64,000 nt of DNA from Allostella vacuolata (GTDB lineage Bacteria; Pseudomonadota; Alphaproteobacteria; ATCC43930; Allostellaceae). Numbering within the stretch: position 1 is the first letter of the stretch; the number at the start of each line of letters is the position of its first letter. The position numbers were made by a program, and so were the translations under genes. The notes beneath the pieces were generated by a model. It saw only the letters and a program-made list of their open reading frames with translations, was not told where the DNA came from and searched no databases. Location: assembly GCA_006739055.1 (NCBI GenBank), contig AP019702.1, forward strand, positions 62,001-126,000. The letters are read 5' to 3'. Positions 1-64,000 of this stretch are shown piece after piece.

Positions 1-184
1 TCTCGGATCGCTCGCCCAGATGCTCCAGCACGTGTACCGCGCGGATCTCCGTCACCGATTCGTCTGCGAATGGCCACGGCACCTGCTCCAGGTTCCAGAG
101 AAGGTCCGGCTCGGCCGCCGCGAATCGGTCGATATTGACGTATCCCTCGAGCCGGTTGCGTCCGCATCCCAGATTGAGCTTCAT
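1..184 (-). CDS. SAM-dependent methyltransferase, N-terminal part (runs off the window edge)
   Basis: The complementary strand reads from an ATG at 184 into a protein beginning MKLNLGCGRNRLEGYVNID and continuing with a PWPF segment and HVLEHLG. This is the class I methyltransferase pattern: LNLGCG is the glycine-rich SAM-binding loop, and the later HVLEHL segment follows the acidic strand typical of small sugar or methionine-biosynthesis-like methyltransferases. A second in-frame ATG lies at 190, but a GAGGG ribosome site is six bases ahead of the ATG at 184, so I prefer that one. Only about 61 residues are present, so the substrate cannot be judged. It is transcribed divergently from the polymerase IV gene. 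Confidence 0.8.
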   Translation of the reverse strand, partial: MKLNLGCGRNRLEGYVNIDRFAAAEPDLLWNLEQVPWPFADESVTEIRAVHVLEHLGERSE

Positions 185-301
185 GCGCATCCCTCAATCA
201 GCAGGGGCGAACAATAGCCCGCGTCGGGCGGGTTGAACATCGCGCCTCTGGTCCGGTCACCGGAAATCCCGCTCCAACCCCAGGCTCGGCCGATGTAGAA
301 T

Positions 302-316
302 GTTCTGCGTCCGTTC
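302..316 (+). promoter_or_regulatory. LexA-binding SOS box upstream of dinB
   Basis: The sequence GTTCTGCGTCCGTTC is an exact GTTC-N7-GTTC direct repeat, the operator recognised by LexA in alphaproteobacteria. It lies 24 bases before the ATG of the DNA polymerase IV gene, where bound LexA would block transcription. Both the exact match and the target gene (a classic SOS member) support the call. Confidence 0.85.
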
Positions 317-340
317 TGGTTGGACACTGGGATTCGAGCG

Positions 341-1432
341 ATGTCCGCCCTTCAAGCGTCCGATGCCGCAGCGCCCCGCAAGATCATCCATGTCGACATG
401 GATGCCTTCTTCGCCTCGGTCGAGCAGCGCGACGACCCGGCGCTGCGCGGGCGACCGGTCGCGGTCGGCGGCTCGCGGGAGCGCGGGGTGGTGGCCGCGG
501 CCAGCTACGAGGCGCGGCGGTTCGGCGTGCATTCGGCCATGCCGTCGGTCACCGCGCGGCGCAAATGCCCCGATCTCGTCTTCGTCAAGCCGCGGTTCGA
601 GGTCTACAAGGCCATCTCGCAGCAGGTCCGCGCGGTCTTCGCCCGCTACACCGCGCTGATCGAGCCCCTGTCGCTCGACGAGGCCTATCTCGACGTGACC
701 GATGCCGGGCCCTTGCCCGCGACCGAGATCGCGCAGCGCATCCGCGCCGACATCCGGGCGGAGACGGGGCTGACCGCGTCGGCCGGCGTCTCCTACAACA
801 AGTTCCTGGCCAAGCTCGCGTCGGACCACCGCAAGCCGGACGGGCTGTTCGTGATCCGCCCGGAGGCGGGCCCCGCCTTCGTCGAGATCCTGCCGGTGCG
901 CAAGTTCCACGGCGTCGGGCCGGCGACGGCGGCCAGGATGAACCGCCTCGGCATCGAGACCGGGGCCGACCTGCGGGCGCGGTCCCTGGAGTTCCTGCGG
1001 CAGCAGTTCGGCAAGGCGGGCCCCTACTACTACTGGATCGCCCGCGGCATCGACCACCGGCCGGTCCGGGTCGACCGCATCCGCAAGTCGGTCGGGGCGG
1101 AGAACACCTTCTTCCAGGACCTGTCGACGGTGGAGGCGGCGCGCGACGCCCTGCTGCCGATCGTCGACAAGGTCTGGCGCTACTGCGACCAGGCCGGGGT
1201 GCGCGGGCGCACGGTGACGCTGAAGGTCAAGTTCGCGGACTTCCGGCAGATCACGCGCAGCTGGACGGGGGCGGTGCCGGTCGCGACCGCGGGCGAGGTC
1301 AAGCGGCTGGCGGACGCCCTGCTGGAGCCGCTGTTCCCGGTCGAGCGGGGCATCCGCCTGCTCGGCGTCACCCTGTCGGCGCTCGACCAGGAAGCGGACG
1401 CGCCCGAGGACCAGCTGCGGCTGTCGCTCTGA
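341..1432 (+). CDS. dinB: DNA polymerase IV (Y-family translesion polymerase)
   Basis: This 363-residue protein is a Y-family error-prone polymerase that copies past damaged template bases. The palm carries HVDMDAFFASVEQ at residues 17-29 (first catalytic aspartate) and PLSLDEAYLD near residue 112, which holds the paired acidic metal ligands. A helix-hairpin-helix region (VGPATAARMNRLGI) and the little-finger domain follow, and length is close to the family norm. A TTG at 320 is in frame, but the ATG at 341 gives the usual short N-terminus. The SOS box just upstream says that it is induced by DNA damage. It ends 16 bases from the convergent transporter gene. No imuA, imuB or dnaE2 mutasome genes are nearby. 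Confidence 0.95.
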   Translation: MSALQASDAAAPRKIIHVDMDAFFASVEQRDDPALRGRPVAVGGSRERGVVAAASYEARRFGVHSAMPSVTARRKCPDLVFVKPRFEVYKAISQQVRAVFARYTALIEPLSLDEAYLDVTDAGPLPATEIAQRIRADIRAETGLTASAGVSYNKFLAKLASDHRKPDGLFVIRPEAGPAFVEILPVRKFHGVGPATAARMNRLGIETGADLRARSLEFLRQQFGKAGPYYYWIARGIDHRPVRVDRIRKSVGAENTFFQDLSTVEAARDALLPIVDKVWRYCDQAGVRGRTVTLKVKFADFRQITRSWTGAVPVATAGEVKRLADALLEPLFPVERGIRLLGVTLSALDQEADAPEDQLRLSL

Positions 1433-1448
1433 CGCGTCCGGGAAGTGC

Positions 1449-2681
1449 CTACTTCTTGGACCAGATCGGCTGGGCCAGCGCCAGGTCGAGCGGGAAGACG
1501 GTCTTCGGCACGCCGTCCTGCCACTGCACGATGGTCAGGCCCGCATTCACCCGCCGGCCCTTCTCGTCGAACTTGATCAGGCCGCCCGGATAGTACTTGG
1601 AGGGCCCGAGGTCGAGGGTGCGCAGGGCCTGGGTCACCGCCTCGCGGTCGGCCTTGCCCGACTTCTCCAGCGCGGCCGCGATCACCCACATGTCGGCATA
1701 GGTCGAGATCGCGTTCTGGGTCATCCACGGCTCGGCATACTTGGCCTTCAGCTCCGCCATCAGCGGCTCGTGGCCCTTGGAGCCCCAGCTGCCGACGCAG
1801 CTCATCACGCCCTGCAGCAGCTCCGGCGCCATCGTCTTCAGCATGTCCGGCTCGGCGATGGCGATGCCGAACGAGATGGTCGGGACGCGCGCCTGGCCCA
1901 GGCCGAACTCGTTCATCTTCTCCAGGATCAGCTTGCCGTCGGAGATCACGGTCGGCAGGAAGAACAGCAGGTCGGGCCGGGTGGCGCGCACCTTCTGCAC
2001 CAGCGGCGTCGCGTCCGAGAGCGGCGGGGTGAAGGTCTCGTCGACGACCAGCTGCAGCCCGTGCTCCTTCAGCAGGCGCTCGCGCATCGGCTTCACCGAG
2101 GCGACCGAGGCGCCGGTGTTGTCGGTGATGATGGCGACCGTCTTCGGCTTCTTGCCGGTCGCGTTCTCGGCCACCTTCATGACCTCGGGCAGGCACTGCT
2201 CGGCCTGCGAGGCGGCGGTGGCCGAGGTCTGGAAGACGTACTTGAAGCCGCGGTCGGTGATCAGGTCGGAATAGGAGAGCGTCAGGACCGGCAGTTGCGC
2301 GCGCTCCGTCACCTCGGTCACCGCGAGCGTGAAGGAGGAGAGGTAGGCGCCGCTGGCGGCGACCATGTCGGTCTCCTGCGCCACCATGCGCTGGGCGGCG
2401 TTCTTGGCCTTCTCGGTGGTGTCGCCGGAATCGAGCAGGACCAGCTTCAGCTTGGCCCCGCCCAGCGCCTTGATGCCGCCCTGGGCGTTGATGTGCTCGA
2501 TCGCCATGTCGGCGCCCATGCGCATGACGGCACCCGGCCGGGCATAGAGGCCGGACAGGGGCACCAGCAGGCCGACCTTCACCTCGGCCGGGTTCTGCGC
2601 CGCGGCCGGGCCCGCTAGCCCCAGTCCGAGGGCGACTGCGAGTGTCCCGAGATACGCCGTCTTGGTCGCGATGCGTCTCAT
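1449..2681 (-). CDS. branched-chain amino acid/amide-type ABC transporter substrate-binding protein
   Basis: This 410-residue periplasmic binding protein of the Leu/Ile/Val-binding (Peripla_BP_6) type captures the substrate for the LivHMGF importer encoded upstream. Residues 1-29 form a Sec signal peptide (basic start, Leu/Ala core, AAAQ cleavage site). The mature start VKVGLLVPLSG and the later IITDN and DLLFF segments fit the two-lobe fold. An ATG at 2681 preceded by GGAGGG at good spacing sets the start; a longer frame upstream lacks a signal peptide. It is the last gene of an operon that also carries two catabolic enzymes, so the ligand is probably an organic acid or aromatic amide rather than leucine itself, though this is inferred from context only. 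Confidence 0.9.
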   Translation of the reverse strand: MRRIATKTAYLGTLAVALGLGLAGPAAAQNPAEVKVGLLVPLSGLYARPGAVMRMGADMAIEHINAQGGIKALGGAKLKLVLLDSGDTTEKAKNAAQRMVAQETDMVAASGAYLSSFTLAVTEVTERAQLPVLTLSYSDLITDRGFKYVFQTSATAASQAEQCLPEVMKVAENATGKKPKTVAIITDNTGASVASVKPMRERLLKEHGLQLVVDETFTPPLSDATPLVQKVRATRPDLLFFLPTVISDGKLILEKMNEFGLGQARVPTISFGIAIAEPDMLKTMAPELLQGVMSCVGSWGSKGHEPLMAELKAKYAEPWMTQNAISTYADMWVIAAALEKSGKADREAVTQALRTLDLGPSKYYPGGLIKFDEKGRRVNAGLTIVQWQDGVPKTVFPLDLALAQPIWSKK

Positions 2682-2748
2682 CGTCGTTCCCTCCGTCGTT
2701 GGTGCCACTGTTCCCCGTGGCTTGCTGGAGGCCGGACGCTTCCGGTCC

Positions 2749-3456
2749 TCACATGCCGAGATAGGCCCGGCGCACCCGGTCGTCGGCGCGCAGGGTCCGG
2801 TTGTCGCCCTCGAGCACGACCCGGCCGGCTTCGAGCACATAGCCGTGGTCGGAGGATTCCAGCGCCTCGGCCACCCGCTGCTCGACCAGCAGGACGGTGA
2901 GGCCGGTGTCGCGGCGGATCTCGATCAGCTTGTCGAAGATGAAGTCGGCGATCGCCGGGGCGAGGCCCATCGACGGCTCGTCCAGCATCAGCAGCTTGGG
3001 CGAGGAGGCGAGGCCGCGGCCGATCGCCACCATCTGCTGCTCGCCGCCCGACAGCGTGCCCGCGAACTGGCCGCGCCGCTCCGCCAGCACCGGCAGCCAG
3101 CTGAAGATGCGCTCGATGTTGCGCTTCCAGTCGCGCCGGCCGGCGGCGGTGAAGGCGCCCATCTCCAGGTTCTCCAGCACCGTCAGGGAGGGGAAGACCT
3201 GGCGCCCCTCCGGCACGTGGGCGATGCCGAGATGGGCGCGCCGGGCCGCCGGCAGCGCCAGCAGATCGGTGCCCTCGAAGGTGATCCGGCCCTCGCTCGG
3301 CCGGACGATGCCGGAGATGGTCTTGAACAGGGTCGTCTTGCCGGCGCCGTTGGGCCCCACCACCGCCACGAACTGCCCGGCGTCGACGGCGAGCGACACG
3401 CCGCGCAGCACGGGGACCGCCGAGTAGCCGGCGACGACGCCTTCAAGCCGGAGCAT
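2749..3456 (-). CDS. livF: ABC transporter ATP-binding protein, LivF family
   Basis: A 235-residue ATPase subunit of a branched-chain amide-type importer. Walker A is GPNGAGKTT at residues 34-42, the signature LSGGEQQMVAIGRGLA lies near residue 135, and Walker B is LLMLDEP. LivF proteins are short and lack the extra helices of LivG, as here. Its start overlaps the last 14 bases of the livM-livG fusion gene, which indicates translational coupling and equal supply of the two nucleotide-binding subunits. The substrate-binding protein gene follows 67 bases downstream. Confidence 0.93.
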   Translation of the reverse strand: MLRLEGVVAGYSAVPVLRGVSLAVDAGQFVAVVGPNGAGKTTLFKTISGIVRPSEGRITFEGTDLLALPAARRAHLGIAHVPEGRQVFPSLTVLENLEMGAFTAAGRRDWKRNIERIFSWLPVLAERRGQFAGTLSGGEQQMVAIGRGLASSPKLLMLDEPSMGLAPAIADFIFDKLIEIRRDTGLTVLLVEQRVAEALESSDHGYVLEAGRVVLEGDNRTLRADDRVRRAYLGM

Positions 3457-5200
3457 TGGCCATCCATTTCTTCCCGAGATAGGCCTCGATCACCCGGGGA
3501 TCGCGGGTCACCGCGGCCGGCTCGCCGTCGACCAGGACGGCGCCGTGGTCGAGGACGACGAAATGGTCGACGAGGCGGACCATGGCCTGCATCGTGTGCT
3601 CGATGATGACGATGGTGATCGCCTCGCCGGCCAGCCGCCGGATCACCGCCACCACCTCGTCCGCCTCGCCATGGCCGAGCCCGGCCAGGGTCTCATCGAG
3701 CAGCAGCAGCTTGGGCTGGCCGGCGAGCGCCCGGGCCAGCTCCATCAGGCGCAACTCCTTGGTGGTCAGCGCGCTGGCCGGCCGGTCGGCGATGGCGCTC
3801 AGGCCCACCCGTTCGATCGCGTCGGCGGCGAGGCGGCGCGCCTCGGCGTCGGTGCGGGCGCGGACATAGGCGCCGACCACCACGTTCTCGGCGATCGACA
3901 TGCGCAGGAAGGGCCGCATCACCTGGAAGGTGCGCCCGACGCCGAGCCGGCACAGGGCGTGCGGCTTGAGCCCGGTCGTGTCCCGGCCTTCGAACTGCAC
4001 TTCGCCGGCGCTGGGCGGCAGGAAGCCGTTCAGCAGGTTGAAGAGCGTCGTCTTGCCGGCGCCGTTCGGGCCGATGATGCCGAGGATGGCGCCCTGCGGC
4101 ACGTCGAAGCTGACGTCGCGCACCGCCTTCAGCCCGCCGAAGGACTTGGACAGGTTGCGCACCCGCAGGACCACCGGCGCATCCGAGCCGGGCGGCGTGC
4201 GCGGCGGTAGCGCGGCCGGCTCGGTCGGGACGGCGGCGCCGGTCGTGGCCGCGGCACCTGCCCGCCGGCGCCAGCGGTCGCGCAGCTTCCAGTAGATGCC
4301 CTCCGGCGCCAGCAGGATCACGCCGATGATGGCGAGGCCGAAGATCACCCCCTGGATGCCGGGCACCCGCGCGCCCAGCTCGGCATGCAGCACCTCGGCG
4401 ACCGGGATCAGGATGGCGGAGCCGATCACCGGCCCCCAGACGCTGCCGATGCCGCCGAACATGGTGACGGTCAGCGCCTGGGCGGACACCAGCATGCCGA
4501 ACACCGACGGCGGGGTGACGACCAGCAGGACTACCGCGTAGAAGCCGCCCACCATCCCGGCAATGGCGCCGCTGACGGCGATCGAGCGCAGCTTCCAGGC
4601 GAGCGTGTCGATGCCGGCCGCCTCGGCCGCCGCCTCGTTCTGCTTGATCGCCAGCAGGGCCCGGCCGAAGCGCGAGCGCTCGATCGCCAGCGACAGGACC
4701 ATCACCGCGACCAGCAGGCCGAGCGCCAGCAGGGTGTAGATGCGGTGGTCGGAGAACTGCATGTAGGCGGCCGGGTTCTCGCGCTTGATCGGCAGCGTGA
4801 GCTCCTGGTAGCCGAGCCATTCGAAGACGTAGAGCAGCGCCAGCGGGTAGGCCAGCATGGCCAGCGCGAAGTAGTGCCCGCGCAGCCGGAAGGTCGGGTA
4901 GCCGATGGCCAGCCCCGCCGCCCCGCCGATCAGGGCGGAGGCCGGGATCATCAGCCAGGGCGACAGGTCGAAATGGTTCTGTCCGAGCGCGGTCGCATAG
5001 GCGCCGAGGCCGAAGAAGGCGGCATGGCCGAACGAGACCAGGCCCGTGTACCCGCTCAGCACGTTCCAGGAGAGGCCGAAGCAGGCCCACACCAGGACCA
5101 GGGTCAGCATCAGCTGGTAGTAGGAGTTGGTGACCGCCAGCGACAGCAGGGCGAAGCCCGCCGCGAAGGCGAGGATCGGCAGGAACGAGCGGAACTGCAT
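3443..5200 (-). CDS. fused LivM permease - LivG ATPase of a branched-chain amide-type ABC importer
   Basis: One 585-residue polypeptide joins two proteins that are usually separate. Residues 1 to about 310 are a LivM permease with eight or more hydrophobic segments (GLSWNVLSGYTGLVSFGHAA near residue 45, the conserved EAAAEAAGID loop about residue 200). A Pro/Ala/Thr-rich linker of about 35 residues follows. Residues 346-585 are a LivG ATPase with Walker A GPNGAGKTTLFNLL near 378, the diverged signature LTTKELRLMELARAL, and Walker B LLLLDE. No stop codon or internal ribosome site separates the halves. The ATG at 5200 lies two bases after the livH stop. Such M-G fusions are known in some proteobacterial liv operons and fix one permease half to one ATPase half. 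Confidence 0.92.
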   Translation of the reverse strand: MQFRSFLPILAFAAGFALLSLAVTNSYYQLMLTLVLVWACFGLSWNVLSGYTGLVSFGHAAFFGLGAYATALGQNHFDLSPWLMIPASALIGGAAGLAIGYPTFRLRGHYFALAMLAYPLALLYVFEWLGYQELTLPIKRENPAAYMQFSDHRIYTLLALGLLVAVMVLSLAIERSRFGRALLAIKQNEAAAEAAGIDTLAWKLRSIAVSGAIAGMVGGFYAVVLLVVTPPSVFGMLVSAQALTVTMFGGIGSVWGPVIGSAILIPVAEVLHAELGARVPGIQGVIFGLAIIGVILLAPEGIYWKLRDRWRRRAGAAATTGAAVPTEPAALPPRTPPGSDAPVVLRVRNLSKSFGGLKAVRDVSFDVPQGAILGIIGPNGAGKTTLFNLLNGFLPPSAGEVQFEGRDTTGLKPHALCRLGVGRTFQVMRPFLRMSIAENVVVGAYVRARTDAEARRLAADAIERVGLSAIADRPASALTTKELRLMELARALAGQPKLLLLDETLAGLGHGEADEVVAVIRRLAGEAITIVIIEHTMQAMVRLVDHFVVLDHGAVLVDGEPAAVTRDPRVIEAYLGKKWMANAPA

Positions 5201-5202
5201 CG

Positions 5203-6159
5203 TCAGGTCCTCTCGACGACGCGGCCGAAGAAGCCCTGCGGGCGCAGGAAGACGATCAGCAGGAAGACGACGAAGATGGCGGCGTTCTGCAGCTGGGTCG
5301 GCAGGACCAGGGTCGAGAGCTGCTGGACGAGGCCGATCGTCATGCCGCCCCAGAAGGCGCCGATGATGCTGCCCATGCCGCCCAGGACGACGCCGGCATA
5401 CATGACGATCACGTACTCGAGCCCGATATAGGGCTGGAACGGGTAGTTGGTGGCGAGCAGCCCGCCGGCGACCGCGGTGATGCCGACGCCGAGCGCGAAG
5501 GCGAGGCGGTGCGCCTGGTCGACGTCGATCCCCATGTAGGTCGCGGCCTCGGGGTTGTCGGCGGCTGCCCGCAGCGACTTGCCGAGGCGCGAGCGGGTGA
5601 TGACGAGCGCCAGGACGACGATGGTCGCGATGGAGAAGAGGGCGGCGATGCCGCGCGACTTGTTGAGGAAGACGCTGACGAAGTCGCCCCAGAAGGGCCC
5701 CAGCTCCCAGGCGGAGCTCGACAGCGGCGTGCGGATCGAGGCCAGCACGGAGCCGAAGACGATCAGCCCGCCATTCTGCAGCACCAGCGCGATGCCGAGC
5801 GTCAGGATGAGCTGGGCGTAGTGTCCCTCGCCGTCGAGCTGGGCGGTGCGGGTGCCCGTGACCCGCGAGATCAGCGTCTTGTGGATGGCGTAGCCGAAGA
5901 CGAAGAGCAGCGGGCCGGCCAGCAGGATCGCGATGTAGGGGCCGACCAGGCTGCCCGCCACCGCCTGGATGCCGAGCGCGCCGAACAGGTAGTAGGCGGC
6001 ATACATGCCGAGCATCATGAAGTCGCCATGGGCGAAGTTGATCACCCGCATGACGCCGAAGATGAGGCCGAGCCCGACGCACATCAGGCCGTAGATCGAG
6101 CCGGCGAGCAGCCCCGCGACCAGGGCCTGCAGGACATTCTCCACCAGCTGCGCGGTCAT
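5203..6159 (-). CDS. livH: branched-chain amino acid/amide-type ABC transporter permease, LivH family
   Basis: A 318-residue inner-membrane permease with about eight membrane segments. The N-terminal run GSIYGLMCVGLGLIFGVMRV followed by NFAHGDFMMLGMY is the strongly conserved LivH start, and GGMGSIIGAFWGG near the C-terminus is the usual EAA-like loop region. It would pair with the LivM half of the fusion gene that begins two bases after its stop. It lies downstream of the dehydrogenase gene with a gap of about 126 bases, so the transport genes may use the upstream promoter or one of their own. Confidence 0.93.
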   Translation of the reverse strand: MTAQLVENVLQALVAGLLAGSIYGLMCVGLGLIFGVMRVINFAHGDFMMLGMYAAYYLFGALGIQAVAGSLVGPYIAILLAGPLLFVFGYAIHKTLISRVTGTRTAQLDGEGHYAQLILTLGIALVLQNGGLIVFGSVLASIRTPLSSSAWELGPFWGDFVSVFLNKSRGIAALFSIATIVVLALVITRSRLGKSLRAAADNPEAATYMGIDVDQAHRLAFALGVGITAVAGGLLATNYPFQPYIGLEYVIVMYAGVVLGGMGSIIGAFWGGMTIGLVQQLSTLVLPTQLQNAAIFVVFLLIVFLRPQGFFGRVVERT

Positions 6160-6285
6160 CGCGGCGGGCCCGTGCGCAGGCCGCGTGGCGCGTGCTCTTC
6201 GGCAAGCCTCATCGTCCCCTCCCGGTTGCGTCTTCCCCCGGGGGCCGGGTCTTTCCCGCCCGGTCCCCCTATGCCGTCATGCCGT

Positions 6286-7179
6286 TCAGCCGCGGATCTC
6301 GACCCCCGCCCATTCCTCGAGAACCCGGGCGATGTTGGTGAAGTCGGACCCGGCGCCGAACTTCGCCTGGGTCACCGCCAGCATCTGCCGCACGGCCGCC
6401 CCCACCACCATCGGCACGCCCATCGCCTCGGCCTCGTCGACGCACAGCCGGACATCCTTGTAGGAAAGCCCGGTGGTGAAGCCGAAATCGAAGGTCCCGG
6501 GCAGGATCGCGCGGGGGAACTTGTCCTGGCTGGCGCTGTTGCGCCCGCTGCTGACGTTGATGATGTCGACCAGCACCCGGGCGTCGAGCCCGGCCTTGAC
6601 CCCCATCGCCATCGCCTCGGAGGTGATGACGAGGGCGCATGCGGCCATCAGGTTGTTGGCGAGCTTGGCCGTCTGGGCCAGGCCCGCCTTCTCGCCCGTG
6701 TAGAAGAGCTTGCCGAAGGTGGCCAGGATCGGCGCCACCTCGTCGTAGGTCGCCTTGGGGCAGGAGACCATGACGGCGAGCGTGCCGGCGACGGCGCCGC
6801 GGATGCCGCCGCTGACCGGCGAATCGACGGCGACGATGCCCTTCTCGGCCAGGCCCGCGGCGACGATCGTGGCGGCGCCGGGGCCGGTCGTCGACAGGTC
6901 GATCATCACCCGGGCGCGCCCTCCGGCGGCGACCCCGTCCGGGCCCAGCGCCACGGCCTTGACGATGTCCGGCGTCGGCAGGCTGACCAGCACGATCTCG
7001 GCCTGGGCGGCGACGTCGGCCGGCGAGGCCGCCAGCGTGGCGCCGCGCGCGACCAGCGGGTCGGTCGCGGCCGTCTGCGTATCGAACACCACGAGCGGGT
7101 AGCCGGCATCGAGCAGCCGGGAGGCCATCGGGCCTCCCATGCGGCCGACGCCGACGAAGCCGAGAAGCGGGTTCGCCAT
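6286..7179 (-). CDS. NAD(P)-dependent beta-hydroxyacid dehydrogenase (3-hydroxyisobutyrate dehydrogenase-like)
   Basis: A 297-residue cytosolic oxidoreductase. Residues 4-16 (LLGFVGVGRMGGP) form the Rossmann GxGxxG loop for NAD(P). The substrate loop VDSPVSGGIRGAVAGTLA lies near residue 120, and KLANNLMAACALVI near 172 carries the catalytic lysine of the beta-hydroxyacid dehydrogenase family. Substrates in the family include 3-hydroxyisobutyrate, tartronate semialdehyde and related acids; the sequence alone does not choose. Two ATG codons are possible (7188 and 7179); AGGAGG sits nine bases before the second, which I use. It lies between a carboxymuconolactone decarboxylase-like gene and the liv genes, so it probably acts on the imported compound. 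Confidence 0.88.
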   Translation of the reverse strand: MANPLLGFVGVGRMGGPMASRLLDAGYPLVVFDTQTAATDPLVARGATLAASPADVAAQAEIVLVSLPTPDIVKAVALGPDGVAAGGRARVMIDLSTTGPGAATIVAAGLAEKGIVAVDSPVSGGIRGAVAGTLAVMVSCPKATYDEVAPILATFGKLFYTGEKAGLAQTAKLANNLMAACALVITSEAMAMGVKAGLDARVLVDIINVSSGRNSASQDKFPRAILPGTFDFGFTTGLSYKDVRLCVDEAEAMGVPMVVGAAVRQMLAVTQAKFGAGSDFTNIARVLEEWAGVEIRG

Positions 7180-7262
7180 TCTGGTCATCCTCCTCGCGAC
7201 CGGGCCGCCTCGGCCCGGCGCCGTTGCTGGTCGCGGTCTCTGGTGTCGGTCGGCAGGGCGGG

Positions 7263-7664
7263 CTACTTGCCCTCGTCGATATCCTTGAAGACTTCCAGGG
7301 CGACCTTCATGCAGTCGAGCGCGGCCGGCACGCCGCAATAGATCGCGGCCTGCATCACCACCTCGCGGATCTCCTCGCGCGTGATGCCGTTGTTGAGCGC
7401 GCCGCGGACATGCAGGCGGATCTCGTGCGGGCGGTTGAGGGCGGTCAGGAAGGCGAGGTTGAGGAAGCTGCGGGTGCGGCGGTCGAGGCCGGGCCGGGTC
7501 CAGATCTCGCCCCAGCACCATTCGGTCACCAGCTTCTGCAGCGGCGCGGTCATGTCGGTGGCGCCGGCCACCGACTTGTCGACATAGGCCGACCCCAGCA
7601 CTTCGCGGCGGACCTCGAGGCCCTTCTGGAACAGCTCGCCTTCGAATTCGGGACGCGTGGTCAT
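7263..7664 (-). CDS. carboxymuconolactone decarboxylase-like protein
   Basis: A 133-residue all-helical protein of the CMD family. The conserved run is LHVRGALNNGITREEIREVV (about residues 85-105) followed by YCGVPAALDCMKVALEVF, as in gamma-carboxymuconolactone decarboxylase PcaC. In the beta-ketoadipate pathway PcaC makes the enol-lactone, but many CMD proteins instead are peroxidase-like or unassigned enzymes in other degradation clusters. No other pca genes are present, so a PcaC role is unproven. It is the first gene of the operon that runs through the dehydrogenase and the liv importer, and it faces the GntR regulator. Confidence 0.85.
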   Translation of the reverse strand: MTTRPEFEGELFQKGLEVRREVLGSAYVDKSVAGATDMTAPLQKLVTEWCWGEIWTRPGLDRRTRSFLNLAFLTALNRPHEIRLHVRGALNNGITREEIREVVMQAAIYCGVPAALDCMKVALEVFKDIDEGK

Positions 7665-7764
7665 CGGTCGTTCTCGCCATAAAGGGAAAGGGCAGCGATG
7701 GACCGACCGGCATGGAGGCAGGGGTCGGGCCTCGTCGCCTTCATCCATAGGCAGCGGCCGCGAG

Positions 7765-7800
7765 GGCGTCAATCAGATTGTATGATGATAATATTGTGTG
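7765..7800. promoter_or_regulatory. AT-rich divergent promoter region between GntR gene and CMD/liv operon
   Basis: Within the 238-base divergent gap, the stretch around 7772-7800 (ATTGTATGATGATAATATTG) is strikingly AT-rich for this genome. It probably holds the promoter and GntR operator for one or both directions. I cannot define a clean inverted repeat or paired -35/-10 boxes, so the limits are approximate. Confidence 0.35.
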
Positions 7801-7902
7801 CGGATCCGGTCCGGCGAATTGTCCCAAGGAAAGCCGGGGTCTTTCGCCGCCGGCCGGGTATCATGTAGAAATGGACCTTGCAGTGCAGCAAAAGCGGAAC
7901 CG

Positions 7903-8604
7903 ATGAACGCACCGACGCTTCCGGAGCATGATTTCCGCGTGGAGCGGGTGGCGGCGCCGCTTCGGCACAGCGTGACGGAGAGCATCCGCTACGCGATCGC
8001 GATCGGCCGGTTCCGGGCGGGCGAGCGGCTGCCGGAGCGCGGCCTGTGCGAGATGACCGGGGTCAGCCGGACGCTGGTGCGCGAGGCGTTGCGGCAGCTG
8101 GAATCGGAGGGGCTGATCCAGGTGCTGCCGCACCGCGGGCCGGTGGTGGCGCGGGTGACGGCCGAGCAGGCGCGCGGCATCTACCAGGTGCGCGCCGAGC
8201 TGGAGGGGCTGGCCTGCCAGCTGTTCGCGCAATCGGCCTCCGAGGCGCAGCGGCTGGCGCTGCACGCGGCGTTCGAGCGGCTGAAGGCGTCGTTCGACGA
8301 TGCCGACCCGCTGGCCCGGCTCCGGGCCAAGAACCATTTCTACGATTGCCTGGTGGAAGGCTCGGGCAACGAGGCGCTCGGCATCAGCCTGCGGATGCTG
8401 AACGCCCGGGTGATGCTGCTGCGCGCCACCTCCCTGCAGGTGCCGGGCCGCAGCGTCCACAGCATCGCCGAGCTGGCCGACCTGATGGCCGCCCTCGACG
8501 CCCGCGACGGCGCCCGCGCCCGCGCCGCTGCCGTCCACCATGTCCGCAAGGCCGCCGAGGCCGCCATCGGCCTGCTGCCGGAAGGGCCCGGGTCGGAAGG
8601 GTAG
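7903..8604 (+). CDS. GntR-family transcriptional regulator, FCD (FadR) subfamily
   Basis: A 233-residue one-component regulator. Residues about 12-80 form the winged helix-turn-helix with the family pattern SIRYAIAIGRFRAGERLPER, then GVSRTLVREALRQLESEGLI. Residues about 90-225 are the all-helical FCD ligand domain, with the NHFYDCLVEGSGN segment that begins its metal/ligand site. The ATG at 7903 gives a normal length; a longer frame upstream shows no domain. It is divergent from the CMD-dehydrogenase-liv operon and most likely represses it until the transported substrate or a metabolite binds. Confidence 0.9.
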   Translation: MNAPTLPEHDFRVERVAAPLRHSVTESIRYAIAIGRFRAGERLPERGLCEMTGVSRTLVREALRQLESEGLIQVLPHRGPVVARVTAEQARGIYQVRAELEGLACQLFAQSASEAQRLALHAAFERLKASFDDADPLARLRAKNHFYDCLVEGSGNEALGISLRMLNARVMLLRATSLQVPGRSVHSIAELADLMAALDARDGARARAAAVHHVRKAAEAAIGLLPEGPGSEG

Positions 8605-8616
8605 GCGCCGCCGCCG

Positions 8617-9978
8617 TCAGAGCACGCCCTTGCTTTCCATGCTCGCCAGTTCGTCCATCAGGGCACGATCCGCGTAGCGGGCAAGGCCGAGCGGGCCGGC
8701 ATGGGCGGGCAGCGGCGCGCCGGTGAGCCAGCGGGCGCACAGCTCGCCCGCGGCGCAGGCGGCCATGGTGCCGAAGCCGGACAGGGCCACCGCCATGTAG
8801 GCGCCGGGCGTGCCCATCGGCCCGATCAGCGGCCAGTTCTCCGGCGTCATCGTGTAGTAGCCGCCATAGAGCACGCAGGGCCGCGGCAGGCGCCCGTAAT
8901 AGGTCCTGAGCGCCGGGTTGAGCCGGCTGGCGCCGCGCAGCACCACCTCGGGGAAGTGGGGGTCGAACTCGGGCGCGGGCACGGGCTCGCTTGGCCCGCG
9001 GTTGTAGGCCCAGCCGAGCTTGATCCAGCGGCCGCCGTCGCCGCCCTCGGGCCGGCAATGGATGCTGCCCGGCATCGGCCGGGCCAGCCAGGCATGGTCG
9101 GGGTCGGCGGCCAGGGCCTGGCGCTCCTCCTCGCCCCAGTCGATCGACTGGCCGTCGAGATCGATCGAGAACGGCATGGCGCGAGGGACGGCGCCCTCGC
9201 GGTCCTCGAAGGTGATCTTCTGCTGCAGCACGTTGGTGATCGGCAGGGTCTCCCCCAGCATCGCGGCGATCCCGGCGGCGTAGGGGCCGGCGGCGTTGAC
9301 GATCGCGTCCGCGCGGATCAATCCGCGTCTGCCGGGCCCGTCGAGGTCGAGCGCGAAGCCGCTGTCCCGGGCGATGCCGGCGACCCGGCCGCGGACCAGC
9401 CGGCCGCCGGCCTCGCGGATCCGCTCCAGCATGAACTGGCCCATCTGCTGGCTGCCGATCGAGCCGGCGCGGCGGATATGCACGACGGCGGCGATATCGG
9501 GACTGAAGCTCGGGAAGGTGCGGCGGATCAGCGCCCGGTCCAGCAGCACGTCGACCCCGTCCGGCGCCGTCTGCCAGTCGGCCGACACCGGCGGCCGGTA
9601 GCCGCCGCCCGTCCCCTCATGGATGCGCACCCGGGCCGCGGCCTCGGCGCCGTAGCCGACCTGCAGCTGGTCGATCAGGTCGTCGGGCCGGGCCCGGCGC
9701 GTCGCCAGGGCATAGCCGCGCCGGGTCATGGCGATGCGGTCGCCGGTCTCGCGCGCGATCGCCTCCATCAGGGTGATGCTCCGGTCGGTCAGCTCCGTCA
9801 TTACCGGATGCGGCCACCAGTTGCGGTAGTTCTCGCCCGACTGGGCCGATGTCAGGGCCATCGGCTGGCCGGCCTCGACCAGGGCGACCCGTCGCCCGGC
9901 GGCGGCCAGGTAGTAGGCGGCGGCGATCCCGACGATGCCGGCACCGATGATCGCGATCTCGACGTCCTGGTGGACCAT
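8617..9978 (-). CDS. FAD-dependent oxidoreductase, D-amino acid/glycine oxidase (DAO) family
   Basis: A 453-residue cytosolic flavoenzyme. The FAD-binding dinucleotide fold starts at residue 8 with IAIIGAGIVGIAAAYYLAAAG and ends its second strand at VALVEAG. The C-terminal PENWPLIGPMGTPGAYMAVA and GFGTMAACAAGEL segments match the FAD/substrate region of DAO-family amine and amino-acid oxidases. It would oxidise a secondary or primary amine (sarcosine-like, opine-like or D-amino acid). GAAGGGG precedes the ATG at 9978. It is divergent from a GntR regulator and an amino acid/peptide transport operon, which suggests that the transported nitrogen compound is its substrate. Confidence 0.87.
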   Translation of the reverse strand: MVHQDVEIAIIGAGIVGIAAAYYLAAAGRRVALVEAGQPMALTSAQSGENYRNWWPHPVMTELTDRSITLMEAIARETGDRIAMTRRGYALATRRARPDDLIDQLQVGYGAEAAARVRIHEGTGGGYRPPVSADWQTAPDGVDVLLDRALIRRTFPSFSPDIAAVVHIRRAGSIGSQQMGQFMLERIREAGGRLVRGRVAGIARDSGFALDLDGPGRRGLIRADAIVNAAGPYAAGIAAMLGETLPITNVLQQKITFEDREGAVPRAMPFSIDLDGQSIDWGEEERQALAADPDHAWLARPMPGSIHCRPEGGDGGRWIKLGWAYNRGPSEPVPAPEFDPHFPEVVLRGASRLNPALRTYYGRLPRPCVLYGGYYTMTPENWPLIGPMGTPGAYMAVALSGFGTMAACAAGELCARWLTGAPLPAHAGPLGLARYADRALMDELASMESKGVL

Positions 9979-10083
9979 GCGCGGCCCCTTCGCTCGCTCG
10001 GGAGTGGAATTCGAAGATCGTATAGACGCCGCGGCGATTTTCGACAATTATTCCCATATTGCATCCAATCCTGGGGCGGCAGC

Positions 10084-10788
10084 ATGGAGCAGGAGGTCGA
10101 GGACGCGGCGCGCTCCACCCCGCGCCGCCTCTATGTCGACCTGCGCGACCGGATCCTCGACGGCAGCCTGGCGGGCGGTCAGCCCTTGCGGCAGGAGGAA
10201 CTGGCCGCGCGCTACGGCGTCAGCCGCAGCCCCGTGCGCGAGGCCCTGCGCCAGCTGGAGGCGGACGGCCTCGTCACCTACCAGGCGAACCGCGGCGCCG
10301 TGGTCTCGTCGGTGTCGCTCGCCGATGCGCTGGAGATGCTGGAGATCCGCATCGCGCTCGAATGCCGGGCGCTACGCCTCGCCATCCCGCTGATGACCGA
10401 CCAGGATCTGGCCGGTATCGCGGCGGTCCTCGACGCCTATGGCGCCGCCCACGACGTGACGGACTGGGGGCGGCTCAACCGGGATTTCCACCTGGCGCTC
10501 TATGCACCGGCCGACCGGCCGCGGCTGCTGGCGCTGATCCAGGACAATTTCGACAACGCCCACCGCTTCGCCCGGGTCCAGGTGTCCAACGCAACCGGGC
10601 GCGACCGCCCGCATCGCGAGCATCAGGATCTCTTTCGCGCATGCCGGGAAGGGGATATTGACGCAGCCGTGCAAATGCTCGAGGCGCACATCGCCTATTC
10701 GCAGAAGGCGCTGGCGGCGACCGTGCGGCGGGGGCCGGCGGAACGGCGTGGCGTCGCCGGCGCGGGCGCCGGCGGGCACGGAAATTGA
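10084..10788 (+). CDS. GntR-family transcriptional regulator, FCD subfamily
   Basis: A 234-residue regulator with a winged helix at residues about 14-80 (LYVDLRDRILDGSLAGGQPL, then YGVSRSPVREALRQLEADGL) and an FCD ligand-binding domain at about 90-215 (LNRDFHLALYAPADRPRL, HREHQDLFRACREGD with the metal-type histidines). The last 20 residues are a low-complexity Gly/Ala tail. It is divergent from the FAD oxidase and only 33 bases ahead of the amino acid transporter operon on the same strand, so it may control both. Confidence 0.9.
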   Translation: MEQEVEDAARSTPRRLYVDLRDRILDGSLAGGQPLRQEELAARYGVSRSPVREALRQLEADGLVTYQANRGAVVSSVSLADALEMLEIRIALECRALRLAIPLMTDQDLAGIAAVLDAYGAAHDVTDWGRLNRDFHLALYAPADRPRLLALIQDNFDNAHRFARVQVSNATGRDRPHREHQDLFRACREGDIDAAVQMLEAHIAYSQKALAATVRRGPAERRGVAGAGAGGHGN

Positions 10789-10821
10789 GTGGGACATCGG
10801 GTGGCTAGGGGAGTGCGAGAC

Positions 10822-11874
10822 ATGCGAAGCATGATGACGAAGCTGGCGGCGGCGACGCTGGCGGCGCTGGTTGCCGGACCGATCGCGGGCTGGGCCCAGA
10901 CCGCCTCGCCCGGCGCCAAGAGCGCGACGCTGGCCCAGGTCAAGGCCCGCGGGCACCTGGAATGCGGTGTCCATACCGGCATTCCCGGCTGGTCGTTCCC
11001 CAACGACAAGGGCGAATGGAGCGGCCTCGACGTCGACCTGTGCCGGTCGGTGGCCGCCGCCATCTTCGGCGACGCCAGCAAGGTCAAGTACACGCCGACC
11101 ACCGTGCAGCAGCGCTGGTCGGTGCTGTCGTCGGGCCAGGTCGACCTGCTGTCGCGCATCTCGACGCTCACCTTCAAGCGCGACACCGAGCTCGGCTTCA
11201 ACTTCGTGCAGATCAACTACTTCGAGGGGCAGACCTTCATCGTCCGCAAGTCGGCCGGCATCAAGGAGCCGAAGGACCTGGACGGAGCAGCCGTCTGCGT
11301 CGCCGCCGGCTCGACCGAGGAGCGCAACGCCACCGACTGGTTCCGCGAGCGCAACCTGAAGATCAACATCGTCAAGTTCGAGAAGAACGACGATGCCATC
11401 GCCGCCTATGATTCCGAGCGCTGCGACACCTACACCGCTGGCACCGGCGCGCTCGCCGGGCAGCGGCGCAAGCTGAAGAACCCGGCCGACCACGTCATCC
11501 TGGCCGGCACCATCTCGCGCGATCCCCAGGGCCCGGTCACCCGCGAAGGCGACGACGGCTGGGACAACGTCATCCGCTGGGTCTTCAACGGCACCCTGAT
11601 CGCCGAGCTCCACGGCGTGACCGCCGCCAACGTCGACAAGATGCGGGCGGATTCGCGCAACGCCGAGGTCCGCATGCTGCTCGGCGCCGACGGCAATGCC
11701 GGCCAGATCCTCGGCCTGTCCAAGGACTGGATGTTCAACGCCATCAAGCAGGTCGGCAACTATGGCGAGCAGTTCGAGCGCTCGGTCGGCATGGGCAGCG
11801 ACCTGAAGCTGGAGCGCGGCTACAACCAGCTCTGGACCAAGGGCGGGCTGATGTTCACCCCGGTCCTCGACTGA
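10822..11874 (+). CDS. aapJ: amino acid ABC transporter substrate-binding protein, AapJ family
   Basis: A 350-residue periplasmic solute-binding protein of the general L-amino acid (Aap/Bzt) type. Residues 1-25 are a signal peptide ending at GWAQ. The mature region shows LAQVKARGHLECGVHTGIPG, then PNDKGEWSGLDVDLCRSVAA, both diagnostic of AapJ/BztA, with the paired cysteines of this family. GGGGAG lies eight bases before the ATG. It starts an operon with two permeases; the Aap system usually takes up a wide range of polar amino acids in rhizobia and relatives. Confidence 0.9.
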   Translation: MRSMMTKLAAATLAALVAGPIAGWAQTASPGAKSATLAQVKARGHLECGVHTGIPGWSFPNDKGEWSGLDVDLCRSVAAAIFGDASKVKYTPTTVQQRWSVLSSGQVDLLSRISTLTFKRDTELGFNFVQINYFEGQTFIVRKSAGIKEPKDLDGAAVCVAAGSTEERNATDWFRERNLKINIVKFEKNDDAIAAYDSERCDTYTAGTGALAGQRRKLKNPADHVILAGTISRDPQGPVTREGDDGWDNVIRWVFNGTLIAELHGVTAANVDKMRADSRNAEVRMLLGADGNAGQILGLSKDWMFNAIKQVGNYGEQFERSVGMGSDLKLERGYNQLWTKGGLMFTPVLD

Positions 11875-11902
11875 TCCTGCCGGCTCGCGCCGAGCCGCCG
11901 GC

Positions 11903-13084
11903 GTGCCGTTCACGGATTCCATCCTGCGCCCCGGCCGTCTGCTGCATGACGGCCGGGTGCGCGGTTGGCTCGCCCAGCTCGCCATCGCGCTCGGCGTGCT
12001 GGGGCTCGTCTGGTACTTCGTGGACAATGCCGGCCAGAACCTGGCGCGCAGCGGGGTCGCGACCGGCTTCGACTTCATGGGCGCCCGGTCGGGCGTCGAC
12101 ATCGACTTCAAGCTGATCGAGTACGGGCCGGACTCGTCCTACGCCCGGCTGCTGCTGGTCGGCATCGCCAACACCCTGTTCGTCTCGGCCTTCGGCATCG
12201 TGCTAGCGACGGTGCTGGGCTTTGCCGTCGGCATCGGGCGACTGTCGCAGAACTGGCTGCTCCAGGGCTTCTCGACGATCTATGTCGAAGCGGTCCGCAA
12301 CGTGCCGCTGCTGCTGTTCGTGCTGCTCTGGTACTACCTCGTCATCCGCGGCCTGCCGGCGCCGCGGCAGAGCATCGACCTGTTCGGCGCCGGCTTCGTC
12401 AACAACCGCGGCGTGTTCCTGCCCTCGCCGGTCGCTGGCGCCCCGTTCTACGCCGTGCCGGCCGCCTTCGCCGCCGGCGTCCTCGCCACCCTGGTCCTGC
12501 GGCGCTGGGCGCGGGCGCGGCAGGATGCGACCGGCCGGCCCTTCCCCGTCTTCGAGGCGGGCCTGGCGCTGGTCGCCGGCCTGCCCCTGCTGGCCGCCGT
12601 CGTGGCCGCCCTGGCGACGCCGTGGAACTGGCCGGCGCTGCGCGGGTTCGGCGTGCGCGGCGGCGTCGCCGTCATCCCGGAGTTCCTGGCCCTGCTGGCC
12701 GCGCTCGGCACCTACACCGCCGCCTTCATCGCCGAGATCGTGCGCGGCGGCATCCTGTCGGTGACGCGCGGCCAGCGCGAGGCGGCCGCCGCCCTCGGCC
12801 TCAGCCGGCGGCAGGTGCTGCGGCTGGTGGTCCTGCCGCAGGCGATGCGGGTCATCATCCCGCCGCTCACCAGCCAGTACGTCAACCTGGTCAAGAACTC
12901 GTCCTATGCGGCGGTCATCGCCTATCCCGAGATCGTCTCGGTGTTCGTCGGCTCGGCCCTCAACAACACCGGCCGCGCGGTCGAGATCATCGCCATCACC
13001 CTGGCCATCTATCTGGCGATCAACGTGTCGGTGTCGCTGCTGATGACCTGGTACAGCGCCCGCACGGCGACGGCGGCGCGATGA
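11903..13084 (+). CDS. aapQ: amino acid ABC transporter permease, AapQ family
   Basis: A 393-residue inner-membrane permease starting from a GTG. It has about eight hydrophobic segments and the long insert between the early helices and the core that marks AapQ/BztB. The core contains IYVEAVRNVPLLLFVLLWYY and the EAA loop REAAAALGLSRRQVLRLVVL near residue 295, which contacts the ATPase. It ends with an ATGA overlap with the next permease gene, so the two are translationally coupled. Confidence 0.9.
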   Translation: MPFTDSILRPGRLLHDGRVRGWLAQLAIALGVLGLVWYFVDNAGQNLARSGVATGFDFMGARSGVDIDFKLIEYGPDSSYARLLLVGIANTLFVSAFGIVLATVLGFAVGIGRLSQNWLLQGFSTIYVEAVRNVPLLLFVLLWYYLVIRGLPAPRQSIDLFGAGFVNNRGVFLPSPVAGAPFYAVPAAFAAGVLATLVLRRWARARQDATGRPFPVFEAGLALVAGLPLLAAVVAALATPWNWPALRGFGVRGGVAVIPEFLALLAALGTYTAAFIAEIVRGGILSVTRGQREAAAALGLSRRQVLRLVVLPQAMRVIIPPLTSQYVNLVKNSSYAAVIAYPEIVSVFVGSALNNTGRAVEIIAITLAIYLAINVSVSLLMTWYSARTATAAR

Positions 13085-14148
13085 GCGCGCCCCGCATCGC
13101 CGCCGGCCCCTGGGGCTGGATGCGGGCCCGCCTGTTCCGCGGCCCGGTCGATACGGCGATCACGTTCGCCTGCCTCTATCTCCTGTGGCTGGCCGTGCCG
13201 CCGGTCCTGGACTGGCTGGTGCTCAGCGCCAGCTGGGTCGGCGACAGCCGCGACGCCTGCACCGACGGCGGCGCCTGCTGGGTGTTCGTGCGGGTCCGCT
13301 TCGCCCAGTTCATGTACGGCTTCTATCCCGAGGCGGAGCGCTGGCGGGTCAACCTGGCCGGGCTGCTGGTGGCGGCCCTGGTGGCGCTGCTGTTCCTGCC
13401 CGCCTTCCGCGGCAAGCGGGCGGTCGCGGGCGTGCTGCTGGCGGTCGCCGTCCCGGGCATCGTCATCCTGCTGTCGGGCGGCGTCCTCGGCCTCCGTCCC
13501 GTCGAGACGCGCGACTGGGGCGGGCTGATGGTCACCGTCTTCATGGCGCTCTACGGGGCGATCCTGGCGGTGCCGGTCAGCCTGCTGCTGGCGCTGGGCC
13601 GGCAGTCGAAGCTGCCGGTCGTGCGCGCGCTGTCGATCCTCTATGTCGAGTTCTGGCGCGGCGTGCCGATCATCGCCATCATCTTCCTCGCCTCCAACCT
13701 GCTGCCGCTGATCGTCCCGGCGGGGGTCACGGTGGACAAGCTGGCGCGCGCGCTGATCGGCCTGGCGCTGGTCATCTCCGCCTACATGGCCGAGGTGATC
13801 CGCGGCGGGCTGCTGGCGATCCCCAAGGGCCAGTACGAGGCCGCCCGCTCGCTCGGTCTCGGCTACTGGACGGGGACCCGCCTCGTCATCCTGCCGCAGG
13901 CGATCCGCATCGTCATCCCGAGCCTGGTGAACGAGTTCATCGCGCTCTTCAAGAACACCACGCTGGTGCTGATCGTCAGCCTGTTCGACCTGCTGGGCAT
14001 GATCCAGTCGGCGCTGGCCGACCCCAAATGGGTCGGCCTCAACCTGGAGGGCTATGTCTTCGCCGGCATCGTCTTCTGGATCGTCTGCTTCGCGATGTCG
14101 CGCTGGAGCCAGCGGCTGGAGCGGCGGCTCGAACGCCGCCCGAACTGA
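13081..14148 (+). CDS. aapM: amino acid ABC transporter permease, AapM family
   Basis: A 355-residue permease, partner of AapQ. It has membrane segments from about residue 25 onward, the conserved LYVEFWRGVPIIAIIFLAS segment, and the EAA loop GQYEAARSLGLGYWTGTRLV near residue 255. The ATG at 13081 overlaps the aapQ stop by four bases. In the usual aapJQMP order an ATPase gene follows, but here no aapP is found before the next substrate-binding protein gene 139 bases downstream. Confidence 0.9.
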   Translation: MSAPRIAAGPWGWMRARLFRGPVDTAITFACLYLLWLAVPPVLDWLVLSASWVGDSRDACTDGGACWVFVRVRFAQFMYGFYPEAERWRVNLAGLLVAALVALLFLPAFRGKRAVAGVLLAVAVPGIVILLSGGVLGLRPVETRDWGGLMVTVFMALYGAILAVPVSLLLALGRQSKLPVVRALSILYVEFWRGVPIIAIIFLASNLLPLIVPAGVTVDKLARALIGLALVISAYMAEVIRGGLLAIPKGQYEAARSLGLGYWTGTRLVILPQAIRIVIPSLVNEFIALFKNTTLVLIVSLFDLLGMIQSALADPKWVGLNLEGYVFAGIVFWIVCFAMSRWSQRLERRLERRPN

Positions 14149-14287
14149 TCCCCGCCATCGCGGCCGGGCCGGATGGCGGCCGGCGACGAGCCTTGCAGGA
14201 GGCATCGGTTGGCGTGTAATTGTGCAGCATGTTCTAACCGGCCGCGTCAGACGCGACGACAGGCCTGAATCCACTGGGGGAAACGCG

Positions 14288-15880
14288 ATGCGGAAATTGC
14301 TTCTGGCAGCGACGGCGCTCGCCTTCGTGCTGGGCGGCACGGCGGAGGCGCAGCAGACGCCGCGCAAGGGCGGGACCATCCGCCTGACCGCGCCCTACGG
14401 CGCCAGCCTCGGCAGCTTCGACATCCACACCACGCCGCGTGCGCAGGACGGCATTGTCGCCAAGATCCTGCACCGCACGCTCTACAACTGGGACACCCAG
14501 AACAACAAGCCGGTGCTGGAACTGGCGAAGTCGGTCAGCGCCTCCGCCGACGGCCTCGTCCACACCTTCAAGCTGCGCGACGACGCCTACTTCCACAATG
14601 GCCGCCGCATGACCGCCGACGACCTGATCTGGTCGTATACGCGGATCATGGACGGCAGCAAGGGCTTCCCCGGCGCGCGCTACATCCGCATCATCAAGGG
14701 CGCGGTCGATGTCGAGAAGGGCGCGGCCAAGGAGATCTCCGGCCTGCGCAAGGTCGACGACTTCACGCTCGAGATGACGCTGACGAGCCGGGTCGAGCCG
14801 GGCTTCTACTTCTTCGGCGACACCACCTCGATCCTGCCCAAAGAGGAAGTCGCCAAGAGCACCTTCGGGTCGGCCCCGGTCGGCCTCGGGCCCTTCAAGT
14901 TCGTCGAGCATGTTCCGGGCTCGCGCCTGGTCGCCGAGCGCTGGGAGAAGTTCTACAAGCCGGGCAAGCCCTACGCCGACCGCGTCCAGCTGATGGTGAT
15001 GGGCGAGGCCGCCGCCCGCGACGTCGCCTTCCGCAACAAGGAGATCGATACCTCGATCCTGGGGCCGGCCCAGTACGTCGCCTATCGCGCCGATCCGGAG
15101 CTGTCCAAGGGCATCCTGGAGGTGGCCGAGGTCTTCACCCGCAACATGACGATGAACCCGGCCTTCAAGCCGTTCTCGGACAAGCGGGTGCGCCAGGCCT
15201 TCAACCACGCGATCGACACCGACCTCATCATCAAGCGCCTGGTGCGCGACAAGGCGTACCGCGCGACCAGCTGGCTGCCGATCGCCTCGCCGGCCTACGA
15301 CAAGAACATGAAGCCCTACGCCTTCGACCCCGAGAAGGCCAAGAAGCTGCTGGCCGAGGCCGGCTACAAGGACGGCTTCGAGCTGGAATGGACCACCAGC
15401 CAGAACGAGAGCTGGGGCCTGCCGATCGTCGAGGCGGCCATCCCCTACCTGGCGCGGGTCGGCATCAAGGTGAAGCCGAAGCTGGTCGAGACCGCGGTCC
15501 TGACCGAGGTCGCGATGAAGGGCGACTTCCAGAGCTACATCACCTCCAACCAGACCGGGCCGGACTCGCTGTCGACGCTGCGCTGCTTCGACTCCCGCAC
15601 CCCGCGCACGGCCTGCAACTACTCGGGCTTCAAGAATCCGGCCTACGACAAGCTGCTGGACGATGCCGCCGCCGCCCCGGACGAGGCCAAGCGCAACGCC
15701 CTGCTGAGCCAGGCCAACGCGCTCCTCTACGAAGAGGCGCCGGTGTGGTTCTTCAACTACAACAAGGCGGTCATGGCCTATCAGCCGTGGGTGCACGGCC
15801 TGCAGGCGAACGCGACCGAGCTCGCCCACCAGTATCCGGAAGACATCTGGATCGACGAGCGCTCGCCGGTGGCCAAGTAA
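14288..15880 (+). CDS. dipeptide/oligopeptide-type ABC transporter substrate-binding protein
   Basis: A 530-residue periplasmic binding protein of the SBP_bac_5 family. Residues 1-22 are a signal peptide ending TAEAQQ. The mature start RKGGTIRLTAPYGA, the segment FKLRDDAYFHNGRRMTADDL near residue 95, and KRVRQAFNHAIDTDLIIKRL near 300 are classic DppA/OppA-family motifs. Members bind peptides, opines, nickel or glycosides; the ligand is not readable from the sequence. It opens the transport operon dppA-B-C-D-F, with a 162-base gap before the first permease gene. Confidence 0.9.
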   Translation: MRKLLLAATALAFVLGGTAEAQQTPRKGGTIRLTAPYGASLGSFDIHTTPRAQDGIVAKILHRTLYNWDTQNNKPVLELAKSVSASADGLVHTFKLRDDAYFHNGRRMTADDLIWSYTRIMDGSKGFPGARYIRIIKGAVDVEKGAAKEISGLRKVDDFTLEMTLTSRVEPGFYFFGDTTSILPKEEVAKSTFGSAPVGLGPFKFVEHVPGSRLVAERWEKFYKPGKPYADRVQLMVMGEAAARDVAFRNKEIDTSILGPAQYVAYRADPELSKGILEVAEVFTRNMTMNPAFKPFSDKRVRQAFNHAIDTDLIIKRLVRDKAYRATSWLPIASPAYDKNMKPYAFDPEKAKKLLAEAGYKDGFELEWTTSQNESWGLPIVEAAIPYLARVGIKVKPKLVETAVLTEVAMKGDFQSYITSNQTGPDSLSTLRCFDSRTPRTACNYSGFKNPAYDKLLDDAAAAPDEAKRNALLSQANALLYEEAPVWFFNYNKAVMAYQPWVHGLQANATELAHQYPEDIWIDERSPVAK

Positions 15881-16042
15881 GCGGCCGCACAAGGCAAGGC
15901 GGCCAGCCGCCGCCACAGTCTGGAAGCCGACGGCGCCGTCGCTGGGGGTTCACCCCCGCGACGGTGACCGTTCGGTCGCCCCACCCGGCCCCATGGCGCT
16001 GCCGGCCGGGGCGGCTACCCTGCCAGCTTCGACGGACTAGAG

Positions 16043-16972
16043 ATGCCGCTTCTGATTCTTCGCCGGCTCGGCAACACGATCCCGACGATCGTCGCCGTGG
16101 TGCTGGTGATCTTCACCCTCTTCAGCGTCATTCCCGGCAGCTTCACCTCCAGCGGCGACGACGGGCGCATGCTCGACGCCCAGGTGATGGAACGGATGCG
16201 CAAGGAGCTGGGGCTCGACGACCCGCTGCACCAGCGGTTCGGGACCTACGTCGTCAACCTGGCCCAGGGCGACCTCGGCAACTCGTTCCGCACCCGCGAG
16301 CCGGTGACGAAGATCATCGCCCAGCGCCTGTGGCCGTCGCTCAAGCTGACCCTGGCGGCGATGGGCTTCGCCATCCTGGTGGGGGTGCCGCTCGGCTTCA
16401 TCGCCGCGCTGAAGCCGGGCAGCCTGGTCGACATGGCCTCGATGGTGGTGGCCATATCGGGGCTGTCGCTGCCCAAGTTCTGGCTCGGCCTGATGCTCAT
16501 GTACCTGTTCGCGCTGACGCTCGGCTGGCTGCCCAGCTTCGGCTATGGCGACGGGGGGATACGCCACCTGATCCTGCCGGCGGTGGCGCTCGGCGTCAGC
16601 CCGATGGCGCTGCTGGCGCGGACCACGCGGGCCGGCGTGCTCGACGTCCTCAACGCCGATTTCGTGCGCACCGCGCGCTCCAAGGGCATGAGCGAGTACC
16701 GGGTCGTCCGCTGGCACGTCGTGCGCAACGCGCTGGTCCTGGTGCTGACGACGATCGGCCTGCAGTTCGGCTCGCTGATGGGCCAGGCGGTGGTGGTGGA
16801 GAAGCTGTTCTCCTGGCCGGGCCTGGGCTCGCTTCTGGTCGATTCGGTGTTCCAGCGCGACATCCCGGTGGTGCAGGGCAGCATCCTGGTGATCGTGCTG
16901 TTCTTCCTTCTCATCAACACGCTGGTCGATATCGCCTATGTGATCATCGACCCGCGCATCCGCTACGGCTGA
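16043..16972 (+). CDS. dipeptide-type ABC transporter permease, DppB family
   Basis: A 309-residue inner-membrane permease with six predicted helices. Its N-terminus LLILRRLGNTIPTIVAVVLV is the standard DppB start, the large periplasmic segment contains RKELGLDDPLHQRFGTYV, and the ATPase-contact loop FVRTARSKGMSEYRVVRWHV lies near residue 215. It ends six bases before the dppC-type gene and forms the pore with that protein. Confidence 0.92.
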   Translation: MPLLILRRLGNTIPTIVAVVLVIFTLFSVIPGSFTSSGDDGRMLDAQVMERMRKELGLDDPLHQRFGTYVVNLAQGDLGNSFRTREPVTKIIAQRLWPSLKLTLAAMGFAILVGVPLGFIAALKPGSLVDMASMVVAISGLSLPKFWLGLMLMYLFALTLGWLPSFGYGDGGIRHLILPAVALGVSPMALLARTTRAGVLDVLNADFVRTARSKGMSEYRVVRWHVVRNALVLVLTTIGLQFGSLMGQAVVVEKLFSWPGLGSLLVDSVFQRDIPVVQGSILVIVLFFLLINTLVDIAYVIIDPRIRYG

Positions 16973-16978
16973 CGGCAG

Positions 16979-17800
16979 ATGAAGTTCCGGGCCAATCTCC
17001 TGATCGGCGGCGGGCTGGTGGCACTCGCCGCCGTCGTCGCGGTGCTGGCGCCGTGGATCGCGCTCTACGATCCGGTGCTGGACGCCAACCTGATGAATGC
17101 CGAGATCCCGCCGGGGACGGAGTTCATCTTCGGCACCGACGGGCAGGGGCGCGACATCTATTCGCGCATCGTCCACGGCGCCCGCATCTCGCTCACCGTC
17201 GGCGTCGTCTCGCAGATCGCCAACACCATCATCGGGGTGACGCTCGGCCTGACCGCCGGCTACTGGGGCGGCTGGTGGGACGATTTCGTCGGCCTGGTCA
17301 CCAACCTGATGCTGGCGATCCCCTCGCTCATCTTCGCGCTCGCCATCATGGCGATCCTCGGGCCGGGGCTGGGCAGCCTGCTGATCGCGCTCGGGCTCAC
17401 CAACTGGTCCTATTCCTGCCGCATCACCCGGGCCCAGGTGCTGTCCCTGAAGTCGCAGGGCTACGTCCAGGCCGCGCGCATCCTGGGCTACGGCGATTTC
17501 CGCATCATGTTCACCCAGCTCCTGCCCAACATGCTGGGGCCGATCATCGTCATCGCCACGCTCGGCATGGGTGCGGCGATCCTGGCCGAGGCATCGCTGT
17601 CCTTCCTCGGTCTCGGCATCCGGCCGCCCTTCCCGAGCTGGGGCAGCATGCTGTCGGAGGCGCGCGACCAGATCACCACCGCCCCCTGGCTGTCGGTCTT
17701 CCCGGGGCTGGCGATCTTCCTGACGGTGCTGGGCTTGAACCTGCTGGGCGACGGGCTGCGCGACATCCTGGATCCGCAGTCGCGCGAGCGCCGCGCATGA
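16979..17800 (+). CDS. dipeptide-type ABC transporter permease, DppC family
   Basis: A 273-residue permease, partner of the DppB-type protein. [20 protein letters not shown] near residue 45 is the signature DppC/OppC segment, followed by helices and the EAA-type loop [20 protein letters not shown] near 160 and [19 protein letters not shown] near 205. It overlaps the following ATPase gene by four bases (ATGA). Confidence 0.92.
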
Positions 17801-18777
17801 CCGCGCCGGCTCTTCTGGAGGTCGAGAACCTCCGCATCGACCTGGTCGGCGAGGAGACCCGCCATGCGGCCGTGGAGGGCGTCTCCTTCCGCATCGGCAA
17901 GGGGGAGACGTTCGGCCTGGTCGGCGAATCGGGCTGCGGCAAGAGCATCACCGCCCTGTCGATCATGGGCCTGCTGCGCCATCCCCTGGCGATCGGCGGC
18001 GGCGCCATCCGGCTCGAGGGCAAGGAGATCCAGAGCCTGCCGCCCGGGCAGATCCGCCGCCTGCGCGGGCGCAAGATCGCGATGATCTTCCAGGAGCCGA
18101 TGACGGCGCTGAACCCGCTGTCGCCGGTCGGCCGCCAGATTGCCGAGATGTTCGTGCTGCACCAGGGGGCAAGCTGGTCCGAGGCCAACGCCAAGGCGGT
18201 CGAGGCGCTGCGCCAGGTCCGCGTGCCGTCGCCCGAGCGCCGGGTGAAGGACTTCCCCCACCAGCTGTCGGGCGGCATGCGGCAGCGGGTGATGATCGCG
18301 ATCGCGCTCGCCTGCGGCCCCGACCTGCTGGTGGCGGACGAGCCCACCACCGCGCTGGACGTGACCGTCCAGGCCGAGATCGTCGACCTGATGCGCGAGC
18401 TGTGCGCCGCCAACGGCACGGCGATCCTGATGATCTCCCACGACCTGGGGCTGGTCGCCAACATCTGCCGCCGCGTCGCCGTCATGTATGCGGGCCGGGT
18501 GGTGGAGGAGCAGGCGGCCGACGAGGTCTTCCGCCATCCCCGCCATCCCTACACGCGCGGCCTGGTCGCCTCGCTGCCGCTGCTGGGCAGCCGGGCCGCC
18601 CATGGCCGGCGCAAGCTGGCGGAGATCGCCGGCACGGTGCCGGCGATCGCGGCCTACCCCAAGGGCTGTCGCTTCAACCCGCGGTGCGGGCTGGCGACGG
18701 AAATCTGCCGGGTCGAGGATCCCGCGGCGACGCCGCTCCCCGGCGACGGCCTGGTCCGGTGCCACCATCATGACTGA
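17797..18777 (+). CDS. dipeptide-type ABC transporter ATP-binding protein, DppD family
   Basis: A 326-residue ATPase. Walker A is [10 protein letters not shown] near residue 45, the signature [16 protein letters not shown] near 155, and Walker [13 protein letters not shown] near 175. The C-terminal oligopeptide-transporter extension ends with the cysteine-rich [19 protein letters not shown]. It begins inside the dppC-type stop codon and its own end overlaps the start of the DppF-type gene, so all subunits are coupled. Confidence 0.93.
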
Positions 18778-19810
18778 CCTGTCGATGACCGAGACCGAAC
18801 CCTCGCGTGCCGCGGCCGCACCCCTGCTGGCGCTCGACGACCTGGCGGTGCACTACGCGGTCACCGGGCGCATGGGCACCGGCCGGCGCATGCTGAAGGC
18901 GGTCGACGGCATCGACCTCGACGTCAAGCCGGGCGAATGCCTGGGCCTGGTCGGCGAATCGGGCTGCGGCAAGTCGACCCTGGCGCTGGCGATCATGGGC
19001 CTGGTGCCACCCACCCGCGGCCATATCCGCATCGCCGGACAGGACATCGGTGCCAAGGACCGGCCCGACCGCAAGCTGATGGCCCGCACCGTCCAGATGG
19101 TGTTCCAGGACCCGTACGCCTCGCTCAACCCGCGCCAGACGGTGCGCCGGACGCTGGCCGATCCCTTGCGCCTGCATGGGGTGACCGACCGGGCCGAGAT
19201 CGAGGGGCGGGTGGCCGACATGCTGGCCCGGGTCGGCCTGCGGCCGGAGCATGCCGACCGCTACCCGCACGAATTCTCGGGCGGGCAGCGGCAGCGCATC
19301 GGCATCGCCCGGGCGCTCATCCTCAAGCCGCGCCTGGTCATCTGCGACGAGCCGGTGTCGGCGCTCGACGTCTCGATCCGGGCCCAGATCATCAACCTGC
19401 TGCTGGAGCTGAAGGACGAGCTGGGCCTGTCCTACATCATGATCTCGCACGACCTGGGCGTGGTCGAGCACATGAGCGACCGGGTGGCGGTGATGTATCT
19501 CGGCCGCATCGTCGAGCGCGGCGGCTGGCGCGAGATCTTCGAGAATCCGCGCCACCCCTACACGCGCGCCCTCATCGCGGCCATTCCCGACCCCTTCCGC
19601 CAGCACGCGGCCACCGCCCGCGACAAGGCCAAGGGGGAGATCGCGAGCGCCCTCAACCCGCCGTCCGGCTGCCATTTCCACCCGCGCTGCCCGATGAAGC
19701 AGGATCGCTGCACGGTCGACGTGCCGACGCTCGACCCGGTCACCGCCGGGCATGGCGACATCGGCCACTGGGCCGCCTGCCACTACGCGGACCGGGTCGG
19801 CGCCGCCTGA
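18770..19810 (+). CDS. dipeptide-type ABC transporter ATP-binding protein, DppF family
   Basis: A 346-residue ATPase, second nucleotide-binding subunit of the importer. Walker [17 protein letters not shown] lies near residue 65, the signature [17 protein letters not shown] near 170, and Walker [13 protein letters not shown] near 190. The C-terminal [15 protein letters not shown] is the oligopeptide-ATPase tail. It starts eight bases before the end of the DppD-type gene and is the last gene of the operon. Since the Aap permeases upstream lack their own ATPase, one could ask whether these ATPases serve both, but the families differ and this is unproven. Confidence 0.93.
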
Positions 19811-19906
19811 TCCCGGCCGCTGTCGGCCGATGGTTGCGCGAATCACGCTTGGAGTCCTGGACGGAACAAATCAGGGACATTTGTTGCGATCCGAGGTTCG
19901 TGATTC

Positions 19907-20126
19907 TTGGACCTGTCGCGAAAGCTGGAAATCCTCGCCGATGCCGCCAAGTGCGGCGCTTTCTGTGCGTCGAGCGGCACGGAACGGCTCGGCTCCACTA
20001 CCGGCATAGGCATCTGCCCTTGCTGCACGTCCCGCTGTCGCGGCCCGCATCTTCCTGATCCTCCAGGACCGCTCCGATGCGCGCCGGCTGCCCGGGCATG
20101 GCCGGCATCCCTCGTTGGCGCTCTGA
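19907..20126 (+). pseudogene. remnant of a radical SAM DNA modification/repair protein (TIGR03916-like)
   Basis: From a TTG at 19907 the frame reads MDLSRKLEILADAAK, then FCASSGTERLGSTTGIGIC. From memory of the family this is the N-terminus of the putative DNA repair radical SAM protein whose gene usually precedes DUF4130-UdgX fusion genes. After about 37 residues the match stops: the next expected segments, including the CxxxCxxC iron-sulfur site of this roughly 400-residue enzyme, are absent. A second frame closes with a stop at 20124-20126, just before the next start, and may hold the old C-terminus. About nine tenths of the gene is missing, so it cannot be functional. Confidence 0.6.
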
Positions 20127-20129
20127 CCG

Positions 20130-20237
20130 ATGCCGGCGGTGCTGAGCGTGCATCCGGCGGACGATGCGGGGCTGGAGGAATGGCGCGCCGCCCTCCGTCC
20201 CATGCCGGCCACCGGCATCCCGCCCGTCTCAAGGTGA
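20130..20237 (+). pseudogene. N-terminal remnant of the DUF4130 domain once fused to UdgX
   Basis: An ATG at 20130 opens a 35-residue frame that contains DDAGLEEWRAALRPMPATGI and PPV before a stop at 20235. It resembles the first residues of DUF4130 (TIGR03915) proteins, which start with a short beta strand and an EEWR-like helix ending in GIPP or GVPP. In the neighbouring frame, from about 20216, HPARLKVKAMLTEMP and then NLPEA match the last part of the same domain. The roughly 200 residues in between are gone, and the junction is out of frame. The gene therefore looks like a fusion whose first domain was deleted internally. Confidence 0.55.
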
Positions 20238-20242
20238 AGGCG

Positions 20243-21004
20243 ATGCTGACGGAGATGCCGCGGTGCCACTGGTGCAACCTTCCCGAGGCCGGGCGGATTG
20301 ACCGTCTGATCGCATCCGCCACCGCCCGAGCCCGGGACATGGTCAAGTCAGCCGCCGCCAACCCCAACCGCAACCCGAATCGCCCGACTCCGCGGGCGGG
20401 TGTGGACGCTGCGCCGGCCGAGGGGCTGCCGGCCATCCGCTCCGATGCGCGGGAATGCCGCCGCTGCCCGCTATGGCAGGCGGCGACGCAGACCGTCTTC
20501 GGCGAGGGGCCGGCCGATGCCGTTCTGATGCTGGTGGGCGAGCAGCCGGGCGACCAGGAAGACCTGGCCGGACGCCCCTTCGTCGGCCCGGCCGGGCAGG
20601 TTCTCGACGCGGCGCTGGCCGCCGCGGGCATCGACCGCGCCGCGGTCTACCTGACCAATGCGGTGAAGCATTTCAAGTTCACCCCGCGCGGCAAGCGCCG
20701 TATCCACCAGCGCCCCGACGGCGGCGAGATCGAGGCATGCCGGTGGTGGCTCGCCCGGGAACTGGCGGCCGTGCGTCCGCGGCTGGTGGTGGCCCTGGGC
20801 GCGACGGCGGCCCACGCCTTGCTCGGCCGGCCGATGGCGATCGGCCGCAATCGCGGCCGGCCCATTCCGACCGGGGATGGCGCGCCGGTGCTGATCACCG
20901 TCCATCCCTCCTACATCCTGCGGGTCCCCGATGCCGGCGCCCGGGAACGCGAGCGGATGGCGTTGGTGGCGGACCTGAAGGCGGCCGCGACGGTCGTGCG
21001 CTAG
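20243..21004 (+). CDS. UdgX-type uracil-DNA binding protein/glycosylase
   Basis: A 253-residue frame holding a family 4-like uracil-DNA glycosylase fold of the UdgX type. Key motifs are CRRCPLW near residue 71 (iron-sulfur cysteines), GEQPGDQED (motif A form typical of UdgX), NAVKHFKF, the diagnostic loop KRRIHQ whose histidine forms a covalent bond with uracil in characterised UdgX, EACRWWL, and HPSYILR (motif B). The catalytic core from about residue 60 on is intact. The first 50 residues are the tail of a DUF4130 domain whose body is deleted. The start is uncertain: ATG 20243 is used, with ATG 20339 possible. It would bind or remove uracil in DNA; only the fused partner is lost. Confidence 0.8.
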   Translation: MLTEMPRCHWCNLPEAGRIDRLIASATARARDMVKSAAANPNRNPNRPTPRAGVDAAPAEGLPAIRSDARECRRCPLWQAATQTVFGEGPADAVLMLVGEQPGDQEDLAGRPFVGPAGQVLDAALAAAGIDRAAVYLTNAVKHFKFTPRGKRRIHQRPDGGEIEACRWWLARELAAVRPRLVVALGATAAHALLGRPMAIGRNRGRPIPTGDGAPVLITVHPSYILRVPDAGARERERMALVADLKAAATVVR

Positions 21005-21011
21005 ACGCAGA

Positions 21012-21043
21012 AAGGGCGGCAGCGATGCATCGCTGCCGCCCTT
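21012..21043. terminator. perfect 32-bp palindrome, probable bidirectional terminator
   Basis: Bases 21012-21027 (AAGGGCGGCAGCGATG) are followed at once by their exact reverse complement, which makes a 16-bp perfect stem. It starts eight bases after the udgX stop and lies between that gene and the convergent lipoprotein gene. The A-rich left end and T-containing right end (CCTTC) fit a rho-independent terminator acting in both directions, although the T-tract is short. Confidence 0.7.
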
Positions 21044-21056
21044 CGGCCCGGCTTCA

Positions 21057-21078
21057 CCGGCCCCGCGGACGGGGCCGG
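21057..21078. terminator. GC-rich hairpin, second terminator in the convergent gap
   Basis: CCGGCCCCG (21057-21065) pairs with CGGGGCCGG (21070-21078) around a four-base loop and is followed by TTT on the plus strand. It lies 19 bases beyond the end of the lipoprotein gene and 14 bases after the first hairpin, so it may end transcripts from either side. Confidence 0.5.
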
Positions 21079-21097
21079 TTTCAGCGGCGGAGGTCAG

Positions 21098-21343
21098 TTA
21101 CCGCCAAGCCGGGCGGCCGAGGTTGACGTCGCGGGGCGAGGTCAGGGCGCCGGTCGCGGCACCGGCCGCGCCGCCCAGGACCGCGCCGCCGAGGACGCTG
21201 CCGCCCGTCAATCCGCCGATCGCCGCACCACCGGCGGCGCCGAGCGCGCCACCGCTGAGGGCGCGATCACCCTGCGAATAGCCGCAGGCGGAGAGGGCGA
21301 GAACACCAGCGAACAGGACACCGGCCGTCGTGAACTTCTTCAT
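21098..21343 (-). CDS. small glycine-zipper lipoprotein
   Basis: An 81-residue protein with a lipoprotein signal peptide: MKKFTTAGVLFAGVLALSAC, where LSAC is the lipobox and Cys20 the acylated residue. The mature part is a glycine-zipper repeat (GGALGAAGGAAIGGLTGGSV and on), a membrane-inserting pattern seen in small outer-membrane or periplasmic proteins. It ends with a short polar tail. AGGAGGTT lies just before the ATG. Function is unknown; similar proteins are common envelope components. It is monocistronic with terminators after it. Confidence 0.85.
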   Translation of the reverse strand: MKKFTTAGVLFAGVLALSACGYSQGDRALSGGALGAAGGAAIGGLTGGSVLGGAVLGGAAGAATGALTSPRDVNLGRPAWR

Positions 21344-21547
21344 GAGAACCTCCTTCGATCAACGTTCCTACTTGCCTACAACGGCTGGATCTGGACCGGA
21401 ATGTGGCGCCATGGCGACAAAGCCAGGACATTTTTCCGTTGCGTCAGCCGAATGAAATCCAAGTATTCCCGTGGTGGATATCTCCGGGATGGATCCGTAT
21501 CTCTGATACCGTCGGACCGTGGATTCTAGGTCCAATCTGGTAGAGGC

Positions 21548-21600
21548 TCCGGAATTCCCGAACATATTATCAAACGGTACGATGGGAATTCGGTTCCGGA
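21548..21600. repeat. compound inverted repeat upstream of ureD
   Basis: The left arm TCCGGAATTCCC (21548-21559) is answered by GGGAATTC (21584-21591) and TTCCGGA (21594-21600). The right arm is the reverse complement of the left but with five extra bases between its two halves. The 24-base centre is AT-rich. It may be a regulator-binding region; no known consensus is evident. Confidence 0.4.
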
Positions 21601-21740
21601 CTGTCCGAGGAATCGTCTTCACGATATCTTGTGCCAGGGCGCCCGTTCAAAGCGATCTGGTGCGCCTTGCTGCAGGTGCCCGCCCACGCGGCCTGGCCGG
21701 GAGCGCGTGCGCCGGTCGAATTGGTACGGTCCGCCCGGCC

Positions 21741-21755
21741 TGGCATGATGCTAGC
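21741..21755 (+). promoter_or_regulatory. candidate sigma-54 (-24/-12) promoter element
   Basis: TGGCATGATGCTAGC has the invariant GG and GC separated by ten bases, and differs from the consensus TGGCAC-N5-TTGC at two positions. Nitrogen-controlled sigma-54 expression would suit a urease operon. The predicted transcript start would lie only about four bases before the ATG used here for ureD, which argues against it unless translation starts further downstream. Confidence 0.25.
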
Positions 21756-21770
21756 CTGTGCGGGCCGCCC

Positions 21771-22646
21771 ATGCCGCCCGTCCCACCCGACGTCACCTGG
21801 TCCCAACCCTCGCCGCCGGCGTGCCTCCAGCGCAGCGATGGCGCGGGCCGCCTGCGCTTCGTCGCCGACCATGGCCGGACCCAGGCGACCGGGCTCTACC
21901 AGAGCGACCCGGTGCGTTTCCTCTTCCCGCTGCCGGAACGGGGCGAGCCCCTGCCGGCGATCCTCGTCACCACCTCGGGCGGGCTGGCGGGCGGCGACCG
22001 CGTCCGAATTTCGCTGGCGGCCGAGCCCGGCGCCGTCGCCACGGTCAGCACCCAGGCGGCCGAGAAGGTCTACCGCTCGACCGGTCCGGTCACCCGTTTC
22101 GATACGACCATCGCGGTCGCCGCCGGTGCCTGGCTCGAATGGCTGCCGCAGGAGACCATCCTCTTCGACGGCGCGCGCTTCGCCCGCACGACCGAGGTCG
22201 ACCTGGCGGCCGGTGGTCGGCTGCTGGCGATCGAGATGCTGGTGTTCGGCCGGCGGGCACGGGGCGAGGCCTTCTCCTACGGCGCGCTGCGCGACGACTG
22301 GCGGCTGCGCATCGACGGGCGGCTGACGTGGGCCGATGCGCTGCGTCTCGACGAGCCGCTGGCGCCGCTGTTCGCCGCCCGGGCCGGCCTCGACGGCGCG
22401 GCGGCGATGGCGACCTTGATCCTGGCCGGGGAAGGCGGCGCGATCGCGCGTGACGCGATCCGGGACGCGGCCGAGGCGCATCCGGCGGTGCGCATCGGCG
22501 CGTCGGTGCTGGGGCCCGTCATGGTTGCCCGCTTTCTGGGCAGGGATGCCCGCGCCCTGCGCGATGCCGTGGTGCAGGCGGTCGGGCTGGTGCGCAATCG
22601 CCTCGCCGGGCTGTCGGAGCGCCTGCCCGATCTGTGGTACGGATGA
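21771..22646 (+). CDS. ureD: urease accessory protein UreD
   Basis: A 291-residue urease maturation factor, which with UreF and UreG forms the complex that opens the apo-urease for nickel insertion. Diagnostic segments are LVTTSGGLAGGDRVRI near residue 68, TQAAEKVYRSTG near 97, WLEWLPQETILFDGARF near 123, and RDAVVQAVGLVRNRLAGL near the end. The region before residue 20 is variable in the family, and the ribosome site is weak, so the start is uncertain. It leads the operon ureD-AB-C-E-F-G. Confidence 0.93.
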   Translation: MPPVPPDVTWSQPSPPACLQRSDGAGRLRFVADHGRTQATGLYQSDPVRFLFPLPERGEPLPAILVTTSGGLAGGDRVRISLAAEPGAVATVSTQAAEKVYRSTGPVTRFDTTIAVAAGAWLEWLPQETILFDGARFARTTEVDLAAGGRLLAIEMLVFGRRARGEAFSYGALRDDWRLRIDGRLTWADALRLDEPLAPLFAARAGLDGAAAMATLILAGEGGAIARDAIRDAAEAHPAVRIGASVLGPVMVARFLGRDARALRDAVVQAVGLVRNRLAGLSERLPDLWYG

Positions 22647-22704
22647 TGCAGCCCATGGCCGGTCACGTCCATGGGACGTCGCTTCGGCAGGGGGATGATC
22701 GGGG

Positions 22705-23325
22705 ATGAACCTGACGCCAAGGGAACGCGAGAAGCTGCTGGTCGCGATGGCGGCGATGGTGGCGCGCCGAAGGCTGGAGCGGGGCGTCCGGCTCAACTAT
22801 CCGGAAGCGGTCGCGCTGATCACCGATTTCGTCGTCGAGGGCGCGCGCGACGGGCGGCGCGTCGCCGACCTGATGGCCGCCGGGGCGGACCTCCTGACCC
22901 CCGAACAGGTGATGGAAGGGGTGCCGGAGATGATCCACGAGATCCAGGTCGAGGCGACCTTTCCCGACGGCACCAAGCTGGTGACCGTGCACCAGCCGAT
23001 CCGCCTCGGCACGCCGGCCGTGGTACCGGGCGAAGTGCTGACCGGCGAGGGCGAGATCGTCATGAACGCGGACCGGCCGACGGTCACCATCGACGTCGCC
23101 AACACCGGCGACCGGCCGATCCAGGTCGGCAGCCACTATCATTTCTACGAGACCAACGCCGCGCTGGACTTCGACCGCGAGAAGGCCCGCGGCTGCCGGC
23201 TCGACATCCCGGCCGGCACCGCGGTGCGCTTCGAGCCCGGGCAGACCCGCTCCGTCACCCTCGTCCCCTATGGCGGCGACCGGGTGGCGATCGGCTTCCG
23301 CGGCCTCGTCGACGGGCCGCTCTGA
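22705..23325 (+). CDS. ureAB: fused urease gamma-beta subunit
   Basis: A 206-residue protein that joins the gamma subunit (residues 1 to about 100: [20 protein letters not shown], then [20 protein letters not shown] and [20 protein letters not shown]) to the beta subunit (residues about 101-206: [11 protein letters not shown], then [18 protein letters not shown] and [17 protein letters not shown]). In most bacteria ureA and ureB are separate genes; fusion of the two is known in Helicobacter and some other lineages. It assembles with UreC into the cytosolic nickel urease. Its TGA overlaps the ATG of ureC. Confidence 0.95.
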
Positions 23326-25034
23326 TGGCGGTCCGGCGCACCCGCCGCGGCTATGCCGCGATGTTCGGGCCCACGGTCGGCGACCGCATCCGCCTCGCCG
23401 ACACCGGCCTCCTGATCGAGGTCGAGCGCGATCACACCATCTATGGCGAGGAGGTGAAGTTCGGCGGCGGCAAGGTTATCCGCGACGGCATGGGCCAGGG
23501 CCAGCGCACCAGCGCGCAAGGGGTGGTGGACACGGTCATCACCAACGCCGTCATCCTCGACCATCAGGGGGTGGTGAAGGCGGACATCGGCCTCAAGGAC
23601 GGGCGCATCGCGGCGATCGGCAAGGCCGGCAACCCCGACACCCAGCCCGGCGTCGACATCGTCATCGGCGCCGGCACCGAGGTGATCGCCGGCGAGGGCA
23701 AGATCATCACCCCGGGCGGCTTCGACGCGCACATCCACTTCATCTGCCCGCAGCAGATCGAAGAGGCGCTGATGGCCGGCATCACCACCATGCTGGGCGG
23801 CGGCACCGGGCCCGCGGCCGGCACCAGCGCCACTACCTGCACGCCCGGCCCCTGGCACATGATGCGCATCCTGCAGGCGGCCGAGGGCTTCCCGATGAAT
23901 CTCGGCTTCGTCGGCAAGGGCAATGCCAGCCGGCGGGCGCCGCTGGAGGAGCAGATCCTGGCCGGCGCCTGCGGGCTGAAGCTGCACGAGGACTGGGGCA
24001 CGACGCCGGCCACGATCGACACCGCCCTCACCGTCGCCGACGCGATGGACGTGCAGGTCGCGATCCATACCGACACGCTGAACGAATCGGGCTTCGTCGA
24101 GACCACGGTGGCGGCCTTCAAGGGGCGCACCATCCACGCCTTCCATACCGAGGGCGCGGGCGGCGGCCATGCCCCCGACATCATCAAGGTGTGCGGCGAG
24201 GCGAACGTGCTGCCGTCCTCGACCAACCCGACCCGGCCCTACACCGTCAACACGGTCGACGAGCATCTCGACATGCTGATGGTCTGCCACCATCTCGACC
24301 CGCGCCTGCTGGAGGACGTGGCCTTCGCCGAAAGCCGCATCCGGCGCGAGACGATCGCGGCCGAGGACATCCTGCACGACATCGGCGCCTTCTCGATGAT
24401 GTCGTCCGACAGCCAGGCGATGGGCCGGGTGGGCGAGGTCATCATCCGCACCTGGCAGACCGCCGACAAGATGAAGCGCCAGCGCGGCCCCCTGCCGGAG
24501 GAGACCGGCGACAACGACAATTTCCGGGCCCGCCGCTACATCGCCAAGTACACGATCAACCCCGCCATCGCCCACGGCATGGCGCACGAGATCGGCTCCG
24601 TCACCCCGGGCAAGCTGGCCGATCTGGTCGTCTGGTCCCCGGCCTTCTTCGGCGTGAAGCCGGACATGGTGCTGAAGAACGGCATGATCGCCGCCGCCCT
24701 GATGGGCGATCCCAACGCCTCGATCCCGACGCCGCAGCCGGTCTACCACCGGCCGATGTTCGGCGCCTTCGGCCGGGCCCTGTCGCACAGCTCGGTCATC
24801 TTCGTCAGCCAGGCCTCGCTCGACGTCGGCATCGGCGAGCGCTACGGCCTGTCGAAGCGGCTGGTGGCGGTCAAGGGCACCCGGACCATCGGCAAGAAGG
24901 ACATGATCCTGAACGAGCTGACCCCCAACATGCAGGTCGACCCCGAAACCTACGAGGTGCGCGCCGACGGCGAGGTCCTGACCTGCGAGCCGGCCGCCGA
25001 GCTGCCGATGGCGCAGCGCTACTTCCTGTTCTGA
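23325..25034 (+). CDS. ureC: urease alpha subunit
   Basis: A 569-residue catalytic subunit that hydrolyses urea to ammonia and carbamate with two nickel ions. [12 protein letters not shown] near residue 134 gives two histidine ligands, [15 protein letters not shown] near 219 holds the lysine that is carbamylated, [13 protein letters not shown] and [16 protein letters not shown] give further ligands, and MVCHHLDP near 319 carries the flap cysteine and catalytic histidine. All key residues are present, and the length is standard. The ATG shares one base with the stop of ureAB. Confidence 0.97.
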
Positions 25035-25046
25035 GCGGGGGCGGCC

Positions 25047-25607
25047 ATGCTGCGCGCGACCAAGGTCCATCCGCGGGGCACCTGGGACGAGAGCCGGGTG
25101 GTCGACCGCGTGGTGCTGGAGTTCGAGGACCGCTTCCGCCGCCGCGTGCGGCTCAGGGCGGAAAGCGGCCTGCTCTTCCTGCTCGACCTGCCGACGGCCA
25201 CCGTGCTGGGCGATGGCGACGGGCTGGCGCTGGCGGATGGCGGCTTCGTGCGCGTCGTCGCCAAGCCGGAGCGGCTGGTCGCGGTCGGCGCCGCGACCCC
25301 GGGGGCGTTCGCCCGCCTCGCCTGGCATATCGGCAACCGCCATCTGCCGGCCGACATCGGCCATGACCGCATCCTGATCCGCGACGACCATGTCATCGTC
25401 GACATGCTGCGCGGGCTGGGGGCGACGGTCGAGGCGGTCGAGGCCCCCTTCAACCCGGAAGGCGGCGCCTACGGCCAGCACAACCACGACCCGGCTCATC
25501 CCCACGCCCATGGCCCGGGGCAAGATCATGGACACGATCATGGGCATGGCCACGACCATGATCACGACCATTCCCATCCGCACGCCCATGCCGCACCCCA
25601 TCGCTGA
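25047..25607 (+). CDS. ureE: urease accessory protein UreE, nickel metallochaperone
   Basis: A 186-residue nickel chaperone. The N-terminal domain (VVDRVVLEFEDRFRRRVRLR) and the metal-binding domain with AWHIGNRHLPADI near residue 95 are normal. From about residue 148 the C-terminus is a long His/Asp/Gly tail with more than a dozen histidines, a feature of nickel-storing UreE proteins. The tail codons overlap the ureF start by 20 bases. No nickel permease gene is in the cluster, so high local storage may matter. Confidence 0.95.
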   Translation: MLRATKVHPRGTWDESRVVDRVVLEFEDRFRRRVRLRAESGLLFLLDLPTATVLGDGDGLALADGGFVRVVAKPERLVAVGAATPGAFARLAWHIGNRHLPADIGHDRILIRDDHVIVDMLRGLGATVEAVEAPFNPEGGAYGQHNHDPAHPHAHGPGQDHGHDHGHGHDHDHDHSHPHAHAAPHR

Positions 25608-26289
25608 CGGCGACGCGGCGGCCCTCTACCGGCTGATCGCCTGGACCTCGCCCGCCTACCCGACCGGGGCCTTCAGCTACAGCCACGGGCTGGAATGGGC
25701 GGCGGAGGACGGGCTGGTGCCGGACCGCGCGGCGCTGGAGGCCTGGGTCGGCCACATCCTGGAGCAGGGCGCCGGCTGGTCCGACGCCGTGCTGTTCGCC
25801 CATGCCTACCGGGCGACGGCGGCCGGCGACTGGACGGCGCTGGACGCCGTCGCAGACCTGGCTACGGCCTTGCGGGCCACGGCCGAGCTGGCGCTGGAAA
25901 GCACCCAGCAGGGGGCGGCCTTTCTCTCGATCACCCGCGCGGCCTGGCCGGCGCCGGCGCTGGACCGGCTGGCCCAACTGCGGGCCGGACGGCCGGTGCC
26001 GCTGCCGGTCGCCCAGGCGGCGGCGGCCGCGGGCGCGGTGCCGCTGCCGGCGGCGCTGGCGGCGATGCTGGGGGCGCTCGCCGCGACGCTGGTCTCGGCC
26101 GGGGTGCGGCTCGTGCCGCTCGGCCAGACCGACGGGCAGCGCGCCATCGCCCACCTGATGCCGGTGGTGGCGCGGACGACGGAGCGCGCGCTGGCCGCCC
26201 CGCTCGACGACGTCGGAACGGCGGCGCCCATGGTCGACTGGGCGTCGATGCGCCACGAGACCCAATACACGAGGCTTTTCCGCTCATGA
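25588..26289 (+). CDS. ureF: urease accessory protein UreF
   Basis: A 233-residue all-helical maturation factor that gates GTP hydrolysis by Ure[21 protein letters not shown] near residue 12, [10 protein letters not shown], and the C-terminal [16 protein letters not shown] are the family's conserved parts. The ATG at 25588 lies inside the end of ureE, and the stop overlaps the ureG start (ATGA). The middle is rich in alanine, in keeping with the genome's base composition. Confidence 0.93.
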
Positions 26290-26894
26290 GCAACGGACCG
26301 CTGCGCGTCGGTGTCGGGGGCCCGGTCGGGTCCGGCAAGACCGCCCTCGTCGACCGCCTGTGCAAGGCGATGCGCGACCGCTGGAACCTGGCGGTCGTCA
26401 CCAACGACATCTACACCAAGGAGGATGCGGAGTTCCTGACCCGCTCGGGCGCCTTGTCGGCCGACCGCATCGTCGGGGTGGAGACGGGCGGCTGCCCGCA
26501 CACCGCCATCCGCGAGGATGCCTCGATCAACCTGGCGGCGGTGGAGGAGATCACCCGGCGCTTCGTCGACCTCGACCTCGTCTTCATCGAATCGGGCGGC
26601 GACAACCTGGCCGCGACCTTCAGCCCCGAGCTGGCCGACATCACCCTCTACGTCATCGACGTCTCGGCCGGCGACAAGATCCCGCGCAAGGGCGGGCCCG
26701 GCATCACCCGCTCGGACCTGCTGGTGATCAACAAGACCGACCTGGCGCCGCTGGTCGGCGCCAGCCTGGAGGTGATGGACCGCGACGCGCGCCGCATGCG
26801 CGGGCCGCGGCCCTTCCTCTTCTCCAACCTCAAGGCCGGCCAGGGCGTGCCCGAGATCGTTTCCTTCATCGAAGAGGCGGGCGGGCTCGCCTGA
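26286..26894 (+). CDS. ureG: urease accessory GTPase UreG
   Basis: A 202-residue SIMIBI-class GTPase that delivers nickel during urease assembly. Walker A is [12 protein letters not shown] near residue 10, [15 protein letters not shown] follows at about 38, the Cys-Pro-His metal motif is [17 protein letters not shown] near 65, [17 protein letters not shown] near 100, and NKTDLAP is the base-recognition loop. It is the last urease gene, ending six bases from the convergent lactonase gene. Confidence 0.96.
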
Positions 26895-26900
26895 CCGGCG

Positions 26901-27845
26901 TCAGGGCTGCCGGTCGAGATAGTTCAGCGCGGCACCCGGCACCGGCCAGTCCATCGCCACCAGCCGGCCGGTCATCGACAGGGTGATGTAGGCGGTCTTC
27001 CGGTCGGGCCCGCCGAAGCAGATGTTGGTCGGGTAGGGCTCCGGCATCTCGACGAAGCGCAGGTTGCCGCCGTCGGGGTCGACGATGGTGATGCGACCCG
27101 ACATCAGGGTGGCGACGCAGATGGCGCCATCGGCCTGCACCGCCAGCGAATCGAAGCGCTGGTAGCCGTCGAGCCCGACCACCAGGCGTCCGCCATGGGG
27201 CGAGGGCCAGGGGTGCTTCAGGATCTCGCCCGGCGCGGTGATGTCGAAGGCCCAGAGGCGGCCCGGCTCGGTCTCCGCCACGTAGAGCGTCCGCCCGTCG
27301 GGCGACAGGCCGATGCCGTTCGGCGTCACCATCGGCTGGATGACCTCGCGGATGCCGCTGCCGTCGGCCCGGGCGTAGCAGACCGCGCCGCGGTCCATGT
27401 CGCGTGCGCGCGCCTTGCCGAGGTCGGTGAACCACACCCCGCCATGGGCGTCGAAGACGAGGTCGTTGGGCCCGCGCAGGCCGAACCCGCCCGCCTGGTC
27501 TCCATTGACCGTGTCGTAGACGCGGGTGACCGCGCCCGTCGCTAGGTCCACGCGCTCGATGCGGCCGCCGGAATAGTCGTCTGCCTGCAGCACGGGGCGC
27601 AGCATGCCCGGCTCGTCATGCCACTTGAAGCCGCCATTGTTGCAGATCCAGCACTGCCCGTCGGGGCCGATGGCGGCGCCGTTGGGCCCGGCGCCGATCT
27701 GCGACACGGTCGACCTGGTGCCGTCCGCGGCGACCCGGGTCAGCCGCCCGGCCGCGATCTCGACCAGCAGCACCGAGCCGTCCGGCATCGCCACCGGGCC
27801 TTCGGGAAAGCGCAGTCCGCTCGTGATTTCACGCAGTTCGGCCAT
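26901..27845 (-). CDS. SMP-30/gluconolactonase/LRE family protein
   Basis: A 314-residue six-bladed beta-propeller hydrolase. LRFPEGPVAMPDGSVLLVEI near residue 12 gives the metal-binding glutamate, GPNGAAIGPDGQCWICNNGG near 52 and MVTPNGIGLSPDGRTLYVAE near 170 give the asparagine ligands, and FDSLAVQADGAICVATLMSG near 230 the aspartate. Members open sugar lactones or related esters in sugar-acid catabolism; the substrate here is unknown because no sugar genes surround it. It is divergent from the hybrid kinase gene with about 96 bases between them. Confidence 0.88.
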   Translation of the reverse strand: MAELREITSGLRFPEGPVAMPDGSVLLVEIAAGRLTRVAADGTRSTVSQIGAGPNGAAIGPDGQCWICNNGGFKWHDEPGMLRPVLQADDYSGGRIERVDLATGAVTRVYDTVNGDQAGGFGLRGPNDLVFDAHGGVWFTDLGKARARDMDRGAVCYARADGSGIREVIQPMVTPNGIGLSPDGRTLYVAETEPGRLWAFDITAPGEILKHPWPSPHGGRLVVGLDGYQRFDSLAVQADGAICVATLMSGRITIVDPDGGNLRFVEMPEPYPTNICFGGPDRKTAYITLSMTGRLVAMDWPVPGAALNYLDRQP

Positions 27846-27941
27846 GGGATGTCCTTGCGGGTGGGGCGGGCGGTGGGGTGGGTGGAGGCGCCGACGGGTC
27901 CGTGCTAGAGCTTGCCGACACCCCCTCTTCCAGACGATGCC

Positions 27942-30900
27942 ATGAGCGACCCCATCCGATCCAGCCGGCCGGAGGAATGCGCGAGCGACGCGGACGCGAC
28001 CCTGGTCGGGCTGCTCGACCTGTTCGCGGCGCCCGCCCGCATGGTCGCCGCCGACGGCAGCCCCGGTGCCGTCAACCGGTCCTATGCCGCGCTGATGGCC
28101 GACGGCCGCCCGCTGCAGGGCGATGTCGAGCGGCTCGACCTGGCCGACGGCCGGCGGATCGAGATCTGGCCGCGCGGCTCCGCCACCCTGCCGGTCCTGT
28201 CGGACGCGGTCGAGGCGCTGGAGGAAGGGTTCGCGGTCTGGGACGCGCAGGACCGGCTGGTGCTCTTCAACCGCCGCTACCGCGACCTCTACCGGGACTT
28301 CAACGACCTGACCTATCCCGGGGTCGAGTTCGCCGCCCATGCCCGGGCCCGCCTCAACGCCCCGCAGCTGCAGATGCCGCCCGAGGAGGTGGAGGCCTAT
28401 ATCGAGCGGCGGCGGCACGAGCGGCGGCAGAATCTGCCGCCCTTCGAGATCGAGCGGGTCGACGGGCGCTGGATCCGCCTGGTCGACCGGACGATGCCCG
28501 GCGGCGGCCTCGTCTCGGTGCGCATCGACGTGACCGACCTGAAGCGCCGCGAGGCGCGGGCGGCGGAGCGCTCGCAGGTGCTGCAGACGACGCTCGAGAA
28601 CATGAGCGACGGGATCCTCGCCTTCGACGGCGAGCACCGGCTGATCGCCTGGAACGACCGGGCCTTCGAGCTGGCCGGGCTGCCCGACGAGCTGAAGCGG
28701 CGGGGGGTGGCGATGGTCGACCTGGTACGCACCCAGGCGGCCAACGGCGAGTTCGGCGACCTCCCCTTCGAGGAGGTGTTCCGCACCCACTCCGAATGGC
28801 TGGCCTCGTCCCGGCCCGACAGCTACGAGCGCCGCCGTCCGGACGGCACGCTGCTGTTCGTGCGGCACAACTTCGCCCGCAACGGCGGCTTCATCACCAC
28901 CTTCACCGACGTCACCGCCCAGCGCCAGGCGGAACAGGATGCCGAGCGCCACCAGGCGATCCTGGAGGCGGTGGCGGAAGCCGCCGCCCGCATCCTGTCG
29001 GGCGAGAGCTGGCTCGAACAGACCCGCCTGCTGCTGGCCCGCGCGGGCGAGGTGCTGGGGGCAAGCCGGGTCATCCTGACCGAGATCCGGCAGCAGCCGG
29101 GCGACGGGCGGCGGCTGGCCGACCTCGTCGTCTGGAACGCGCCCGGCACACCGGCCCCGCCGTTGCCGATGCCGACCGACATGGACGCGGCCCGCCACGC
29201 GGCGTTTGCCGACTGGTGGGACCGGCGCGAGCGGGGTGAGACCGAACAGGCGCTGACCCGCGATCTCGATCCCGGCAAGCGCGCCTTCCTGGAGGCGATC
29301 GGCGTCCGCTCGCTCCTGCGGATGCCGGTGATGATCGGCCGCCAGGTGTGGGGCACCGTCGGGCTGGACGACTGCCGCACCGACCGCATCTGGCACCCGA
29401 TCGAGGTCGAGGCGCTGCGCGCCGTCGCCAGCCTGGTCGGAGTCGCCATCAACCGGGCCCGCAGCGAGGCGGCCCGCCAGGATTCCGAGGAGACCTATCG
29501 CCGCCTGTTCGAAGCCGCCCCCGACGGCATCATGATCACCGAGAACCAGATCATCATGTCGGCGAACGCCGCCGCGGTGCGGATGATGGGGGCCGGCAGC
29601 GAGCAGGACCTGGTCGGCCGCGACATCTACGAGTTCGTGCCGCCCGAATATCACTCGATCGCCCGGTTGCGGGCGCGGGTGGTGCGGGATTCCGGCCAGC
29701 CGGCCCCCTATCGCGAGCGCGAGATGCTGCGCCTCGACGGCAGCCGCTTCGTCGTCGAGACGACCGGCACCAAGGTCGCGGCCGGCGGGCGCGACCGCCT
29801 GCAGCTGATCTTCCGCGACGTCACCGAGAAGCGCCGGGCCGCGGCCGAGATCCAGCGCCAGCGCGAGGCGCTGATCCAGAGCGAGAAGCTGGCGGCACTC
29901 GGATCCCTCCTGGCCGGGGTCGCGCACGAGCTGAACAACCCCCTGTCGGTGGTGGTCGGGCAGTCCTTCCTCATGGAGGAAACCGCCAAGGACGAGCGCG
30001 CGCGGGCCCGCGCCGTGAAGATCCGCGCCGCCGCCGACCGCTGCGCCCGGATCGTCAAGACCTTCCTCGCCATGGCCCGGCAGCGCCCGCCGGAGCGCCG
30101 CCGGGTGGACCTGTCGCGCATCGTTCAGGCGGCGCTGGATATCGTGGCCTATCCGCTGCGCACCTCGGGCGTGGAGGTGGCGATCGACGTGCCGTCCGAC
30201 CTGCCGCTGCTGTGGGCGGACGAGGACCAGCTGGGACAGGTGGTGATGAACCTGCTGCTCAATGCCCAGCAGGCCCTGATGGAGGTGCCGGCACCGCGCC
30301 GGCTGTCGGTCGCGGCCCAGCTCCTGCCGGGGGGCGGGCGGGTGCGCCTGACGGTGGCGGACAATGGCACCGGGGTCGACCCGCACCTCCGCCGCCGCAT
30401 CTTCGACCCGTTCTTCACCACCAAGCCGGCCGGTGTCGGTACCGGCGTCGGCCTGTCGGTCTGCCACGGCATCGTCGGCGGCCATGACGGGGCGATCTGG
30501 GTCGAGGAGGCGCCGGGCGGCGGGGCGGCGTTCGTCGTCGAGCTGCCGCTCGGGGAGGGCGAGGACGAGGCGTCGGCCCCGTCGCGGGTCGAGGCCGAGG
30601 GGATCGGGCGGCATATCCTGGTGGTCGACGACGAGCCCGACATCGCGGCGATGCTGGGCGAGATCCTGGATGCCGCCGGCTTCCGTGTCACGGTCGTCGA
30701 ATCCGGCCGGGCCGCGCTCGACCTTCTGGCCCGCCTGCATTTCGACCTGGTCCTGAGCGACATCCGCATGCCGGACATCGATGGCCGCGAGCTGTGGCGG
30801 GCGGTTGCGCGCTCGGGCCGGCCGTCGATGCCGATCGCCTTCATGACCGGCGATTCGCTGGGGGCGGCGGCGGCCGACTTCCTGATCGAGGCCGGCTGCG

Positions 30901-30974
30901 AGGTCCTGGAGAAGCCGTTCGACCCGCCCGAGGTGGTCGCCTTCGTCCGCCGCCTCCTGGGCCGACCGGTCTAG
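27942..30974 (+). CDS. cytosolic PAS/GAF hybrid histidine kinase with receiver domain
   Basis: A 1010-residue signalling protein without membrane segments or signal peptide. In order: a degenerate N-terminal PAS region, PAS folds at about 85-200 (EEGFAVWDAQDRLVLFNRRY) and 210-335 (SDGILAFDGEHRLIAWNDRA), a GAF domain at about 345-505, a PAS domain at about 520-640 (PDGIMITENQIIMSANAAAV), a HisKA dimerisation helix with GVAHELNNPLSVVVGQ (phospho-histidine near 663), an ATPase domain (NLLLNAQQAL, DNGTGVD, GTGVGLSVCHGIV), and a C-terminal receiver from about 890 with LVLSDIRMPD. It presumably senses an internal cue such as redox state or a small ligand. No cognate regulator lies beside it. Confidence 0.9.
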   Translation: MSDPIRSSRPEECASDADATLVGLLDLFAAPARMVAADGSPGAVNRSYAALMADGRPLQGDVERLDLADGRRIEIWPRGSATLPVLSDAVEALEEGFAVWDAQDRLVLFNRRYRDLYRDFNDLTYPGVEFAAHARARLNAPQLQMPPEEVEAYIERRRHERRQNLPPFEIERVDGRWIRLVDRTMPGGGLVSVRIDVTDLKRREARAAERSQVLQTTLENMSDGILAFDGEHRLIAWNDRAFELAGLPDELKRRGVAMVDLVRTQAANGEFGDLPFEEVFRTHSEWLASSRPDSYERRRPDGTLLFVRHNFARNGGFITTFTDVTAQRQAEQDAERHQAILEAVAEAAARILSGESWLEQTRLLLARAGEVLGASRVILTEIRQQPGDGRRLADLVVWNAPGTPAPPLPMPTDMDAARHAAFADWWDRRERGETEQALTRDLDPGKRAFLEAIGVRSLLRMPVMIGRQVWGTVGLDDCRTDRIWHPIEVEALRAVASLVGVAINRARSEAARQDSEETYRRLFEAAPDGIMITENQIIMSANAAAVRMMGAGSEQDLVGRDIYEFVPPEYHSIARLRARVVRDSGQPAPYREREMLRLDGSRFVVETTGTKVAAGGRDRLQLIFRDVTEKRRAAAEIQRQREALIQSEKLAALGSLLAGVAHELNNPLSVVVGQSFLMEETAKDERARARAVKIRAAADRCARIVKTFLAMARQRPPERRRVDLSRIVQAALDIVAYPLRTSGVEVAIDVPSDLPLLWADEDQLGQVVMNLLLNAQQALMEVPAPRRLSVAAQLLPGGGRVRLTVADNGTGVDPHLRRRIFDPFFTTKPAGVGTGVGLSVCHGIVGGHDGAIWVEEAPGGGAAFVVELPLGEGEDEASAPSRVEAEGIGRHILVVDDEPDIAAMLGEILDAAGFRVTVVESGRAALDLLARLHFDLVLSDIRMPDIDGRELWRAVARSGRPSMPIAFMTGDSLGAAAADFLIEAGCEVLEKPFDPPEVVAFVRRLLGRPV

Positions 30975-30977
30975 CCG

Positions 30978-30996
30978 GTCGTCATGCCATGACGAC
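30978..30996. terminator. small hairpin between convergent genes
   Basis: GTCGTCAT (30978-30985) and ATGACGAC (30989-30996) form an 8-bp perfect stem with a three-base loop, just after the hybrid kinase stop and 38 bases from the end of the convergent PPDK-like gene. No T-tract follows, so termination strength is doubtful. Confidence 0.35.
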
Positions 30997-31034
30997 TGTG
31001 GGCGATGCCGGGCTCCCGCACGGGCGCCCCGGCT

Positions 31035-32636
31035 TCATCCCGGCCGCCCATGCAGCCGGTCGATCCGGCGCACCAGTTCTTCGGGGACCTGCTCGACGGT
31101 GCGCAGCGCGCCCGCATGGATCGTGCCGGCGTTTCCATCAAGGGTGACCACCGCGCCGGGATCGAGCCATCGATCGCCGAACCCGATCCGGCCCTGCGCC
31201 GCATCGATGCGCAGCGTTTCGCAGCCGACGAGGCAGACCTTGCCTAGCTGCCGCGCCACGACGGCGGCATGGGAGGTGCGCGCGCCATGCCGGGTGAGCA
31301 GGCCGTCCACGCGGTCGAGCAGTGCGACGTCCTGCGTCTCGGCGTTCTGCCGCACGAGGATCGCCGGCCTGCCTTCCGCGGCGATCGCCGCGACCTGCGC
31401 CTCGTCGAGGGCGACCGCCCCGCAGGCGACCCCGCTGGAGGCGGTTGCGGCGTGGCCGAGCGGCATCGGCGCCGTGCCGTCCTCGGCCAGGACGACGCGA
31501 ACGGTGAGCGCGGCGGCATCGAGGTCCGCGGTCCGGGCGCGGGCGGCATCGCGGGTGATCAGTCCCTCGTCGGCCATGTCGAGGGCGATGCGGGCCGCCG
31601 CCTGCGGCGTGCGCTTGCCCTCCCGGGTCTGCAGCAGGAAGAGCGCGCCATTCTCGACGGTGAACTCGAAATCCTGCATGTCGCCGAAATGGCGCTCGAT
31701 CGCCTTCGCCGCTGCGACCAGCTCGTCCCAGATGCCCGGGGCAATGGCCGACAGCCGGCCGTGGTCGCCGGCGCTGCGCCGTCCGCTGACCACGTCCTCG
31801 CCCTGGGCGTTGAACAGGAAGTCGACCCACGGCGCCGGGCTGCCGTCGCTGGGGTTGCGCGTGAAGCCGACGCCAGCGCCGGAAAGCCCGCCGGCATTGC
31901 CGAATACCATGCGCTGCACCGTGACCGACGTGCCCACGTCATGGCTCAGCCCGCGCATGTCGCGATAGGCCTCCGCCCTGGCGCTCGACCAGGATCGGAA
32001 CACGGCCGCGACCGCCGCCTGCAGCTGCAGGCCGGCATCCTGCGGGAACGACGATCCCGCCAGTCGCCGATAGGTCTCCAGATGCCGGCGCGCGAGTTCG
32101 CGAAGAGCGGCGAAATCCAGTTCCCGCTCGTCCTCCCCCTGCCGCACGGCATCGAGATCGGCCTCGAAAGCCGCGGCATCCACCCCTGCCACCACCTCGC
32201 CATAGCCCGCAATGAGGCGGCGATAGGCGTCCCAGGCCAGGCGGGGATTGCCGGTCGATCGGATCAGCCCCGGCAGCGTCGTCTCGCTCAGCCCGATATT
32301 GAGCAGCGTCTCCATCATTCCCGGCATCGACACCGGCGCTCCGGATCGTACGGACAGCAGGAGCGGCCGGCGCGGGTCGCCGAGGCGGAGCCCGGTCGCC
32401 GCCTCGAGCCGATCCAGCGCGGCGCGCCAGAGCGCCGGGGTCACCGCTTCCGGATGGGCACAGAAGCCCGTGCCCAGCACGAAGGCCGGCGGCACGTTCA
32501 GCCCGAGTGCTGCCAGCCGGGCGAGATTGTAGGCCTTGAAGCCCATCGCGTCCGGCGAGGCTGCCGCATCCAACGGCTGGCCGGCGGCGATCGAGTGGAT
32601 CTGCATCCGCGCGTCGGCGGGCGGCATCGCGTTCAC
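31035..32636 (-). CDS. pyruvate phosphate dikinase-like protein lacking the PEP/pyruvate domain
   Basis: A 533-residue protein that matches only the first two thirds of pyruvate, phosphate dikinase. The ATP-grasp part has MGFKAYNLARLAALGLNVPP near residue 30, LLSVRSGAPVSMPGMMETLL near 105, FPQDAGLQLQAAVAAVF, GLSGAGVGFTRNPS and MQDFEFTVENGALFLLQTRE. The swivelling phospho-histidine domain follows with ARTSHAAVVARQLGKVCLVG near 460, whose histidine would carry the phosphate. The roughly 340-residue PEP/pyruvate TIM barrel is absent and the protein ends naturally. The start is a GTG overlapping the stop of the upstream gene (GTGA) with AGGAG eight bases before it. It may phosphorylate or serve the partner protein; classical PPDK activity is not expected. 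Confidence 0.8.
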   Translation of the reverse strand: MNAMPPADARMQIHSIAAGQPLDAAASPDAMGFKAYNLARLAALGLNVPPAFVLGTGFCAHPEAVTPALWRAALDRLEAATGLRLGDPRRPLLLSVRSGAPVSMPGMMETLLNIGLSETTLPGLIRSTGNPRLAWDAYRRLIAGYGEVVAGVDAAAFEADLDAVRQGEDERELDFAALRELARRHLETYRRLAGSSFPQDAGLQLQAAVAAVFRSWSSARAEAYRDMRGLSHDVGTSVTVQRMVFGNAGGLSGAGVGFTRNPSDGSPAPWVDFLFNAQGEDVVSGRRSAGDHGRLSAIAPGIWDELVAAAKAIERHFGDMQDFEFTVENGALFLLQTREGKRTPQAAARIALDMADEGLITRDAARARTADLDAAALTVRVVLAEDGTAPMPLGHAATASSGVACGAVALDEAQVAAIAAEGRPAILVRQNAETQDVALLDRVDGLLTRHGARTSHAAVVARQLGKVCLVGCETLRIDAAQGRIGFGDRWLDPGAVVTLDGNAGTIHAGALRTVEQVPEELVRRIDRLHGRPG

Positions 32637-34594
32637 GTCCGCTTCTCCTCGTGGTTCGCGCCCACCCGGGTGAAGACGAGGCCGCGCATCGCGTAGCCCG
32701 TATGCAGCAGCGCGTCCGTGGACGCCTCCAGCGCGGCCGCGAAGTCGTTGCCGAGACTGAGCGTGCCCGCGTCCGTGACATGCCGCACGAACAGGCGCCG
32801 CACCTCGCGGGTAAGGGCATCGCACAGCTCTTCGGCGTTGACCACCCGCCAGCAGGCGGCCAGGAACTCGTCCTGGTCTTCGGCCAGGCTTGCTTCGTTG
32901 AGCGTGCGCGCGATGGCGAGCGCCCTCACATGGTCCTCGGCGGCCTTGAGCACCTCGTCGGCCAGGCGGCGAAGCGCGGCGCGCAACGCGTCGTTCCAGC
33001 CCGCGTGATGGTCGTCGGCGATCAGCGACAGGACGAAGGCCGCCTCCTCCAGCGCATCCGCGGCATCGTCGGCGCATTCGATCAGCCGCAGGAAGGGCAG
33101 CCAGCGGGCGTTGCGCGCCGCCTGCTCGCGCAGCCGCATGACCAGATGATCGGCCTTGCGTTCCCATGCCTTCGCGCGCGTGGCGAGGCGCCGCGCGGCC
33201 TCGAACTCGGTCTCGTGGCCATAGGCCAGCGCGTCGCGTATGCCCTCGGCCAGGGCGTGGCAGAAGGCGGCGTGCTCGCCCAGGAGCGCGAACTCGTCCC
33301 GGTGACGGCCGGCATGGCGCGCCAGCAGCAGGCGGATCTGGTCGGCGACGAGGGACGTGGTCCGGCCCGCCAGCATCGCGTGGGACGACAAGGCCAGGGC
33401 TTCCGTCAGGAACTCCTGCGCCTCGACCGCGCCCAGCACGCCGTCCAGCCGGTCGCCGATGCGGAAATGGTCCGGCGACAGGGCCTCCATCGCGTCGAAG
33501 ACCAGCTGTTCGGCGCCGGCCAGGAGCCAGCCCATGTGGCCGACCTCGCGCCGCGCCGCGCCGTTCAGGACGGCGACCGCGACGGGTTTGTCCACCAGCC
33601 GGTTAAGCCGCCTGCGCGCCCGGTTCCAGTCGATCAGGAAGACGATGCGCGCGCCGATGCCCTCCAGGGCGCCATCCAGCCCCGCGAGGTCGGTGCAGTC
33701 GAACCGTGCCGTGCCGACGACATACTCGGCGTCGGCGTTCAGGCCGGCGCTGCGCCGGGCGCCGGCGCTCGACCATTGCGCGCCGATCTCCGACAGGAGG
33801 TCCCGGAAGAAGGCGAAGCGACTCTCGTGCAGGTCGGAATAGGTGAGCGTGATCGCAAGATCCTCCACCTGGATGACCAGCACATGCACATCGTTGGTGC
33901 CGATGTCGTTCTGGATCAGCAAGCGCCGGCCGTCGCGCGTTGCCGCCGTGTCGAGGCCGGGGTGGTCGAACTTCAATCCCCTGGTGCGGTTCAGCCCGCG
34001 CATGAAGGCAGCGATGCGCGGGCGGTCGGCGGCTTCGATCTGCCAGACCTGCGCGCCCTCCACCGTGTCCTCGGACATGCCGGCCGCCAGCCGGTTCAGG
34101 CGCTTGTGCAGATCCATCACCAGGATGTGGAGCGTGTCGTCCCCGCCTCTCCGGCCTCCCGTCAGCGCGGTCATCTGCGCCTCGTCGAGCGTGCCGGCAT
34201 TCAGCTGGTCCAGCCAGCCGACCCAGCGATCGACCCGCGCCAGCAGCGGCTGGTGCGCGGCGTCCCCACTGTCCTGCAGCGGCCGGGCCATCGTCCGGAT
34301 GTCCTCGCTGATGCGCCCGCCCAGCCGCGGCAGGTCCGCCAGATGCAGTCTCCCGCCTTCCGACCAGGCCGCGCCCTGCATCTCCAGCATCCAGGGCGCG
34401 TCGATGCGGGCGGCCGCATAGTCGCGGCGCAGGTCGACGAGCGGGACCGTCCCGTCCGCGCCGTGGGCCGCCGCGGCCTGGAGCAGGGTCAGCGCGAACT
34501 TCAGGCGGTCGTTGGCCGCGAGCGCGGCATTGATCCGGGCCGGCAGAAGCAGCTTCGGCTGCCCGAGCGTCGCGACGACGTTCGCCTTCTCCAT
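32633..34594 (-). CDS. large protein with C-terminal PhoU/DUF47-like helical domain
   Basis: A 653-residue cytosolic protein. From about residue 395 it is an all-helical PhoU/DUF47-like domain with repeated acidic metal motifs: WERKADHLVMRLRE, LIECADDAADALEEAAFVLS, NAEELCDALTREVRRLF. Such domains bind metal clusters and regulate phosphate uptake. The N-terminal 390 residues are not a family I can name; they include VMDLHKRLNRLAAG, FMRGLNRTRGLKFDHPGLDT, RRLLIQNDIGTNDVHVLVIQ and a segment reminiscent of a nucleotide- or phosphate-handling fold. It is coupled by a GTGA overlap to the PPDK-like gene, so the two products are expected in fixed ratio and probably interact. Confidence 0.7.
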   Translation of the reverse strand: MEKANVVATLGQPKLLLPARINAALAANDRLKFALTLLQAAAAHGADGTVPLVDLRRDYAAARIDAPWMLEMQGAAWSEGGRLHLADLPRLGGRISEDIRTMARPLQDSGDAAHQPLLARVDRWVGWLDQLNAGTLDEAQMTALTGGRRGGDDTLHILVMDLHKRLNRLAAGMSEDTVEGAQVWQIEAADRPRIAAFMRGLNRTRGLKFDHPGLDTAATRDGRRLLIQNDIGTNDVHVLVIQVEDLAITLTYSDLHESRFAFFRDLLSEIGAQWSSAGARRSAGLNADAEYVVGTARFDCTDLAGLDGALEGIGARIVFLIDWNRARRRLNRLVDKPVAVAVLNGAARREVGHMGWLLAGAEQLVFDAMEALSPDHFRIGDRLDGVLGAVEAQEFLTEALALSSHAMLAGRTTSLVADQIRLLLARHAGRHRDEFALLGEHAAFCHALAEGIRDALAYGHETEFEAARRLATRAKAWERKADHLVMRLREQAARNARWLPFLRLIECADDAADALEEAAFVLSLIADDHHAGWNDALRAALRRLADEVLKAAEDHVRALAIARTLNEASLAEDQDEFLAACWRVVNAEELCDALTREVRRLFVRHVTDAGTLSLGNDFAAALEASTDALLHTGYAMRGLVFTRVGANHEEKRT

Positions 34595-34625
34595 CTGTCC
34601 GCCTTCGCCCTTGCCGCCAAGTGTT

Positions 34626-34639
34626 TCACAATATTGTGA
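34626..34639. promoter_or_regulatory. perfect palindromic operator candidate upstream of the DUF47/PPDK-like operon
   Basis: TCACAATATTGTGA is a perfect 14-bp palindrome 32 bases before the ATG at 34594, inside an AT-rich stretch of otherwise GC-rich DNA. Its place fits an operator over the promoter or just after it. It is not the CRP or FNR consensus, and I do not recognise the cognate regulator. Confidence 0.55.
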
Positions 34640-34766
34640 TAGTAAATATAGGGCTTATCGGGCTCCTCATCATTGATCTGGCGCAAATCGTCAATGGATA
34701 CGTTCGCCAGAGCAAGGCAAGCATCGGGCGATTCCCGGGCCGATCCGACCGGCCCGGGGAGAGCCT

Positions 34767-36452
34767 TCAGCGGTCCGCGATCCGCGGCACCAGGGCTTCC
34801 ATCCAGCGGACGGCGGCGACGGCGCCCGGGTCGGGCGTGCCGATCACCCGATCGCCCAGGTAGCTCGACCGGCCGCGCCGGGCGCGGATGTGACGCGTCG
34901 CCTCGGCGCCCGCTGCCGCCGCTTCCACGGCCGCCCGCCAGGCGTCCGCGGGGGCATGCCCGTCGGCGAGCCGAGCGTGCAGCGTCTCGGCCGCCGGCCA
35001 CAGCGCGTCGAGCATGGTCCGGTCGCCCCTGCTGGCCCCGCCCAGCGCCGTCATCGCGGCGCAGCCGGCCAGGAAGGCCACATGCCAGCCATCCTCCAGG
35101 CGCTGTCCCGCCTCCAGCAGGAAGACCGAATAGAGGGGGCCGGACGTGCCGCCGACGTCCCGCCGCCAGGCGGCGGCCATCGCCGACGCCAATGCTGCCC
35201 TGTCGCCGGTGCCGACGCTGGCCAAGGTCGCCTGGAGCGACAGCGCGCCGCGTGCGAGGCTGCTGCCGAGGTCCCCGTCCCCGACCTGGCGGTCGAGCTC
35301 GGTCAGCTCGGCCTCATGCCGGACCAGGGCCTCGCACACCGCCGCCACTGCCTCGGCCAGCGCCAGGTCGGCATCTTCCGCCCGGTCGCCGGCCGGCGCG
35401 GCCGGTGCGTCGACGGCGATCCGGCCGGTCGCCGGTCGCTCCGCGGCGGTCACCGGCCAGGCCGCCACCGCGGCCGGTGCATCCAGCCGGGCCAGCCGGG
35501 CATCGTCGACGGCGAGGAGCGACAGGGACAGCCCGGCCATGTCGAGCGCGGACAGGAAGCGCCCGGCATAGGTGCGCTCCAGCACCAGGCCGCGCTCCGC
35601 CAGGGCGGCGGCGGCGCGGCGCGCGGCGATCGCCAGTTCCATGGGCGTGGTGCTGCCGAGGTCGTTGACCAGCAGCGCCACCCGGTCGCCGGCCGACAGG
35701 CCGCGGTCGGCAATGATGGTGTCCAGCAGCGTGTCGACCAGCCGGTCGGCGGGCGCCAGCGGCACGCGACGGATGCCGGCCTCGCCATGGATGCCGAGGC
35801 CGAGTTCGATCTCGTCGGTGCCAAGCGTGAAGTTGGGGGCGGCGGCGCCCGGCAGGACGCAGGGCGACAGCGCGACCCCCATGGTGCCGAGCGCGGCCAT
35901 CGCCGCCTCCACCTCGGCCTTGACTGCGGCCAGGCCGGCGCCCGCCGCGGCGGCGGCGCCGGCGACCTTGTGGATCAGGACCGTGCCGGCGATGCCGCGC
36001 CGCCCGGCCGTGTCGCCGTTGTCCGGAATGGCCACGTCGTCGGCCACCAGCACCATGTCGACCGACAGGCCCTCGCTGCGCGCGATCGCCGCCGCCAGCC
36101 CGAAGTTGAGCCGGTCGCCGGTGTAGTTCTTGACGATCAGCAGCGCGCCGGCCGGGCCGGTGACGGCGCGGATCGCCGCCAGCACGGCGTCGGTCGAAGG
36201 CGACGCGAAGACGTCGCCGGCCACCGCGGCATGCAGCATGCCGCGGCCGACATAGCCGGCATGGGCGGGCTCGTGGCCGCTGCCGCCGCCGGCGATCAGC
36301 GCCACCTCCCTGTTGCCGCCGCCGGTTGCGTCGCGGCGCACGACGACGTTGTAGCCTTCGACCAGGGCCAGGCCCGGGGTCGTCGCGACGATGCCTTCCA
36401 GCATCTCGCGCACCACATGGAGCGGGTCGTTGATGATCTTCTTGGCTGTCAC
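34767..36452 (-). CDS. ATP-dependent dihydroxyacetone kinase, single-chain (DhaK-DhaL fusion)
   Basis: A 561-residue kinase that phosphorylates dihydroxyacetone (or glyceraldehyde) to the triose phosphate. The DhaK domain (residues 1 to about 335) has VALIAGGGSGHEPAHAGYVG near 50 and LGLGIHGEAGIRRVPL near 220, where the histidine binds the ketone covalently. The DhaL domain (about 365-561) has ELDRQVGDGDLGSSLARGA, the Mg-ATP aspartates, and GGTSGPLYSVFLLEAG. This single-chain layout is the ATP-using type of Citrobacter and eukaryotes, unlike the PTS-linked three-part enzyme. It lies 172 bases upstream of the DUF47 operon on the same strand. Confidence 0.92.
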   Translation of the reverse strand: MTAKKIINDPLHVVREMLEGIVATTPGLALVEGYNVVVRRDATGGGNREVALIAGGGSGHEPAHAGYVGRGMLHAAVAGDVFASPSTDAVLAAIRAVTGPAGALLIVKNYTGDRLNFGLAAAIARSEGLSVDMVLVADDVAIPDNGDTAGRRGIAGTVLIHKVAGAAAAAGAGLAAVKAEVEAAMAALGTMGVALSPCVLPGAAAPNFTLGTDEIELGLGIHGEAGIRRVPLAPADRLVDTLLDTIIADRGLSAGDRVALLVNDLGSTTPMELAIAARRAAAALAERGLVLERTYAGRFLSALDMAGLSLSLLAVDDARLARLDAPAAVAAWPVTAAERPATGRIAVDAPAAPAGDRAEDADLALAEAVAAVCEALVRHEAELTELDRQVGDGDLGSSLARGALSLQATLASVGTGDRAALASAMAAAWRRDVGGTSGPLYSVFLLEAGQRLEDGWHVAFLAGCAAMTALGGASRGDRTMLDALWPAAETLHARLADGHAPADAWRAAVEAAAAGAEATRHIRARRGRSSYLGDRVIGTPDPGAVAAVRWMEALVPRIADR

Positions 36453-36529
36453 CGGTGCTTCCCCCGAGGTTTCGGTTCCCGGGGGAAGATTGTCCAGATC
36501 GGGCCCGCTGGCCAGCCCCGCCGCCGGCC

Positions 36530-37162
36530 TCAGGCTGCCAGGGCGCGGATGCCCTCGTCGGCCAGCATCCGCTTCAGGTGCTGCCGGGCATAATAGATCC
36601 GGGTCTTCACCGTGTTGACCGGGCAGCCCATGGCTTCCGCCACCTGCTCCAGCGGCAGGTCCTGGTAGTAGGTGAGCTGCAATGCCGCCTGCTGCTCGGC
36701 CGAGAGCCGGCCGATCAGCCGCGCCATCATGCCGGTGATGCTGGCGCTGTCGGCCTCCGCCTCGGGGTCGGCGCGCTCGTCGACCAGGGCCTCGGCGGCA
36801 CCGTCCGGCATCGCCTCCTCGCGCCGCTTGCGCAGCCAGCTCACCGCCTTGTTGTGGGCGATGCCGAAGACCCAGGTCTCCAGCGACGAGCGGCCCTGGT
36901 AGCCGGCCGCCTGCCGCCAGACGCCGACCAGCACCTCGGCCGCGAGCTCCTCGGCCACGGCGTGGTCGCGCACGAAGCGCAGCAGGTAGCCGATCAGCGG
37001 GCGGTGGAATCGATCATGGATGCGGCGCAGGGCCTGGCGGTCGCCGGCCGCGACCCGGGCCACCAGCCCGGCATCGAGGGTGGCGTCGGACTCGCGGGTC
37101 ACCACCCGCAAGCCGGACCGAAGGTTCGGGGCCTGCCGGCCGCCTGCCGCTGCACTGGCCAT
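36530..37162 (-). CDS. RNA polymerase sigma factor, ECF subfamily
   Basis: A 210-residue extracytoplasmic-function sigma factor. Region 2 lies at about residues 35-110 (YLLRFVRDHAVAEELAAEVL, then SSLETWVFGIAHNKAVSWLR) and region 4 at about 145-205 (LSAEQQAALQLTYYQDLPLE and MGCPVNTVKTRIYYARQHL). The ATG at 37162 has GGAG nine bases upstream; a TTG three codons earlier is possible. No anti-sigma gene adjoins it, which is unusual for the family. It is divergent from an OmpR-type response regulator gene and ends 77 bases before the dihydroxyacetone kinase gene. Confidence 0.92.
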   Translation of the reverse strand: MASAAAGGRQAPNLRSGLRVVTRESDATLDAGLVARVAAGDRQALRRIHDRFHRPLIGYLLRFVRDHAVAEELAAEVLVGVWRQAAGYQGRSSLETWVFGIAHNKAVSWLRKRREEAMPDGAAEALVDERADPEAEADSASITGMMARLIGRLSAEQQAALQLTYYQDLPLEQVAEAMGCPVNTVKTRIYYARQHLKRMLADEGIRALAA

Positions 37163-37321
37163 GATACTCAACTCCGCATTTGGCCGGAGATCGCCCCGGC
37201 CGTCATCGAATGGTGCGGAAATTATGTCCGGCGCGTTTCGCGGAGATTTCTCGGAACGGCGTTTTTCGTTAATGGTGTGTCGATCGATGTTTCATTTGTT
37301 TCTTTGATCGGGGACGGGCCG

Positions 37322-38044
37322 ATGGCCGACCGCGCCCATATCGTCGTGGTCGACGACGAGCCGGAGATTCGCGAGACTCTCGAGGAATATCTGGGGATGC
37401 AGGGCTTCGCCGTGACCACGGCGTCGGGCGGTTCCGATCTGCGCCGGGCCATCGCCGCCGGGGCGGTCGACCTCGTCCTGCTCGACCTCAACATGCCGGG
37501 CGAGGACGGCCTGTCGCTGACCCGCTACCTCCGGCAGGAGACGCGGGTCGGCATCATCCTGGTGACGGCGGCGGGCGAATCGATCGACCGCGTCGTCGGG
37601 CTGGAGATGGGGGCCGACGACTACGTGCCCAAGCCGTTCGACCTGCGCGAGCTGCTGGCACGCGTGCGCAGCGTCCTGCGCCGCCTCCAGGCCCGCTCGG
37701 CCGCACCTGCCGAGAAGGCGGAGCCGGCGGGCCATGTCGCCTTCGGCGCGTGCCGGCTCGACCTGGCGGGGCAGCGCCTGTTCGCGGCCGACGGCAGCGA
37801 GCTGGCGATCACCGCCATGGAATTCGACCTGCTGCGCACCTTCGCCCGGCATCCGCGCCAGGTGCTGTCGCGCGACCGGCTGCTGGACCTTGCCCACAAT
37901 CGCGACTGGGACCCGTTCGACCGCAGCATCGACGTGCGCATCACCCGGCTGCGGCGCAAGATCGAGGCCGACCCGGCCAAGCCCCAGGTCATCAAGACGG
38001 TGCGCGGCACCGGCTACATGTTCGTGCCGGACGGCAAGGAATAG
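37322..38044 (+). CDS. two-component response regulator, OmpR family
   Basis: A 240-residue DNA-binding response regulator. The receiver domain has the acidic pair at VVVDDEPEIRE (residues 8-18), the phosphorylated Asp55 in LVLLDLNMPGEDG, a conserved threonine in ILVTAAGES, and KPF near 105. The C-terminal winged helix (about 140-235) shows LAITAMEFDLLRTFARHPRQ, VLSRDRLLDLAHNRDWDPFD and RSIDVRITRLRRKIE, ending in a GTGYMFV hairpin. No histidine kinase is adjacent, so it may be served by one of the hybrid kinases elsewhere in the window or by an unlinked kinase. Confidence 0.92.
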   Translation: MADRAHIVVVDDEPEIRETLEEYLGMQGFAVTTASGGSDLRRAIAAGAVDLVLLDLNMPGEDGLSLTRYLRQETRVGIILVTAAGESIDRVVGLEMGADDYVPKPFDLRELLARVRSVLRRLQARSAAPAEKAEPAGHVAFGACRLDLAGQRLFAADGSELAITAMEFDLLRTFARHPRQVLSRDRLLDLAHNRDWDPFDRSIDVRITRLRRKIEADPAKPQVIKTVRGTGYMFVPDGKE

Positions 38045-38058
38045 CATCCGGAAACGGA

Positions 38059-38090
38059 AACGGCGCGACTGGATCGCCAGTCGCGCCGTT
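38059..38090. terminator. strong bidirectional terminator between response regulator and sdhB
   Basis: AACGGCGCGACTGG (38059-38072) and CCAGTCGCGCCGTT (38077-38090) make a perfect 14-bp stem with an ATCG loop. It lies 15 bases after the response regulator stop and 18 bases from the end of sdhB. On the sdh strand it is followed by a T-containing stretch, as expected for ending the sdhCDAB transcript. Confidence 0.75.
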
Positions 38091-38107
38091 CGCGAGGCGG
38101 GTGCCGG

Positions 38108-38887
38108 TCAGCGCCGCTCGATCATCAGCTTCTTGATCTCGGCGATCGCCTTGGCCGGGTTGAGGCCCTTGGGGCAGGTCTTGGTGCAGTTCATGATGGT
38201 GTGGCAGCGATAGAGGCGGAACGGGTCCTCCAGCGCGTCGAGGCGCTCGCCCGTGTGCTCGTCGCGGCTGTCGGCGATCCAGCGATAGGCCTGCAGCAGG
38301 ATGGCGGGGCCCAGGTAGCGATCGCCGTTCCACCAGTAGCTGGGGCAGCTGGTGGAGCAGCAGAAGCACAGGATGCATTCCCACAGCCCGTCGACCTTGC
38401 TGCGCTCCTCGACGCTCTGCAGCCGTTCCTTGTCGGGCGGCGGCAGCGATTCGGTCTGCAGCCAGGGCTCCACCGACGCGTACTGGGCATAGGGCTGGGT
38501 CAGGTCGGGGACGAGATCCTTGACCACCGGCAGGTGCGGCAGCGGATAGATCTTCACGTCGCCCTTCACCTCGTCGATGCCCTTGAGGCAGGCCAGCGTG
38601 TTGGTCCCGTCGATGTTCATCGAGCACGACCCGCAGATGCCCTCGCGGCAGGAGCGGCGGAAGGTCAGCGTCGAATCGATCTCGTTCTTGATCTTGATCA
38701 GCGCGTCCAGGACCATCGGCCCGCAGTCGGCGAGATCGATCTCGTAGGTGTCGACGCGGGGGTTCTGCCCGTCCTCGGCATTCCAGCGATAGATCTTGAA
38801 GGCGCGCACATCCTTGGCGCCCGCGGGCGCGGGAAAGGTCTTGCCGACCCCCACCTTGGAGTTCGCGGGCAGCGTAAGCTGAGCCAT
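38108..38887 (-). CDS. sdhB: succinate dehydrogenase iron-sulfur subunit
   Basis: A 259-residue subunit of respiratory complex II that passes electrons from FAD to quinone. The plant-type 2Fe-2S site is [16 protein letters not shown] with a later LAC near residues 75-95; the bacterial-type ferredoxin domain has [16 protein letters not shown] near 170 and [17 protein letters not shown] near 230 for the 4Fe-4S and 3Fe-4S clusters. All cluster ligands are present. The ATG at 38887 has GAGAGG upstream; an in-frame TTG two codons earlier is less likely. It is the last gene of sdhCDAB. Confidence 0.96.
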
Positions 38888-38900
38888 CGTCAACGGCCTC

Positions 38901-40694
38901 TCAGTAGACGCGCTTCTTGGGCGGGAACACGGACACCTCGTTGGAGAGCGTGTACATGTGCACGTCGCGATAATCGAGCGTGACCCGTCCCTTGCCGTCG
39001 ACCCAGGCCAGCGAGTGCTTCATCCAGTTCTGGTCGTCGCGGTCGGGATAGTCCTCGCGCGCATGGGCGCCGCGGCTCTCGGTCCGGGCGGCACCGGAAT
39101 AGAGGGTCGCCAGCGACTGCGACACCAGGTTGTCCAGCTCCAGCGCCTCGACCAGATCGCTGTTCCAGATCATCGAACGGTCGCTGACCGACAGGTCGCC
39201 CAGCTGGCTGTTCACCTCGTCGATCAGCCGGCAGCCCTCTTCCAGCACCTCGCCGGAGCGGAAGACGGCGCAGTTGTTCTGCATGGTCCGCTGCATCTTG
39301 AGGCGGATGCGGCTGGTCGGGCTGCCGCCGCGGGCGTTGCGGATGTGGTCGAGGCGGCCCAGCGCCTCCTCCCCGGCATTGGCCGACAGGGGCTTGTGCG
39401 GGGTGCCGGGGCGGATCAGTTCGGCCGCGCGATGGGCGGCGGCGCGGCCGAACACGACCAGGTCGATCAGCGAGTTGGTGCCGAGCCGGTTGGCGCCGTG
39501 GACGGACACGCAGGCAGCCTCGCCGATCGCCATCAGGCCCGGGCAGACCGCGTCCAGGTTGCCCTTGGTCGGCCGCAGCACCTCGGCGTGGTAGTTGGTC
39601 GGGATGCCGCCCATGTTGTAGTGCACGGTCGGCAGCACCGGGATCGGCTCCTTGGTCACCTCGACGCCGGCGAAGACCTTCGCCGTCTCGGAGATGCCGG
39701 GCAGCCGCTCGTGCAGGACCGAGGGGTCGAGATGCTCCAGGTGGAGCAGGATATGGTCGTTCTCCTTGCCGACCCCGCGGCCCTCGCGGACCTCGATGGT
39801 CATGGCCCGGCTGACGACGTCGCGGCTGGCCAGGTCCTTGGCGTGCGGTGCGTAGCGCTCCATGAAGCGCTCGCCGGCGGAGTTGGTCAGGTAGCCGCCC
39901 TCGCCGCGGGCGCCCTCGGTGATCAGGCAGCCGGCGCTGTAGATGCCGGTCGGGTGGAACTGCACGAACTCCATGTCCTGCAGCGGCAGACCGGCGCGCA
40001 GCACCATGGCGTTGCCGTCACCGGTGCAGGTGTGGGCCGACGTGCAGGAGAAGTAGGCGCGGCCGTAGCCGCCGGTCGCCAGCACCACCATGTGGGCGCG
40101 GAAGCGATGGATGGTCCCGTCGTCCAGGTTCCACGCCATGATGCCGCGGCACACGCCGTCCTCGTCCATGATCAGGTCGAGGGCGAAATATTCGACGAAG
40201 AACTCCGCCTTGTGCTTCAGGCACTGCTGGTAGAGCGTGTGCAGGATGGCGTGGCCGGTGCGGTCGGCCGCCGCGCAGGCGCGCTTGGCCATCGGCCCGT
40301 CGCCATATTCCGTCGTGTGGCCGCCGAAGGGCCGCTGGTAGATCTTGCCTTCCTCGGTGCGCGAGAAGGGCACGCCGAAATGCTCCAGCTCGACCACGGC
40401 CGGGATGGCGCTGCGGCACATGTATTCGATCGCGTCCTGGTCGCCCAGCCAGTCCGATCCCTTGACGGTGTCGAACATGTGCCAGCGCCAGTCGTCCGGG
40501 CCCATGTTGCCGAGTGCGGCGCCGATGCCGCCCTGGGCCGCCACGGTGTGGCTGCGGGTCGGGAAGACCTTGGTGACGCAGGCGGTCTTCAGGCCGGCCA
40601 TGCCCATGCCCAGCGTGGCGCGCAGGCCGGCGCCGCCGGCGCCGACGACGACGACGTCGTAGGCGTGGTCGATGATCTTGTAGGCGGTAGCCAT
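38901..40694 (-). CDS. sdhA: succinate dehydrogenase flavoprotein subunit
   Basis: A 597-residue catalytic subunit that oxidises succinate to fumarate. The FAD fold begins [20 protein letters not shown] near residue 13, [14 protein letters not shown] near 45 contains the histidine that binds FAD covalently, [20 protein letters not shown] near 245 and [19 protein letters not shown] near 390 shape the active site. Length is typical. ATG 40694 has a purine-rich ribosome site at good spacing; ATG 40700 is too close to it. It lies 13 bases after sdhD. Confidence 0.97.
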
Positions 40695-40707
40695 GTCCAT
40701 CGCCCCC

Positions 40708-41082
40708 CTAGAGCGCGATCTTGAGGATGGCGAAGACGGCTGCGACGCCAAGCGCGAAGCAGGCGAGCTTCATCGCCGCAATGGCTACGAGCCGCAGGCC
40801 CTCATGGTTCACATAATCCTCGATCACGACCTGCAGGCCCAGCGCCGCATGGTAGAAGGTCGCGATCGACAGCAGGATCATGGTGATCGCCGGGAAGGGC
40901 GAGGCGAGCCAGGCCGTCACCGCCGCATGGTCGCCGCCGGCCTGGCAGACGATCGAGGCCGCGAACCACAGGACGAGCGGGACCAGGGCGACGGCCGTCA
41001 GCCGCTGCAGCCACCAGTGGCCGACGCCGTCCTTGGCCGAGCCGAGGCCGCGGACGCGGCCGAGGCTGGAACGCATCTTCAT
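40708..41082 (-). CDS. sdhD: succinate dehydrogenase membrane anchor subunit
   Basis: A 124-residue membrane protein with three helices that, with SdhC, holds the haem and quinone site of complex [22 protein letters not shown] at about residues 20-40 and [20 protein letters not shown] at about 75-95 are conserved; the latter has the haem-side histidine and the Asp-Tyr pair. It starts four bases after the sdhC stop. Confidence 0.93.
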
Positions 41083-41086
41083 CGGT

Positions 41087-41494
41087 TCAGCTCCCGCGGG
41101 CGAAGAGGCCGACGATCCAGGCGAGGACCGTCAGTCCGCCGGACGCCGCAACCACGGCCCAGCCGCTGGCATAGACGGTCTTCAGCTCGAAGCCGAGGCC
41201 GGCGTCCCAGAAGAGATGGCGGATGCCGTTGCACAGATGGAAGAAGAGCGCGAACGTCCAGCCGAAGAGGATCAGCAGGCCGAACCAGGAGCCGATGAAG
41301 CCCCGCGCGGCGGCGAACGGACCGGGGCCGGCGGCGGCGGCGACCAGCCACCAGACCAGCACGAGGGTGCCGACGGTGAGCGCCACGCCGGTGGCGCGAT
41401 GCAGGATCGACAGCACCGAGGTGAGCTGCGGGCGATAGATCTGTAGATGCGGCGACATCGGTCGCGAAGGACCGGTCGCGCGTTCGGTTGCCAT
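41087..41494 (-). CDS. sdhC: succinate dehydrogenase cytochrome b556 subunit
   Basis: A 135-residue three-helix membrane subunit. RPMSPHLQIYRPQLTSVLSI then LHRATGVAL at about residues 12-40 is the family signature with the quinone-site serine and arginine, and LFFHLCNGIRHLFWDAG near 90 carries the axial haem histidine. The ATG at 41494 gives the normal short cytosolic start. It opens the sdhCDAB operon; the promoter should lie in the 76 bases between it and the lyase gene or upstream of that gene. Confidence 0.93.
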   Translation of the reverse strand: MATERATGPSRPMSPHLQIYRPQLTSVLSILHRATGVALTVGTLVLVWWLVAAAAGPGPFAAARGFIGSWFGLLILFGWTFALFFHLCNGIRHLFWDAGLGFELKTVYASGWAVVAASGGLTVLAWIVGLFARGS

Positions 41495-41570
41495 GCGGGT
41501 GGCCTCGTGGGAGACGGCAGGTGCGCGAGACCCGCGCAGGGAATTTCCATAGACCGCGATTCCGGCCGAG

Positions 41571-42458
41571 TCAACGCGACGACGGCGCCGATCGGCCGAT
41601 CGCGCGGGCCAGCGACAATAGGCGTCGCGCCTCGGCCACATGCAGGTTCTCGATCAGCTTGCCGTCGAGCAGCACGATGCCCCGGCCGGCGGCTTCCGCC
41701 TCGGCATGGACGGCGGTCACCCGCTCGGCCCAGGCGATGCGCTCGGCCGACGGGGCGAAGACGGCGTTGGCCATGGCGATGGTCCGCGGGTGGATCAGGG
41801 TCTTGCCGTCGAAGCCCAGCACCAGCGCCTGGCGGCAGGACGCCTCGAACCCGGCATCGTCGGCCAGGTCGAGATGGACCCCGTCCAGGGCGGCCAGCCC
41901 ATGGGCGCGCGCCGCCAGCAGGCCGAGGCCGAGGCTCGGCAGCAAGGCGATGCGGTCGGGCGTGTGCAGCGCCCGCAACTCCTGCGCCAGGTCGGACGTA
42001 CCCATGGCCAGGCAAGCCAGGCGCGGCGTCGCCCCGGCGATCGCGTCGGCCCGCAGGAAGGCGCGCGGTGTCTCCATCATCGCCCACAGTGCCTGGCTCT
42101 GCGGCGCGCCGGCCTCGACCAGTGCGGCCTCGGCCGCGCGCAGGGCCTCGGCGCTCTCGACCTTCGGCAGCAGCACCGCGTCGGCGCCGCTGGCAGCTGC
42201 CATGCGCAGGTCGTCGGCGGCCCAGGGGGTGCCCAGCGCATTGACGCGCACCACCCGCTCCCGCCCCCGATAGTCGAACCGGGCCAGCGCGTCGGCCAGC
42301 TGCCGGCGCGCCATCTCCTTGGCGTCCGGGGCGACGGCATCCTCCAGGTCGAAGATGAAGCCGTCGGCATCCAGGATCTGGGCCTTCTCGAGGGCGCGGG
42401 CGTTGGCGGCCGGCATGTAGAGGATGCTGCGGCGCGGGCGGGGCATTGCTCGGGTCAT
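41571..42458 (-). CDS. CoA ester lyase, HpcH/HpaI-CitE family
   Basis: A 295-residue TIM-barrel enzyme of the citrate lyase beta/malyl-CoA lyase family, which cleaves or forms CoA thioesters such as malyl-CoA or citramalyl-CoA. RRSILYMPAANARALEKAQI near residue 9, DGFIFDLEDAVAPDAKEMAR near 32 (the metal-side Asp/Glu), VRVNALGTPWAADDL and VLLPKVESAEAL near 100 are diagnostic. MGTSDLAQEL and GFDGKTLIHPRTI near 225 complete the active site. It is on the sdh strand 76 bases upstream of sdhC; a joint role in C4-acid metabolism is plausible but inferred. Confidence 0.88.
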   Translation of the reverse strand: MTRAMPRPRRSILYMPAANARALEKAQILDADGFIFDLEDAVAPDAKEMARRQLADALARFDYRGRERVVRVNALGTPWAADDLRMAAASGADAVLLPKVESAEALRAAEAALVEAGAPQSQALWAMMETPRAFLRADAIAGATPRLACLAMGTSDLAQELRALHTPDRIALLPSLGLGLLAARAHGLAALDGVHLDLADDAGFEASCRQALVLGFDGKTLIHPRTIAMANAVFAPSAERIAWAERVTAVHAEAEAAGRGIVLLDGKLIENLHVAEARRLLSLARAIGRSAPSSR

Positions 42459-42595
42459 GGGCGGCGGGCTCCCTGGCAAGGATGGCACGGGTCGGCGGAC
42501 CCTAGGGCCGGCCCCGGGCGGCGGCAATCCGGAGGCGGCGAGGGACCAACGGACGGGGTGACGCGCCGGGCCGGCCCGGCTACCGTCGCGATCGC

Positions 42596-43455
42596 ATGGC
42601 GATTCTTTCCATTCAGTCCTGGGTGGCAGCCGGGCATGTCGGCAACGCCGCCGCCCTGTTCCCGCTGCAGCGCCTCGGCTTCGAAACCTGGGCGGTCCCG
42701 ACCTGGGTCGGCTCCAACCATCCCGGCCATCCGCTGTGGAGCGGCGGGCCGATGCCGGCCGAGCGGGTCGCGGGCATGCTGGAGACGCTGGCCGCCCGCG
42801 GGCTGCTCGGGCGCTGCCGCGCGGTCCTGTCGGGCTATGTCGGCGATCCCGCGATCGGCACGGCGATCGCCCGGACCGTCGCGGCCGCCCGCGCCGCGCG
42901 GCCGGGGGCGCTCTATTGCTGCGATCCGGTGGTCGGCGACCGGGCCGAGGGCGTCTACGTCGCCCGCGGCATCCCGGAGCTCTTCCGCGACCAGCTGGTG
43001 CCGCAGGCCGACCTGGTGACGCCGAACCAGTTCGAGCTGGAATGGCTGGTCGGCCGTCCCCTGCCGACCCTGGCGGCGGTGCGCGACGCGGCCGACCAGC
43101 TGCGCCGGGCGGGCCGCGGCGGGACCGTGCTCGTGACCAGCGTCGAGGCGGGTGGCGAGGCGGGGGATGGAGGGCCGGCCAGCGCATGATGGCGGTGGCG
43201 GCCGATGGCGCATGGCTGGTCCGCCATCCGACGCTGCCCGTACGCGTCAAGGGCACGGGCGACCTGGTCGCGGCGCTCTTCCTGGCCGGGCTGCTGCGCA
43301 CCGGCGCGCCGTCGGTGGCGCTTGCCTTCGCGGCATCGGCCATCCATGGGGTGCTGGAACAGACGAGACGGACGGGCGGCGACGAGCTTGCCCTGGTGGC
43401 CGCCCAGGAGGAGATCGCGGCACCGGCCCGCTGGTTCCCGACCGAGCGCCTCTGA
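42596..43455 (+). pseudogene. pdxY: pyridoxal kinase, split by a frameshift near its middle third
   Basis: Two frames together make a normal 287-residue pyridoxal kinase. The first (42596-43189) has ILSIQSWVAAGHVGNAA at the start, [19 protein letters not shown] and TPNQFELEWLVGRPLPTL; it runs into a short Gly-rich stretch and stops at 43187. The second, in the -1 frame from ATG 43186, has MMAVAADGAWLVRHPTLPVR, then VKGTGDLVAALFLAGLL with the catalytic aspartate. A one-base deletion in the G-rich stretch around 43150-43180 explains the shift. The stop and new start overlap as ATGA, so reinitiation could make a two-chain enzyme. A sequencing error is equally possible. Confidence 0.75.
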
Positions 43456-43473
43456 GGCATGGAGGACAAGGAC

Positions 43474-44142
43474 ATGACGGCAGAAGCCTTGCCCGCCGGA
43501 TCCTTCTCGGCTGCGGCCCTGCGTGCCCGCCACGAGGACGCCTGGCGCCGCGCCACCACCCATCGCTTCGTGCGGGAACTGGGGCAGGGCACGCTCGACG
43601 ACCGCGTCCTGCGCGGCTATCTCGTCCAGGACTACGCCTTCGTCGGCACGCTGGCCTCGCTGGTCGGCCTGGCGATCGCCCGGGCGCCGACCATGGCGGG
43701 CAAGCGCCTGTTCGCCGGCTTCGCCGCGATCCTCACCAGCGACGAGAACACCTATTTCCAGCGCTGCTTCGACACCCTCTCGGTTGCGCCCGAGGACCGG
43801 GCCGATCCGGCGCTCTGGCCGGAATCGCAACGCTTCCTGGCCCTGCTGCGCGAGGCGGGCGAGGGTGGCTACGCTGACATCCTGTCGGTCCTGCTGCCGG
43901 CGGAATGGATCTATCTCGACTGGGCGACCGCCCTGGCCGACCGCTTGCCGCCGCGCTTCGAGCATGCGGAATGGATCGCGCTCCACGCCAATCCGGGCTT
44001 TCGCGATTTCGTGGCCGGCGTGGCGCGCGAGTTCGACGATGCCGTCGCGCTGCTGGACGCGATCCAGCGGCGGCGGGTGGCGGATCGCTTCGAGGCCATG
44101 GTCCTGCTCGAGGCGGCATTCTTCGATGCTGCCTACGGTTAG
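43474..44142 (+). CDS. tenA: TenA/thiaminase II family protein
   Basis: A 222-residue all-helical protein. RHEDAWRRATTHRFVRELGQ near residue 20, GYLVQDYAFVGTLASLVG near 45, LTSDENTYFQRCFDTL near 85 and LLPAEWIYLDWATAL near 140 match TenA-family enzymes that release the pyrimidine of damaged thiamine for salvage. The usual catalytic cysteine position carries no obvious Cys in these motifs, so it may be of the cysteine-poor TenA_E type. GAGG lies eight bases before ATG 43474; an ATG 15 bases earlier is possible. It follows the pyridoxal kinase frame by 18 bases, a probable B-vitamin salvage pair. Confidence 0.82.
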   Translation: MTAEALPAGSFSAAALRARHEDAWRRATTHRFVRELGQGTLDDRVLRGYLVQDYAFVGTLASLVGLAIARAPTMAGKRLFAGFAAILTSDENTYFQRCFDTLSVAPEDRADPALWPESQRFLALLREAGEGGYADILSVLLPAEWIYLDWATALADRLPPRFEHAEWIALHANPGFRDFVAGVAREFDDAVALLDAIQRRRVADRFEAMVLLEAAFFDAAYG

Positions 44143-44203
44143 ACCCATGCGGCATCCGTCCTGGCGCCGCCGGCCGGAGATTGCTTTGTCGGGTGGATAG
44201 GTC

Positions 44204-46261
44204 ATGATCCCGCCGTCGCTCGAGAAGGACCCTGGCCGCTTGGAGCATCTGGATCTGCCGGTGATGACGGACGGGCAGTTGCGGGACGCGGTGGAGAACC
44301 TGCGGGACGGGTTTCTTCTGTACGATCGTCACGAGCGGGTGGTGTTCCACAATCGGCGGCTGATCGAGCTGTATCCCGTCCTGGAGGCGATTGCCCCCCT
44401 GCGCGGGCGGTCCATGGCGGAGTTGATCGAAGCCGTCGGCCCGATGCTGGCAACCGAGCGCTTCGCGGAGGAGGCCGCCGCGCGAATCGCCCAGCGACGG
44501 GCCGAATGGTCGCAGAGCGCCGGCACGCCCTACACGCTCGTCCTCAAGGACGGCCGCCGGATCCTGGTCGGGGAACGCGCCGCCGCCAATGGCGGCCGGG
44601 TGGTGGTCCACACCGACGTCACCGCGGAGAAGCAGGCCGAGATGCGCCTGGTCGAGGCGATCGAGAGCCTGCATAACGGCTTCGTCCTGTTCGATGCGGA
44701 CGATCGCCTGGTGCTGGCGAACGAGCCGCTGCGGCGGATGTTCCCGGCCCAGGCCGCGATCATGGTCCCGGGCGCCCATATCGACGACATCGTCCGGGCC
44801 GGAGTCGAAGGCGGCGATTATCGGAATTTCGGAGAGCTCGGCCGCAGCGATGCCGGCCAGGCGGATCTGGCCGAGGGTGAATTCGAGGCGATCTACCGGC
44901 GCCATCGCGAGGGCGTTCGCGACGGCATCGAGCGCCAGCTCCGCGACGGCCGATGGATCGTCGTCCATCAGGCGGTGACGCCGAGCGGCCTGCGGGTCGG
45001 GCTACGCACCGATGTGACCCTGCTGAAGGAGCGCGAGCGCGAACTGGCGGCGGCCCACGCCGACCTGCAGCGCATGGCCGAGGAGCTGCGCCTGGCCCGC
45101 GAGCGGGCGGAGGCGGCCGATCGGGCGAAGACCGAGTTCCTGGCCATCGTCGGCCACGAACTGCGCACCCCCTTCACCGGCATCCGCGGCATGGCGGACC
45201 TGCTGGCCGATGCACCGCTCGGCCCGGAGCATCGCCGCTATCTCGATGCGATGCGCCGGTCCACGGCCTCCCTGCTGGAGATGCTCGACCAGATCCTCGA
45301 TTTCTCGCAGGTCGAGCTCGGCCGGATCGAGCGCTATGACGCGGCGTTCGATCCGGCCGCGCTCGCGGTCGAATCGGTTGCCCTCTTCCAGGCGCTGGCG
45401 CTGGAGAAGGGGCTCGGTCTCCGCGTCGCGCCGGCTCGGGGGCTGCCGGCATCGGTGGTCGGCGACGAGGGCAAGACGCGGCAGATCCTGCTCAATCTCC
45501 TCTCCAACGCGGTCAAGTTCACCGATTCCGGATCGGTCACCGTCTCTGCCGCCCTCGTGCCGGACCCGCGCGCCGACGGCCAGCTGCTCCGCTACGAGGT
45601 GGCGGATACCGGCATCGGCATGTCCCCGGAGGCGACGGCCAGCCTCTTCCAGCCCTTCCGCCAGCTCGACAGCCGGCGACCGCGCGGCCGCGGCGGCAGC
45701 GGGCTCGGGCTGGCCATCTGCAAGCGGCTGGCGAACGCGCTGGGCGGGGACGTCTCGGTCGCCTCCGCCGTGGGGGAGGGAACGCGGTTCTGGTTCACGG
45801 TGGCCGTGCAGCCTGCCGACCGGGCGACCGGGGAACAAGGGGCGCCGCCGGAGACCGAGATGGCTGCGCCGACGCCGGACGCCCGGCGGGTCCTGGTGGT
45901 GGAGGACGATACGACAAGCCGCCTCCTGGTCTCGGCGCTGTTGACGCAGTGGGGGTACGCGGTCGTCGAGGCCGGCGACGGCGGCGCGGCGCTGGCGGCG
46001 CTGGCGGCCGAGCGTTTTGCCGCCGTCCTGATGGACGTGCATCTGCCGGTCCTGGATGGCCCCGGCGCCGTCCGCTGCCTGCGCGCCGGGTCGGGGCCCA
46101 ACCGTGCCGTCCCCGTGATCGGCCTGTCGGGGGAATCCAACGCCGCCCGGCTGGCGGACTGCGCGGCGGCCGGGTTTTCCTGGATGCTGGGCAAGCCCTT
46201 CGACCTGCCGGTGCTTCGCGCCGCGGTCGCCCGGGCGGTCGCGGAGGGCGCCGCCGTCTAG
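44204..46261 (+). CDS. cytosolic PAS hybrid histidine kinase with receiver domain
   Basis: A 685-residue soluble kinase without membrane segments. Two PAS folds lie at about residues 22-145 (VENLRDGFLLYDRHERVVFH) and 150-285 (IESLHNGFVLFDADDRLVLA), then a coiled-coil linker, HisKA with FLAIVGHELRTPFTGIRGM (His near 319), an ATPase domain (NLLSNAVKFTDSGSV, DTGIGMS, GGSGLGLAICKRLANALGG), and a receiver from about 563 with AAVLMDVHLPVLDG (Asp near 611). The layout is of the type that passes phosphate to an unlinked Hpt protein. It follows tenA by 61 bases and has its own ribosome site; its signal is unknown. Confidence 0.9.
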   Translation: MIPPSLEKDPGRLEHLDLPVMTDGQLRDAVENLRDGFLLYDRHERVVFHNRRLIELYPVLEAIAPLRGRSMAELIEAVGPMLATERFAEEAAARIAQRRAEWSQSAGTPYTLVLKDGRRILVGERAAANGGRVVVHTDVTAEKQAEMRLVEAIESLHNGFVLFDADDRLVLANEPLRRMFPAQAAIMVPGAHIDDIVRAGVEGGDYRNFGELGRSDAGQADLAEGEFEAIYRRHREGVRDGIERQLRDGRWIVVHQAVTPSGLRVGLRTDVTLLKERERELAAAHADLQRMAEELRLARERAEAADRAKTEFLAIVGHELRTPFTGIRGMADLLADAPLGPEHRRYLDAMRRSTASLLEMLDQILDFSQVELGRIERYDAAFDPAALAVESVALFQALALEKGLGLRVAPARGLPASVVGDEGKTRQILLNLLSNAVKFTDSGSVTVSAALVPDPRADGQLLRYEVADTGIGMSPEATASLFQPFRQLDSRRPRGRGGSGLGLAICKRLANALGGDVSVASAVGEGTRFWFTVAVQPADRATGEQGAPPETEMAAPTPDARRVLVVEDDTTSRLLVSALLTQWGYAVVEAGDGGAALAALAAERFAAVLMDVHLPVLDGPGAVRCLRAGSGPNRAVPVIGLSGESNAARLADCAAAGFSWMLGKPFDLPVLRAAVARAVAEGAAV

Positions 46262-46274
46262 GCGCCCGGCCGCC

Positions 46275-47903
46275 TCAGCCGAGCGCCGTGGCGCGCTCGC
46301 GCAGCGAGAACTTCTGGACCTTGCCGGTGGACGTCTTGGGCAGCGGGCCGAAGACCACGGTCTTCGGCACCTTGAAGCGGGCCAGGTTGGCCCGGGCAAA
46401 GGCGATGATCTCCTCGGCGGTCGCCGAGTGCCCCTCCTTCAGGGTGACGAAGGCGCACGGGGTTTCGCCCCAGTGGGGGTCGGGCCGGGCGACGACGGCT
46501 GCCTCCAGCACCGCCGGGTGGCGGTAGAGCACGCCTTCGACCTCGATCGTCGAGATGTTCTCGCCGCCCGAGATGATGATGTCCTTGGACCGGTCCTTCA
46601 GCTCGACATAGCCGTCCGGGTGCCGCACGCCGAGGTCGCCGGTATGGAACCAGCCCCCGGCGAAGGCCTCCTCGTTGGCGCGCGGGTTCTTCAGGTAGCC
46701 CTTCATGACGATGTTCCCGCGCATGAAGACCTCGCCCATGGTGGCGCCGTCGTCGGGTACCGGCTGCAAAGTCTGCGGGTCGGCCACCATCAGCCCGTCC
46801 AGCACCGGATAGCGGACGCCCTGGCGCGACTTCAGGCGGGCCCGGTCCTCCTGCGGCAGGTCGTCCCACTCGGCGCGCCAGTCGCACACGACGGCTGGTC
46901 CGTAGACCTCGGTCAGGCCGTAGACATGGGTGATGTGGAAGCCCTGGCGCTCCATCGCCTCGATCACCGAGGCGGGCGGTGGGGCGGCGGCCGTCATCAG
47001 CTCGACCGTGCCCGGCAGCGGCCGGCGATCGGCGTCCGCGGCGTGGATCAGCATGTTCATGATGATCGGCGCCCCGCACAGGTGGGTGACGCCATGGTCG
47101 GCGATGGCCGCGTAGATCGCCCGGGCCTCGATCCGCCGCAGGCAGACATGGGTCCCCGCCAGCGCCGTCACCGTCCACGGGAAGCACCAGCCGTTGCAGT
47201 GGAACATCGGCAGGGTCCACAGATAGACCGGGTGCCGGGGCATGCCCCAGACCAGCACGTTGCCCATGGCGTTCAGCTGCGCGCCGCGATGGTGGTAGAC
47301 GACCCCCTTGGGGTTGCCGGTGGTGCCCGAGGTGTAGTTGAGGGCGATCGCGTCCCACTCGTCGGCCGGCGGCTGCCAGGCGAAGTCCGGGTCGCCCGAG
47401 GCGAGGAACGTCTCGTAGTCGGATTCGCCCAGCCGCTCGCCGTCCGGACCGGTCGGATCGGCGATGTCGATGACGATCGGCCGGCGCGATACCATGCCCA
47501 GCGCCCGGGCGACGGTCGGCGCGAACTCGCCGTCGGTCACCAGCACCTTCGCCTCGCCGTGGTCGAGGATGAAGGCGATGGTCTCCGCATCCAGCCGGAC
47601 GTTGAGGGCGTTGAGCACCGCGCCTGCCATCGGCACGCCGAAATGCGCCTCGAACAGCGGTGGGATGTTGGGGGCCATCACGGCGACGGTGTCGCCCCGG
47701 CCGATCCCGCGCCGGGCGAGCGCGCTGGCCAGGCGCCGGCAGCGGGCATAGGTCTCGGCCCAGGTGCGGCGCTGGTCGCCATGGACGACGGCGACGCGGT
47801 CGGGATGGACCTGGGCCGCCCGCTCGATGAAGCCGAGCGGGGTGAGCGCCATATGGTTGGCCGGGTTCCGGCCGAGATCCAGGTCGTAGGGGTTCATGGT
47901 CAT
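46275..47903 (-). CDS. acyl-CoA synthetase (medium/long-chain fatty acid-CoA ligase type)
   Basis: A 542-residue AMP-forming ligase. LNYTSGTTGNPKGVVYHHRG near residue 190 is the ATP-binding loop, HVYGLTEVYGPAVVCDW near 320 the adenylate region, GWFHTGDLGVRHPDGYVELK near 420, DRSKDIIISGGENISTIEVE near 440, and KTSTGKVQKFSLRER at the end contains the catalytic lysine. It activates a carboxylic acid to its CoA thioester; the motif set suits C3-C12 or aromatic-acid ligases of the AlkK type. AGGAG lies nine bases before ATG 47903. It is divergent from the propionyl-CoA synthetase-like gene. Confidence 0.9.
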   Translation of the reverse strand: MTMNPYDLDLGRNPANHMALTPLGFIERAAQVHPDRVAVVHGDQRRTWAETYARCRRLASALARRGIGRGDTVAVMAPNIPPLFEAHFGVPMAGAVLNALNVRLDAETIAFILDHGEAKVLVTDGEFAPTVARALGMVSRRPIVIDIADPTGPDGERLGESDYETFLASGDPDFAWQPPADEWDAIALNYTSGTTGNPKGVVYHHRGAQLNAMGNVLVWGMPRHPVYLWTLPMFHCNGWCFPWTVTALAGTHVCLRRIEARAIYAAIADHGVTHLCGAPIIMNMLIHAADADRRPLPGTVELMTAAAPPPASVIEAMERQGFHITHVYGLTEVYGPAVVCDWRAEWDDLPQEDRARLKSRQGVRYPVLDGLMVADPQTLQPVPDDGATMGEVFMRGNIVMKGYLKNPRANEEAFAGGWFHTGDLGVRHPDGYVELKDRSKDIIISGGENISTIEVEGVLYRHPAVLEAAVVARPDPHWGETPCAFVTLKEGHSATAEEIIAFARANLARFKVPKTVVFGPLPKTSTGKVQKFSLRERATALG

Positions 47904-48033
47904 CGCCACGCGCTCCTGGGAGGCGCGCCGGTGCCTTGGCAGGCAGGGGCGGGCTGATCCACAATCCGGTTGTCGCCGCCGGCGGAAGACCGCGACGGCG
48001 GGAAGAGCGCCATTTAGACGGGAAGGGCGGGCC

Positions 48034-49923
<1,890 letters not shown>

Positions 49924-49932
<9 letters not shown>

Positions 49933-49955
49933 AAGATCGGCCGGCTAGAGGATCG
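49924..49955. repeat. tandem 16-bp duplication that carries both stop codons of convergent genes
   Basis: GCCGGCTAGAAGATCG (49924-49939) is followed directly by GCCGGCTAGAGGATCG (49940-49955), one mismatch. The CTAG in the first copy is the stop of prpE, and the CTAG in the second is the stop of the convergent GNAT gene on the other strand. Confidence 0.8.
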
Positions 49956-50538
49956 GGATATGCGCGGCCGACCCGCGCGGCGCCTCGCCCAGCAGGCGCG
50001 GGTCGTCGGCGACCTCGATCTGGCGCCGGTATGGGACGAAGCCGGAGCGGACATAGAATTGCAGGGCGGCGGGATGGTCGAGCGTGCAGGTATGGACCCA
50101 GAACCGCCCGATCGGCTGCGCCCAGGCCCGGTCGATCGCGCGGTTCATCAGCCAGCGCCCGGCCCCGGTGCCGAGCTGGCGCGGGGAAACGCCGAAGAAG
50201 GCCAGCTCGCAGGTGCCGGGCTCGCGGAAGTCGAGTTCCAGCAGGCCTTCGTCGCCGCTCTCGGCCGCCAGCGCGAAGACGGACACCCCCGGGTCGTGGA
50301 TGATCGATGACAGCTCGGCATCGCTCATGCGCAGGCGGGAGAACCACAGCCAGTCCTCGCCGACGCGGCGATAGAGATCGCGATACCAGTCGAGTCCCGG
50401 CCGCGGCACCGCGCGCAGGGTCCAGGGGGCCGGAACCGGGTCCGGGCGGGCCGGCGGCGGCGCCCGCATCTCCAGCGCGGTGACGATCGCGGCGATCTTG
50501 CCGGCGGGGACGTCGGTGTAGCCGTCGGGCAAGGACAT
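49945..50538 (-). CDS. GNAT-family N-acetyltransferase
   Basis: A 197-residue acetyltransferase. The acetyl-CoA site appears as LAFFGVSPRQLGTGAGRWLM at about residues 120-140 (the V-x-x-Q/R-G-x-G/A loop in the form RQLGTGAG), followed by IGRFWVHTCTLDHPAALQFY and VRSGFVPYRR, the last part of the fold. The substrate is unknown. It ends 12 bases from the end of prpE and is divergent from an SDR gene 52 bases away. Confidence 0.85.
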   Translation of the reverse strand: MSLPDGYTDVPAGKIAAIVTALEMRAPPPARPDPVPAPWTLRAVPRPGLDWYRDLYRRVGEDWLWFSRLRMSDAELSSIIHDPGVSVFALAAESGDEGLLELDFREPGTCELAFFGVSPRQLGTGAGRWLMNRAIDRAWAQPIGRFWVHTCTLDHPAALQFYVRSGFVPYRRQIEVADDPRLLGEAPRGSAAHIPIL

Positions 50539-50589
50539 GGGCGTTCGATCCGGCTCGGGTACGGGAAGGCGAAGGGGAGGAAAACCGAA

Positions 50590-51369
50590 ATGCGTCTCAA
50601 GGACAAGGTGGCGATCGTCACCGGGGCGGCCCAGGGAATCGGGCTGGCCATCGCCCGGCGGTTCGTCGCCGAGGGCGCGCGCGTCATGCTGGCCGACATT
50701 GGCGCGGAGCGGGGCCGGGCGGCGGCCGACGGGCTCGGACCCGATGCGGCCTTCCTCGCCTGCGACGTCGGCGACAAGGCTTCCGCGGCGGCGCTGGTCG
50801 AGGGCACGGTCGCCCGCTTCGGCCGGGTCGACGTGCTGGTCAACAATGCGGGCATCCTGCACGCGGCCGAGTTCCTGGAGCTGGAGGAGGCGGATTTCGA
50901 TCGCGTCCTGCGGGTCAACCTCAAGGGGACGTTCCTGGTCGGCCAGGCGGCGGCGCGCCGGATGGCGCTCCAGTTCGCGGCCGACGGCAGCCGCGCCAGC
51001 ATCGTCAACCTGTCGTCGGTGACGGCCCGTCTGGCGATCCCGACCGCCATTCCCTACGTCGTCAGCAAGGCCGGGGTCAGCCAGCTCACCAACGCGATGG
51101 CGATCGCGCTGGCCGACAAGGGGGTCAGGGTCAATGCGATCGGCCCGGGCAGCATCATGACCGACATGCTGGGGGTGCTGATGAGCGACGAAGCGGCCCG
51201 GCAGCGCATCCTGTCGCGCACCCCGCTCGGCCGCTGCGGCGAGCCGGAGGAGATCGCCGCGGTGGCGCTGTTCCTCGCGAGCGAGGATTCGAGCTACATC
51301 ACCGGCCAGACGATCTTCGCCGACGGCGGCCGGATCGGCCTCAACTACACGGTGCCGGTCGCAGGTTAG
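50590..51369 (+). CDS. short-chain dehydrogenase/reductase
   Basis: A 259-residue classical SDR. Cofactor motif TGAAQGIGLAIARRF at residues 11-25, NNAG near 90, catalytic serine in NLSSVTARLAI near 143, and YVVSKAG near 157 with the Tyr and Lys of the active site. An aspartate after the second strand (LADIGAERG) indicates NAD(H) preference. GPGSIMTDM and the C-terminal ITGQTIFADGG are also standard. The substrate is not predictable. The start has AAGGGGAGG about nine bases upstream. Confidence 0.9.
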   Translation: MRLKDKVAIVTGAAQGIGLAIARRFVAEGARVMLADIGAERGRAAADGLGPDAAFLACDVGDKASAAALVEGTVARFGRVDVLVNNAGILHAAEFLELEEADFDRVLRVNLKGTFLVGQAAARRMALQFAADGSRASIVNLSSVTARLAIPTAIPYVVSKAGVSQLTNAMAIALADKGVRVNAIGPGSIMTDMLGVLMSDEAARQRILSRTPLGRCGEPEEIAAVALFLASEDSSYITGQTIFADGGRIGLNYTVPVAG

Positions 51370-51409
51370 GCCGGTCGCGGGATAGGCCGGGGGCGGCGAG
51401 GGGCCGGCG

Positions 51410-51988
51410 TCAGTGCGCCGGCTCCTCCTCCAGGTCGTCGAGCGGCTGGGCGGCGGCCATGCCGGGCCGTGCCTTGTGGGCGCGGGCCAACGCGGTATCG
51501 AGCTCCACCTGGGTGCACAGGCCGAGCGTGACCGGGTGCTGCGGCTTGATGTTCTGGCTTTCCGGATGGGACCGGTCGCGGATCTTCTCGATGGTCGGCT
51601 TGGTGGTGCCGATCAGCTTGGAGACCTGGGCGTCGGACAGCTCCGGGTGGGAGCGGATCAGCCAGGCGATGGCGTTCGGCTTGTCCTGGCGGCGGCTGAT
51701 CGGCGTGTAGCGCGGCCCCTTGCCCTTGGCCTGGGGCAGCGGGATGTTGGCCTTGACCAGCTTCAGGCGCAGGGACTGGTCCGCCTCGCAGCGGGCGATC
51801 TCCTCGCGCGTCAACTGGCCGTTGCCGACCGGATCCCAGCCCTGCATGCCCGCCGCCACCTCGCCGTCGGCGATCGCCTGGACCTCAAGCTCGTGCAGCC
51901 CGCAGAAATCCGCGATCTGCTGGAACGTGAGCGCCGTGTTCTCGACCAACCATACGGCGGTGGCCTTTGGCATCAGCGGCAGGGTCAT
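51410..51988 (-). CDS. trcR: DUF1013 cell-cycle transcriptional regulator TrcR
   Basis: A 192-residue protein of DUF1013, a family confined to alphaproteobacteria and now named TrcR, a cell-cycle regulator. Conserved segments are LPLMPKATAVWLVENTALTF at the start, QIADFCGLHELEVQAIADGE near residue 24 (a helix-turn-helix-like element), YTPISRRQDKPNAIAWLIRS near 95, and SDAQVSKLIGTTKPTIEKIR near 117, a second HTH-like element. It has its own 185-base upstream region after the quinone oxidoreductase gene. Confidence 0.88.
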   Translation of the reverse strand: MTLPLMPKATAVWLVENTALTFQQIADFCGLHELEVQAIADGEVAAGMQGWDPVGNGQLTREEIARCEADQSLRLKLVKANIPLPQAKGKGPRYTPISRRQDKPNAIAWLIRSHPELSDAQVSKLIGTTKPTIEKIRDRSHPESQNIKPQHPVTLGLCTQVELDTALARAHKARPGMAAAQPLDDLEEEPAH

Positions 51989-52173
51989 CGGACCGAATCC
52001 TTCTGGTTGCGCCTCCCGGTTCGTGCCCGCTGGCGGGCCCGTCGTCGGGTCACTGCTATCCTGATGCGGGGCTATATAGGCTGTGCCCGCTTGCCATGGA
52101 AGCAGCCAGCACGGTCAACCGCAACCTTTTAGGACGATTCCGGACGACACCGATTACCGTCCGTGCGGCCGCC

Positions 52174-53172
52174 TCATACCAGCAGCACGATCTTGCCGAC
52201 ATGGGTGTTGGCCTCCATCAGCGCGTGCGCGTCGCCCGCCCGTTCCAGGGGGAAGGTGCGGAAGATCGGCGGCTTGAGCCGGCCGGCCGCGAGCAGCGGC
52301 CAGACGCGGGCCTCGAGCGCGCTCGCGACCTCGCCTTTCTGTGCCACAGTGCGCGGCCGCAGGGTCGAGCCGGTCAGGGTCAGGCGCTTGCGCATGATCG
52401 GCTCCAGGTTCAGCTCGACCTTGGGCCCGCGCAGGAAGGCGATCTGCACGAGGCGGCCCTCGACCGCCAGGGCCTCCAGGTTGCGGACGGTGTAGTCGCC
52501 GCCCACCATGTCGAGGATGACGTCGACCCCCTGGCCGCCGGTCGCCTCCTTCACCCGGGCCACGAAATCCTCCCGGGTGTGGTCGATGGCGAGGTCGGCG
52601 CCGAGCCGGACGCAGGCCGCGCATTTCTCCGCGCTGCCGGCGGTCACATAGACGGTGGCGCCCAGCGCCTTGGCCATCTGGATCGCGGTGGTGCCGATGC
52701 CGCTCGACCCGCCATGGACCAGCAGCCGCTCGCCCGCCTGCAGCCGGCCGCGGTCGAAGACGTTGGTCCACACGGTGAAGAAGGTTTCCGGCACGCCGCC
52801 CGCCTCGACCATGGAAAGGCCGGGCGGGATCGGCAGGCACTGCGGCACCGGCGCGGCGCAGAACTCCGCATAGCCGCCGCCGGAAACCAGCGCGCAGACC
52901 GGGTCGCCCACCTGCCAGCGCCCGGCATCGGGGCCGAGCGCGGCCACGGTGCCCGCCACCTCCAGGCCCGGCAGGTCCGAGGCGCCGGGCGGCGGGGCGT
53001 AGCCGCCCTTGCGCTGCAGCACGTCGGGCCGGTTGATGCCGGCCGCCTCGACCCGGATCAGCAACTCGGCCGGCCCCGGCACGGGCAGCGGCCGGGTGGT
53101 GGGGACGAGGACCTCGGGGCCGCCGGGGCGGACGATCTCCACCGCGCGCATGGTCGGGGGCAGGCTGGCCAT
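52174..53172 (-). CDS. NAD(P)H quinone oxidoreductase, zeta-crystallin type
   Basis: A 332-residue zinc-free medium-chain dehydrogenase of the quinone oxidoreductase type (PIG3-like). GINRPDVLQRKGGYAPPPGA near residue 45 and LPGLEVAGTVAALGPD near 67 belong to the catalytic domain; LLVHGGSSGIGTTAIQMAKA near 145 is the nucleotide-binding loop. No zinc-ligand set is seen. It reduces quinones or small enones with NADPH. GGAGGAG lies before the ATG. DUF1192, this gene and DUF1013 occur side by side in many alphaproteobacteria. Confidence 0.9.
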   Translation of the reverse strand: MASLPPTMRAVEIVRPGGPEVLVPTTRPLPVPGPAELLIRVEAAGINRPDVLQRKGGYAPPPGASDLPGLEVAGTVAALGPDAGRWQVGDPVCALVSGGGYAEFCAAPVPQCLPIPPGLSMVEAGGVPETFFTVWTNVFDRGRLQAGERLLVHGGSSGIGTTAIQMAKALGATVYVTAGSAEKCAACVRLGADLAIDHTREDFVARVKEATGGQGVDVILDMVGGDYTVRNLEALAVEGRLVQIAFLRGPKVELNLEPIMRKRLTLTGSTLRPRTVAQKGEVASALEARVWPLLAAGRLKPPIFRTFPLERAGDAHALMEANTHVGKIVLLV

Positions 53173-53247
53173 CGTGGTTGCTCCTCCAGGGTTTCCGGCT
53201 CTTCGTTCCCGGATAGTATGGCAGATCCCGACAGGACAAGAGCCGCC

Positions 53248-53439
53248 ATGCCCGCGATCGACCCGGAAGACCTCGCCCCCCGCCCGGCCAAGCCGGCACC
53301 CCGCCTGCTCGACCCGATGTCGGTGGACGAGCTGGAGGCCTACATCGCCGAGATGGAGGCGGAGATCGCCCGCGTGCGCGCCGCGATCGAGGCCAAGCGG
53401 GGCCACCGCAACGCCGCGGAAGCGTTCTTCCGCCGCTAG
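53248..53439 (+). CDS. DUF1192 family small protein
   Basis: A 63-residue protein with an amphipathic, coiled-coil-like helix: SVDELEAYIAEMEAEIARVR then IEAKRGHRNAAEAFF. This is the DUF1192 pattern, found in alphaproteobacteria; function unknown. An in-frame ATG at 53218 would add ten residues; neither start has a strong ribosome site. It is divergent from the quinone oxidoreductase gene, and its stop codon overlaps the stop of the fragment on the other strand. Confidence 0.85.
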   Translation: MPAIDPEDLAPRPAKPAPRLLDPMSVDELEAYIAEMEAEIARVRAAIEAKRGHRNAAEAFFRR

Positions 53440-53708
53440 CGGCCCTGGAGTCCGGAAGCCCGGCGGCGCCGGCGACGCAGATCGAGCCGGATCCCGAAAA
53501 TTCCCATCACGATCAGGCATGCCAGTGCCGTCGACGCGATGGCGAGGTTCTGCGCCATCTGCCCGAGCGGGCGCAGGAAATTCCATTTGTGCAGATGGCG
53601 GTACGACAACCGGCCGGCCCACCGACAGGCCGTGTGGAACCCGGTGCTGTAGTCGATCGCCGAGACCGGCGCTTGTGGCTGGCCTGTAGCGCGCCAGATG
53701 CTCGGCAT
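53436..53708 (-). pseudogene. C-terminal fragment resembling a PepSY-associated membrane protein
   Basis: A 90-residue frame with YSTGFHTACRWAGRLSYRHL, HKWNFLRPLGQ, one membrane segment (IASTALACLIVMGIFGIRL) and a terminal run of seven arginine-rich residues. The arrangement tryptophan/histidine-rich loop, helix, basic tail resembles the last part of PepSY_TM proteins, which often accompany TonB-dependent siderophore uptake. The rest of such a protein (two or more helices and the PepSY domain) is missing. It follows tonB by 16 bases. It might instead be a small intact membrane protein that I do not recognise. Confidence 0.4.
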
Positions 53709-53724
53709 GCTGCGTGCCCGGCCG

Positions 53725-54960
53725 TCAGCGCAGGGTGAAGCTGATGGGCACGACGAGCTCGAGCCGATCGGCGTCGACGTCGGGCGGCAGTGCCGGCAGC
53801 GGCGAGGCGCGCTGCAGCAGCTCCTCGACCTCGCGGTCGAGCAGCGGGTGGCCCGAGCTGGCGACAATCCGGTAGCTGAGCACCGATCCGTTGCGGGCGA
53901 TGGTGAACCGCACCGTCGTGGTCCCTTCCATGCGCCGGCGCTGGGCGGCCTGGGGGTAGGTCTTGTGCCGCTCGAGCTGGGCGCGGAGCGCCGCCAGGTA
54001 GGATTGCGAGGGTCCCGACGGCTGCACCGCCGGAGCAGGCGGCATCGCGGCCGCGGCCGGCGAGGCCGGATTCACCGATGTCGGAGGAGCATTCGCGACG
54101 GGGGCCGGGGCGGGTTCGGCCGGCTGCGGGCTGGCCGCCGTCGGCAACCGGGCGGGATCCGGGGCCGGTTCCCGCCGCGGCGTCGGGACGGGCCGGCGCT
54201 GCGGCGGCACCACGTCCCTGGCCACCATCTCGACCTTGTCGTCGACCGTCGTGGCGTCGCTCGGATCGATCCCGGTCACCTGCTCGACCGGCCTCTCGAT
54301 CGGGGACTCCTCGGGCCTGGCCGCCCGGACCTCGTCCGGCACCTGGGGCGCCGCCGCGGCGGTGTCGACCGGCCTCGCCTGGTCGGGCGGCGGAGACGCG
54401 ACCGTGGCGGTGCTGTCGACGGTCTTCGCCGTCTCGGGCGGCGGAGGCGGGGGTGGGGCGGCGCTATCGACCGGAGTTGCCGCGTCGGGCGGCGGAGATG
54501 CGACCAGGGCGACATCGTCGACGGTCCTCGCCGCTTCCGGCGGCGGTGGCGGCGGGGTTGCGGCGGTCTCGACCGGCTTGGCCTCGTCGGGCGGCGTGGA
54601 GGCGGTGGCGGCGGCATCGACGGTCGTCACCGTCTCCGGCGGCGGTGGCGGCGGTACCGCCGCGGCGGTGACGGGCCGCACCTCCTCGACCGCCGCCGGG
54701 CGCGCGGCGTCGATGGGCGGCGGCGCGGCCGCGCCGGAGGGATCGACGGTCCGGGCCGCCTCCGGCCGTACCGCCGCGGTCTCCTCGGCCGTCATGGACA
54801 GGGCGTCCATGCTGGTCGGCACCGCCGCCATCGCGATCTCGATCGGCTTCGGCGGCGGCTCCGGACGCATGGATCCATAGGCGACCAGCCCCGCGACGAC
54901 GGCCGCATGGCCGGCGAACGAGACGGCCAGCGGCCAGCGCGGGGCCTTTCCGGATGCCAA
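53725..54960 (-). CDS. tonB: energy transducer TonB with long proline-rich spacer
   Basis: A 411-residue periplasm-spanning protein that links the proton motive force to outer-membrane receptors. One N-terminal helix (WPLAVSFAGHAAVVAGLVAY, residues about 9-28) anchors it. A spacer of about 280 residues is rich in Pro, Ala, Asp and Val and contains three imperfect copies of a roughly 33-residue unit beginning with six or seven prolines. The C-terminal TonB domain is normal: SYLAALRAQLERHKTYPQAA, QRRRMEGTTTVRFTI, ASSGHPLLDREVEELLQRAS. I use TTG 54960, twelve bases after the end of the exbD-like frame; a GTG at 55032 would add 24 residues that overlap that frame. Confidence 0.88.
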   Translation of the reverse strand: MASGKAPRWPLAVSFAGHAAVVAGLVAYGSMRPEPPPKPIEIAMAAVPTSMDALSMTAEETAAVRPEAARTVDPSGAAAPPPIDAARPAAVEEVRPVTAAAVPPPPPPETVTTVDAAATASTPPDEAKPVETAATPPPPPPEAARTVDDVALVASPPPDAATPVDSAAPPPPPPPETAKTVDSTATVASPPPDQARPVDTAAAAPQVPDEVRAARPEESPIERPVEQVTGIDPSDATTVDDKVEMVARDVVPPQRRPVPTPRREPAPDPARLPTAASPQPAEPAPAPVANAPPTSVNPASPAAAAMPPAPAVQPSGPSQSYLAALRAQLERHKTYPQAAQRRRMEGTTTVRFTIARNGSVLSYRIVASSGHPLLDREVEELLQRASPLPALPPDVDADRLELVVPISFTLR

Positions 54961-54971
54961 GCCGGTCTCGA

Positions 54972-55157
54972 TCAGCGCTGGGCCGGGCGCGCCGCCGCCG
55001 CGGCGGGCGCCTCCGGCGGCAGGGAAATGCACCCGGATCCGGCTGTGGGGAGGCAGTCGCAGGTCCCCGTCGCCCCGTCGCAGGGGGGCTCCCGGCCGGC
55101 CGGCCGGACCGCGATCCGGCGCCTTCCCATGCCTTCCATCTCGACCTCTCCGGTCAT
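54972..55157 (-). pseudogene. internally deleted exbD remnant
   Basis: Between exbB and tonB, where exbD is expected, an ATG with a GAGGGGG ribosome site opens a frame of only 61 residues. It begins MTGEVEMEGMGRRRIAVRPA, a charged cytosolic start like that of ExbD, and ends GSGCISLPPEAPAAAAARPA plus QR, like an ExbD C-terminal strand. The single membrane helix with its essential aspartate and most of the periplasmic domain (about 80 residues or more) are missing. I read it as an exbD that lost its middle; the match is by pattern and position, not by a search. Confidence 0.5.
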
Positions 55158-55171
55158 TGCCCCCTCGATCC

Positions 55172-55867
<696 letters not shown>

Positions 55868-55884
55868 GACAGGGATTCCCTGAC

Positions 55885-56301
55885 CTACTTCGTCAACTTG
55901 ACTGCGCCGCGGCTCGCCACTTCCATCAGGGCGACGCAATCTCGCCCCTGGCCGCCGCACTCGATGACATCGTTGACCAGGATCGAGGTGACGTCGCCGC
56001 AGCCGATGCCGGCCAGGTCGAAGACCTTGACGCTCTTCTTCTCGGCCCGCATCGGACCGACATCCAGCGCCAGGCGCCGGGCGATCACCCCGGCCCGGTC
56101 GAACACCACCAGGTCCAGCTTGAAGGTCTCGAACGCCGCCTTGCCGCGGTTGTCGAGCACCAGATAGGCGCGGCAGTCCGCCCCGCGCGCTTCCAGCCGG
56201 TTCAGCTCGACCAGAACCGGCGCATCCGCCGCCAGGGCCGGCGTCCAGACGGCTCCGGCCGCGAAGGCCAGGGCCGCCAGCAACCGTGCTGCTCCGTGCA
56301 T
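55885..56301 (-). CDS. conserved exported protein of the TonB/ExbB cluster
   Basis: A 138-residue secreted protein. A signal peptide (MHGAARLLAALAFAAGAVWT to ALAAD) ends near residue 25. The mature part has ELNRLEARGADCRAYLVLDN and later GIGCGDVTSILVNDVIEC with GRDCVALMEV, i.e. four cysteines that could form two disulfides. Similar proteins lie beside exbB/exbD/tonB genes in other alphaproteobacteria; no activity is known. It ends 17 bases before the exbB start and lies between the receptor and exbB on the same strand. Confidence 0.75.
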   Translation of the reverse strand: MHGAARLLAALAFAAGAVWTPALAADAPVLVELNRLEARGADCRAYLVLDNRGKAAFETFKLDLVVFDRAGVIARRLALDVGPMRAEKKSVKVFDLAGIGCGDVTSILVNDVIECGGQGRDCVALMEVASRGAVKLTK

Positions 56302-56376
56302 GCTATCCTCCTTGCCAGTCAAAGGTTTCTCCCCGGTACCGGGCCCGATCCCCGACCGGGGACCAGGCCCGTCCGG

Positions 56377-58443
56377 TCACCAGCTCACCCGGACGCCGGC
56401 AAAGATCGCGCGGCCGCTGCCCGGGTTGAATATTTCCGAGGCGGGGTTGGCGACGCCGGCGATGGCCACGCTCGAGATGTAGCGCTTGTCGAACAGGTTG
56501 CGCGCTTCGAGATAGCCGGACCAGCCCATCCCCGAATCGTACCCGGCCTTGAGCCCGACCAGCGTGTAGGGATCGACCTTCAGGGTGTTGGCATTGTCGG
56601 CATAGTAGGATTGCGGGACCCACTCGACATTGGGGCCGACATAGAAGCCGCCCGGATGCTTGTAGAGCACCTCGGAGCGCACATAGTGCTTCGGCACGCC
56701 CGGCAGGCGATTGTTGCCATAGAGCGCATCCCCATCGAAGAAGAAGTCGTTATAGGTGTAGGCCGTGTTGAGCCAGAACCGGTCCTCCGGGGCGAAGACC
56801 GACTGGAGGAAGGCCACGCCCAGGCCGAGCTCGATGCCCTGGTGCACGGTTCGATCGACGTTCACGACGCTGCAGGCACTGAACGGCGACGTGGTCAGGC
56901 ATTGCAGCTCGTTCTTGATCTCCGCGCGATAGAGCGAGACGTCCCAGGTCAGGCCCGGCCGGCGACCGCGCATCCCGATCTCGTAGGTGGTCGCGGTCTG
57001 GGCATCGAGGTTGGAACTGGCCGGGGTGGCGAACGAGTTCGCGTCGAAGGTCGGGACCTCGGCGCTGCGCGAGACATTGGCGAATGCCTGCCAGCCCGGA
57101 TCGACGTCCCAGAGCACGCCGAGCTTCGGGCTGAAGAGATCGTAGGCGCGGCGTCCCGACTGGTCGCCGTCGGACAGGAAGCGGTCGTCCCGGTCGCGCA
57201 CGGCGTGGAGGAACTGCGCCCCCGCCACCACCGCCACCTGCGGCAGGACGTAGAAGCTGTTCTCGGCATAGGCCGAGTAGTTCTGCGTCTTGTCCAGGGT
57301 GGAAGAGGCCAGCGTGCCCTTCCGGCCGGCGACATTCAGGTACTGATCGGTGTCGATCGTGCCGTTGTGGACATTGATCCCGGCCACGAGGCGGTTGCGG
57401 AACCCGCCGATCGAGCGGTCGTCCTCGGCCCGCAGGAAGCCGCCATAGTCGAGGACCGTGTAGTCGAGCCACTGGTAGATCGGGTGCATCACGTGGCGAT
57501 GGACGCCGAAGATGCCGACATCGACCGTGGTCGAATCGAAGCGCAGCGTCGTCTTGTTGGCGAGACGGACGGAATCGATGTCCCGCGCCTGGTCCTGGAG
57601 CACGAAGGCGGGGTTCGCCGCCTTCGGCGATTTCAAGGCCGACTCCTTTCTCACTTCGCCGGGCAGGCGCTGGCGGATCCGGTTGGCATTGACATAGAAG
57701 CGCGTCTCCACGTCCGGCGAGAACTGGTAGCCGAAATTGGCGCTGGCGCGCTGCTCGTTGCCCTCGCTGTGCTCGCGGAAGCCGTCCTGCCGGTGCGCCG
57801 ATCCGGTGACGAACCAGTCCAGCGGTCCGTCCACGCCGCCGGTGCTGGCCTGCGCCCGGAAATAGCCGAAGCCGCCGACGTCGAATCGCCCGTCGACCAG
57901 CTTTGCGTCGCGGCCGGTCGGGGTGACGAAATTGATCGCCCCGCCGAGGGCGTTGCCGCCATAGCGCAGCGCGTTTGCGCCCTTGTAGATCTCGACGTAG
58001 CGATAGGCGCTGGGATCGACCTCGAACAGGTCCACGAGGCCGTCGCTGATGATGATGGGAATACCGTCCATGTACATGTTGAGGCCGCGGTTCCCATAGT
58101 TCCGCGACAGGCCGGAACCCCGGATCGACACGCGCGCGTCGTCGCCGTAGCGCGGCTGGACGATGATGCCGGGCACGTAGTCGACGATGTCCTTGATCGT
58201 CTGCGCCGGCGAGCTCTTGAACTGCGTGTCGGGCACGACCGCGACGCCGCCCGGCGTGCGCTCGATATTGGCGGTGGCGCGCTCCGTATCCGGAACGGTC
58301 AGGGATCCGCCGGTGGCGGGAAGGGGCGGATCGGCGGTGACGCTGATCCCGGGCAGGGACAGCTGGGCATGCGCGGCCTGCGGCACTGCGATTGCGCAGG
58401 CACCGGCAGCCGCCGCGCACAGCGCGCGGAACGGACGGGACAT
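56377..58443 (-). CDS. TonB-dependent outer-membrane receptor (FecA/siderophore-like)
   Basis: A 688-residue receptor. Signal peptide residues 1-26 (ends AAHAQ). A TonB box-like stretch ISVTADPP lies near residue 33. The plug domain (about 65-175) has TIKDIVDYVPGIIVQPRYGD, RVSIRGSGLSRNYGNRGL and VEIYKGANALRYGGNALGGA. The 22-strand barrel follows and ends GSGRAIFAGVRVSW with the C-terminal aromatic residue needed for outer-membrane insertion. It imports an iron or copper chelate; a single pair of cysteines in an outer loop (LQCLTTSPFSACSVV) is like those in ferric siderophore receptors. It leads the cluster with exbB and tonB. Confidence 0.9.
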   Translation of the reverse strand: MSRPFRALCAAAAGACAIAVPQAAHAQLSLPGISVTADPPLPATGGSLTVPDTERATANIERTPGGVAVVPDTQFKSSPAQTIKDIVDYVPGIIVQPRYGDDARVSIRGSGLSRNYGNRGLNMYMDGIPIIISDGLVDLFEVDPSAYRYVEIYKGANALRYGGNALGGAINFVTPTGRDAKLVDGRFDVGGFGYFRAQASTGGVDGPLDWFVTGSAHRQDGFREHSEGNEQRASANFGYQFSPDVETRFYVNANRIRQRLPGEVRKESALKSPKAANPAFVLQDQARDIDSVRLANKTTLRFDSTTVDVGIFGVHRHVMHPIYQWLDYTVLDYGGFLRAEDDRSIGGFRNRLVAGINVHNGTIDTDQYLNVAGRKGTLASSTLDKTQNYSAYAENSFYVLPQVAVVAGAQFLHAVRDRDDRFLSDGDQSGRRAYDLFSPKLGVLWDVDPGWQAFANVSRSAEVPTFDANSFATPASSNLDAQTATTYEIGMRGRRPGLTWDVSLYRAEIKNELQCLTTSPFSACSVVNVDRTVHQGIELGLGVAFLQSVFAPEDRFWLNTAYTYNDFFFDGDALYGNNRLPGVPKHYVRSEVLYKHPGGFYVGPNVEWVPQSYYADNANTLKVDPYTLVGLKAGYDSGMGWSGYLEARNLFDKRYISSVAIAGVANPASEIFNPGSGRAIFAGVRVSW

Positions 58444-58495
58444 GGTTCACTCCTCAAGGGCGAGATCGGATTCCGGCCGGCTGGCCGTCGTCGGG

Positions 58496-58885
58496 TCAGG
58501 CCGCTGGTGGAGGACCTTGGGAGAGACGGGGGGTCTTGAGGCGGGCCGCGGCAACGGGCGCGGGCGGCGGTCGAAGGACCGCCGGGGCCGGTGCTGCCAG
58601 GGGGGGCGCCACGGCCGGGGCGGTCGGCAGGATCGCGGGCACGCACGCAACGGAGCAGACCACGCAATCCTGCAGCCGCATGCGAGCCGGTGCAGGACGG
58701 TCGTCGCCGCCGGGCGGCGCGCCCGAACCGAAGCAGATCTGGGCCGGGTCGATGCCGGCCGATGCCGCAACCGCATGCTGAACGCCGATCGCGCCCGCCA
58801 GCATGGTCTGCAGCGCGAACGCATAGACCAGGAGCACGGCGATCAAGGATCGCCCCGCCCGGGGGCGATTCTGGTTGTTCAGCAT
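58496..58885 (-). CDS. DUF2946-like exported protein
   Basis: A 129-residue protein with an N-terminal membrane segment or signal (SLIAVLLVYAFALQTMLAGA) and a short cysteine cluster, LQDCVVCSVACVP, near residue 72, followed by a Pro/Ala-rich tail. This layout matches DUF2946, whose members lie near metal-uptake genes and are suspected to bind copper. It is 52 bases upstream of the TonB-dependent receptor on the same strand, so probably the first gene of that operon, and suggests that the receptor could transport a copper or iron complex. Confidence 0.6.
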   Translation of the reverse strand: MLNNQNRPRAGRSLIAVLLVYAFALQTMLAGAIGVQHAVAASAGIDPAQICFGSGAPPGGDDRPAPARMRLQDCVVCSVACVPAILPTAPAVAPPLAAPAPAVLRPPPAPVAAARLKTPRLSQGPPPAA

Positions 58886-59066
58886 GTCACGTCATCTGAC
58901 CTTGATCTTTTGTTATCCCATTCTCACGGAGCTGTGAAGGACGCCCCGGCGCGGCGGCCGCCGGGCAGCCCATGCGCCGCGGGTTTGCCCGCGTCGCTCC
59001 CGCTGCCATCCGCCGGTGGCGCGAACTACAATGTCCGCGACCGGCCCGATCCCTGGAGGAATTGCC

Positions 59067-59993
59067 ATGCAGCCCGAAGCGCCGACCCTGAAGACGGTGC
59101 GCACGCCGACCCTGGAGATCGCCTATGAGGAGCATGGACCGGCGGATGGCGCGCCGGTCTTCCTGATGCATGGCTTTCCCGACGACGTCCGCGCCTGGGA
59201 CGGTGTCGCCGCCCCGCTGGCCGCGCGCGGGCATCGCGTCATCGTCCCCTGGCTGCGCGGCTACGGGCCGACGCGGTTTCTCGACGCGGCCACGCCGCGC
59301 TCCGGCCAGCAGGCGGCGCTGGGCGACGACCTGCGGGCGCTGATGGACGCGCTCGACATCCCCCAGGCGTACCTCGTCGGCTATGACTGGGGCGGCCGGG
59401 CGGCCTGCGTCGTGGCGGCCCTGTGGCCCGACCGGGTGCGGGGGCTGGTATCGATCGGCGGCTACAACATCCAGAACATCGCCCGCGCCGGCCGGCCGGC
59501 CCCGATCCTCCAGGAGTATCGCTACTGGTACCAGTGGTACCTGCACACCGAGCGCGGCCGGGCCGGGCTGGAGGCCAACCGGCGCGACTTCTGCCGGCTC
59601 CTGTGGCAGCTCTGGTCACCCAACTGGGCCTTCGACGACGCGACCTACGACCGCACCGCGGCCTCCTTCGACAATCCGGACTTCGTGGCCGTGTCGGTGC
59701 AGTCCTATCGCCATCGCTATGGCGCGTCGGCGGGCGATCCGGCGCTGGAGGGGCTCGAGGAGCGGCTGGCGGCCCAGCCGAAGATCGCCGCGCCGACCAT
59801 CGTGCTGCATGGCGCCAGCGACGGCGTCAGCCCGCCCGACGATTCCGCCGGCTACGCCCGGTTCTTCACCGGGCCCCATGTCCGCCGCGTCGTGCCGGTC
59901 GCCGGCCACTTCCTGCCGCAGGAGGCGCCGGGGGCCGTGCTGGAGGCGGTGGCGGAACTCCGTGGCGAACAGGAATCCCGTCCATGCTCGTGA
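59067..59993 (+). CDS. alpha/beta hydrolase, epoxide hydrolase-like
   Basis: A 308-residue hydrolase. [20 protein letters not shown] near residue 33 gives the oxyanion HGFP; the nucleophile elbow is [11 protein letters not shown] near 107 with aspartate, which points to the epoxide hydrolase/dehalogenase branch rather than esterases; the histidine is in [13 protein letters not shown] near 283. A helical cap lies between. The substrate is unknown. GGAGGAATTGCC precedes the ATG. Its end overlaps the HAD gene start by ten bases. Confidence 0.88.
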
Positions 59994-60703
59994 TCTTCGA
60001 CTGCGACGGGGTCCTGATCGATTCCGAGATCATCTACTGCGCGGTGGATGCGGCGATCCTGGACGAGCTCGGCCATCCCACGGCGCCCTCGGAGATCGCC
60101 CGGCGCTTCACCGGCGTGCCCCATCGCGATGTCTGGCGCATCCTCGCCGCCGACCACGGGTTCGAGGTGCCGGAGACGCTCTTCGAGCGCATCCAGGCGG
60201 AATGCCGGCGCCGCTTCGCGGCCGAGCTGGCGGCGATCCCGGGCGCCGCCGACACGGTGCGGGCCCTGGCCGGCCTCGGCCACGAGGTGTGCGTCGCCTC
60301 CTCGACCGGGCTCGACAGCCTGCGCCGGAACCTGGGCACGGCCGGCCTGATCGACCTGTTCGGCGACCGGGTCTTCTCCGCCAGCCAGGTGAAGCGCGGC
60401 AAGCCGGCACCGGACGTGTTCCTCTATGCCGCCTCGCAGATGGGGGCGGATCCGGCCGACTGCCTGGTGGTGGAGGATTCGGTGGCCGGCACCACGGCGG
60501 CGCGGCGCGCCGGCATGGCGGTGGTCGGCTTCACCGGCGGCCAGCACGCCGACGACGAGCTGGCCGCCCGCCTCAGGGCAGCGGGCGCCCGCCACGTCCA
60601 TGCCGACATGGCCGGCCTCGGCGCCTGGCTGTCGGCGCCCGTCGATCAGGTGCCCGTCGATCAGGCGCCCGTCGATCAGGCGACCGCGCCCAGCCCGGCA
60701 TAG
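59984..60703 (+). CDS. HAD-superfamily hydrolase, phosphoglycolate phosphatase-like
   Basis: A 239-residue phosphatase or phosphomutase. Motif I is [13 protein letters not shown] (residues 3-15), motif [16 protein letters not shown] near 104, motif III lysine in [15 protein letters not shown] near 135, motif [19 protein letters not shown] near 160. Subfamily IA with a helical cap, like GmhB/YfbT/beta-phosphoglucomutase relatives. The C-terminus is a short tandem repeat ([15 protein letters not shown]) encoded by a 15-bp DNA repeat. The last 28 bases overlap the convergent AraC gene. Confidence 0.88.
60635..60679 (+). repeat. three copies of a 15-bp tandem repeat at the HAD gene end
   Basis: GCGCCCGTCGATCAG is repeated at 60635, 60650 (one change, GTG) and 60665. 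It encodes a five-residue repeat at the C-terminus of the HAD protein. It lies at the overlap with the convergent AraC gene, whose C-terminus is affected by the last copy only. Confidence 0.85.
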
Positions 60704-61593
60704 GCGCGGTCCGGCGAATTGCGCAGGCGGGCGATGTCGCGCACCGGCGGGGAGCCGAACAGGCGGCTGTATTCGCGGCTGAACTGGGATGGGCTCTCGT
60801 AGCCGACCTCGTGGCCGGCGACGGCCGCGTCCATGGCGTGGCCGATCATCAGGCGGCGCGCCTCCTGCAGGCGCAGCTGCTTCTGGTACTGCAGCGGGCT
60901 CATGGCGGTCACCGCCTTGAAGTGCTGGTGCAGCGTGGACGGGCTCATGCCGGCCTCGCGGGCGACGGCCTCGATGCGGAAGGGCTGGCGATAGTGCCGC
61001 TTGATCCACGCGATCGCCCGGTTGACCTGGTGCATCCGGCTCTCGCCGACCGCGATCTGCCGCAGCCACGGCGCCAGCTCGCCGGTCAGCAGCCGGTAGA
61101 GGATTTCCCGCTCGGCCAGCGGCGCCAGGATCGCCAGGTCGGCCGGCCGCTCCAGCAGGCGGACGAGGCGGATGGCGGCGTCCAGCAGGTCCGGCGTCAC
61201 CCGGCTGAGGGACAGGCCCAACTCCTCCGTCGGGCCGGCGGCGACCGGCCGGTCCAGCTCCATCATCAGCGCGCCTACCGTCGCCGGGTCGAGGTCGAGG
61301 CGGAAGCAGAGATAGGGGGCCGCGGGCGATGCCTCCAGCACCTGGCCCACGATCGGCACCTCGACCGACACCACCAGGTACCGGGCCGGGTCGTAGGGAT
61401 AGACATGCGGGCCCAGCATCACCTGCTTGCGGCCCTGGGCGATGATGCACAGCGCCGGCGCATGCAGGGCATGGAGGGGCTCCGTCGGGCGGGTGGAGCG
61501 GATGAGGAAGAGGCGCGGAATAGCCGTCGCGTGGACGCCGTCCGATCCGCTGAATCGTTCAATCAGTCCGGCCAGCTCGTCTTCCCTGCCCAT
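60676..61593 (-). CDS. AraC-family transcriptional regulator
   Basis: A 305-residue regulator. The N-terminal ligand domain (about 15-175, [20 protein letters not shown] near 48) is of the AraC_N type. The C-terminal DNA-binding part (about 190-290) has two helix-turn-helices: [20 protein letters not shown] followed by [20 protein letters not shown], and then [20 protein letters not shown] and GSPP. It is divergent from an SDR gene 187 bases away, a pairing often seen for this regulator type, and likely controls it. Confidence 0.9.
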
Positions 61594-61780
61594 CGCAAAC
61601 CTCCCGATCGCTGGACGGGATATAGGGGGTCGAGCCGTAAGGGCGATAGGCGCCGCCCGCTCCTATCCAGGATCAGGCAATCATCCTGCAGCTATGGTCT
61701 ACCGCCCGAGGCGCGCGGTCGACCACCTTCCGGTCCGGCGGCGCCACCGGCCGCCGATGCCCATCGGAAGGGAAGCGCCC

Positions 61781-62521
61781 ATGTCCATATCCAACCTGAG
61801 CCACAAAGTCGTCGCCATCACCGGGGCCAGCAGCGGCATCGGCGAGGCGATCGCCCTGCTGCTGGCCGAGCGCGGCGCCACCGTGATGCTCGGCGCCCGG
61901 CGGACCGATCGCCTCGCGGCGCTGGCCGCGCGGATCGGCGCCGCTGGCGGGAACGCCCGGTTCCGTGCCCTCGATGTGACGGACCGGCGGGATGTCGAAG
62001 CCTTCCTCGCCGCCGCCGAGACGGCGTTCGGCCGGGTCGACGTGGTCGTGAACAATGCCGGGGTCATGCCGCTCGGCGCCATGGCCGCGCTGCAGGTCGA
62101 CGAGTGGGACCGGATGATCGACGTCAACATCCGCGGCGTGCTCCATGGCATCGCCGCCGGCCTGCCGATCATGAAGCGCCAGGGCTTCGGGCAGTTCGTC
62201 AACCTGGCGTCGATCGGGGCGCACATGGTGGTGCCGACGGCCGCGGTCTACTGCGCCACCAAGTTCGCGGTCCGCGCCATCTCCGACGGGTTGCGCCAGG
62301 AAAGCCCGGACATCCGGGTGACGGTGATCTCGCCCGGGGTCACCGAATCCGAGCTGGCGGACCACATCACCGACCCGGAGGCGCGTCGCGGCATGACGGA
62401 GTTCCGGCGGATCGCCATCCCGCCCGCCGCCATCGCGCGCGCGGTCGCCTTCGCGATCGAGCAGCCGGCAGACGTGGACGTGAACGAGATCATCGTCCGC
62501 CCGACCGCGAGCCCCTACTGA
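61781..62521 (+). CDS. short-chain dehydrogenase/reductase (SDR) next to AraC regulator
   Basis: A 246-residue classical SDR. ITGASSGIGEAIALLLAERG at about residues 13-32 is the cofactor loop and GARRTDRL follows, the arginine pointing to NADP(H). NNAGVMPLGAM near 87, NLASIGAHMVVPTAAVYCAT near 138 with the catalytic Ser, and the Tyr-x3-Lys YCATK near 153 are present. EFRRIAIPPAAIARAVAFAI near the end is typical of YdfG-like members. It is a likely target of the divergent AraC regulator. GGAAGGGAAG lies ahead of the ATG. Confidence 0.9.
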   Translation: MSISNLSHKVVAITGASSGIGEAIALLLAERGATVMLGARRTDRLAALAARIGAAGGNARFRALDVTDRRDVEAFLAAAETAFGRVDVVVNNAGVMPLGAMAALQVDEWDRMIDVNIRGVLHGIAAGLPIMKRQGFGQFVNLASIGAHMVVPTAAVYCATKFAVRAISDGLRQESPDIRVTVISPGVTESELADHITDPEARRGMTEFRRIAIPPAAIARAVAFAIEQPADVDVNEIIVRPTASPY

Positions 62522-62547
62522 CGCCGCGGCGGAACGGCAGGCGAGCG

Positions 62548-62634
62548 ATGCTCCGGGCCCTGTCGGCCGCGGCCGCCTTCGCGCTTGGCCTGGCAGCGCT
62601 GGTCCTGCTCGGGGCGACGACGGTGATCGCGTAG
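62548..62634 (+). CDS. possible 28-residue hydrophobic peptide
   Basis: An ATG at 62548, with GGCAGGCGAG upstream, opens a 28-residue frame: a short basic start (MLRALS), one strongly hydrophobic stretch (FALGLAALVLLGATTVIA) and a stop at 62632. It follows the SDR gene by 26 bases. It could be a small single-pass membrane protein or a chance frame; there is no homology I can name. Confidence 0.3.
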   Translation: MLRALSAAAAFALGLAALVLLGATTVIA

Positions 62635-62638
62635 GCGA

Positions 62639-63313
62639 TCAGTACCAGATCTCCATGCTGAGGCCGCGTGCGTCCCGCGGCGGCTCGCCCTCGGGCAGGC
62701 GGATGGCGGTGCCGCCGGCGATGCGGCCCGCGGTCAGGCGCAGGACGGCCGCGTCGAACAGGTCGTCGGCCGCGGCCAGCCGGCGGTCGAGCGCCGCCAG
62801 CAGGCGGGCGGTGTCGATACCGGCCGCCTCCAGCAGGCGGCGGCGGATCTCCAGCCCCTCCGGCGAGCGCTTGCCGGCCAGCACCGGGCCGCCGGCCAGG
62901 CGCAGGAAGGCCAGCTCCGGGTGGCATTCGCGGACCCGGTCCTGGTCGCCGGGCGCGATCGCGCGGTCCAGTTCTCCGATCCGCGGCAGCAGGTGCCAGG
63001 CCTGCTTGGACAGGCCGGCGCCGTCCGCCTTGGCCCAGGCATTGGCCGCCGGATAGTCGGCGAAGCCCAGCAGCGGCCGGCGCAGGCCGATGAAGACGCT
63101 GGCCTGGCGGCCGCGACCCAGCAGCCGGCGCGCGGCGAAGTCGCAGCCGCGCCGGCCGCCCTCGGGCAGGCCGATCGGCATGTCGACGGCCAGCAGATCC
63201 GCCGGCGGCAGGTCGGTCCAGTGCCGGGCGTGGTGGACGCGCAGGGCCCCGCCGGCCCGGTCGCCCGCGACCATGATCCAGCCGCCGCGGCAGCCGTCGA
63301 CTCCTGCGAGCAC
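62639..63313 (-). CDS. DUF429 family protein (predicted RNase H-like nuclease)
   Basis: A 224-residue protein of DUF429. It begins VLAGVDGCRGGWIMVAG, the first beta hairpin with the conserved aspartate of the RNase H-like fold, and continues LLAVDMPIGLPEGGRRGCD near residue 42, SVFIGLRRPLLGFADYPAAN near 70, RECHPELAFLRLAG near 116 and DDLFDAAVLRLTAGRIAGG near 190, all family landmarks. The GTG at 63313 gives the family-like start; the frame stays open to an ATG at 63415 inside the next gene, which is less likely. Activity is not established for the family. Confidence 0.8.
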   Translation of the reverse strand: MLAGVDGCRGGWIMVAGDRAGGALRVHHARHWTDLPPADLLAVDMPIGLPEGGRRGCDFAARRLLGRGRQASVFIGLRRPLLGFADYPAANAWAKADGAGLSKQAWHLLPRIGELDRAIAPGDQDRVRECHPELAFLRLAGGPVLAGKRSPEGLEIRRRLLEAAGIDTARLLAALDRRLAAADDLFDAAVLRLTAGRIAGGTAIRLPEGEPPRDARGLSMEIWY

Positions 63314-63401
63314 CGTTGGCCGATCAATCGTCGGCGCGCAGGCTTCCGGAGCGCCGCGGCGCCCGTGTATGGTGCCGGCCCGTTGATCGAGGATGGGGAC
63401 G

Positions 63402-64000
63402 ATGGCCGACGCCAAGTTTCCGGGCTTTCACACGCTCAGTCTGCATGCGGGCCAGCAGCCCGACCCGGTCCATGGCGCGCGCGCCGTACCCATCTACCAG
63501 ACGACCTCCTTCGTCTTCCAGAGCACCGACCACGCCGCCTCCCTGTTCAACCTGGAGCGGCCGGGCCACATCTACTCGCGGATCTCCAACCCGACCGTCG
63601 CGGTCCTGGAGGAACGGATCGCCGCCCTGGAGGGCGGGGTCGGCGCGGTCTGCACGGCGAGTGGGCAGGCGGCGCTGCACCTCGCCATCGCCACCCTGAT
63701 GGGGGCGGGCGGGCACATCGTCGCCGCGGCCTCGCTCTATGGCGGCAGCATCAACCTCCTGAAGCTGACCCTGCCGCGCTTCGGCATCGAGACGACCTTC
63801 GTCCCGCCGCGCGACCCCGACGCCTTCGCCCGTGCCATCCGGCCGGAAACGCGGCTGGTCTTCACCGAGACGGTGGGCAACCCGGGGCTGGAGGTCGTCG
63901 ACCTGCCGCGCGTGGCGGCGATCGCCCACGACCACGGCCTGCCGGTCCTGGTGGACGCCACCTTCTCCACCCCGTACCTGTGCCGGGCGATGGACCATGG
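63402..64000 (+). CDS. metY: O-acetylhomoserine (thiol)-lyase / Cys-Met metabolism PLP enzyme, N-terminal part
   Basis: The first 199 residues of a PLP enzyme that runs off the window edge. It reads FPGFHTLSLHAGQQPDPVHG at the start, then RAVPIYQTTSFVFQSTDHAA, YSRISNPTVAVLEERIAALE, the PLP-phosphate loop VCTASGQAALHLAIA and LYGGSINLLKLTLPRFGIET. These features fit O-acetylhomoserine sulfhydrylases, which make homocysteine (or methionine) from O-acetylhomoserine and sulfide. The PLP lysine would lie beyond the window. GAGGATGGGGACG precedes the ATG at 63402. Confidence 0.88.
   Translation, partial: MADAKFPGFHTLSLHAGQQPDPVHGARAVPIYQTTSFVFQSTDHAASLFNLERPGHIYSRISNPTVAVLEERIAALEGGVGAVCTASGQAALHLAIATLMGAGGHIVAAASLYGGSINLLKLTLPRFGIETTFVPPRDPDAFARAIRPETRLVFTETVGNPGLEVVDLPRVAAIAHDHGLPVLVDATFSTPYLCRAMDH

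Follow-up and report, generated by a model that had tools for sequence, protein, structure and literature searches.

In the Alphaproteobacterium Allostella vacuolata, an open reading frame at 19907-21004 (plus strand, 365 aa, TTG start) ends in a complete UdgX protein, before which lies the wreckage of a radical SAM gene and of DUF4130. This locus is the ruin of an SOS-type operon of a radical SAM gene and a DUF4130-UdgX fusion gene, in which UdgX has been kept, at a probability of roughly 80%, as a working gene. The locus lies in a 64,000-nucleotide stretch of contig AP019702.1, called the window here. An intact counterpart at the same place in a sister species makes the history of the scar readable, and a second congener carries a reciprocal ruin of the same operon, which is the most interesting part of the finding.

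Results

The scar read against an intact congener

The genus is represented by four genomes in our comparison. In one of them (G001) both the radical SAM gene and the 471-aa DUF4130-UdgX fusion are intact, at the same site and between the same ABC transporter and lipoprotein genes, so that the scar in the window is legible base by base (Table 1). The upstream transporter gene is syntenic in all three congeners (the flanks have 91% nucleotide identity to G001), and the small lipoprotein gene downstream is syntenic in G001 and in a second congener, G002. The window and G001 agree in where the locus and its operator lie and in gene order and strand, and the DNA of the UdgX core is 78% identical; the window differs in having only fragments of the radical SAM gene and of DUF4130, and a damaged LexA operator.

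Table 1. Features of the decayed operon and its flanks (window coordinates)
Feature	Position	Strand	Basis or remark
Upstream flank: oligopeptide-type ABC transporter ATP-binding gene (ABC_tran + oligo_HPY)	18770..19810	+	Pfam, synteny
Damaged LexA (SOS) operator GAACAAATCAGGGAC	19864..19878	-	Half-sites: GAAC intact, the other GGAC
Radical SAM (TIGR03916) N-terminal remnant, ~38 codons, with 21-nt internal deletion	19907..20019	+	Profiles, alignment
Radical SAM C-terminal remnant (LLHVPLSR...RSDARRL...), TGA at 20124	20020..20126	+	Base alignment to G001
DUF4130 (TIGR03915) N-terminal remnant MPAVLSVHPADDAGLEEWRAALRPMPATGIPP, out of the UdgX frame	20130..20226	+	Alignment, HMM
CCGCCCG, junction of the ~550-bp DUF4130 deletion	20220..20226	+	Comparison with G001
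DUF4130 C-terminal remnant PARLKVKAMLTEMPRCHWCNLPEAGRIDRLIA, in the UdgX frame, under relaxed constraint	20219..20314	+	Profile, codon models
Likely present-day UdgX gene, 253 aa (ATG 20243) or 249 aa (ATG 20255)	20243..21004	+	ORF, Shine-Dalgarno scoring
UdgX core, intact	20416..21001	+	Profile, motifs, alignment
Downstream flank: small lipoprotein gene	21098..21343	-	Synteny

Aligned to G001, codons 1 to ~45 of the radical SAM gene are kept, less the 21 nt; ~950 bp are then missing, and this gap joins the N-terminal piece to the C-terminus, which bears a further deletion of ~39 nt. In DUF4130, ~550 bp are missing between the start of the domain and its end, the latter lying in the UdgX frame; as 550 is not divisible by three, the frame changes within DUF4130. 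The lost segment is flanked in G001 by two copies of CCGCCCG, 550 bp apart, and such a sequence at both ends suggests a deletion between short repeats, of which it is the usual mark. As read from this alignment, the deletions, the smaller indels and the base loss in the LexA box are shown to have occurred in the source lineage after its split from G001.

Profile searches agree with the alignment. Positions 1-35 of the TIGR03916 profile match residues 3-37 of the open reading frame (E=7e-5), and positions 220-243 of TIGR03915 match residues 105-128 (E=0.04; both NCBIfam). To gauge chance, our own HMMs, built from ~70 relatives, were run against a six-frame translation of the entire window: the top radical SAM match is this reading frame (E=4e-8; runner-up 4.6), and the top two DUF4130 matches are this frame (0.007) and the out-of-frame piece 20127-20234 (0.22). 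The DUF4130 matches are individually weak, but we hold the identity of the remnants to be beyond reasonable doubt because their order, their strand and the base-by-base match to the intact locus of G001 all concur.

What remains is far from either enzyme. There is no full-length TIGR03916 protein with CxxxCxxC, since only profile positions 1-35 and the C-terminal piece are left and the cysteine motif lay in the deleted segment; within the N-terminal piece, YDAS, whose residues are kept in all 65 relatives, has become CGAF. Of the ~220-residue DUF4130/TIGR03915 domain only the ends persist, in different frames. A family search of the complete genome found no other copy of TIGR03916, TIGR03915 or PF13566 (DUF4130).

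A sequence-only reading of the window, made beforehand, had listed the radical SAM start, the DUF4130 start and, out of frame with it, a DUF4130 end fused to UdgX. All of these fragments are real, and alignment with an intact related locus, the check that it had proposed, confirms both family relations; it had overlooked the radical SAM C-terminus, with which the remnants beyond the frame or gene of UdgX itself number three instead of two. Its two internal deletions correspond to the two large ones, to which smaller indels have to be added.

In G001, an MFS-like transporter gene lies between the lipoprotein and ureD genes, and G002 has two small ORFs there, which we take to resemble an RHH antitoxin/ParE-like toxin pair. 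The window holds neither at 21350-21830, and a search of its lipoprotein-urease interval for a remnant of the G001 MFS gene gave nothing convincing. Judged by gene content, this interval is a site of repeated gene turnover.

An intact UdgX

The UdgX core quoted as intact in the sequence-only reading is so. TIGR03914 matches residues 131-359 of the open reading frame (E=1.9e-100), and the window encodes CxxC at 20456, motif A GEQPG (with Q after E) at 20537, TNAV at 20654, the R-loop KRRIH with the nucleophilic histidine at 20693, and motif B HPS (HPSYILR) at 20903. The family 4-type iron-sulfur cysteines (CxxC and a later C; alignment columns 14, 17 and 109) are all present. Against the solved structures of Mycobacterium smegmatis UdgX (PDB 6AIL, 6IO9 and 6AJO) the match has E=6e-55 to 9e-55, with GEQPG, KRRIH and HPS aligned. 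In that characterised stand-alone enzyme, E52 activates H109, which bonds to C1' (PMC10359453). The two proteins are alike in standing alone and in conserving these motifs and the iron-sulfur cysteines. The M. smegmatis protein, the founding member, is without sign of partner loss, whereas that of the window would, with a start at 20243, have an N-terminal tail derived from DUF4130. Shine-Dalgarno scores are not decisive as to the start: TTG 19907 scores best, ATG 20243 and ATG 20255 are weak to moderate, and ATG 20339 is poor. From its motifs and conservation, UdgX is very probably a working gene.

Elsewhere in the order, a well-supported UdgX clade (L007 in G003, L108 in G026 and L114 in G015) is without the CxxC pair and has Y for the third iron-sulfur cysteine, with GEQPG, KRRIH and HPS/AY kept; two of the three lie within intact radical SAM/DUF4130 loci. 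This clade would be a UdgX without an iron-sulfur cluster.

Selection on UdgX and on the remnants

Codon models (own script, GY94-type, F3x4) were fitted in which the branch leading to the source genome had its own omega. For UdgX, two fits gave a branch omega of 0.07 and 0.077, not above the background of 0.10-0.12, and omega=1 was rejected (2dlnL 23 and 20); as this branch also spans the time before the deletions and part of the constraint is thus older, the result means that UdgX has not relaxed like its neighbours, not that present-day selection is proven. The joined remnants (70 codons) gave a branch omega of 0.14 against a background of 0.047, and omega=1 was not rejected (2dlnL 2.8); the DUF4130 tail alone differs from background (2dlnL 8.7). 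Had UdgX relaxed in step with the remnants, its omega would be expected at roughly 0.19, a value disfavoured at a 2dlnL of only 4.8.

Among the 59 UdgX columns that are near-invariant (at least 95% of 98 relatives), two are broken, both likewise in G001 and none on its own branch, and the remnants break 4 of 37. The contrast is modest (Fisher p=0.02, or 0.2 when columns shared with G001 are counted). Both the alignment to G001 and this constraint on UdgX, absent from the remnants, bear out the earlier suggestion that UdgX was kept open.

The LexA operator

SOS control of uracil-DNA-glycosylase repair operons is known for COG1573-COG4277 in Bacteroidetes and has been reported for Alphaproteobacteria (PMC8565304). 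Among 65 named loci that have a radical SAM gene, 60 carry an exact alphaproteobacterial LexA box, GTTCN7GTTC on either strand, in the 200 bp upstream of that gene, against a chance expectation of 1.7 from random segments of the same loci. Exact boxes stand before the operon in two congeners, GAACAAATAGGGAAC in G001 and GAACATATAGGGAAC in G002. The decayed operon of the window is not preceded by the exact box typical of the alphaproteobacterial SOS regulon: the box at 19864, placed 43 bp before the start codon like the exact GAACN7GAAC of G001, has one mismatch in a conserved half-site. All four congeners, the source genome included, carry LexA and, upstream of lexA, an exact box, so that SOS control in itself has not been lost; judging from the operator, LexA probably no longer holds UdgX expression tightly. 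Other exact matches to the LexA box in the window lie at 302, 14131 and 56849, and about two are expected by chance in 64 kb.

A mirror-image ruin in a sister species

In G002 the operon has decayed at the same position (L132, reverse strand, ~3090-4520; flanks as in the window), and here too the radical SAM gene is destroyed: ~15 codons at its start and parts of the C-terminal half are left. The rest is unlike the window. DUF4130 is open for ~215 residues, up to a frameshift from a short tandem duplication, and constrained (1 of 33 near-invariant columns broken; branch omega 0.04, neutrality rejected), whereas UdgX is reduced to a single recognisable fragment of 24 residues; the breakpoints differ and the LexA box is exact. 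Since the radical SAM pieces that G002 keeps are for the most part ones that the window has lost, and vice versa, neither state can derive from the other and the decays are independent. In G003, the syntenic site holds no trace of the operon. The stand-alone UdgX of that genome was considered as a relic of the operon and rejected, being located elsewhere and grouping with other sequences.

UdgX without partners

All three parts lie close together in 65 of the 80 nearest named loci. Nine others have no radical SAM gene within 4 kb, although three of these nine have one elsewhere in the genome; six have UdgX alone, and the family search found neither partner elsewhere in those draft genomes. Across the order, UdgX scores above the family cut-off in 19 of 43 genomes, TIGR03915 and TIGR03916 above theirs in only 3 of the 19. 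The UdgX tree requires 11 changes for the orphan state, some of them possibly regains, and at least 6 are forced by well-supported branches.

One proteobacterial MAG (L088, 271-1092 of contig JAFEEZ010000392) resembles the window in that UdgX is preceded only by a DUF4130 C-terminal tail, LKEMPRKYWKNMPETALVPALI, and in that neither DUF4130 nor the radical SAM protein was found elsewhere in this partial genome; unlike the window, it is a short draft contig without an intact relative at the same position from which the deletion could be read.

Discussion

A ~950-bp deletion took most of the radical SAM gene, iron-sulfur cysteines included, and a ~550-bp deletion at the 7-bp repeat took most of DUF4130 and shifted the frame. 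Smaller indels wore down the remaining pieces, and one conserved base of the LexA operator was lost. UdgX stayed open; none of its catalytic motifs is missing, and its branch shows purifying selection. Translation may now begin at an internal ATG (20243 or 20255) and give a stand-alone protein of ~250 aa. The intact motifs predict that this protein recognises uracil in DNA, cuts it out and remains covalently linked to the abasic site, the KRRIH histidine presumably forming the bond after activation by the GEQPG glutamate, as in other stand-alone UdgX proteins.

It is unlikely that the whole locus is neutral debris, with UdgX on its way out and spared so far by chance alone. The survivors differ by species, G002 having lost UdgX and kept DUF4130 open, G003 has nothing at the site, and the operator in the window is damaged; that the surviving part differs also weakens the case for UdgX as a privileged part. 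Against neutrality, none of 57 near-invariant UdgX columns has a lineage-specific break, the omega of UdgX is ~0.08 beside visibly relaxed pieces of the locus, and stand-alone UdgX persists in many lineages.

Quite improbable, in our judgement, is that the full 365-aa frame from TTG 19907 is a new chimera of the radical SAM N-terminal tail, out-of-frame junk, the DUF4130 tail and UdgX. The frame is open throughout and its start has the best Shine-Dalgarno score of the candidates; yet the 105 residues before the DUF4130 tail stem from pieces that belong to other frames and from a remnant whose invariant residues are broken, chance long open frames are common in this GC-rich DNA, and such an N-terminus occurs in no relative. 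An assembly or sequencing artefact hiding an intact locus is very improbable: one deletion does end in a short repeat, but the genome is complete in one contig (5.83 Mb), it has no second copy, and several separate deletions would have to be explained together with accumulated substitutions at invariant residues of the remnants.

The reading as an eroded operon with UdgX kept is thus the one that we prefer. The scar is unusually legible, but its kind is ordinary: operon erosion that leaves a protein known to act alone. The independent decay in G002, the LexA box and the frequency of orphan UdgX make it a well-preserved case of repeated operon breakdown rather than evidence for a new capability. 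The locus had been put forward as a natural experiment in keeping UdgX without its partners; since UdgX without partners is common, the experiment confirms what was known and shows nothing new, and in view of G002 UdgX is not specially privileged.

To our knowledge, the biological role of the radical SAM/DUF4130/UdgX operon is not settled, and among open-access papers on DUF4130 with UdgX we found no functional study of the pair. It is possible, if doubtful, that the genus dismantles this SOS repair operon in different ways, selection keeping UdgX in one species and DUF4130 in another. If so, the two fused domains would be separable in function and the radical SAM enzyme would not be needed. 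Intact, UdgX-only and DUF4130-only versions at one syntenic site in sister species offer a ready comparison of each part alone. The repeated orphaning of UdgX agrees with what is known in vitro, where it can act alone, and the presence of UdgX in a genome implies neither the partner enzymes nor SOS control.
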